A stretch of DNA of 32,338 nucleotides from Paludibacter jiangxiensis. GTDB lineage: Bacteria; Bacteroidota; Bacteroidia; Bacteroidales; Paludibacteraceae. A model generated the notes under the pieces. That model did no database searches. It was not told the DNA's origin and was given only the letters and a program-made list of their open reading frames with translations. Below, piece after piece: positions 1 to 32,338 of this stretch (position 1 is the first letter of the stretch; each line of letters starts with the position of its first letter). A program made the translations under genes and the position numbers. The stretch lies in the NCBI GenBank assembly GCA_945870155.1, contig CAMBSB010000041.1:1-32338 (forward strand), given 5' to 3'.

Positions 1-767
1 CCTAAACCCAATTCAGCATATTTTGTAAGCAAATGTTGACGAACAAGTGGCAATGAAATTAAGCGGGCATTATCTATCAACTGCGACCCCAGCAATGTAT
101 TATCAAGTTTACCATCAGGTTTTATGTCGGTGATTATATTGGCCATTAGTTCCACCATATCAGCAGTGGATAAAGGCCCTTGCAAAATACACGAAACAGC
201 AAGTAAAATGGCATTATTCGCACCTTCGGCCGATAAATTCATACTTTCAGAAGTGGCATTGAGCGGCATCTCTAAATTAAAAATTTTCAACACCTCAGCC
301 TGTGCCTGTTTTTTGGCTTCGTCAAATGTCAAGCCTTTGTCTTTTACTAAAAATTCTACTCTGCTTTTTTCTAAATGAGTCAGCACATTAATATTAGCCG
401 AATTTACTTTTGAAATATCAGCTATCGCATAAAGTGTTAATTGACCCGATGATGTAGTTCCGCTTACTTCGTTGAAATAATATCCATCGGCTTTGAGCTG
501 CACAAAGTCAGAAACCAATTCAATTTTCTTTTGCTCAAAACTCCCCAAATTATCGGCAACAGTTGTAGAATAAGATCTACCGGTTTGATTAAGTGAAGCA
601 TCCAACTCTAAAATACTTACAGCTGTACCGTTAATAAAAGGACCTTTTTGCACATAACCGCTAAAAACTTCTTTTTTTAGAGGCTCTACAAGCTTGTCTT
701 TACTTTCGCATGAAGCGAATAATAACATTAAAACAAACAAAGAAAAAAATAATACTTTTGTTTTCAT
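1..767 (-). CDS. Predicted lipoprotein, 3' end outside window
   Basis: An open frame runs leftward from the ATG at 765-767 to the window edge without a stop, giving at least 255 residues. The N-terminus is MKTKVLFFSLFVLMLLFASC, a hydrophobic signal peptide ending in a lipobox (L-F-A-S-C, Cys20), followed by a charged linker (ESKDK). The mature part begins with GYVQKGPFINGTAVSILELD, a beta-rich start seen in surface lipoproteins of Bacteroidota and some spirochaetes. The later part is helical and polar (around LTHLEKSRVEFLVKDKG and LTFDEAKKQAQAEV). It is probably anchored in the outer membrane. No catalytic motif is visible and I do not recognise a named family. The signal peptide and a coding frame open across the whole span make the gene itself secure; its function is unknown. 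Confidence 0.85.
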   Translation of the reverse strand, partial: MKTKVLFFSLFVLMLLFASCESKDKLVEPLKKEVFSGYVQKGPFINGTAVSILELDASLNQTGRSYSTTVADNLGSFEQKKIELVSDFVQLKADGYYFNEVSGTTSSGQLTLYAIADISKVNSANINVLTHLEKSRVEFLVKDKGLTFDEAKKQAQAEVLKIFNLEMPLNATSESMNLSAEGANNAILLAVSCILQGPLSTADMVELMANIITDIKPDGKLDNTLLGSQLIDNARLISLPLVRQHLLTKYAELGL

Positions 768-1390
768 TGTGATAAATTTTAAATGAATTTTTATTTAGAG
801 CAAAATTATATAGCTGTTTTTCTACTTCCTAATTTGCCGGCATTACCTACTTTTGTTTTGACTATTTATATAGTTTCGCACCAAAATTCAATCAGGTACA
901 ACACGCTTTTGGAGCATCAACTATGGATAAAAGGCTTTATTCCACACATAGCGGCTAACCCCATTAAATTCTTTGTATTTATTTGCTGTAATACGCTTTA
1001 GTGAAACTTAACATCCTTAAATCGCGGTAAAGGTAAAGACTTAATTTTATATGTCCAAATAAATTGAGAGTTATTTTATCATAAATTATATGTTATGCAA
1101 CATGTTTTATTATGTAAAATAAAACCTCTCCCAAACTCTCCCTGCCGCAGGCATGGGTAAGTCCAAAGGAGAGGAAAAGTGGATTGTAATAAAATTTGTA
1201 AAATAATGAAGTGTTTGATTTTTTTCAATTTATCTGTTACTAAACAGGGATAAGAGTTTTCAATTTGTGGCTTTTATGTAACTTGAATTAATAGTTTTAA
1301 ATATTAAGTTATTATAAATATTGTACTTGAACATCGACTTTTTAATTACTACCAATTATTTAAACTGCCTCATTCAGAAAGCTATCTAAT
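768..1390. other. Gene-free spacer, 768-1390
   Basis: I see no convincing gene here. A 72-codon plus frame at 783-1001 lacks any family resemblance or coding character and is treated as chance. A TAATTTTG word on the minus strand at 801-808 fits the Bacteroidota -7 box and could serve the lipoprotein gene starting at 767, but no matching -33 word is spaced correctly. The rest is AT-rich apart from the GC-rich inverted repeat at 1125-1174. Confidence 0.5.
1125..1174. repeat. GC-rich inverted repeat (cctctcc/ggagagg)
   Basis: The arms cctctcc (1125-1131) and ggagagg (1168-1174) are perfect inverted copies. Between them lies a smaller palindrome, cctgc-c-gcagg (1141-1151). The composition contrasts sharply with the AT-rich spacer. 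It resembles the family of C-run/G-run intergenic words found elsewhere in this window but is a divergent version. Function unknown; it could fold in RNA or DNA. Confidence 0.5.
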
Positions 1391-2152
1391 TTAATGCATG
1401 TATTTACCACGATTTAAAAAATAATTAATGTTTATACCAATCGATAAAATTATATTTTCAGTATTGAATCCATAATTAAAACGATTTGATTTTGAATGAA
1501 CAAATTGCAATTTACATGAGCCTGTATTATCCTTCCAAATTAATGTAAAAGCAGGTTCGATAAAAAACACAGGTTTGTCAATGTTATTTAACCCGAAATA
1601 AGATTGTATTAGTTTGATTTCAGAATCACTGTAACCCTCTGGGTATATCTTGATATGATAAAAAGATTGTGAAAAGCGAGTTGAAAATGCAAAGCCAAAA
1701 CGGTTGAAAAGCAGAAATCCAACTGATGGTTGTGAATAAAGTCTATCCATGCTTAAGCGAAAATATGGATTACCAACATTGAACCCTCCACGTCCATAGC
1801 CAAAATTGGCAGCACCAAACAATCCAAATTTAAAATTTTTGTAGAAAATCAGCTCATTGTCCCACATAAAGTCTTTGACAAAGGGATTGGTTTCTCCACC
1901 TAATCGCGTAATGTTGTAACGGTTATAGTTTGAGCTAATCCCAATATTATCATTAATTGCATAAGCAGCTTCAATACCTAATTGCGCAAATAATGGTTGT
2001 ATGTTTGCTGTAGCCACTATGTCTCCCTTTTTTTCGAAAACATTCACGTTTTGTTTTATTGGGTTATAATACATTGGGATGCAAGATGTAAATATAATCA
2101 CAAAGAATGGAAATATTATATATTTGTTTATTAATCGAATTGGTAATGTCAT
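1391..2152 (-). CDS. Predicted lipoprotein with beta-barrel-like body
   Basis: This is a 253-residue protein. The N-terminus has a basic start, a hydrophobic stretch and a lipobox (FVIIFTSC, Cys24), so lipid anchoring is likely. The mature part alternates aromatic and polar residues in short strands rich in Gly, Asn, Phe and Tyr (FGLFGAANFGYGRGGFN, GFLLFNRFGFAFSTRF), and ends in IGININYFLN. This pattern is typical of outer-membrane beta-barrel or barrel-like proteins of Bacteroidota. It starts 11 bases after the stop of the upstream lipoprotein gene (2164-2625), so the two are probably cotranscribed. No family is recognised; the envelope location is inferred from the signal sequence and composition. 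Confidence 0.75.
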   Translation of the reverse strand: MTLPIRLINKYIIFPFFVIIFTSCIPMYYNPIKQNVNVFEKKGDIVATANIQPLFAQLGIEAAYAINDNIGISSNYNRYNITRLGGETNPFVKDFMWDNELIFYKNFKFGLFGAANFGYGRGGFNVGNPYFRLSMDRLYSQPSVGFLLFNRFGFAFSTRFSQSFYHIKIYPEGYSDSEIKLIQSYFGLNNIDKPVFFIEPAFTLIWKDNTGSCKLQFVHSKSNRFNYGFNTENIILSIGININYFLNRGKYMH

Positions 2153-2163
2153 TTTTTTAAATA

Positions 2164-2625
2164 TTAGTCATTAAACATGGCATTTGTTACTTTTAATCTT
2201 TCAATTGTTAAACCTTCCATACTTTCAAAACTTGAAAAACCTGAAAAAGATTCCCAAGCTGATCTATTTATATATTTCTGTGTATTGACAAATGTTGTAT
2301 CTCTGTTTTGAATTTTGCATATTTTTATAGTCGAAATTATTCTACTGAATGTACTATCGGGCATAATTAGATGATAATTTATGTAAGTTAAAGAATTAAT
2401 ACAACTTCTACCCGGAGGAACAGTGTCAAACAAACTACGTTCATTGTACTTGTAATAATCAGATATATAGAAATTTGTATCATCCCATTTTACGAGTATA
2501 GTAAAATTGCATTGGTTAATTATTTCTATTCTTTCGGATATAGCCTGATAGGGTTGCTGTTTGCAAGCTATAAAAAGCATGTTTAGAATAAGGATTAGTA
2601 ATATAGTGTAAAAGTTAAGTTTCAT
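2164..2625 (-). CDS. Small predicted lipoprotein
   Basis: I place the start at the ATG at 2623-2625 rather than the upstream ATG at 2652, because the internal start gives a clean lipoprotein signal (MKLNFYTILLILILNMLFIAC, lipobox F-I-A-C) whereas the longer form adds a polar segment, LNNKSSQT, ahead of it. The protein has 153 residues. The mature part is short, with paired beta-like stretches (FTILVKWDD, SFSGFSSFESMEGLTIERLKV) and no recognised domain. It is the first gene of an apparent two-gene unit with the lipoprotein at 1391-2152. Function unknown; outer-membrane or periplasmic-face location inferred. Confidence 0.7.
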   Translation of the reverse strand: MKLNFYTILLILILNMLFIACKQQPYQAISERIEIINQCNFTILVKWDDTNFYISDYYKYNERSLFDTVPPGRSCINSLTYINYHLIMPDSTFSRIISTIKICKIQNRDTTFVNTQKYINRSAWESFSGFSSFESMEGLTIERLKVTNAMFND

Positions 2626-2725
2626 TGTTTGTGAAGATTTATTATTTAACAAGTCAATTTAAATTAAATAGTTCTGATTGATTTATTTGATAATTTGCTG
2701 TCCATTTTCGCATAACTTGCACTAG

Positions 2726-2970
2726 CTAAGCCTGATGAGTTATTTGCTTATCTTCTTTATTCAGATTAACTAACAAACCATCAAAGTTTAATTCTTTCAA
2801 TGCCATCTGTATTTTGATTCTGCTAATGGGTTTATCTCTTTATGATTATTGTCGTTTTTATGTTTGTTGCTCTCCCACCAATCATAAAATGCTTTGGCCG
2901 CAATTTCAAGAGAAGCCTTGTCGGCAGCTAATTTTAAAACTGTTTCATCACTCAATGCTAAAATTGAATT
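2726..2970 (-). pseudogene. Remnant of a small gene, frameshifted and lacking a start
   Basis: On the minus strand a frame open from 2970 to a TGA at 2797-2799 reads LSDETVLKLAADKASLEIAA then KAFYDWWESNKHKN, which looks like real helical protein sequence rather than chance, but it has no ATG and is preceded by a stop (2971-2973). A second frame starts at the overlapping ATG 2804-2806 and reads MALKELNFDGLLVNLNKED to a TAG at 2726-2728. The two overlap by 10 bases in different frames. The simplest reading is a decayed gene with a frameshift and a lost 5' end. An alternative is two tiny coupled ORFs using a non-ATG start. No family is recognised. Confidence 0.4.
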
Positions 2971-3008
2971 TTAAGACAGTAATCCTATTATCAGATACTT
3001 GTTGTTAA

Positions 3009-3378
3009 TTTAAACTGCTCTTATTGATCCAATAATCCATAAAATGAACTTGCCTTTTATCTTAGTGAGTTGTCATTTTATCAGTTGTCCTCAATAAAAA
3101 ATGATTTCCGGTTTCTGTTAATTTTATTGTTTTATTGCCTAAAAACATTCAAATTTCACATTATGCTCCATAATTTTTTTTAGCATGCAAATATAAACAT
3201 TATTTTCACAAGTTTAAACTAAAGGAGGATGAAAAATTGTATAATTTAAAATTTTATTTTCCTGTTACAATTTTATATGTTCGCTTAACATTTTAATTAA
3301 GTCGAAAGGCAAATTTGCAAACTCGAATAGCAATTCCACTTATTTGAATAGCAATAAATGTAGTAGTCTATAATTAAT
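3009..3378. other. AT-rich spacer without a gene
   Basis: No open frame with coding character was seen on either strand. A purine-rich AAAGGAGG followed by ATG occurs near 3221, but the frame stops after six codons. A short direct repeat, GAATAGCAAT, occurs twice between about 3325 and 3356. Nothing else stands out. Confidence 0.4.
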
Positions 3379-3636
3379 CGTTCTACACTATATCGTGTGG
3401 TTTTTTTTGAAACAACCTTTTAAAATTAAAGAAAATGAAACCACAATTGAAACAATAGAGATATTTAAAAGATAATAAAGAACACAATAGATAAATAATA
3501 CCTGTCGGTATTATAAATGCTTAAAGTTTTTATTCTAATGTGAACTATTGTTCCTATTGTGGTTAAATATTCTTACATTTATTAGTTGCCTTAAAATGGA
3601 TCAAAAATATCAACCCACACGAAAAGTGGTAGAACC
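3379..3636. mobile_element. MITE-like palindromic element with candidate TSD
   Basis: The ends are imperfect terminal inverted repeats. The left end, 3379-3400, reads GTTCTAC and then CGTGTGG; the right end, 3615-3636, carries the reverse complement of both blocks, with about 16 of 22 positions matching without gaps. Both ends are flanked by the 8-mer TAATTAAT (3371-3378 and 3637-3644), as expected for a target-site duplication, although that word is AT-rich. Inside, a second nested pair matches: 3439-3447 (AACCACAAT) with 3556-3564, and 3451-3458 (AACAATAG) with 3545-3552. A central hairpin follows (ATAATACC 3495-3502, GGTATTAT 3507-3514). There is no transposase. A long structured RNA is an alternative. 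Confidence 0.45.
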
Positions 3637-3839
3637 TAATTAATGGAGAATTTTTAGGTTGAAAGTGCTTTAAATATACTTTTTAAACCTTTATTGAGGT
3701 GGCTTTTGTAGTTTTAAATTTAATGGATACAGCATGGAAATACCTTTCAAAAATTTAAATACAATAATACAAGATGATACCAATTTGTTTTCCCTTAAGG
3801 GCTTAGGGGTAGTTTGATAGTTAAGAGTTGAGGTTTTTT
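3637..3839. other. AT-rich spacer without a gene
   Basis: No gene is seen between the MITE-like element and the heptamer array. It contains one GC-rich intergenic word at 3790-3811 (listed separately). Confidence 0.35.
3790..3811. repeat. GC-rich intergenic word, degenerate copy
   Basis: The sequence TTCCCTTAAGGG followed by CTTAGGGGTA matches the pattern CCCCCTT-N-AGGGGG plus a second G-run seen at several other sites in the window. The first block can form a short hairpin. It is a weaker copy. Confidence 0.45.
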
Positions 3840-3874
3840 ACTGTTAATTGTCAACAGTCAGCTGTCCATTGTTT
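3840..3874. repeat. Degenerate heptamer array (about 5 units)
   Basis: The units read ACTGTTA ATTGTCA ACAGTCA GCTGTCC ATTGTTT, with a constant TGT/AGT core at positions 3-5. The period is exactly 7 over 35 bases. It sits just before the terminator at 3887-3924. It matches the behaviour of the arrays at 12150-12205, 27590-27638 and 29967-30056. Confidence 0.55.
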
Positions 3875-3886
3875 CATAATAATAGC

Positions 3887-3924
3887 AAAAAAAACATTTC
3901 CAAAAAATTGGAAATGTTTTTTTT
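3887..3924 (-). terminator. Strong intrinsic terminator for the 58-aa gene
   Basis: A perfect 15-bp stem (AAAAAAAACATTTCC at 3887-3901 with GGAAATG plus T-run at 3910-3924) encloses an 8-base loop. On either strand it ends in a run of T, so it could act in both directions. It lies 9 bases beyond the stop of the minus-strand gene at 3934-4110 and most likely ends the tyrA transcript. Confidence 0.85.
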
Positions 3925-3933
3925 GATTTAATC

Positions 3934-4110
3934 TCATTTAGGCTGCCAAAAACATACTTTAGGCGATTCAATTGATCCATCAGCTTTTAACTGCTTCATG
4001 GCTTTATCTACTTCTTTGCGGTCGAGACCGGTTAAGTCGACCAATTTACCTGCATTTACAGGTACACCTGCTTTTTTCATGGCTTCCAACACCAATTCTT
4101 TTGATTCCAT
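3934..4110 (-). CDS. 58-residue winged-helix-like small protein
   Basis: The frame runs from ATG 4108-4110 to TGA 3934-3936 and reads MESKELVLEAMKKAGVPVNA, then a GKLVDLTGLDRKEVDKAMKQ helix-turn-helix-like stretch, then LKADGSIESPKVCFWQPK. The layout helix, helix-turn-helix (residues about 20-42), wing (43-58) fits a minimal winged-helix domain like those in MarR/ArsR or DprA C-terminal domains. Small proteins of this shape with a C/Y-x-W end are, from memory, common in Bacteroidota and often annotated as hypothetical or transcriptional regulator. It lies 96 bases downstream of tyrA on the same strand and directly before a strong terminator, so it is probably the last gene of that unit. DNA binding is inferred from the fold pattern only. 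Confidence 0.8.
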   Translation of the reverse strand: MESKELVLEAMKKAGVPVNAGKLVDLTGLDRKEVDKAMKQLKADGSIESPKVCFWQPK

Positions 4111-4125
4111 ACTTTTTTTTTGATT

Positions 4126-4149
4126 TTACCCCTATGCCCATTAAGGGGA
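4126..4149. repeat. GC-rich intergenic word, degenerate copy
   Basis: ACCCCTATGCCC-ATT-AAGGGGA is a copy of the C-run/C-run/G-run word with one degenerate arm. It lies between tyrA and the 58-residue gene, so it would be within their shared transcript. Confidence 0.5.
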
Positions 4150-4206
4150 ATAGAGAAGTTATTATATTTAAAATAGTAACAATTTCTGCCCGCTTAGGAT
4201 TGTTTG

Positions 4207-4980
4207 TTATTCAATATTTTTTCTTACTTTTTTCAAAAAGACTTCCATCCTTTCCGAATCTTTTTCATCAATTATTTCCATCAAAGTTTTCAATTCTGCT
4301 CTGATTTTTTCCACCTGATTATGGGTGTGCGGATTAAACAAAATTTCTGAAAGCAGGTAATCATCTTCACCAAGTAATCCTTTCGCGATATCCATGTGCC
4401 TTTTAAAAGTAGTTCCGGGAGCTTCCTGAGGTATCATAACCGAAGCAAATACCAAGGTAGACGCAAAAGGAATAGAAAGTGAATAAGCTATTGTTTCGTC
4501 ATGTTCGTCGAAACTGTATTCAAATATTTTCAATTTCAAAGAGCCATATAAATCTTTAAAAAAAGCTTTTCCCATGTGGTCGGATTCGGAAATAATTATG
4601 GCACTTTGACTACTCAAATTGTCGAGGGTTGCAAAAGTGGGTCCAAACATAGGATGGGTGGATACATAACGCATTCCGGTTTTTTCATAATACTCCTGTA
4701 TTCCGGTTTTTACTGAAGCAATATCGGAAAGTATACAGTTTTTAGGTAAATATTCTAATACCTTTTCAAAAGCTTCAATGGTGTATTTGAGTGTTACACA
4801 GTTGATTACTAAATCAGGTTCAAACTCTCTAATCTCTTCATATTCAGTCATACGCAATGTGTTGAATACAAAACGTAATCTTTTTGGATTAACATCAAAT
4901 AACGCCACTTCATGCTGAATGCACATTACATCTGTTAAAAATGTGCCCATTTTTCCGGCACCCAGAACTAATATTTTCAT
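4207..4980 (-). CDS. tyrA: Prephenate dehydrogenase
   Basis: This 257-residue protein should oxidise and decarboxylate prephenate to 4-hydroxyphenylpyruvate with NAD(P)+, the committed step to tyrosine, in the cytoplasm. The N-terminus MKILVLGAGKMG carries the Rossmann GxGxxG dinucleotide motif at residues 7-12. The family signature STHPMFGP is at about residues 107-114; its His is expected to contact substrate. The helical C-terminal domain follows (MDIAKGLLGEDDYLLSEIL). There is no fused chorismate mutase domain and no ACT domain, and at 257 residues it is close to the minimal catalytic core. A GC-rich word lies just upstream (4993-5015). No other aromatic amino-acid genes are adjacent; the 58-residue winged-helix-like gene follows on the same strand. 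Confidence 0.9.
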   Translation of the reverse strand: MKILVLGAGKMGTFLTDVMCIQHEVALFDVNPKRLRFVFNTLRMTEYEEIREFEPDLVINCVTLKYTIEAFEKVLEYLPKNCILSDIASVKTGIQEYYEKTGMRYVSTHPMFGPTFATLDNLSSQSAIIISESDHMGKAFFKDLYGSLKLKIFEYSFDEHDETIAYSLSIPFASTLVFASVMIPQEAPGTTFKRHMDIAKGLLGEDDYLLSEILFNPHTHNQVEKIRAELKTLMEIIDEKDSERMEVFLKKVRKNIE

Positions 4981-5301
4981 TAATTTATAATTTTACCCCT
5001 AACCCCTGAAGGGGAAAAGATTGGTTTATATTGTATATAATCATCTCCTTATGTGTCCTGAATTTATTTTTTGTACACTGGAGATTTATTTTTAATTCCT
5101 GGTTTTTACAACCAAGAAGAAGCGTTTCTCTCGAAAACTATTCGCGGTCAAAAAATAATTTAAACCGAAGCTTACTCTAATTCTATCATCTATCGATCAA
5201 ATTAATTTTCGCACAAACATATAAACTTGTATCGATTTGAGATGATTTTTTTATACCGATTACAAAAGTATAAAAATTCATGTTAAAATAAATCATTCAC
5301 T
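4981..5301. other. Spacer between tyrA and the Nramp gene
   Basis: No gene is seen. A minus-strand TATGTTTG at 5214-5221 fits the Bacteroidota -7 word and could start the tyrA transcript about 230 bases upstream of its ATG, but I find no TTTG at the usual spacing. A GC-rich word lies at 4993-5015. No clear intrinsic terminator was found after the Nramp gene. Confidence 0.4.
4993..5015. repeat. GC-rich intergenic word
   Basis: ACCCCTAACCCCTGAAGGGGA is a good copy of the C-run, C-run, TGAA, G-run word. The CCCCTGAAGGGG part can form a small hairpin. It lies in the 5' untranslated region of tyrA. Confidence 0.6.
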
Positions 5302-6561
5302 TTAAAAAAAACTTATAAACAGTGCAATATTCAAAACCGTAACTATACCACCCAAGGTAAATAATACAATTTTTGAAGCTGTAGAATTTACGTATTTGCC
5401 CATCACTTTTTTGGATGATGTTAGATATACCTGTAAAAATATTGTAATTGGTAACTGAATGCTTAATATCATTTGTGATATTATTAAACCTTTAAAAGGA
5501 TTGGAAATCAGGAATATAATGCCCAATGCGATTAGCAATGAAATGGCTACTCCCAAGCGGGAATGATTGTCTTTTATGTCATAAGGTTCTTTGTACATGC
5601 CGGCAAATATACTTCCGGCTGCCATACCCGAAGTAATGGTTGAAGCAACACCTGCAAACAACAAGGCGACTGCAAACACAATAGCTGCATGATTTCCAAG
5701 CAAAGGTATCAACAATTGATTTGCTTGCTGAAGCTCTGAAACGGGTGTTTTGGTTTGAAAAAATGTGGCTGCAGCCAATAAAATCATGGCACTATTGATT
5801 GCCCAACCTATTAACATAGATACAAATGTGTCTAAAAATTCATATCTCAATTGTTTTTTAATAATTTTCTCGTCTTGCAAATTCCATTGCCGGCTTTGTA
5901 TTACCTCAGAATGCAAGAATAAATTATGAGGCATAACCACTGCGCCTAATACGCTCATAATAACCAGAATAGAGCCTTCCGGAAACGAAGGTGTTACCCA
6001 GCCCGTAACAGCACAATTCCAATTAATATCGACCAAAGTTAGTTCGTACAAAAATGACAGCCCAATAACCGAAACAAAAGCAATAATCCATTTTTCAATT
6101 ACCCGATATGAATTTGTAAATAACATTATAAGCACAAATATTGTCACTAATATTGATCCGGCTCTGATAGGTATGTCGAAAAGCATGTTTAATGCTATGC
6201 CACCACCTAGAATTTCGGCTAAGGAGGTGGATATTGATGCCAACATGGCCGATGACAGAATAAATTTGGAGTATTTGGGTTTTAAATGGATAGTTGCTGC
6301 TTCCGACAAACAAAGTCCTGTAGCGATGCCCAAATGAGCCACATTGTGTTGTAAAAAAATGAGCATAATGGTCGACAATGTAACCATCCACAGTAATGCA
6401 TAACCAAAATCGGCACCGGCAGCCAAATTTGATGCCCAATTTCCGGGATCGATAAAACCTACAGTTACCAAAAGCCCCGGCCCTATAAATTTAAAAATAT
6501 CCAAACCTCCATATTTGGGTTTGTATGATTTATTATCTATGTTTTTGAATATTTTGAACAT
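5302..6561 (-). CDS. mntH: Nramp-family divalent metal transporter
   Basis: This 419-residue, very hydrophobic protein has about 11 predicted membrane segments, as expected for proton-coupled Mn2+/Fe2+ importers of the Nramp family. The TM1 metal-site motif DPGN is at residues 38-41. The TM6 motif reads GAVVMPHN, with Ala207, Met210 and His212 in the expected places. Retention of the Met argues for Mn/Fe transport rather than the Mg-type branch of the family. The loop after TM6 (NLFLHSEVIQSR) is also typical. The gene appears monocistronic, and a minus-strand TACATTTG at 6639-6646 is a candidate -7 box. I saw no Mn riboswitch or clear MntR/Fur palindrome upstream. The exact metal is not determined by sequence alone. 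Confidence 0.92.
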   Translation of the reverse strand: MFKIFKNIDNKSYKPKYGGLDIFKFIGPGLLVTVGFIDPGNWASNLAAGADFGYALLWMVTLSTIMLIFLQHNVAHLGIATGLCLSEAATIHLKPKYSKFILSSAMLASISTSLAEILGGGIALNMLFDIPIRAGSILVTIFVLIMLFTNSYRVIEKWIIAFVSVIGLSFLYELTLVDINWNCAVTGWVTPSFPEGSILVIMSVLGAVVMPHNLFLHSEVIQSRQWNLQDEKIIKKQLRYEFLDTFVSMLIGWAINSAMILLAAATFFQTKTPVSELQQANQLLIPLLGNHAAIVFAVALLFAGVASTITSGMAAGSIFAGMYKEPYDIKDNHSRLGVAISLLIALGIIFLISNPFKGLIISQMILSIQLPITIFLQVYLTSSKKVMGKYVNSTASKIVLFTLGGIVTVLNIALFISFF

Positions 6562-6638
6562 ATAAAATGTATTAATTTAAAATTATTTAGACTTAGTAAA
6601 TGACAAAAATTTGTTGAAATTAATAATATGTTAAATTT

Positions 6639-6646
6639 CAAATGTA
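6639..6646 (-). promoter_or_regulatory. Candidate -7 box for the Nramp gene
   Basis: On the minus strand the word TACATTTG matches TAnnTTTG, about 80 bases upstream of the start codon. No good -33 TTTG is found at 19-21 bases, so support is modest. Confidence 0.35.
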
Positions 6647-6663
6647 TAATTAAACAGCTACTT

Positions 6664-6890
6664 TTCAGAATCGGACTGACCTCGTCCAGTGAGCCGAAAA
6701 ACAAGTGAGGTAGGCGGTTAAAAATCGTCCTTGTTTGAGTTCCGACGTATTCCGTCGGAATGAGTTTGGACGATTTGAGCCTACCGAGCTTAAGTTTTTC
6801 GAGCGAAGTGGGCGAAGTCTTGAATTTTTTTGCATACTTTTTTGTTTCAAGACAAAAAAGTATGTGGGGTTTGGGGCAAAGCCCCACATT
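6664..6890. repeat. Hairpin-rich intergenic repeat element
   Basis: Several consecutive inverted repeats lie here. A compound hairpin is formed by AAATCGTCC (6722-6730) with GGACGATTT (6768-6776) outside TTCCGACG (6740-6747) with CGTCGGAA (6753-6760). Next is a perfect 13-bp stem, CATACTTTTTTGT (6833-6845) with 6852-6864, over a 6-base loop. Then come ATGTGGGG (6862-6869) with CCCCACAT (6882-6889) and an alternative GGGGC-AAA-GCCCC. The minus-strand translation (starting MWGFAPNPTYFFVLKQK) looks like a recurrent hypothetical protein that I remember from many Bacteroidota annotations, suggesting an interspersed repeat rather than a gene. Only one copy is in this window. Confidence 0.55.
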
Positions 6891-7120
6891 TAAATAATTC
6901 AAAACTATTAAATTATGTGTGTTTTGATATTTTTGTCATATACTAAATTATTTTGAATACAAGTTTTTCAAAGGACAAGCGTCTTCCATCCGCTTGATAG
7001 ATAATAAATGAGCGACTAGAAGTCGGTTGTCTTTCGTTGCTTAATTTTGTCAAAATAGAAATAATATAAACGAATTTATTGCACATAATTAACTGATTTT
7101 TAATTGTCTATTCTTGCAGC

Positions 7121-8035
7121 TTATTGATATTTATTTATAAACTCAATTGCAATATTTATAGCTTGTTTAGCTTCGGGAATTGGTAACAGCACCCAATCAT
7201 GTTGCATTTCGGGAAATTCGCAGAAAGTGAAATTAGAATTACTTTTTTTCGATTTTGTTTCCAACACTTTACAATCGGGATAAAACAACTCATGGGTGCC
7301 ATAAAACACCAAAATATCGCCTAAATCATTCAAATCACCCTGAATGGGAGACAGCAAATAATTATCAATATTATCACCGCCTGCATATTTTAAACCTGCT
7401 TGTATTAACCCTTGCATTGGTAGAATTTTATCAAATTTTTCTTGTTGTTTAATGGCACTATTTTGCATCGTAATATCTAACCAGGGCGAAAATAGTATGA
7501 TTTTAGTAGGCTTATAATGAGCATTTTCTATTACTAACTTCTGAGCAAAAGCCAAAGCTAATCCACCACCTGCCGAGTCGCCCATAAAAATAAATTCATC
7601 TCCGGCGTAAGTTTCAGTCAGAAAATTATACGACTTTTGCACCATATCGAAAGTATTTTTGTAATTATTTTCAGGTGCTAGCGGGTAGTCGATATAACTT
7701 ATTCTGCAATTTATTTTATTAGCCAAAGTTTCAACTAATTTTCGATGTAATGCACTCCCTTCAATTAAATATGCTCCACCATGAAAAAAAAGTATATGCT
7801 TAGCTTTACTTCCAATACTTGTATCTAGAGTGAAAATATATTTGTCGTTAATAAGTTTGTCTTTCAACATATATTTCTCTCTTAACTTACTGTTGAATAA
7901 ATATTTATTACTCCTTTTAGGTGCGACAAAAGATTTTTCAACCAATTTTTTAAATTGAAATAAGTCCAGAAAAACACTTAAAACTTTTGAAGAAACACTA
8001 ACCATAATCGTTGTTGTTCTATAATGAATGAACAT
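7121..8035 (-). CDS. Alpha/beta-hydrolase, HSL-type esterase
   Basis: This is a 304-residue serine hydrolase resembling the hormone-sensitive-lipase (acetyl-esterase) branch. The oxyanion-hole motif HGGA is at residues 85-88 and the nucleophile elbow GDSAGGG places Ser154 as catalytic. Asp256 and His281 (in EMQHDW) are the likely remaining triad members. The DYPLAPENNY stretch at 116-125 is also family-typical. It would hydrolyse a short acyl or aryl ester; the substrate is unknown. No signal peptide is obvious, but residues 14-30 are hydrophobic and might associate with membrane. An ATG at codon 11 (8003-8005) is an equally plausible start. It is transcribed divergently from the NTF2-like gene at 8191. 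Confidence 0.85.
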   Translation of the reverse strand: MFIHYRTTTIMVSVSSKVLSVFLDLFQFKKLVEKSFVAPKRSNKYLFNSKLREKYMLKDKLINDKYIFTLDTSIGSKAKHILFFHGGAYLIEGSALHRKLVETLANKINCRISYIDYPLAPENNYKNTFDMVQKSYNFLTETYAGDEFIFMGDSAGGGLALAFAQKLVIENAHYKPTKIILFSPWLDITMQNSAIKQQEKFDKILPMQGLIQAGLKYAGGDNIDNYLLSPIQGDLNDLGDILVFYGTHELFYPDCKVLETKSKKSNSNFTFCEFPEMQHDWVLLPIPEAKQAINIAIEFINKYQ

Positions 8036-8063
8036 TAATAAAAACTATTTGTTTTTAAGACTT

Positions 8064-8094
8064 CAAATGTACTATCTTTTATTAATTTTGCCAA
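8064..8094 (-). promoter_or_regulatory. Candidate promoter of the hydrolase gene
   Basis: On the minus strand TACATTTG (8064-8071) matches the -7 consensus TAnnTTTG, and TTGG (from 8094) lies about 20 bases upstream in the -33 position. It is 29 bases before the start codon at 8035. Confidence 0.45.
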
Positions 8095-8121
8095 GCTAAT
8101 TACTTATTAAAATTATCTTTT

Positions 8122-8129
8122 TATATTTG
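8122..8129 (+). promoter_or_regulatory. Candidate -7 box for the NTF2-like gene
   Basis: TATATTTG matches TAnnTTTG and lies 62 bases upstream of the ATG at 8191. No TTTG is found at the usual 19-base spacing (the nearest, 8087-8090, is 31 bases away), so this is only a partial match. Confidence 0.4.
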
Positions 8130-8190
8130 CAAAGTTATTTTTTAAAATTTAAACTGGAATTGCCTGTAATAAACCAAAACCTATATAAAT

Positions 8191-8643
8191 ATGCTGAATG
8201 AAAATCCTATTAAACCGATGAATATCGAAACAGTAAAGGAATTATGGTCAAAGACTTATAATACTCAAGGTAAGCCTGATTGGTCACACATTTTCCCTTA
8301 TTATCACAAAGATATTATTTTTCAGGATACCATACAGCGCATTGAAGGGATTGAGGATTTTACATTGATGTGTAAACGCCTTACAACTCGTACCCACCAA
8401 TTGAATATGGAAATTCTTTCTATAGCTCAAAACGAAAATATTATTATTTTTGACTGGATAATGACCATGATGTTCAAAAAATATCCTAGTACTCCTATGT
8501 ATGGATCTACTAAATTAACTATAAGTGAAGATGGTTATATTTTGCAACAACGTGATTATTATGACTTGTGGGGCGATATTTTCAACAATATTCCTCATTT
8601 TGGTAAAATGTATCGCCGATTTTTAATTAAAAAATTTGGATAA
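8191..8643 (+). CDS. NTF2-like (SnoaL-type) protein
   Basis: This 150-residue protein has the pattern of the NTF2-like/SnoaL cone fold. An N-terminal helix (ETVKELWSKTYNTQGKPDW) and HIFPYYHKDIIFQDT are followed by beta strands (LNMEILSIAQ, IIIFDWIMTMMF, STKLTISEDGYILQQRDYYD), and it ends in WGDIFNNIPHFG. Members of this fold include ketosteroid isomerases, polyketide cyclases and epoxide hydrolases, but many have no known activity. It starts a short plus-strand unit with a 42-codon ORF and an FAD oxidoreductase. Its stop TAA overlaps the next ATG (TAATG), indicating translational coupling. A role in the oxidoreductase's lipid or isoprenoid pathway is inferred from position only. An in-frame ATG at codon 10 is an alternative start. 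Confidence 0.75.
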   Translation: MLNENPIKPMNIETVKELWSKTYNTQGKPDWSHIFPYYHKDIIFQDTIQRIEGIEDFTLMCKRLTTRTHQLNMEILSIAQNENIIIFDWIMTMMFKKYPSTPMYGSTKLTISEDGYILQQRDYYDLWGDIFNNIPHFGKMYRRFLIKKFG

Positions 8644-8771
8644 TGAGCAAGAAATTTCAACTTCCCGATGAAATGAGCTTTTTAACGGACAGGACATTGG
8701 AAAAAAAGATTTTTAAGCGAAGCAAAGAATTGGTTCAACTGGATAAATCAAATTTTTATGACAAAATATGA
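8643..8771 (+). CDS. 42-residue coupled small ORF
   Basis: The ATG at 8643-8645 overlaps the upstream stop (TAATG), and the TGA at 8769-8771 lies 13 bases inside the next gene (start 8758). The product reads MSKKFQLPDEMSFLTDRTLE and then KKIFKRSKELVQLDKSNFYD. It is charged and helical with no membrane segment. Overlap at both ends is what one expects of a translationally coupled cistron, and without it the spacer between its neighbours would be an unexplained 114 bases. It could be a real small partner protein or the remnant of a larger gene. No family is recognised. Confidence 0.5.
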   Translation: MSKKFQLPDEMSFLTDRTLEKKIFKRSKELVQLDKSNFYDKI

Positions 8772-10374
8772 TGCAATTGTTGTTGGTGGTGGAATAGCTG
8801 GCTTAACAGCAGCAGCCTATTTAGCCAAAGCCGGTAAATCGGTAATACTTTTCGAAAAACAATCGAAAGTTGGGGGTTTAGTGCAAACTTTTCAGCGTGA
8901 TGGGATATATTTTGATGGAGGATTGCGCTCAATAGAAAATTCCGGAATTGTATTTCCGATGCTTAAGCAGCTTGGAATTGCTATTGAATTTACCAAAAGC
9001 AATATTTCTATAGGTATAGCTGATAGTATTTTAAAACTGAAAGGCAAAGAAAGTGTAGATGAATATGAAGCATTTCTAATAGCTCAATATCCTGAAAATG
9101 TTGAAGATATAAAATCCATTATTGGCGAAATAAAGAAAATAATGGTTTATATGGATGTGCTTTATGGCATTGACAATCCGGCTTTTTTAGATATGATGGA
9201 GAATAAAAAATACCTGTTTACTGTAATTCTTCCATGGGTATTCAAATTCCTTTTTACTATTGGAAAAATTAAAAAATTAGATGAGCCGGTTGAAGAATAT
9301 CTAAAACGTTTCACCAAAAACCAATCTTTGATTGACATCATTGCCCAACACTTTTTTCAGAAAACTCCCACTTCGTTTGCTTTGAGTTATTTTAGTTTGT
9401 ACCTCGATTATCATTATCCTAAAGGTGGTACGGCTACTTTGATTGAAAAAATGGAACAATATATTGTTAATCATGGTGGAATAATTAAAACAAATACCAG
9501 CATTGTAAATATTCATCCTGAGGAAAAATATGTAATTGATAACCAGCAGAATAAAATTAGCTACGATAACCTGGTTTGGGCTGGTGACCTTAAATATTTG
9601 TATAATAATATAAATATTGAAAAACTAAACGACAAAAAATTAGTCAATAGCATTACCGAGAAACGTGCATTATTAAAAGATTTAAAGGGGGGCGATTCGG
9701 TTTTTACTGTTTATTTGTCTGTAAACGAAAACAAAGCATATTTTGATGAAATTTGCACCGGCCACTTTTTCTACACACCTGATAAAAATGGATTATCATG
9801 CGTTCCAAAATCGGATATGGAGGCTTTTATCAACATGAAAACCATTGATAGTGATAATGTTGACCTTAAAAATAAAGTAAAAAAATACTTAGAAGATTAT
9901 TTCAAACTTAACACTTTCGAAATTGCCATTCCAGCCTTACGCGATGCCAATTTGGCTCCCGAAGGCAAAGTGGGCTTAGTGGTTAGTTTGCTTTATGATT
10001 ACACCTTGGCAAAAAAAATTGAAGACTTTGGCTGGACTACCGAAATAAAAGAGTTTTTAGAAAAAATTACCATCGAGATATTGGACAAAAGTATTTTCCC
10101 CGGAATAAAAAACAAAGTTTTTGCTTGTTTTTCGTCTTCACCCATAACTATCGAAAAACTTACGGGCAATACCGAAGGCGGAATAACGGGTTGGGCATTT
10201 ACAAATCCTTACATACCTGTGGTAAATAAAATGCTTCAGGTGGCAAAATCGGTGGATACACCATTGCCTCATATCTACCAGGCAGGACAATGGACATATA
10301 GCCCGGCTGGTTTGCCAATTTCTATCCTTACAGGAAAACTAGCGGTAGATAAAATTTTGACAAACAAGAAATAA
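8758..10374 (+). CDS. Phytoene desaturase/carotenoid isomerase-family FAD oxidoreductase
   Basis: This 538-residue flavoprotein belongs to the CrtI/CrtISO/retinol-saturase superfamily. The N-terminal dinucleotide-binding fold is textbook: VVGGGIAGLTAAAYLAKAGK (residues 8-27) followed by VILFEK with the Glu that contacts ribose, then SKVGG. The C-terminal FAD-contact region reads HIYQAGQWTYSPAGLPISIL, ending near LTGKLAVDKIL. The length fits CrtISO and all-trans-retinol 13,14-reductase-like proteins (about 500-540). These enzymes desaturate, saturate or isomerise long polyene or lipid chains. No other carotenoid genes (crtB, crtE, crtY) are nearby, so the substrate cannot be named. It is the last gene after the NTF2-like gene and the coupled 42-codon ORF. 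Confidence 0.85.
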   Translation: MTKYDAIVVGGGIAGLTAAAYLAKAGKSVILFEKQSKVGGLVQTFQRDGIYFDGGLRSIENSGIVFPMLKQLGIAIEFTKSNISIGIADSILKLKGKESVDEYEAFLIAQYPENVEDIKSIIGEIKKIMVYMDVLYGIDNPAFLDMMENKKYLFTVILPWVFKFLFTIGKIKKLDEPVEEYLKRFTKNQSLIDIIAQHFFQKTPTSFALSYFSLYLDYHYPKGGTATLIEKMEQYIVNHGGIIKTNTSIVNIHPEEKYVIDNQQNKISYDNLVWAGDLKYLYNNINIEKLNDKKLVNSITEKRALLKDLKGGDSVFTVYLSVNENKAYFDEICTGHFFYTPDKNGLSCVPKSDMEAFINMKTIDSDNVDLKNKVKKYLEDYFKLNTFEIAIPALRDANLAPEGKVGLVVSLLYDYTLAKKIEDFGWTTEIKEFLEKITIEILDKSIFPGIKNKVFACFSSSPITIEKLTGNTEGGITGWAFTNPYIPVVNKMLQVAKSVDTPLPHIYQAGQWTYSPAGLPISILTGKLAVDKILTNKK

Positions 10375-10539
10375 TGGCTTATTGGAATAGCCATACATGA
10401 AGCACACTGCATAATTAAAATCTTTGTCATTTTCAATTATAGTTTTTTACTCTTTCTTGTATTGGAATAAAGAATGGATTGATAAGGTCATTCTAATTTA
10501 AGTTTTTGGTCAAGCAGCTTACTCTGCCTCAATATTACA

Positions 10540-10577
10540 GCGGGAACACAACTTAAAGTTGTGCTCCCGCGAACTTT
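10540..10577. terminator. GC-rich hairpin between convergent genes
   Basis: GCGGGAACACAACTT (10540-10554) pairs with AAGTTGTGCTCCCGC (10556-10570), a 15-bp stem with a single mismatch and an almost closed tip; the terminal loop would open by a few pairs. It lies between the convergent FAD oxidoreductase and uxaA genes. A short T-run (10574-10578) follows on the plus strand, so it may terminate the oxidoreductase transcript. The composition also suits an interspersed palindromic repeat. Confidence 0.55.
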
Positions 10578-10620
10578 TTACTTCAAAAATTTTCCTTGAT
10601 AGCTATCGGAGTCTTAAATC

Positions 10621-12105
10621 TTAAAGCGTTACCCCAGTTTTGAAAATGGCTATTTCGCGATAATTTTTCTTTTCGTTATTGACAAGCTCGCCACTGGCAA
10701 CTTTTATAACGTATTCAATAAATCTTTCCAAAGCATCCTCTATGGATTCGTTTTCAACTATGGTTCCGGCATTGAAGTCAATCCAGCTGCCTTTTCTCAT
10801 GTAGAGTGGTGTATTTGTCGAAATTTTCATAGTTGGTACAAAGCTGCCGAATGGTGTACCTCTACCTGTAGTAAATAATACGATATGACATCCACTGGCA
10901 CCCAAAGCTGTGGCTGCTACCAAGTCGTTTCCTGGTGCGCTCAACAGATTTAGCCCTTTGGTTTTTATTTGTTCGCCATACATCAATACATCTTTAACCA
11001 GAGCATTTCCGCATTTTTGTGTACAGCCCAGCGATTTTTCTTCGAGGGTCGAAATTCCACCGGCTTTGTTTCCAGGCGATGGATTTTCGTAAACCGGTTG
11101 ATTGTTGCGCATAAAATAATCCTTGAAGTCGTTGATTAACAATACTGTTTTGTCAAACATATTTTTGTTCACACAACGATTCATCAGTATGGTTTCAGCT
11201 CCAAACATTTCGGGAACTTCGGTTAATACTGTGCTGCCACCTTGTGCTATCAGAAAATCAGAAAACACGCCTAGCAACGGATTGGCCGTGATGCCTGAAA
11301 GTCCATCAGAGCCACCACATTTCAGTCCTACTTTTAATTCCGAAAGTGACACATCGGTACGTTGATCATTCGACACCACATCATATATTTCACGCAAAAG
11401 AGTCATGCCAGTTTCATCTTCATCGTCTACTTTTTGAGTTTCCATAAATTTGATGCGGCTTTCGTCAAAATCGCCTAACAGTTCGCGAAAAGCTTTCACC
11501 TGATTGTTTTCGCAACCTAAGCCCACTACCAATACTCCACCGGCATTGGGGTGCAATACCATGTCGCGCAATACTTTACGTGTGTTCTCATGGTCGTCGC
11601 CCAGTTGCGAGCAACCATAATTGTGCGGATAAGCTACAATGGCATCCACACCGTGAAGTTGAGTTTCCATGCGCATTTTTTCGGCTAGGGCGTTGATGGT
11701 ACCATTTACACAACCTACAGTTGGTATTATCCAAATTTCGTTGCGTATGCCCACTTCGCCATTGCCGCGTTTGTAGCCTTTAAAACTTAAATGGCGGTTT
11801 TCAATGTCCGATGTATATGTTTTTGGGTCGTAATTATAATCCAATAATCCTTCCAGGTTGGTTTTTATGGTTGTTTCGTTCACCCAGTCGCCTTGACAAA
11901 TGGGTACACGAGCATGACCAATTGCATAACCGTATTTTACAATATTTTCGTGCTCAGCAATATTCGCCAGTGCAAATTTATGACCCATGGGAATGTCAGC
12001 ATTGATGGTAATTTCTACACCATCCAAACTTGCTTTCTCACCCGCTTGTAAAGCTACAAGTGCCACCGCCACATTATCGGCAGGATTAATTTTTAAATAT
12101 TTCAT
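10621..12105 (-). CDS. uxaA: Altronate dehydratase
   Basis: This enzyme dehydrates D-altronate to 2-keto-3-deoxygluconate in galacturonate catabolism. I prefer the ATG at 12103-12105, which gives MKYLKINPADNVAVAL, the usual UxaA start and 494 residues; the upstream ATG at 12138 adds 11 unrelated residues. The N-terminal SAF-like domain (to about 80) contains the GHKFALANI segment. The catalytic part follows with GLGCENNQ, LKCGGSDGLSGITANPLLG and SPGNKAGGISTLEEKSLGCT, all signatures of the altronate/galactarate dehydratase family, whose conserved Cys residues are thought to bind metal. It lies about 100 bases after uxaB on the same strand across an octamer array. uxaC and a hexuronate transporter are not in the window. 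Confidence 0.95.
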   Translation of the reverse strand: MKYLKINPADNVAVALVALQAGEKASLDGVEITINADIPMGHKFALANIAEHENIVKYGYAIGHARVPICQGDWVNETTIKTNLEGLLDYNYDPKTYTSDIENRHLSFKGYKRGNGEVGIRNEIWIIPTVGCVNGTINALAEKMRMETQLHGVDAIVAYPHNYGCSQLGDDHENTRKVLRDMVLHPNAGGVLVVGLGCENNQVKAFRELLGDFDESRIKFMETQKVDDEDETGMTLLREIYDVVSNDQRTDVSLSELKVGLKCGGSDGLSGITANPLLGVFSDFLIAQGGSTVLTEVPEMFGAETILMNRCVNKNMFDKTVLLINDFKDYFMRNNQPVYENPSPGNKAGGISTLEEKSLGCTQKCGNALVKDVLMYGEQIKTKGLNLLSAPGNDLVAATALGASGCHIVLFTTGRGTPFGSFVPTMKISTNTPLYMRKGSWIDFNAGTIVENESIEDALERFIEYVIKVASGELVNNEKKNYREIAIFKTGVTL

Positions 12106-12149
12106 TTGGTATAAATTATTATTTTCAAATTGTATCATCTACATTAATT

Positions 12150-12205
12150 ATCACCCCATCATCATATCATCAAATCACCACATCATTACATCATCACATC
12201 ACCTT
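12150..12205. repeat. Octamer array (7 degenerate units) between uxaB and uxaA
   Basis: Reading the plus strand, the units are ATCACCCC ATCATCAT ATCATCAA ATCACCAC ATCATTAC ATCATCAC ATCACCTT. The first four bases ATCA are constant in all seven, and the period is exactly 8. The array touches the uxaB stop codon at 12204 and fills most of the uxaB-uxaA spacer. It belongs with the other short-period arrays in this window. Confidence 0.7.
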
Positions 12206-13700
12206 ATTCCTCAAAAATTGGAAGTTCAAAGTCCATTTTAACCGATAAGTTGTATTTTTTCGAAACTATTGTTCTGACAGTTTCTTTCATGCCAAATTCT
12301 TGAATAAGTCTCAGATAAAAAGTTAATTTATCGGTTAGACCCGGTATATTATTCAAATTTTCATCCCAAATAAATTCGGCAGCGAGTACCCCTTTTGCCA
12401 CAGTTTCAATATCATTTAAACTCCAAAGTATCTTCAATAAATCCACAATCGCTTTGTCATCATTTGGTACAATGTCGGTATTGCCACGTTTGCCGCCCTT
12501 GTAATAAGTTATTATGGCTGCCAATCCTAATACAAGGCCTACAGGTAATTCTCCTTTGCGTTCTAAATATTTTTTTAGACCGGGCAAATCGCGTGTTTTA
12601 AATTTCGGGAAAGAATTAAGCATTATACTTGTGAGGAAATGATGTACAAATGGGTTGTTGAAACGTTCCAGTACATCGTTTGCAAATTTTTGTAACTCTT
12701 TTTTAGGTAAATCGAGTGTTGCAATTAATTCTTTATACATTACCATATAAATGAATTTTGAAATTACATCATCTCTCAAACACTCTTTTACAATGTTTAA
12801 ACCCGCTAAATAACCAACCGGTGCCAAAACAGTATGAGGGCCGTTCAACAAAGTAACTTTACGTTCGTGATAAGGCTTTTCGTCGGGAACAAACAGTACA
12901 TTCAATCCTGCTTTTTGTGCCGGAAATTCCTTTGCTACACTTAGTGGTGCTTCTATTACAAATAAGTGGAAAATCTCAGCCTGAACCACCAATTTATCTT
13001 CCAACTGAATTTTCTCCAAAATTTCATTGATAGTTTCGCGTGGATAACCTGGTACAATGCGGTCGACCAAAGTTGAATAAACACCACAAGCCGTTTCGAA
13101 CCAGTTTTTAAATGCTGCACCCAGTTCCCAAAGTTCTATATATTGTTGAATAGTTTTTTTCAATTCAGTTCCATTGTGAAAAATCAATTCGCATGGAAAT
13201 ATTAGCAAACCTTTATCGGGAGCACCATTAAAAGTTTTGAAACGGTGGTAAAGTAATTGTGTTAATTTGCCCGGATATGAACTGGCAGGAGCATAGTCCA
13301 ATTTACATTCTTCATCAAATGCAATTCCGGCTTCGGTAGTGTTTGAAAACACAAAACGCATTTCAGGTTGTTCGGCAAGTTTCAAATAAGCCTCGAAATC
13401 ACTGTAAGGATTCAATGAACGGCTAATAACGTCAATTAATTCAATATCATTTACAATATTACCTTTTTCAAGTCCTTGCAAGTTAACATGATACAAGCCA
13501 TCTTGCTCATTAAGCATGTCTATCATACCATTAGCTAAAGGTTGAACCACTACCACGCTCGAATTAAATCCGGCATTTTTATTCATTCTATTTACCATCC
13601 AGTCAACAAAAGCACGTAAAAAATTGCCTTCACCAAATTGAATAATGCGTTCAGGATAGGTGTTTGTAATGTTTGCCGAAATTCTGTTCAGTCTTTCCAT
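12204..13700 (-). CDS. uxaB: Tagaturonate reductase (altronate oxidoreductase)
   Basis: This 498-residue protein matches UxaB of the mannitol-dehydrogenase (polyol-specific long-chain) family, which reduces D-tagaturonate to D-altronate with NADH. The signature IIQFGEGNFLRAF at residues 19-31 is the dinucleotide-binding start (GxGNFxRAF). A substrate-domain block follows (VTLLNGPHTVLAPVGYLAG), containing the N-G-x-H segment expected of the active site, and LLIFPCELIFHNG lies between. The length is close to known UxaB (about 480-500). It is the first gene of uxaB-uxaA. Upstream are a candidate -7 box (13830-13837) and a pair of operator-like palindromes (13893-13980). I am confident of the family; the exact epimer specificity is supported by the adjacent uxaA. 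Confidence 0.93.
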   Translation of the reverse strand: MERLNRISANITNTYPERIIQFGEGNFLRAFVDWMVNRMNKNAGFNSSVVVVQPLANGMIDMLNEQDGLYHVNLQGLEKGNIVNDIELIDVISRSLNPYSDFEAYLKLAEQPEMRFVFSNTTEAGIAFDEECKLDYAPASSYPGKLTQLLYHRFKTFNGAPDKGLLIFPCELIFHNGTELKKTIQQYIELWELGAAFKNWFETACGVYSTLVDRIVPGYPRETINEILEKIQLEDKLVVQAEIFHLFVIEAPLSVAKEFPAQKAGLNVLFVPDEKPYHERKVTLLNGPHTVLAPVGYLAGLNIVKECLRDDVISKFIYMVMYKELIATLDLPKKELQKFANDVLERFNNPFVHHFLTSIMLNSFPKFKTRDLPGLKKYLERKGELPVGLVLGLAAIITYYKGGKRGNTDIVPNDDKAIVDLLKILWSLNDIETVAKGVLAAEFIWDENLNNIPGLTDKLTFYLRLIQEFGMKETVRTIVSKKYNLSVKMDFELPIFEE

Positions 13701-13829
13701 AATGAATCTTGTTTATATTTTTAAATTAATTAAGTATTTTGAATTAAATTGTGCTTTATTTCATTCCGTTTGTTTTGATGAATTTGAAGACGAAACAAAA
13801 ATGAAATAACAGTCGTTAATTAGTAGGCA

Positions 13830-13837
13830 CAAAACTA
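13830..13837 (-). promoter_or_regulatory. Candidate -7 box of uxaBA
   Basis: The minus-strand word TAGTTTTG matches TAnnTTTG. It lies about 130 bases upstream of the uxaB ATG. No clear -33 TTTG is present at 19-21 bases, so an activator or a different start cannot be excluded. Confidence 0.35.
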
Positions 13838-13892
13838 TACATTTAGTGTTGTGATATTTGGAAATAACATTAGTTGGAGGTTAGAATTTAGT

Positions 13893-13980
13893 TTCCGTGT
13901 TCGCACACAGTTTAAATACTCGACAAAATTAGAGAAATATTTCCATATATCAAAATATATTCCGTGTGCGAACACGGGAA
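13893..13980. promoter_or_regulatory. Paired LacI-like operators upstream of uxaBA
   Basis: CCGTGTTCGCACAC (13895-13908) recurs as its exact reverse complement at 13964-13977. Each copy is itself an imperfect palindrome with a central CG (GTGTTC|GCACAC and GTGTGC|GAACAC), the usual shape of LacI-family operators. Centre-to-centre distance is 67 bp, a spacing that could allow looping. GC-rich words of this kind are conspicuous in an AT-rich spacer. A LacI- or GntR-type hexuronate regulator is the likely ligand, but no regulator gene is in the window. Confidence 0.55.
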
Positions 13981-14250
13981 TTTTTATACATATATTATAA
14001 ACCCCTAATATTCAGTGAATTTGGCATTTTAAAAAATTTAGAATATTGAAAGTTAAAGCTAAAAGATTAAGTTATTATCCTCAACAAAAAAATAAATATA
14101 TTTGCGTTGTCAAATTCTTTATAAATAAGGGTAAAGAAATTATCTAATTCGCGGCTACAAAGATTGCAAAAAGAAGAAGAATAGGGTTTTTTCTGCAAAT
14201 ACGCACTCTATTTTTTATTTTATATTCCCGAAACCCCTTGTTGAAAAAAA

Positions 14251-14322
14251 ATGAACGCGACAAAGTTTTTCTCCCTTATGAACTTTTTAATCCTTTCATT
14301 GTTTAAAACATTAGAACTTTAA
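14251..14322 (+). CDS. 23-codon ORF rich in Leu and Phe, possible second leader
   Basis: It reads MNATKFFSLMNFLILSLF then KTLEL, with six Leu and five Phe residues. It sits about 165 bases upstream of the leu leader promoter. No terminator with a T-run follows directly; only an AT-rich hairpin lies near 14327-14346. AT-rich DNA easily yields such frames, so support is weak. Confidence 0.2.
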   Translation: MNATKFFSLMNFLILSLFKTLEL

Positions 14323-14434
14323 AACAGTATATTTCTAAATATGCTTTATGTGGATAGTTCTTTAAATTTTACTGAAATTTCACTGCTTTAATGCTGAATT
14401 GTAATATAAATAATGAAAAATATATCATTTCGTA

Positions 14435-14465
14435 TTTGCAGGTTTCAAAAATAGCTGTATCTTTG
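14435..14465 (+). promoter_or_regulatory. Consensus Bacteroidota promoter of the leu operon
   Basis: TTTG at 14435-14438 and TATCTTTG at 14458-14465 are separated by exactly 19 bases, matching the TTTG-N19-TAnnTTTG consensus. Transcription would start near 14470-14473, about 16 bases before the leader-peptide ATG. Confidence 0.8.
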
Positions 14466-14487
14466 TGCCGAAATTATAAAAAATATA

Positions 14488-14550
14488 ATGAACAGAAATT
14501 TTTTACATATCCTTCTACTCGGAATTATTATTCTCTTGCAAAACAAGTAG
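14488..14550 (+). CDS. leuL: Leu/Ile-rich leader peptide of the leu operon
   Basis: The frame runs from ATG 14488-14490 to TAG 14548-14550 and encodes 20 residues beginning MNRNF and continuing LHILLLGIIILLQNK. Six residues are Leu and four are Ile. The Leu codons are TTA, CTT, CTA, CTC, CTC and TTG, so CTA and CTC codons, unusual for AT-rich DNA, are concentrated here. It begins close to the predicted transcription start, lies about 40 bases ahead of an intrinsic terminator, and precedes leuA. This is the arrangement of an attenuator leader peptide at which ribosomes stall when Leu- or Ile-tRNA is scarce. It is too short for ordinary gene callers. The symbol is by analogy to the enterobacterial leu leader, not by homology. 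Confidence 0.82.
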   Translation: MNRNFLHILLLGIIILLQNK

Positions 14551-14627
14551 AAGTGAGTTTGGTATGTAGTAAATACAATGTATAATATATAAAGCCTTTC
14601 TCACTACGGTGTGGAAGGCTTTTTTTT
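14512..14627 (+). promoter_or_regulatory. Attenuator: mutually exclusive RNA pairings
   Basis: Segment 1 (CTTCTAC, 14512-14518, inside the Leu codons) is complementary to segment 2 (GTAGAAG, 14547-14553, over the leader stop). Segment 2 continues AGTGAG (14552-14557), complementary to CTCACT (14600-14605) in the ascending arm of the terminator, with GG/CC extending it beyond an internal loop. Segment 3 otherwise pairs with segment 4 to form the terminator. A ribosome stalled on the CTT CTA CTC codons would cover segment 1, free segment 2 and block the terminator. This is the classical four-segment logic. Confidence 0.72.
14591..14627 (+). terminator. Attenuator terminator before leuA
   Basis: AAAGCCTT (14591-14598) pairs with AAGGCTTT (14615-14622). 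Inner pairs T14599-G14614, C14600-G14613 and CAC/GTG enclose the loop TACG closed by C-G, i.e. a very stable cUACGg tetraloop. One T-T mismatch interrupts the stem. A run of eight T follows (14620-14627). It lies between leader peptide and leuA. Confidence 0.9.
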
Positions 14628-14631
14628 AGGG

Positions 14632-14655
14632 TTGCCCCTAACCACCTTCAGGGGT
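14632..14655. repeat. GC-rich intergenic word
   Basis: TTGCCCCTAACCACCTTCAGGGGT is a copy of the C-run/G-run word, here directly after the attenuator T-run. Confidence 0.55.
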
Positions 14656-14720
14656 ATTGAGAGAAAAAGAATTTAATTATTGATTATATATTACCCTTGC
14701 CTCCAATTATTTTGGGTAAT

Positions 14721-14745
14721 TCCCCCTTTAGGGGGTTAGGGGGCT
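14721..14745. repeat. GC-rich intergenic word just before leuA
   Basis: TCCCCCTTTAGGGGG followed by TTAGGGGGCT ends eight bases before the leuA ATG, in the position where a ribosome would load. The first block can fold into a short hairpin (CCCCCTTTAGGGGG). Confidence 0.65.
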
Positions 14746-14752
14746 TACAATT

Positions 14753-16246
14753 ATGGACAGATTATTTATTTTCGACACAACATTACGCGACGGCGAACAA
14801 GTTCCCGGATGCCAGTTAAATACCGTAGAAAAAATTCAAGTGGCTCGTGCTCTCGAAACTTTGGGTGTTGATGTTATTGAAGCTGGTTTCCCAATTTCAA
14901 GTCCCGGCGATTTTAATTCGGTAGTAGAAATTTCAAAAGCAGTTACATGGCCTACAATTTGCGCTTTGACACGCGGTGTACAAAAAGATATTGATGTGGC
15001 TGCTGACTCTCTCAAGTTTGCAAAGAATAAACGTATTCATACAGGAATAGGAACTTCTGAGTTTCATATTAAACATAAATTTAATTCTACTCAGGACGAA
15101 ATTCTTGAACGCGCAATTGCAGCCGTAAAACATGCCAAAAAGTATGTGGAAGATGTTGAATTTTATTGCGAGGATGCAGGACGAACCGATAATGTTTATT
15201 TGGCTCGTGTAGTTGAAGCGGTTATCAAAGCTGGTGCTACTGTGGTTAATATTCCAGATACAACAGGTTATTGTTTACCTTGGGAATATGGTGAAAAAAT
15301 TAAATTCTTGATGGAAAACGTGAAAGGTGTACACAATGCTGTAATATCTACACATTGCCACAATGACCTCGGCATGGCAACTGCCAATACCATGGCCGGA
15401 GTGCTTAACGGTGCGCGCCAGGTGGAAGTGACAATCAACGGCATTGGTGAACGTGCCGGAAACACTTCTTTGGAAGAAATTGCCATGATTCTGAAATGTC
15501 ATAAATCATTGGAGATTGAAACTCAAATTAATACACAGAAAATATATTCAACCAGCAGATTAGTTTCAGGATTGATGAATATGCCTGTGCAGGCAAATAA
15601 AGCCGTGGTTGGTCGCAATGCTTTTGCACATTCTTCGGGAATTCATCAAGATGGTGTATTGAAAAATCGCGAAAGTTATGAAATCATGGATCCTAAAGAT
15701 GTTGGTATTGATGAAAACTCTATAGTTTTAACTGCCCGCAGTGGACGTGCTGCTTTAAAACATCGTTTAAGTGTTTTAGGAGTGAATGTTGAAGGGGATC
15801 ATTTGGATAAAATTTATGAAGAATTTCTTAAATTAGCTGATAAAAAGAAAGATATAAATGATGACGATGTGCTTTTGCTAGCCGGAAAAGAACGTACAGA
15901 AAAACAACGCATACAAATTGACTATTTACAAGTAACTTCTGGAGTGGGAGTGAAGTCTGTAGCCAGTTTAGGTCTGTTAATTGCCGGAGAAAAATTTGAA
16001 GCAGCGGCATCAGGAAATGGTCCGGTTGATGCAGCTATCAAAGCATTGAAACAAATTATTAAACGTACCATGACTTTGCAGGAATTTACTATACAAGCTA
16101 TTAACAAAGGTAGCGATGATGTGGGTAAAGTTCACATGCAAGTGGAACATAATGGCGCAATTTATTATGGTTTTGGAGCAAATACCGATATTGTTGCAGC
16201 ATCAGTAGAAGCATATATCAATGCAATTAATAAGTTTGTGAAATAA
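14753..16246 (+). CDS. leuA: 2-isopropylmalate synthase
   Basis: This 497-residue enzyme condenses 2-ketoisovalerate with acetyl-CoA, the committed step of leucine synthesis. The catalytic TIM barrel starts with [17 protein letters not shown] (residues 5-21), the signature of the LeuA/homocitrate synthase family. The metal-binding [12 protein letters not shown] is near residue 201 and [14 protein letters not shown] near 226. The [15 protein letters not shown] block follows at about 289. The C-terminal regulatory (LeuA dimerisation) domain contains [16 protein letters not shown], so leucine feedback inhibition is expected. It is the first structural gene of leuA-leuC-leuD-cimA-leuB and lies behind the attenuator, with GC-rich words on both sides. 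Confidence 0.96.
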
Positions 16247-16250
16247 ATCT

Positions 16251-16275
16251 GCCCCCTAACCCCCTGAAGGGGGAA
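16251..16275. repeat. GC-rich intergenic word between leuA and leuC
   Basis: GCCCCCTAACCCCCTGAAGG then GGGAA, one of the best-preserved copies. It starts five bases after the leuA stop. Confidence 0.65.
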
Positions 16276-16326
16276 TAATGAGCAGTAAATAAATTTTTTA
16301 AAAATAGAAAAAAATCAAATAGAAAA

Positions 16327-17787
16327 ATGAATAATTCAGAGAATAATGATAAACGCTCCACAACTCCCCCTTCAGGGGTCTGGGGGGCAGGTAGGGCAAC
16401 TACCCTCTTTGATAAAATCTGGGATGCGCATGTCGTATCATCAGTCGAAAACGGTCCAACACAGTTGTATATAGATCGTCATTTTTGCCACGAAGTTACA
16501 AGTCCTCAGGCATTTAACGGACTTCGTACACGTGGGCTAAAAGTGTTTCGTCCTGAGTTAACAACAATGACGGCCGATCACAATACGCCTACAATCAATC
16601 AGGATCAACCTGTTCAGGATCCAATTTCTCGCAATCAGTTGGATACTTTTGCACAAAATGCAAACGACTTCAATATGCCCCTGTTTTACCCACTTGGTCA
16701 TATCAAAAATGGAGTTGTGCATATAATTGGACCTGAAAACGGTTTTACACATCCCGGCATGACAATAGTTTGTGGCGATAGTCACACTTCTACACATGGA
16801 GCTTTTGGAGCCATTGCTTTTGGTATTGGAACAAGTGAAGTGGAAATGGTTTTGGCTACGCAATGTGTGCTTCAGTCGCGCGCTAAAACTATGCGTATTA
16901 CTTTCAACGGTAAATTGAATGCCGGTGTAACTGCTAAAGATTTGGCACTTTACATGATTTCAAAACTCACTACAGGTGGTGCAACAGGATATTTTGTGGA
17001 ATATGCCGGCGAAGCAATCCGCAATCTTTCTATGGAAGAACGCATGACCGTTTGTAACCTTTCAATCGAAATGGGTGCACGTGGTGGACTTATTGCTCCT
17101 GACCAAACAACTTACGACTATGTTAAAGGTCGTGAGTTTGCTCCAAAAGGTGAAGAGTGGGACAAAAAATTAGCTTATTGGAAAACTTTGAAATCTGACG
17201 AAGGCGCAAAATTCGATAAGGAATTGGAATTTAATGCTGCTGATATTCAGCCCATGATTACTTACGGAACAAATCCGGGTATGGGAATGGGAATTACAGA
17301 CTCTATTCCTACTTTGGAATCGATAGATGAAGCCGGACGTATATCGTACCAGAAATCATTGGAATATATGGGATTGGAAGCTGGTGAAAAACTTGAAGGA
17401 AAAACCATTGACTATGTTTTCCTTGGAAGTTGTACCAATGGACGTATCGAGGATTTCCGTGTATTTGCCAATTATGTAAAAGGTAAAAAGAAAGCCGATA
17501 ATATAACAGCTTGGCTAGTACCGGGAAGTTGGATGGTAGAAAAACAAATCCGCGAAGAAGGTTTATATGAAATTCTTACAGAAGCCGGCTTTGCATTGCG
17601 TCAACCGGGTTGTTCGGCTTGTTTGGCTATGAATGATGATAAAGTTCCTGCAGGAAAATATGCAGTTTCAACTTCAAACCGTAACTTCGAAGGTCGTCAG
17701 GGTCCTGGAGCACGTACAATTTTGGCCGGTCCACTTGTTGCGGCAGCTGCTGCGGTAACAGGAAAAATTACTGATCCTCGTAATTAA
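16327..17787 (+). CDS. leuC: 3-isopropylmalate dehydratase, large subunit
   Basis: This is the 486-residue aconitase-family large subunit that, with LeuD, isomerises 2- to 3-isopropylmalate and should also act on citramalate. Family blocks are [14 protein letters not shown] (50-63), [20 protein letters not shown] (149-168) and [11 protein letters not shown] (367-377). Cluster cysteines are expected at Cys369, Cys429 and Cys432 ([11 protein letters not shown]). The conserved protein begins at [12 protein letters not shown] (residue 26). Residues 1-25 are extra, and residues 11-24 ([14 protein letters not shown]) are encoded by a GC-rich intergenic word lying in frame. No ATG occurs between the word and the conserved start, so translation through it seems obligatory unless a non-ATG start is used. 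It is followed 16 bases later by leuD. Confidence 0.95.
16363..16390. repeat. GC-rich word inside the leuC coding region
   Basis: ACTCCCCCTTCAGGGGTCTG followed by GGGGGCAG is a typical copy in the orientation of the one before the MATE gene, but it lies within the leuC reading frame at codons 13-22. The protein outside this part is conserved, so the word looks like an insertion that extended the N-terminus without breaking the frame. Confidence 0.7.
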
Positions 17788-17803
17788 TAACAAAGAAAGA
17801 ACA

Positions 17804-18388
17804 ATGGAAAAATTCATTAAATTAACTTCAACAGTTGTTCCACTTCCAATTGAAAATGTGGATACTGATCAGATTATACCTGCACGCTTCTTGAAAGCAA
17901 CAGACAAAAATGGTTTTGGTGACAATCTTTTTGCCGACTGGCGTTATAACAAAGATGGCAGCCCTAAAGCCGACTTCGTATTAAATAATGCCCTTTATAG
18001 CGGTTCTATACTAGTGGCTGGAAAAAACTTCGGTTCAGGTTCAAGTCGTGAACATGCGGCCTGGGCTATAGATGGTTACGGATTTAAAGTAATAGTATCA
18101 AGCTTTTTTGCTGATATTTTTCAAAATAATGCATTGAACAATGGTGTGTTACCGGTTGTTGTTTCTGTTGAATTTTTGGCTGAGATTTTTGCTTGTGTAA
18201 ATGCAGATGCTAAATCAACATTAACTATAGATCTTCAAAACCAAACAATAACAAATAATGTTTCTGGAAATTCAGAAACATTTGCCATAAATGCTTACAA
18301 AAAAGAATGTTTGCTGAATGGACTCGATGATATTGATTATCTGTTGAGCAAAAAAGCACAAATCGAAGCATACGAAGCTGCAAGATAA
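17804..18388 (+). CDS. leuD: 3-isopropylmalate dehydratase, small subunit
   Basis: This 194-residue partner of LeuC carries the swivelling domain that completes the active site. Early residues [17 protein letters not shown] (15-31) and the substrate-binding block [17 protein letters not shown] (73-89) are diagnostic; the Ser-Ser-Arg-Glu-His string contacts substrate in the family. Length is typical (about 190-200). It lies 16 bases after leuC, so the two are expected to be made together. Downstream is a perfect 13-bp hairpin separating it from cimA. There is no sign of truncation. Confidence 0.96.
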
Positions 18389-18399
18389 TTTTCTCTTTT

Positions 18400-18433
18400 A
18401 ACTTTTCCAAAGTTCCAAAACTTTGGAAAAGTT
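18400..18433 (+). promoter_or_regulatory. Intercistronic hairpin between leuD and cimA
   Basis: AACTTTTCCAAAG (18400-18412) pairs perfectly with CTTTGGAAAAGTT (18421-18433) over an 8-base loop. No T-run follows, so it is unlikely to terminate; it ends 21 bases before the cimA ATG. It could be an RNA processing or stability element, or could tune cimA translation relative to leuCD. Confidence 0.6.
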
Positions 18434-18454
18434 ATAAATAAAAAATTGAAATTT

Positions 18455-19987
18455 ATGATTGAAATAATGGATACCACACTCCGCGATGGAGAACAGACAT
18501 CGGGAGTATCTTTTGCACCACAGGAAAAATTAAGCATTGCACGGCTGCTACTCGAAGAGTTGGGAGTTGATCGCATTGAGATTGCTTCTGCTCGAATTTC
18601 ACAAGGTGAGTTTAATTCTGTTAAGAAAGTTTCGGATTGGGCTCGTGAACACGGACATATTCATAAAGTTGAAGTGCTGGGTTTTGTCGACGATAGAAAT
18701 TCGCTGAATTGGATGAAAGATGCCGGTTGTGAAGTGTTGAACTTATTGTGTAAAGGGTCAGAGAATCATTGTATTTATCAACTTAAAAAAACACCCGACG
18801 AACATATTGCTGACATAAAAAATGTGTTGGCCAATGCACGTGAAATGGGAATTAAGGTAAATATTTATCTCGAAGATTGGTCAAATGGTATGCGTAATTC
18901 GGAAGATTACGTTTATTATGTTGTTGAAAATCTGCGACATGAATCTATCATGCGTTTTATGTTACCGGATACTTTGGGTGTATTAAATCCAACGGAAACA
19001 GGTGATTATTGCAAACGTATGATACAACATTTTCCCGATTTACATTTCGATTTTCATGCACATAACGATTATGATTTAGCTGTTGCCAATGTATTTGAGG
19101 CCGTAAAAGCCGGTGTACACGGTATACATGTAACCATCAATGGATTGGGCGAAAGAGCAGGAAATGCTCCATTGTCGAGTGTCGTTGCGGTTTTGCACGA
19201 TCAATTGAAACATAAAACCAAAATTAAGGAGTCAAAAATTAATTCAGTTAGTCGATTGGTTGAATCTTATGCAGGAGTGCGCATTCCTGCCAACAAACCG
19301 GTAATTGGCGATTATGTTTTTACACAAGTGGCTGGTATACATGCCGATGGTGATAATAAGAAAAATCTATATTATAATGATCTTTTGCCCGAACGTTTTG
19401 GGCGTGAACGACTATATGCACTAGGTAAAGCATCAGGTAAAGCAACTATCCTTAAAAATCTTCAACAATTGGGCATAGAGCTCGATAATGAAATGATGCA
19501 AAAAGTTACAGCACGGGTTATCGAATTAGGAGATAAAAAAGAAATGATTACGCTGGACGAATTGCCATATATTGTTTCGGATGTTATAAAAAGTGAGCAG
19601 GAAGATCAGTTAATTAAAATATTGAACTATTCGCTGTCGGTAACGCAAGGTTTACGACCTATGGCCAATGTCAAGATGGAAATAAACGGTGAAGTTTTCG
19701 AACAATCGGCTTCGGGCGATGGGCAGTACAATGCTATATCTAAAGCCATGTACAAGATTTATAAAAAACAAAACAAACCAACCCCGGAATTAATTGATTA
19801 TCAGGTAGTCATACCTCCAGGCGGAAAGACAGATGCGATAGTACAAACTATTATCACCTGGCAATTTGATGGTAAAGTTTTTAAAACAAGAGGCTTGGAT
19901 GGCGACCAAACTGTTGCTGCACTCAAAGCTACTGAGAAAATGTTGAATATAATTGAGACAAACAATATTCCTACAAAACAAGGTTAA
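18455..19987 (+). CDS. cimA: Citramalate synthase (LeuA-like)
   Basis: This is a second LeuA/homocitrate-synthase-family enzyme of 510 residues from the ATG at 18455; a TTG at 18446 in the same frame is less likely. Blocks are [82 protein letters not shown] and a C-terminal regulatory domain with SASGDGQYNAISKAM and IPPGGKTDAIVQT. From memory these follow the characterised Leptospira citramalate synthase far more closely than LeuA, including the Tyr in NIYLEDWSNG and the LNLL stretch near the pyruvate pocket. It would condense pyruvate with acetyl-CoA to (R)-citramalate, which LeuCD and LeuB convert to 2-ketobutyrate for isoleucine. The alternative is an isopropylmalate synthase paralogue. 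Confidence 0.82.
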   Translation: MIEIMDTTLRDGEQTSGVSFAPQEKLSIARLLLEELGVDRIEIASARISQGEFNSVKKVSDWAREHGHIHKVEVLGFVDDRNSLNWMKDAGCEVLNLLCKGSENHCIYQLKKTPDEHIADIKNVLANAREMGIKVNIYLEDWSNGMRNSEDYVYYVVENLRHESIMRFMLPDTLGVLNPTETGDYCKRMIQHFPDLHFDFHAHNDYDLAVANVFEAVKAGVHGIHVTINGLGERAGNAPLSSVVAVLHDQLKHKTKIKESKINSVSRLVESYAGVRIPANKPVIGDYVFTQVAGIHADGDNKKNLYYNDLLPERFGRERLYALGKASGKATILKNLQQLGIELDNEMMQKVTARVIELGDKKEMITLDELPYIVSDVIKSEQEDQLIKILNYSLSVTQGLRPMANVKMEINGEVFEQSASGDGQYNAISKAMYKIYKKQNKPTPELIDYQVVIPPGGKTDAIVQTIITWQFDGKVFKTRGLDGDQTVAALKATEKMLNIIETNNIPTKQG

Positions 19988-20058
19988 GTATTTGCATTAA
20001 ACATTTTTTCCATTAAGAATTTTGAGTTGAAAATAAAATTTTAAAACATAATAAATCA

Positions 20059-21135
20059 ATGAGTAAAACATTAAATCTGGCAGTTTTGCCTGGTGATGGT
20101 ATCGGACCTGAAATTGTAGAACAAGCTTTAAATGTAACAAAGGCAGTTTGCCAGAAATTTGGTCATTTATTAACTTATGAGTATGCCATTGTTGGTGCTT
20201 GTGCCATAGATGCAGTGGGTGAACCTTATCCAAAAAGTACACATGAACTTTGTATGAAATCTGATGCGGTGCTTTTCGGTGCTATTGGCAATCCAAAATA
20301 TGATAACGACCCTTCTGCCAAAGTTCGTCCTGAACAAGGATTGTTAAAAATGCGCAAAGATTTAGGTCTTTATGCCAATATTCGTCCGGTTACAACTTTT
20401 CCTTCACTGATACACAAATCACCACTTCGTGCCGATTTAGTTGATGGTGCCGATTTTATGTGTATACGTGAGTTGACTGGCGGGATGTATTTCGGACGAC
20501 CACAGGGTAGGAGTGAGGATGGCAATACTGCTTACGATACTTGCGTTTACACGCGTGAAGAAGTAGAACGTATTCTTCATTTAGCTTATAAATATGCCGG
20601 ACAACGTAATAAAAAAGTAACCATTGTTGATAAAGCAAATGTTTTGGCAACTTCACGTCTTTGGCGTCAGATAGGTCAGGAAATTGCACCTCAATATCCT
20701 GAAATTGAGACAGAATTTATGTTTGTTGACAATGCAGCTATGCGTATAATTCAGTGGCCAAAAAGTTTTGATGTGTTGGTAACTGAGAATTTATTTGGAG
20801 ATATATTGACAGATGAGGCTTCAGTAATCACAGGTTCTTTGGGTATGCTACCTTCGGCATCTGTAGGTATTCATACATCAGTTTTTGAGCCGATACATGG
20901 TTCGTATCCTCAGGCTGCCGGTAAAAACATCGCCAATCCTTTAGCTACCATTCTTTCGGCAGCATTGATGTTTGAGTATGCCTTTGGTATGATGGAAGAA
21001 GGTGCGTTAATACGTGAAGCGGTGGCTGCCAGCATGGATGCCAATGTGGTAACTGAAGATATTGCCGATAATGCAAAAGCTTATTCCACTTCGGAAGTAG
21101 GTGAGTGGATAGTTAATTATATCAACAAGAAGTAA
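20059..21135 (+). CDS. leuB: 3-isopropylmalate dehydrogenase
   Basis: This 358-residue enzyme oxidises and decarboxylates 3-isopropylmalate to 2-ketoisocaproate with NAD+. The start [18 protein letters not shown] (residues 7-24) and the substrate segment [11 protein letters not shown] (about 137-147) are diagnostic of the IMDH/ICDH family. The metal-site region is [28 protein letters not shown], with the Asp residues that bind Mg/Mn, and [20 protein letters not shown] follows. It closes the operon 71 bases after cimA. If cimA is a citramalate synthase, LeuB would also process the methylmalate intermediate. No terminator is immediately downstream; the candidate is at 21442-21471. Confidence 0.96.
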
Positions 21136-21150
21136 TAAATATTTCTTAGA

Positions 21151-21183
21151 TACTCAGCCCCCCTGCCCCCTGAAGGGGGAGTT
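21151..21183. repeat. GC-rich word, left arm of 33-bp inverted repeat
   Basis: TACTCAGCCCCCC-TG-CCCCC then TGAAGGGGGAGTT. It is 31/33 identical to the reverse complement of 21596-21628, differing only at the central TG. The inner CCCCCTGAAGGGGG part is also a small hairpin of its own. Confidence 0.75.
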
Positions 21184-21306
21184 TTGGTGCGTTTTTCAAT
21201 ATTAAAACAATTTTTAAATATCAATTTATGACAGTTTAAATGTCATTTTAATTTGAAGTTTAAAAAAAGTCATTATTCTGGAATATTAAAAGCAGTGCTG
21301 AGTTAA

Positions 21307-21337
21307 TTACGAAAGCTTACACATTTACGAAAGCTTA
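21307..21337. repeat. 13-base direct repeat TTACGAAAGCTTA
   Basis: Identical copies are at 21307-21319 and 21325-21337, 18 bases apart. They could be a tandem protein-binding site. No nearby promoter is identified. Confidence 0.5.
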
Positions 21338-21441
21338 TATTTTTCTAACACATCGTGATTTTTAGGCAGGTGAAAGTTCAGACTTTAGTTAATGAAGTAT
21401 TTACGAGATAATGACTTGCAAAATTATTATAAATAAATAAT

Positions 21442-21471
21442 ACGAATTGGAATTTACCGGTTCGTTTTTTT
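21442..21471 (+). terminator. Intrinsic terminator downstream of the leu operon
   Basis: ACGAATTGG (21442-21450) pairs with CCGGTTCGT (21457-21465), including two G-U pairs, over the loop AATTTA, then seven T (21465-21471). It lies about 305 bases after leuB and would end leu operon readthrough before the MATE gene. Confidence 0.7.
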
Positions 21472-21595
21472 GTTACAACTCATCATCAATAATTTGCTTG
21501 TAAGTGCGATTTTGATATTAAAATTGATAGTTTTTTATTCTAAATGTATTAAAAAAGTGCCTGAAGCAACAAATTAATCTTGGCAAACGCTTCTG

Positions 21596-21628
21596 AACTC
21601 CCCCTTCAGGGGGTTGGGGGGCTGAGTA
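21596..21628. repeat. GC-rich word, right arm of 33-bp inverted repeat
   Basis: AACTCCCCCTTCAGGGGG then TTGGGGGGCTGAGTA. It is the inverted partner of 21151-21183, with 412 bases between the arms. Confidence 0.75.
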
Positions 21629-21737
21629 CTTACGTTTTTTATGCTTTCAATTGAGTGGAAAATAAACATTCACTGTGTTTTATTTGTTCTGCTTTAGTTC
21701 AATTTTATTTGTTAATTCTAACCCCAAATTTTTGATT

Positions 21738-23060
21738 GTGAATTCTACAAAAAACATTTTAAAGATAACATATCCAATAATTTTAACTTTAGTTGCGCAA
21801 AATGTAATTAATGTAACTGATACTGCATTTCTGGGCCGTGTTAGTGAAGTTGCTTTGGGTGCTTCGGCTATTGCAGGTGTGTTTTATCTAGCTGTTTTTA
21901 TGGTTGGATTTGGTTTTAGTCAGGGTGTACAGATTTTGATTGGACGCAGAAATGGTGAAAAGAATTACAGCCAGATTGGAACTATTTTTAATAATGGTTT
22001 GATATTTAATGGATTCTTTTCTATAGTGCTATTTGTAGCTTCTATTTATGGAATGCCACATTTAATGAAATTTCTAGTTAGTTCTGATCATATTTATGTT
22101 GCAACTTTGCAATACCTCGATTGGCGAATTTATGGTTATATATTTGTGTTTTTGGGTGTTATTTTTCGTAGTTTATATGTAGGAATTACTGAAACACGTA
22201 TTCTTACTATTTCTGCAATTATTACCGCTTTAACTAATATTGTGCTCGATTATTTATTGATATTCGGCAAGTTTGGTTTTCCTAAAATGGGGATAGAAGG
22301 TGCTGCCTTGGCATCAGTAATTGCAGAAGCAGCATCTTTGGCTTATCTAATAATTCATACCTTACTTTATACCGATTGTGAAAAATATGGAATATTTAAA
22401 TGGGTAAAAATTGATTTTAAAGCTATTGCTCAGATACTTAATATTTCAATATTCATTATGTTTCAGTTCTTTATATCCATTTCTACCTGGTTCTTGTTTT
22501 TTATTTTTATCGAACGAATGGGCGAAAGGCAATTAGCAGTTACAAATATTGGTCGAAGCATGTATATTTTATTGATGATACCCGCTTCGGCTTTGGCTAC
22601 AACTGCTAGTACATTGGTTAGTAATATGATAGGTGCTGGGCATAAAAATTTAGTAATCAAAACGATTAATAAGATTATTAGAATAGGTATTATTTCTGTA
22701 AGTCCTATGCTTATATTTGCTTTCTTTTATCCTGAGATTTTTGCCCATATTTACACTGACGATCATAGCTTAATGTTAGCTTCAATTCCTGTTATTAAAG
22801 TTGTATCTATTGCCATATTGTTTTTTACTGTCTCCAATATTATTATCAGCAGCGTATCAGGTACGGGAAATACCAGAATTGTTTTTTATATGGAAGTTGT
22901 AACACTCTTTATGTACATTTCGTATGTATATTTTACAGCTATCATTCATCCTCAGCCTGTTGCTATTGTTTGGATGTCAGAATTTGTTTATTGGACCTCT
23001 ATTGGTGGGCTAGGATTTTGGTATTTGATGAAAGGAAATTGGAGAGACAAAGAAATTTAA
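21738..23060 (+). CDS. MATE-family efflux transporter
   Basis: This is an integral membrane protein with about 12 membrane segments, 441 residues from my chosen start. The conserved start of the DinF-like/MATE family is visible as ILKITYPIILTLVAQNVINVTDTAFLG, followed by GASAIAG and GFSQGVQILIGRRNGEKN. The second half repeats the pattern (NIGRSMYILLMIPASALATTASTLVSNMIGAG). Members export cationic drugs or metabolites using Na+ or H+. No ATG is available: the frame opens with GTG at 21675, then TTG 21732 and GTG 21738. I chose the GTG at 21738 because it puts family-conserved sequence directly after the start. Residues upstream of it are hydrophobic but not family-like. The substrate is unknown. 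Confidence 0.85.
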   Translation: MNSTKNILKITYPIILTLVAQNVINVTDTAFLGRVSEVALGASAIAGVFYLAVFMVGFGFSQGVQILIGRRNGEKNYSQIGTIFNNGLIFNGFFSIVLFVASIYGMPHLMKFLVSSDHIYVATLQYLDWRIYGYIFVFLGVIFRSLYVGITETRILTISAIITALTNIVLDYLLIFGKFGFPKMGIEGAALASVIAEAASLAYLIIHTLLYTDCEKYGIFKWVKIDFKAIAQILNISIFIMFQFFISISTWFLFFIFIERMGERQLAVTNIGRSMYILLMIPASALATTASTLVSNMIGAGHKNLVIKTINKIIRIGIISVSPMLIFAFFYPEIFAHIYTDDHSLMLASIPVIKVVSIAILFFTVSNIIISSVSGTGNTRIVFYMEVVTLFMYISYVYFTAIIHPQPVAIVWMSEFVYWTSIGGLGFWYLMKGNWRDKEI

Positions 23061-23217
23061 TTGTTGATAAGAGTATTTTAAGTTATATTTACGACATATT
23101 AATCAAATTTGAAAATTATACACAAATTCCTGGACTGCAATTTAAACCTTTTGTTAATGCTATAGTCAAAGATAAATCAAAAATTAATTATTCACTCAAA
23201 TTTAAAATTAAATGTTT

Positions 23218-23607
23218 ATGAAAAAGTATGTAATTTCCTTATTCTCAGTATTATTTATGTTTGTAATGGTTTGTAAAGCCCAACAGCCTACGGGTCCTCA
23301 AAAACCTAAGGGTCCAAGTATTGAAAATAGAGTAGATAAAATGGCAACCGATTTGGGTCTAAGTGAAGTAGAAAAATCAGCATTAAAAGATTTGTTGACA
23401 AAACAAGATGCTGATATTAAGAAGTTTAGGGCTGAAAACGATAAGGATAGTCCGGAATTTAAAAATAAATATAAAGAATTCCGTAAATCTCAAGAAGCTG
23501 AATTGAAAACAACATTAGGAGAAGAAAAATTCAATAAATGGCAAACTATTCGTGCTGAAATGAGAAAAAATACAGAGCAGAAACCAGGTGCTCCTGCATT
23601 ACCATAA
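23218..23607 (+). CDS. Small secreted Spy/CpxP-like protein
   Basis: I start at the second ATG (23218), which directly begins a signal peptide, MKKYVISLFSVLFMFVMVCKA, with likely cleavage before QQPTG; the ATG at 23212 adds only two residues. The mature protein has about 108 residues, is highly charged and helical (ENRVDKMATDLGLSEVEKSALKDLL, KFRAENDKDSPEFKNKYKEFRKSQEAELKTTLGEEKFNKW), and has a Pro/Gly-rich tail. Short periplasmic helical proteins of this layout resemble the Spy/CpxP chaperone group common in Bacteroidota, although the LTxxQ signature is not exact. It would act in the periplasm. A strong terminator follows. The 150-base upstream spacer shows no clear promoter. Confidence 0.75.
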   Translation: MKKYVISLFSVLFMFVMVCKAQQPTGPQKPKGPSIENRVDKMATDLGLSEVEKSALKDLLTKQDADIKKFRAENDKDSPEFKNKYKEFRKSQEAELKTTLGEEKFNKWQTIRAEMRKNTEQKPGAPALP

Positions 23608-23620
23608 TTGTTTAGGATTT

Positions 23621-23658
23621 GTATAAAAAAGGCTGATATTATTCAGCCTTTTTTATAC
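23621..23658. terminator. Bidirectional intrinsic terminator
   Basis: A perfect 16-bp stem, GTATAAAAAAGGCTGA (23621-23636) with 23643-23658, closes over the loop TATTAT. A-runs and T-runs flank the GC core so it can work on both strands. It ends the Spy-like gene on the plus strand and the oxidase operon (stop at 23670) on the minus strand. Confidence 0.88.
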
Positions 23659-23669
23659 CTTTTCTTTAA

Positions 23670-25298
23670 TCATTCCTTTGTTTTTGGAACAATGTCATTT
23701 ACATCAAGTTTTGATGGTGTAAATATCTGTAATACACCTTTTAAACCTAAACTCATTACAATATTATAGAAGAATGCTAAAAACCCTACAGTTAATAATA
23801 TACCTGACAATAAGGCCAATATCATATACAAGTTGTATTCCCCTTCATAATATAATGTGCGTCGTAACATACCATGTAAGCCAGCCATACCCATAAAGGC
23901 TCCCATTCCAATACCTCCTAATAAATGACACCAGAAATGTACATTTGCCAATTTTTGGCTATGTAGTTTTGCACCATTAGTTACAATTGGAAATAGTATA
24001 TAAACTGCTGAATAAAGGGTCATGGTTAAACCAACCAAAATTGCAACATGAACATGAGGTCCAATTATCCATTGTGTGTTGTGTAAAATACGGTTCAATC
24101 CTATGTCAGCTTGCATAATTCCGGCAGGAACAGCTAAACCGAAACCTAATAAACCACCCAATAAAAATTTCAGAGGATTTGTCATTTTCAACGGTCTTGC
24201 ACTCCATAACGTTACCAATGTAATAAAGAATGCCAATCCTTGCGTAATTAATTCAAAAGCTGTTACCAATTCTCCCGAAAGTATTTTAAGAATTCCGGGT
24301 TGTGCCTGATCAGACATTAAATGGTGCGACCATACTGTCCATGAAACCACTAACTCTACTAATAAAGCAATACGAGCAATTTTTGCCATGAACAATTCTT
24401 TACCAGTAATTAACATAGCTAATAAATACCAGGTTCCTGCCACAAAAATCAAAACTAAACCATCTGCAATTAAATCGAGCCCCCACCAGAACCAATTTTT
24501 GTAAAGCAGTGCATCAACGGCAGTATTTTTTAAATCGTAACCCATTAAATGTCCTACCATGTAAACCAGAATTAAAACACCTGTAAACAATATAATACCG
24601 GCATTTAATGCAACATCAACCGTACCTCGTGCTACAGCTGCAATGGGTAATGATACTAAAGGTTCCGTACGATTTTGTTTTTTGCGAAATATATTTTTTA
24701 CGCTGTCAATACCTAACGCTGAGCCTAATAATTTTTTACCATTTTGTTTTTCCCAACCCACTGGTGTATATGTTATTGTAGCAAAAATATTGATTACAAA
24801 GAAAACTGTTCCAACCATTACCAATGCAATACCTGTTATAAAAAATGCTCCTCCAAGTGGATTAAATTGAGTAAAATCGGCAGGAAGTGGCCAATAGAGG
24901 GTGTAAAGGGGTGAGTAGTGAGTCAAAAAACCGGCTGTCCAAAAAACCAAAGTGCCAATGGCTATAAAAAGATAGGTTAGATTCCCTAATTTATAACTCC
25001 ACAAAGGTTTTTTCATTAAATAGGGAACTAAAAATAAAAAAGCTCCAAAAACCAAGGAATAGGTGGAACCAAAAATCCCAACCAATGGGTGAGCAGTTAA
25101 CATGCCAAAATACTGATCGGCAGGCATTAAGCTTGCATCAACTTGCATTATGCGCATCAACATTCCTTCGAAAAGCGCAAAGAAATAATAAACCAATGAT
25201 ACTACCACAAACCGGAGTACCAACTTTTGCATTGGAGTTAAACTTTTAGGTTTGAATAAACCTTCTTCTCCATCTAACAATATATTTATGAATTTCAT
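23670..25298 (-). CDS. Heme-copper oxidase subunit I, NO-reductase-like (gNOR type)
   Basis: This 542-residue protein with about 13-14 membrane segments belongs to the heme-copper oxidase superfamily, nearest the B (ba3) group in pattern. Heme ligands are in place: His70 (AHPLVGIFGSTY) and His417 for low-spin heme and His415 for high-spin heme (HNTQWIIGPHVHVA). Two of three Cu ligands are His325-His326 (VWSHHLM). The third, normally His in TM6 (FWW-TGH-PIVY), is Asp275 here (FWW-GLD-LIAD), and the cross-linked Tyr four residues on is Asp279. Loss of that His and Tyr rules out a normal oxygen reductase. As I recall, an Asp in this place defines the gNOR family proposed to reduce NO to N2O. It is the third gene after an Rrf2 regulator and subunit II. 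Function is inferred from ligand pattern and context. Confidence 0.85.
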   Translation of the reverse strand: MKFINILLDGEEGLFKPKSLTPMQKLVLRFVVVSLVYYFFALFEGMLMRIMQVDASLMPADQYFGMLTAHPLVGIFGSTYSLVFGAFLFLVPYLMKKPLWSYKLGNLTYLFIAIGTLVFWTAGFLTHYSPLYTLYWPLPADFTQFNPLGGAFFITGIALVMVGTVFFVINIFATITYTPVGWEKQNGKKLLGSALGIDSVKNIFRKKQNRTEPLVSLPIAAVARGTVDVALNAGIILFTGVLILVYMVGHLMGYDLKNTAVDALLYKNWFWWGLDLIADGLVLIFVAGTWYLLAMLITGKELFMAKIARIALLVELVVSWTVWSHHLMSDQAQPGILKILSGELVTAFELITQGLAFFITLVTLWSARPLKMTNPLKFLLGGLLGFGLAVPAGIMQADIGLNRILHNTQWIIGPHVHVAILVGLTMTLYSAVYILFPIVTNGAKLHSQKLANVHFWCHLLGGIGMGAFMGMAGLHGMLRRTLYYEGEYNLYMILALLSGILLTVGFLAFFYNIVMSLGLKGVLQIFTPSKLDVNDIVPKTKE

Positions 25299-25336
25299 AT
25301 TAATATTTTTTTATATTTTACATTTAACTTGTTTAA

Positions 25337-25882
25337 TTATTCTACGACTACCACATCTTTTTCAATCATTTGTGCACCTTTAGGACCTGAGTATTCAGTG
25401 GAACGAATACTATAAACGCCAGGACTATTAAATTGCCAAAGGATATCATTTAAATGTCCGGGTACAACTTGCATTTGAAAAACCATAGAATTATCCTGAC
25501 GGAACAATCCAAAGCCATAAGTCAGGTCTTTTGAATACACATTGAACATAGCTTTTTGTTCCACTTTAATCATTAGTTTTTCAGCCGGAAGCTGAAATTC
25601 ATGATTGGCAACAGTAATGTCAAAAACCACATCTGCTTTAATATCAGCGCGATTAATATCCATAGAAGACCATGGAATGGTGTTGTAAGTAATAATGTGT
25701 AGCGAAACTCCAGCTACAATTAGTACCGAAACAAATGCATAAAAAAGCTTGTTTGGCGCTTTGTAAGTATCACCTTGTTTGGTAATTTTATACGCAAACC
25801 AAGCCATTAACGAAATGATGGAAATTGTGTAACAAGTGTACGCAATTGTTTGTCCCCAAAGGACAACTTGTGAATCGACCAT
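25337..25882 (-). CDS. Subunit II of the NO-reductase-like oxidase, without CuA
   Basis: This 181-residue protein has two membrane segments (about 11-33 and 46-68) and a periplasmic cupredoxin-like domain. Against oxidase subunit II the C-terminal segment aligns position by position, but the CuA ligands are gone. The usual C-x3-C-G-x2-H-x2-M reads S161-TEY-S165-G-PK-G169-AQ-M172, and the upstream His (as in IHGF) is Tyr122 (LTYGF). Only Met172 remains. It therefore cannot form CuA or accept electrons from cytochrome c that way. Quinol or another donor acting through subunit I is likely. It lies 38 bases upstream of subunit I and 25 after the regulator, on the same strand. Confidence 0.82.
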   Translation of the reverse strand: MVDSQVVLWGQTIAYTCYTISIISLMAWFAYKITKQGDTYKAPNKLFYAFVSVLIVAGVSLHIITYNTIPWSSMDINRADIKADVVFDITVANHEFQLPAEKLMIKVEQKAMFNVYSKDLTYGFGLFRQDNSMVFQMQVVPGHLNDILWQFNSPGVYSIRSTEYSGPKGAQMIEKDVVVVE

Positions 25883-25907
25883 AAGAATTGGATTTTTAGT
25901 TAATATA

Positions 25908-26333
25908 TTATTTTAGTGAAAGATTTGTCAAATTATTTTCGTTTTTTATATCATTTAATGTTGTAGTTTTCAGTAATGATAAGGTTGAATTTCGCACTTC
26001 ACCCCACCTTTCGTGCATGGAGCATTTTTGAGTTAACGGACATTCACTGAAGCCAAAAAAACACATATTTTCAAATTTTGTGTCATCTGTTGCTTCAATA
26101 ATATCCATAAGTGAAATCTCGTTGAGCGACTTAGCTATCTGATAACCACCTGTTTTGCCTTGTACGCTTACAAGTAAACCTTGCTTTAATAAAAAATTTA
26201 ACTGTTTTCGTAAATATCTGTATGGTATTTGAAGTTTGTCGAATAAGTCATTCGCTGTATAAAGCAATTTTTCATCCATAGCCATAAAACTTAAAATTCG
26301 AAGCGCATATTCCGTGGTATTACTTAATTTCAT
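25908..26333 (-). CDS. Rrf2-family Fe-S regulator, NsrR-like
   Basis: This 141-residue winged-helix protein of the Rrf2 family begins MKLSNTTEYALRILSFMA, the classical start, with the recognition region IPYRYLRKQLNFLLKQGLLVSVQGKTGGYQIAK. Three cysteines, Cys91, Cys98 and Cys104 (spacing C-x6-C-x5-C), match the cluster ligands of NsrR/IscR-type sensors. It precedes a NO-reductase-like pair on the same strand, so NO sensing and local repression are the natural reading; IscR- or RsrR-like roles cannot be excluded. A 22-bp palindrome overlapping its own predicted transcription start (26394-26415) supports autoregulation. The functional assignment is inferred from cluster ligands and context. Confidence 0.85.
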   Translation of the reverse strand: MKLSNTTEYALRILSFMAMDEKLLYTANDLFDKLQIPYRYLRKQLNFLLKQGLLVSVQGKTGGYQIAKSLNEISLMDIIEATDDTKFENMCFFGFSECPLTQKCSMHERWGEVRNSTLSLLKTTTLNDIKNENNLTNLSLK

Positions 26334-26393
26334 TTTTTGAGAGTTTTATTTTTTTAGAATCAGAATCTATATTTATATAATTTGTTTTGTTTT

Positions 26394-26415
26394 AATGATA
26401 CCTTTAGGTGTCATT
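26394..26415. promoter_or_regulatory. Candidate operator of the Rrf2 regulator
   Basis: AATGATACC-TTTA-GGTGTCATT is a 22-bp palindrome with one mismatched pair. Size and layout resemble NsrR-type sites (two 9-11 base arms). It begins just after the -7 box of the operon (26422-26429 on the minus strand) and would cover the transcription start, the right place for a repressor. Confidence 0.65.
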
Positions 26416-26421
26416 ACTGTG

Positions 26422-26451
26422 CAAATATACATATATTTTAATACAAACCAA
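26422..26451 (-). promoter_or_regulatory. Promoter of the regulator-NO reductase operon
   Basis: On the minus strand, TATATTTG (26422-26429) matches TAnnTTTG, and TTG at 26449-26451 lies 19 bases upstream as the -33 element. It is about 90 bases upstream of the regulator ATG. Confidence 0.6.
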
Positions 26452-26632
26452 CATTTTAGGAAAATAATTTACATGAAAACACTTTTATACCCCAAGTAAA
26501 ATCTTGTATTCCATTATATATCAATGTTATATGCATCTATAAATCTATTTGCGTTAATAAAAAAACAGTTACATTATTTTTTTTATTTTGTATAAATATT
26601 AAATCTGTTTTATTATTTGTAATATAAATGCA

Positions 26633-26670
26633 AAAAGCCCCGAAGTTCATTTTCTGACTTCGGGGCTTTT
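26633..26670 (-). terminator. Intrinsic terminator of sucCD
   Basis: AAAAGCCCCGAAGT (26633-26646) pairs perfectly over 14 bp with ACTTCGGGGCTTTT (26657-26670) around a 10-base loop. On the minus strand it is followed by T-rich sequence. It lies 22 bases beyond the sucD stop. Confidence 0.88.
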
Positions 26671-26691
26671 AAAATTTGAAAGTTTTAGTGA

Positions 26692-27570
26692 TTATTTTCT
26701 ATCTGCCAAAGCTTTTTTTACTAAATCAGGTAATTCAACCGGTCTACGAGCAACCGGTACGCCAATTGCTTCGAATGCTGCAATTTTTTCGGCAGCAGTA
26801 CCGCTACCACTCGAAATAATGGCTCCTGCATGTCCCATACGTTTTCCTACCGGAGCTGTTTGTCCTGCTATAAAAGCTACAACAGGTTTTGTTATATGCT
26901 CTTTAATATATTGTGCTGCACGTTCTTCAGCATCTCCACCAATTTCTCCAATAAGTACTATGACTTCAGTTTGAGGATCATCTTCAAACATTTGCAACAA
27001 TTCCTGATAATACAAACCTGCAACCGGGTCACCACCAATACCTACACAGGTACTTTGACCTAAACCGCTGTTAGTTAAAAGACTAACCATTAAATAAGTC
27101 AAAGTTCCACTGCGGCTCATCAAACCTACATTTCCTTTTTTAAATATATCAACAGGCAAAATTCCTATCATCGATTCGCCAGGAGTAATTAAACCCGGAC
27201 AGTTTGCACCAATGAGTTTTGTGCCTTTTTTCTTTAAATAATTGGTGGCTTTAACCATATCCAGTGTTGGTACACCTTCCGAAATACAGATTACCAAATC
27301 TATTCCGGCTTCTGAAGCTTCCAAAATGGCATCTCCTGCCAATGGTGCCGGAACAAAAATTATTGAAGTATCAGCTCCTGTTGCTTTTACAGCATCTTCT
27401 ACGGTATTGTAAACAGGAATTCCATCCATTAACTGTCCACCTTTACCCGGTGAAACACCCGCAACAACATTTGTTCCGTATGCTTTCATTTTGGAGGTAT
27501 GAAAACTTCCGTCTCTTCCGGTTATTCCCTGAACCAGAACTTTGGTATTTTTATTTATTAATATGCTCAT
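26692..27570 (-). CDS. sucD: Succinyl-CoA ligase, alpha subunit
   Basis: This 292-residue subunit interconverts succinyl-CoA and succinate with nucleotide triphosphate synthesis in the TCA cycle, together with SucC. The CoA-binding Rossmann start is [15 protein letters not shown] (residues 11-25), with [11 protein letters not shown] at 123-133. The phosphohistidine is His247 in [14 protein letters not shown]. It ends in [15 protein letters not shown]. Length is standard (about 290). It follows sucC on the same strand after an 80-base spacer that holds a heptamer array, and a terminator follows it. NTP preference (ATP or GTP) is not visible here because it is set by the beta subunit. Confidence 0.97.
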
Positions 27571-27589
27571 GGTATTTTTTTTGTTATTT

Positions 27590-27638
27590 CACGTTTCATG
27601 TTTCGAGTTTCGCGTTTCATGTTTCGCGTTCTACGTTA
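27590..27638. repeat. Heptamer array (7 units) between sucC and sucD
   Basis: Units on the plus strand are CACGTTT CATGTTT CGAGTTT CGCGTTT CATGTTT CGCGTTC TACGTTA. The core GTT at positions 4-6 is constant and the period is exactly 7 for 49 bases. A 14-base word (CGTTTCATGTTTCG) is repeated exactly at 27592 and 27613. It fills most of the intercistronic spacer of a two-subunit enzyme. Confidence 0.75.
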
Positions 27639-27650
27639 AAAACTTTAATA

Positions 27651-28784
27651 TTAATTATTTGCTAATCTGATTGCTTCCTGTGCTGCTTCGCTCAAAGAAT
27701 TTACGGTTGGCAGGTTATGTTCACTTATAATACGTAAACCTTCTTCAGCATTTGTGCCGGATAAACGAATGACAATTGGAATGTCTACTTTCATTTGATC
27801 AAGCGCAATTATAAGTCCTTTGGCAACATCATCGCAACGAGTAATTCCACCGAAAATATTAATCATAATTACCTTCACATTTTTGTCAGATAATAACAAA
27901 TTCATAGCTGTAATCACCTTTTGAGGATTTGAACTTCCACCAATATCAAGGAAATTAGCCGGATTTCCACCAAAATATTTAATAACATCCATTGAAGCCA
28001 TGGCAAGTCCGGCACCATTCACCATACAACCAATTGTACCATCCAAGCGTATATAAGTTAAGCCACTTTCTTTGGCCGCAATTTCTTTCTTTTCATCTTC
28101 GGTAGGTTCATCTAAAGCTGCAATTTTAGGTTGACGAAACAATGCATTGTCATCAAAATTCATTTTGCCATCGAGCGCTAAAAGTTTGCCATCGTCGGTA
28201 ACAACTAATGGATTGATTTCAACCAATGAAGCATCGGTATCAAGGAAAATTTGATAAAGTTTTTGGAATAAATCAACAGCTTGTTTTACTAATGCAAAGT
28301 CAGTGAACAGTTTAAATGCAATTTTGCGTGCCAAAAAAGCTGTCATTCCTAAATCTGGATCAATAACAAATTTATGTATTGCATCCGGATTGTCTTTAGC
28401 TACTTCTTCAATTTCTACACCACCTTCGGAGCTGGCCATAAAAATGACCGATTTTGAATTGCGGTCGATAGTTAATCCAACATAAAACTCCGAATTGAAT
28501 TTTACGCCTTGCGCCACCAATACTTTTTCTACTTTGTAGCCCTTTATGTCCATGCCCAAAATGCTATGTGCAGCATTTTTTGCCTCTTCCATGGTACGTG
28601 CCAATTTTACACCACCTGCTTTTCCTCTGCCTCCTGCATGTACTTGTGCTTTTACTACTACGGGTAAACCTAATTCCTCAGTTGCTTTTACAACTTCCTC
28701 AGTTGAATAACAAACTGTTTCGTTTGTCACCAAAATTGAATAACGCGAAAAAATTTCTTTCGATTGATATTCGTGAATTTTCAT
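27651..28784 (-). CDS. sucC: Succinyl-CoA ligase, beta subunit
   Basis: This 377-residue ATP-grasp subunit binds the nucleotide and contributes to the succinate site. It begins MKIHEYQSKEIFSRY, a typical SucC start, followed by VVKAQVHAGGRGKAGGVKLA (about residues 43-62), the nucleotide-binding loop. Later blocks are LVEINPLVVTDDGKLLALDGKMNFDDNA, with acidic residues binding Mg, and CMVNGAGLAMASMDVIKYFGG with FLDIGGSS and INIFGGITRCDDVAKGL at the subunit interface. Length is near the usual 385-390. It is the first gene of sucC-sucD. A minus-strand TAACTTTG at 28914-28921 is a candidate -7 box. Confidence 0.97.
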   Translation of the reverse strand: MKIHEYQSKEIFSRYSILVTNETVCYSTEEVVKATEELGLPVVVKAQVHAGGRGKAGGVKLARTMEEAKNAAHSILGMDIKGYKVEKVLVAQGVKFNSEFYVGLTIDRNSKSVIFMASSEGGVEIEEVAKDNPDAIHKFVIDPDLGMTAFLARKIAFKLFTDFALVKQAVDLFQKLYQIFLDTDASLVEINPLVVTDDGKLLALDGKMNFDDNALFRQPKIAALDEPTEDEKKEIAAKESGLTYIRLDGTIGCMVNGAGLAMASMDVIKYFGGNPANFLDIGGSSNPQKVITAMNLLLSDKNVKVIMINIFGGITRCDDVAKGLIIALDQMKVDIPIVIRLSGTNAEEGLRIISEHNLPTVNSLSEAAQEAIRLANN

Positions 28785-28913
28785 TTGTTTATTTGATTTT
28801 CTTTGTATCGTTTTTAAAGGAACTTATTGATTTTCAACAGTACTTTAAATGATATTGTATTATAAATTTGTTTTATTTAAAAATAACGTTTTATTCTTAT
28901 TTTGTAAAGACTA

Positions 28914-28921
28914 CAAAGTTA
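28914..28921 (-). promoter_or_regulatory. Candidate -7 box of sucCD
   Basis: The minus-strand word TAACTTTG fits TAnnTTTG and lies 130 bases upstream of the sucC ATG. A TTTG at the -33 side is 24 bases away, longer than usual, so the match is partial. Confidence 0.4.
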
Positions 28922-28974
28922 ATCTTTATATCGAATTTATTATTACAAAAATGTATTTTTATTGAAAAAAATTT

Positions 28975-29817
28975 CTATTCTAATATTTTATCAAATAGAA
29001 TAGTTTCAGCAATTTTATGTTTGTTGAATTGAGCTTCAACAGTGCAACATTCTGTATATGCATCGTGTTCGAAAAATAGAATTTGATTTTTCTCGGCAGC
29101 TTCGTCCAACAATTTCTTTTTGTCTTCCATAGCGGCAAGAGGGAAAATATCATAAGACGATAACCAGGCTATAGGTATATTGGCTGCCAATGGTATTACA
29201 TCTCCTACATAAAGCAGAGTTTTGTTGCCCAAATTAATATAGCTAACAAGTTGACCTACTGTATGTCCATTGAAAATTCGCACTTCAATTTCAGGGCAAA
29301 CAAATTGGTTTTGCGCAACTAATTCCAGTTTTCCGGCTTCGAAAATAGGCATCATATTTTCTTTAAAATAGGAATCGCCTTCACGCACATTAGGATTTAA
29401 AAAGTTATTCCATTGCGTTTCACTTACCCAATGTGTGGCTTGAGGAAAAACCATTTCTACCACACTGCCATCGTGATTGAATTTGGTAGCTCCACCGCAA
29501 TGATCGAAATGCAAATGAGTGAAAATAACATCTGTAATATCATTGCAGGTATAGCCAATTTTTGCCAATACTACATCAAAATTGATAACTCCCTCAAAAC
29601 CATAATATTTCAGATATTGTAACTGCTTATCACCAGTGCCGGTGTCAATCAAAATACGCTTTTCACCAGTGTCAATTAACAAACAACGCATGTGAACCAA
29701 GCAATAATTATCCGCATCGCAAGGATAACGTTTTTGCCAAACTTTTTTGGGAACAACTCCGAATGCAGCTCCACCATCAACATGAAATGTGCCGGCTTCA
29801 ATTTTAAATAATTTCAT
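28975..29817 (-). CDS. Metallo-beta-lactamase-fold hydrolase
   Basis: This 280-residue enzyme has the complete dinuclear zinc ligand set of the fold: His101, His103, Asp105 and His106 (THLHFDHCGG), His185 (NGHTVGQL), Asp206 (LLYVGDVIPL) and His251 (FEHDAY). The strand ILIDTGTGDK near 55-64 and the overall length of about 280 resemble the lactonase/AttM-like and alkylsulfatase-unrelated MBL group, which includes acyl-homoserine lactonases and various esterases. There is no signal peptide, so it is cytoplasmic. The substrate cannot be inferred. It appears to be a single gene; it ends 190 bases before sucC, and no clear promoter or terminator was found for it. Confidence 0.88.
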   Translation of the reverse strand: MKLFKIEAGTFHVDGGAAFGVVPKKVWQKRYPCDADNYCLVHMRCLLIDTGEKRILIDTGTGDKQLQYLKYYGFEGVINFDVVLAKIGYTCNDITDVIFTHLHFDHCGGATKFNHDGSVVEMVFPQATHWVSETQWNNFLNPNVREGDSYFKENMMPIFEAGKLELVAQNQFVCPEIEVRIFNGHTVGQLVSYINLGNKTLLYVGDVIPLAANIPIAWLSSYDIFPLAAMEDKKKLLDEAAEKNQILFFEHDAYTECCTVEAQFNKHKIAETILFDKILE

Positions 29818-29966
29818 TTATTACTTTTTTGCTCTAAAACGTTTTTTATTAATTTATGTTCAAGGAAAATCGAAAATATTTTTGATTTTTATTTGCTTTA
29901 TTTTCTAAATGCTAAGTATTATATATTCATATTTATATGGTTGTTGGATATGCTTGTTAATCAGCT

Positions 29967-30056
29967 AATTAACAAATAACCAATTAACAAATCAACCAAT
30001 TAAACAATCACCTAATTAACCAATCACCTAATTAACCAATTCACCAATCATCTAAT
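29967..30056. repeat. 16-bp tandem array (about 5.5 units)
   Basis: Units read AATTAACAAATAACC, AATTAACAAATCAACC, AATTAAACAATCACCT, AATTAACCAATCACCT, AATTAACCAATTCACC and a partial AATCATCT. All full units share AATTAA. Starts are at 29967, 29982, 29998, 30014, 30030 and 30046, so the period is 16 after a 15-base first unit. The array ends on the stop codon of the alpha-2-macroglobulin-like gene (30048-30050). Confidence 0.75.
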
Positions 30057-32338
30057 AACAATTCTATCACCTCCTGTATGACTTACAAATTCAGGAGCAT
30101 ATTGGCATTGAACGGATGCAATACCACTTGTAAATTCACCGCTGTTGTTTGCCCACAATTCATATTCAAACACATAAGTTCCTTTAGGTAAAAATGAAAA
30201 GAAAAACTGTGTTGAGGCGTCTTTGGTGGTTTGATAATAGCAAAGTTTTTCTTTCCAATACGATCCTGAACGTTGATTTACAGGTTCAAAGCAGGATGCT
30301 CTCAGGTCTTTGAGTGCTACAAATTCCATATTTCTATCGGTCGAAATGACTAAACGAGTAATTATTTTATCGCCTTTTGTAAGTTTGGTTTGTTCAATAG
30401 GTAGCATGGTTTTTCCGGTAGCGGTAATTTTTTCAACAAACAGTTTTTTGCTGATTTTCAAAGGTCCACCATTTCCGACAATTTTATCCAAATCCTGATA
30501 ATATTGCCAATACATGGCTCCCCAGCCTATTCCGCTCGATTTAGAAGCACTTAAACTTGAATTATTTATAACAATATTGCCCATTTCCGGTTTTACTTCT
30601 ATAGCCGGTATACTAACTTTAAAATAGGCAGTGCCAGCTTCAATTTCTTTAGGTTGCAGTGTTTTGCTTCCAACTTCAATTTTCACAGTACTTTCATTGT
30701 TGAGCCAATTGCTACCTTGTAAAAGTAAGGCATAAATTGCATTTACAGTTGCCATAGGCGAATCCCAGCGTTGTGTTTGTTTTTGTTTCAAAAGCCAAAT
30801 TTTCATTTCATCTACATCGGCTGTGTTTTTCCACACTTCGGAATATGCTTCTATTATGGCTGCCTGAACTGCAATTGGACGCTCGTTCCAGAAATATCCG
30901 GCACTGTTTTTAGCCCAATACATACCAAATTCATCAGTCTTTAAGGCATTCTCTTTTAATGATTTAAGTATGTCATTGGCAACTTGAATTTTTCCATTTC
31001 TATGGGCTACAACAGCTATCATTGCTTTTCCATATAGTGTGAAACCAGTCCAGTATTTTTCGGATTGGGCAGTGTAAAATTTTACTGCTTCCTGAGCTGA
31101 AACATGAATTGGAATTTCAGGATACTCTGAACGTAAATGTAAATAAAACATTTGTATATTGCCTATACAGAATTGTTTTTGGTAATCTTTATTGTATTTT
31201 TTAAGTTCAAAAAAATCTTTTAGGATTTCTAAATCTAAGTAATTCAATGCTTTATAAATAACAGTTTGAAGTTGGTCATTGGTGTTTTCTTTTGTTATTC
31301 TATTCAATCGAGCCAAGTTCAACATAATTTCCTGCGTAATATATCTGCTTTCGGGCATACCTTCGTACCAGGCAAAACCACCATTTGGAGTTTGGAGTTT
31401 CATCAGTTTATCAAAATATTGCTGATTTTGATTTTTCTGCATATTTAAATCAAACAAAAGCGCGATTTGACGTTTTTGTTCTGTTTCATCTTTGGCAGCC
31501 ATTACCCAAGGTGTTTCTTCCAATAGCATATTTTTCAGTTCCGAATTTTTCTGCAAATTCGACAGCAAAGCATCTCTACTTCCACCGGCTTTTTTCCATT
31601 TATCAAAAGTGGCGGCAATTTTAGGGTTAGAATTAGCAATATATCCGGCCAAAGCATTTGCATAATAGGCTGTAAAATAGTCCATTGCATTTTCATTTTC
31701 AGGAGCCGAAAGAGTAGGTAATGCTTGTACAGCATACCAAGCCGGATTTGCCGAAAACTCTACTGCCAAATTTTGTGTTTCTACTTTCGATCCATTTTTT
31801 ATTAAACTTTCAAATTTAAACTTGCGCGTTTCATTGTTGCGAATTATAAGCGGTAAACTCTCTGTTACCAGCACTTTATCGGGCAGTACAGCTAAATACT
31901 TTTGTTCGCCATCGCTGAAATTACCGGCACTAGCTATCACTTTACAAATAACAATTTCATAAGGAGCAAATTCAGTAATTTCCCATTCTACAGCTTTGGT
32001 CTGATTGGCTGTCAGCGTTATTGATTTGGTATTTAAGTCTTTAATTTTTATAGTTTTTTCTGTAGCCGGATTTATTAGCTCGAATTGAACAGAAGCGTTT
32101 TGTGTTTTATCGGTCAGATTTATCACATTTGCACTCAAAATCAATTTGTCAGAACGACGTACAAAACGTGGTAAATTCATTTGCACCATCAAATCTTTTT
32201 GAGTTACAACCTGATTTTCAGCTTGACCAAAATATAAATCTGCTGTATGAGCTAACATTTTTACATTCCACCTGGTTAAACTCTCGGGAGCGGTGAAGGT
32301 AAATTTTACATTTCCCTGTTCATCAGTTCGGAGTTGTG
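30048..32338 (-). CDS. Alpha-2-macroglobulin-family protein, 5' part outside window
   Basis: The frame continues past the right window edge; residues before the ATG at 32256-32258 (TDEQGNVKFTFTAPESLTRW) are in frame and family-like, so the gene extends upstream. About 763 C-terminal residues are visible. Blocks include LMVQMNLPRFVRRSDKLILS, the bait-domain-flanking MG strands, and an alpha-alpha toroid region (GGFAWYEGMPESRYITQEIM, MYWAKNSAGYFWNERPIAVQ, RWDSPMATVNAIYALL). The C-terminal receptor-like domain ends in FVSHTGGDRIVIR. The thioester motif (C-x-E-Q) is absent from the toroid, as in many Bacteroidota members. Such large periplasmic or surface proteins are thought to trap proteases. 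The full length cannot be judged. Confidence 0.88.
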   Translation of the reverse strand, partial: QLRTDEQGNVKFTFTAPESLTRWNVKMLAHTADLYFGQAENQVVTQKDLMVQMNLPRFVRRSDKLILSANVINLTDKTQNASVQFELINPATEKTIKIKDLNTKSITLTANQTKAVEWEITEFAPYEIVICKVIASAGNFSDGEQKYLAVLPDKVLVTESLPLIIRNNETRKFKFESLIKNGSKVETQNLAVEFSANPAWYAVQALPTLSAPENENAMDYFTAYYANALAGYIANSNPKIAATFDKWKKAGGSRDALLSNLQKNSELKNMLLEETPWVMAAKDETEQKRQIALLFDLNMQKNQNQQYFDKLMKLQTPNGGFAWYEGMPESRYITQEIMLNLARLNRITKENTNDQLQTVIYKALNYLDLEILKDFFELKKYNKDYQKQFCIGNIQMFYLHLRSEYPEIPIHVSAQEAVKFYTAQSEKYWTGFTLYGKAMIAVVAHRNGKIQVANDILKSLKENALKTDEFGMYWAKNSAGYFWNERPIAVQAAIIEAYSEVWKNTADVDEMKIWLLKQKQTQRWDSPMATVNAIYALLLQGSNWLNNESTVKIEVGSKTLQPKEIEAGTAYFKVSIPAIEVKPEMGNIVINNSSLSASKSSGIGWGAMYWQYYQDLDKIVGNGGPLKISKKLFVEKITATGKTMLPIEQTKLTKGDKIITRLVISTDRNMEFVALKDLRASCFEPVNQRSGSYWKEKLCYYQTTKDASTQFFFSFLPKGTYVFEYELWANNSGEFTSGIASVQCQYAPEFVSHTGGDRIVIR

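Follow-up and report, generated by a model that had tools for sequence, protein, structure and literature searches.

The stretch of Paludibacter jiangxiensis DNA analysed here (the window: 32,338 nt, contig C41) carries a leucine operon on its plus strand, and we asked how transcription of this operon is controlled. The first gene, leuA (14753-16246), encodes 2-isopropylmalate synthase and is followed by leuC (16327-17787), leuD (17804-18388), a cimA-like gene (18446-19987) and leuB (20059-21135). The four leu genes score over the cut-offs of the NCBIfam models TIGR00973, TIGR00170, TIGR00171 and TIGR00169, respectively. The cimA-like gene has NF042433 CimA as its best NCBIfam match (E 4e-199, below the model cut-off) and contains a LeuA_dimer domain; we read it as a citramalate synthase of the isoleucine branch. 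Citramalate synthase is the entry to isoleucine from pyruvate. A sequence-only reading had proposed that a Leu/Ile attenuator precedes leuA. Conservation, covariation, rare Leu codons and matching leaders before ilvD, pheA and trpB all support that proposal, and we consider it very probable that the leu leader is a ribosome-mediated transcription attenuator which senses charged tRNA-Leu and tRNA-Ile.

The elements expected of such a device are all found upstream of leuA on the plus strand. The promoter described before, TTTG-N19-TATCTTTG, is borne out by direct reading of 14435-14465: a Bacteroidota-type -33 element, TTTG (14435-14438), is followed after 19 nt by the -7-type element TATCTTTG (14458-14465). 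The promoter is assigned by consensus alone and transcription is predicted to start near 14472. The pattern TTTG-N18..21-TAnnTTTG is present in 33 of 44 leaders of the genus, and TAnnTTTG lies at most 60 nt before the leader ATG in 44/44 of them versus 16/272 control pieces taken farther upstream, with a spacing to the ATG of 17-24 nt in 43/44. Between this promoter and leuA is a leader ORF of 20 codons, MNRNFLHILLLGIIILLQNK (14488-14550; ATG at 14488, stop TAG at 14548-14550), whose residues 6-17 are specified by six Leu and four Ile codons among the 12, exactly as had been read. By eye, no Shine-Dalgarno sequence is evident before it; Bacteroidota make little use of such sequences. An intrinsic terminator stands ahead of leuA at ~14592-14627 (hairpin ~14592-14622, TACG loop, T8 at 14620-14627), again as the sequence-only reading had it. 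Its hairpin carries a mismatch and was not listed by a simple pattern scan, and sequence at the leader stop codon is complementary to part of its 5' arm.

The leader is well above random expectation: when 14301-14752 was shuffled with dinucleotides preserved, an ATG ORF of 8-45 residues with at least 9 Leu/Ile per 10 residues arose in 0/2000 shuffles, and 88/2000 reached 7 per 10. The leader RNA fold has a z-score of -4.1, with 0/200 shuffles equally stable. NCBIfam and Pfam searches with the leader peptide returned no match. Such a structured 5' region with both a terminator and an antiterminator is also what would be seen if a ligand- or tRNA-binding RNA, a riboswitch or T-box, controlled the terminator and the ORF were incidental. 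We regard this as extremely improbable: no Rfam covariance model reached its gathering threshold anywhere in the window (no T-box, riboswitch or other leader), and the conserved positions lie in the codon run and in the strands that switch partners.

Other repeats flank these elements. A CCCCTTTAGGGG palindrome lies at 14723-14734 and related repeats at ~14631-14658, between the terminator and leuA, and repeats resembling CCCCTTTAGGGG also occur near trp genes of the same genome (L307, L308); they are perhaps a REP-like element. On the other side, in the gap that separates the leu leader from the minus-strand gene at the end of the 12204-13700 block, a stretch resembling CCGTGTTCGCACACGG occurs in inverted copies at 13890-13979; the second copy is palindromic in its own right and has T after it.

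A ribosome-mediated attenuator requires strands that can exchange partners, and the leader contains three of these ahead of the terminator's 3' arm. Segment 1 (14504-14521), around the first Leu codons, comprises TACATATC (14504-14511), CTTCTAC (14512-14518) and ACTCG (14517-14521). Segment 2 (14547-14568) comprises GTAGAAG (14547-14553), AGTGAG (14552-14557), TGAGT (14554-14558) and GGTATGTA (14561-14568), and can pair with either segment 1 or segment 3. Segment 3 is CTCACT (14600-14605), which pairs with the antiterminator strand AGTGAG of segment 2 or joins the 5' arm of the terminator. The antiterminator (2:3) shares nucleotides with both the 1:2 helix and the terminator (3:4) and is thus exclusive with each, and covariation supports these alternatives.

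Within the genus, we aligned 41 distinct leaders (alignment A1; 3 identical rows of the 44 were dropped). The 1:2 helix proposed earlier, CTTCTAC with GTAGAAG, is complementary in the window and is partly conserved: all 7 pairs form in 7/41 sequences, at least 6 in 26/41 and at least 5 in 34/41. The lower stem TACATATC:GGTATGTA, which extends this helix below, and ACTCG:TGAGT, an alternative to its top that overlaps it, each have 97.6% of cells paired. In the antiterminator AGTGAG:CTCACT, five pairs form in 41/41 sequences and the outermost pair in 38/41. One base distinguishes antiterminator from terminator: the invariant U114 (window position 14601, in segment 3) pairs with segment 2 in 41/41 genus sequences and, in 31/41, is mispaired with U or C in the terminator. 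Because the antiterminator scarcely varies within the genus, the genus alone yields no covariation for it, and such evidence has to come from more distant relatives.

We therefore turned to 86 of 93 leu leaders from Bacteroidales (alignment A4), which were fitted to 1:2 and 3:4 and so aligned blind to 2:3. The antiterminator has 91.0% of its cells paired in A4, versus 35-58% for slid versions, and 21 double-change cells versus 4.1 in shuffles, which supports the 2:3 pairing of 14552-14557 with 14600-14605. Nine of the 21 are one U-A to C-G change and may be a single event. Among the compensated variants are AGCGAG:CTCGCT, and GTAAG:CTTAC replacing GTGAG:CTCAC. Covariation is also seen in the 1:2 and terminator helices, though A4 was fitted to them; paired changes preserve the 1:2 stem, the antiterminator and the terminator in these 86 leaders.

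Pairing of the stop region with the terminator arm was also scored sequence by sequence against shuffles (p<=0.05). The test was passed by 38/44 genus leaders, 24/38 from other genera of the family, 15/35 wider Bacteroidales leu leaders (two more are without a terminator by our finder) and 17/19 ilv leaders, as well as by the ilv and pheA leaders of the window's own genome and by another pheA leader (L142).

We wondered how widely this arrangement occurs. LeuA was found in 46/48 genomes of the genus (E<=1e-150), and 44 of these 46 leuA genes have upstream a leader of 19-22 residues, of the type NNFLHILLLGIIILLQNK, in which the Ile run is kept. At the remaining two loci (L009, L046) the contig stops ~125-140 nt upstream; both give partial model matches. 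Relatives without the Leu/Ile run or the stems had been named beforehand as what would speak against an attenuator, and among these 46 loci the exceptions are the two at contig edges.

For the family, covariance model R1, built on 1:2 and 3:4 only, matched 123/250 genomes in 21/33 genera (E<=0.01). From these we fetched, by choice, 60 matches: 40 from other genera and 20 second matches. Of these, 58 precede a gene for LeuA (37), IlvD (19), LeuD (1) or prephenate dehydratase (1), and two (L128, L146) have no gene called; L146, which also failed the pairing test (0/1), is probably a false match and was rejected as a leader. At one locus before ilvD (L137) the script called no leader ORF. Model R2 matched 129/295 genomes of the order in 93/178 genera, and the best 29 R2 loci of the order, two of which belong to the same family and were already in the family set, all precede LeuA (23) or IlvD (6). 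Named records with such a leader before leuA include Bacteroides cutis (MIRNFTYILLCGIIILLAKFSGSECCA) and B. stercorirosoris (MIQNFTYILLCGIIILLAKFSGSECCA). Matches to the terminator hairpin in antisense were removed by a stricter E-value, which also lost 7/93 leu leaders. In a set of 80 leuA loci, which overlaps the genus and family sets, 15 lack a Leu/Ile/Val-rich ORF in the upstream stretch of at most 500 nt; for 4 of these the upstream sequence is shorter than 150 nt, leaving 11/80, and 3 more of the 80 have doubtful candidate ORFs only.

Beyond the order, LeuA was matched in 92/148 genomes of a phylum sample, and among 29 leuA loci inspected outside the order (L230-L258) there was none at which a convincing leader immediately precedes leuA; another gene ends just upstream in several of them. 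The corresponding IlvD search in the class says little on other orders, because only 4/119 genomes matched at E<=1e-80. R2 matched 66/247 genomes in the phylum at E<=0.01; beyond the order, we accept as real the matches at the nine loci whose sequence was read.

If these leaders sense amino acids, their codons should follow the genes behind them, and this match is observed directly. In the window's own genome, the Leu/Ile leader precedes leuACD-cimA-leuB, a Val/Leu/Ile leader (MISKNVYTILVNVVLLLVNKQK) precedes ilvD, a Phe/Tyr leader (MINRFFTYFYFYFYFNK) with terminator precedes pheA (L227, contig C110), and a Trp leader (MKLMLTVNKFWWWHLQIS) with terminator precedes trpB (L308 2084-2140, contig C160); trpE sits inside the operon in this genome and the Trp leader stands before trpB. 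No leader was seen upstream of HisG in the same genome, and a script scan for Thr/Ile-rich ORFs in the 1500 nt before the matched domain of homoserine dehydrogenase, rather than before the gene start, found none. Outside the order, leaders containing WWW precede anthranilate synthase component I (L295, L297, L299), and Ile-rich leaders precede genes of two kinds: an acetolactate synthase small subunit (L292 and L293; its identity was tested in L305, which is the same place as L292) and class IV aminotransferases (identity tested for L294 and judged by sequence for L296, L298 and L300).

The Ile content of leu leaders was also compared with the presence of CimA, using hand-chosen family operons followed for ~7-12 kb (tblastn, E<=1e-20). 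In 15 family operons with CimA, the leaders contain 2-7 Ile, two of them (L087, L114) having just 2. In genus g33, no CimA match lies near leuA in four genomes, and all four have the leader NSILLSLLLLC, with one Ile; in one of them ~21 kb around the locus is clear of CimA. As this pattern was seen in one genus, it is probably one event. The g33 leu operons (L310, L325, L326, L328) also have extra sequence between leuA, leuC and leuD.

Codon choice in the leaders differs markedly from that of ordinary genes. Of the Leu codons in 22 window genes, CTC accounts for 4% and CTA for 6%; the corresponding shares in the 44 genus leaders are 37% and 23%, so that the two together make up 60% in leaders versus 10% in genes. 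The same codon is retained in 189/250 same-residue comparisons with codons 6-17 of the window leader, versus 772/1813 for Leu, Ile and Gly codons of leuA (counted over those of L005-L033 whose leader is equally long and whose leuA start was matched by pattern). Leader Ile codons are mostly ATT, the common one. The contrast between rare Leu and common Ile codons would fit an attenuator for which Leu alone is the main signal and the Ile codons are secondary, but we hold this to be unlikely: the Ile run is kept in the genus, and there are few Ile codons where no cimA match adjoins leuA, though this is seen in one genus.

The same codon data bear on whether the ORF instead encodes a small functional hydrophobic peptide that merely precedes leuA, the hairpin being an ordinary terminator. 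The peptide is highly conserved in the genus (HILLLGIIILLQNK) and would fit a transmembrane stretch. A membrane peptide would not be expected to use rare codons with synonymous conservation, to read VNVVLLLV, FYFYFYF or FWWW at the corresponding place depending on the gene behind, or to have a stop region that pairs with the terminator through compensatory changes, and we judge this explanation very unlikely.

We thus return to ribosome-mediated attenuation. Here we infer ribosome stalling, coupling of transcription to translation, an order of folding and a response to Leu and Ile. RNA polymerase would start near 14472 and a ribosome would follow it on the leader ORF. When charged Leu or Ile tRNA is scarce, the ribosome would stall within codons 8-17, at rare Leu codons or in the Ile run, and would cover segment 1, so that AGTGAG could pair with CTCACT before segment 4 is made; with 2:3 formed, transcription would continue into leuACD-cimA-leuB. 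A ribosome that reaches the stop codon would cover segment 2, allowing the 3:4 terminator to form and the RNA to end near 14627. If the leader were not translated, 1:2 would form first, then 3:4, and transcription would stop too.

RNA folding largely agrees with this scheme. The ribosome edge was assumed to lie 11 nt past the A-site codon; with this assumed footprint, segment 1 alone is covered while the ribosome sits in the codon run, and segment 2 becomes covered once it is at the stop codon. For RNA that ends at segment 3 and has its ribosome in the Leu/Ile run, 2:3 has a probability of 0.93-1.0; the complete ribosome-free RNA folds into 1:2 plus 3:4. Once the RNA is full length, the equilibrium favours the terminator even if a ribosome is stalled on it, and the antiterminator must therefore win on timing. 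As the same preference is seen in silico for the E. coli leu leader, we do not count it against attenuation. In ribosome-free RNA ending at segment 3, 2:3 is favoured (0.86-0.89) over 1:2 at equilibrium, so termination without translation depends on 1:2 forming first.

A further arrangement was found at six loci before ilv genes (L301-L306, in genomes G684, G748, G550, G622, G861 and G274, respectively), in Bacteroidales and beyond the order. Each has two neighbouring R2 matches, with two leader ORFs in series and a T-run hairpin after each, and the units precede genes for ilvD or for the large or small subunit of acetolactate synthase. In the 60 nt ahead of the first leader, TAnnTTTG is present at 6/6 loci; for the second leader the count is 0/6. 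Judging from this layout, two branched-chain attenuators behind one promoter-like site could possibly form a two-step switch.

The leuA leader resembles that of E. coli leuLABCD in having a short ORF with a rare Leu run, a T-run terminator with leuA behind it, a leader that pairs with the 5' arm of the terminator, and the same in-silico behaviour. Comparison by eye with E. coli leuL (MTHIVRFIGLLLLNASSLRGRRVSGIQH) shows no likeness beyond the Leu run: leuL has LLLL and no Ile run, whereas the leader here has an Ile run, and the promoter here is of the Bacteroidota type, unlike that of leuL. To our knowledge, the E. coli leu operon is without cimA.

The mechanism is classical ribosome-mediated attenuation, a kind already known, and it has been hinted at in this phylum before. 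In Flavobacterium psychrophilum, of the same phylum, leader-peptide attenuation was suggested upstream of amino-acid operons, in a section which names no leucine leader and no Bacteroidales (PMC9723704), and a passage on B. thetaiotaomicron describes short ORFs in long 5' UTRs as "reminiscent of leader peptides" (PMC7366714). Naville and Gautheret (2010) knew of such attenuators only in Proteobacteria and Actinobacteria until they added a case from Firmicutes (PMC2965389). Leader-peptide attenuators of amino-acid operons are described in Actinobacteria (PMC1262725), including that of Corynebacterium ilvBNC (PMC11857589), and by description follow the same principle in another phylum. Tandem attenuators with two short ORFs in one leader are described for Salmonella mgtCBR (PMC3641672); the genes are different, and the ilv double units each consist of a branched-chain-rich leader and a terminator. 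Judged by title and abstract opening, no paper among the open-licence matches listed describes a Bacteroidales leu leader. In the parts of the literature covered, such attenuators are barely described in Bacteroidota, with later hints being brief. As far as these limited searches show, what is new is the description in Bacteroidales, the breadth, the leu/ilv/phe/trp set and the serial ilv double attenuators.

We lean towards a broader interpretation, in which leader-peptide attenuation is a main and old way for Bacteroidota to sense branched-chain and aromatic amino acids: one build would serve leu, ilv, phe and trp in a single genome, the codons would follow gene content (Ile with cimA), and the serial ilv pairs would act as a two-step switch in several lineages. 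If true, this would imply that transcription and translation are coupled in the phylum. As such leaders precede leuA in Bacteroides species, they open amino-acid control in gut commensals to direct tests. Since the ribosome must closely trail RNA polymerase, attenuation would be a natural reporter of transcription-translation coupling. The logic is the expected one, its distribution is unexpectedly broad, and it offers a testable handle on coupling in Bacteroidota.
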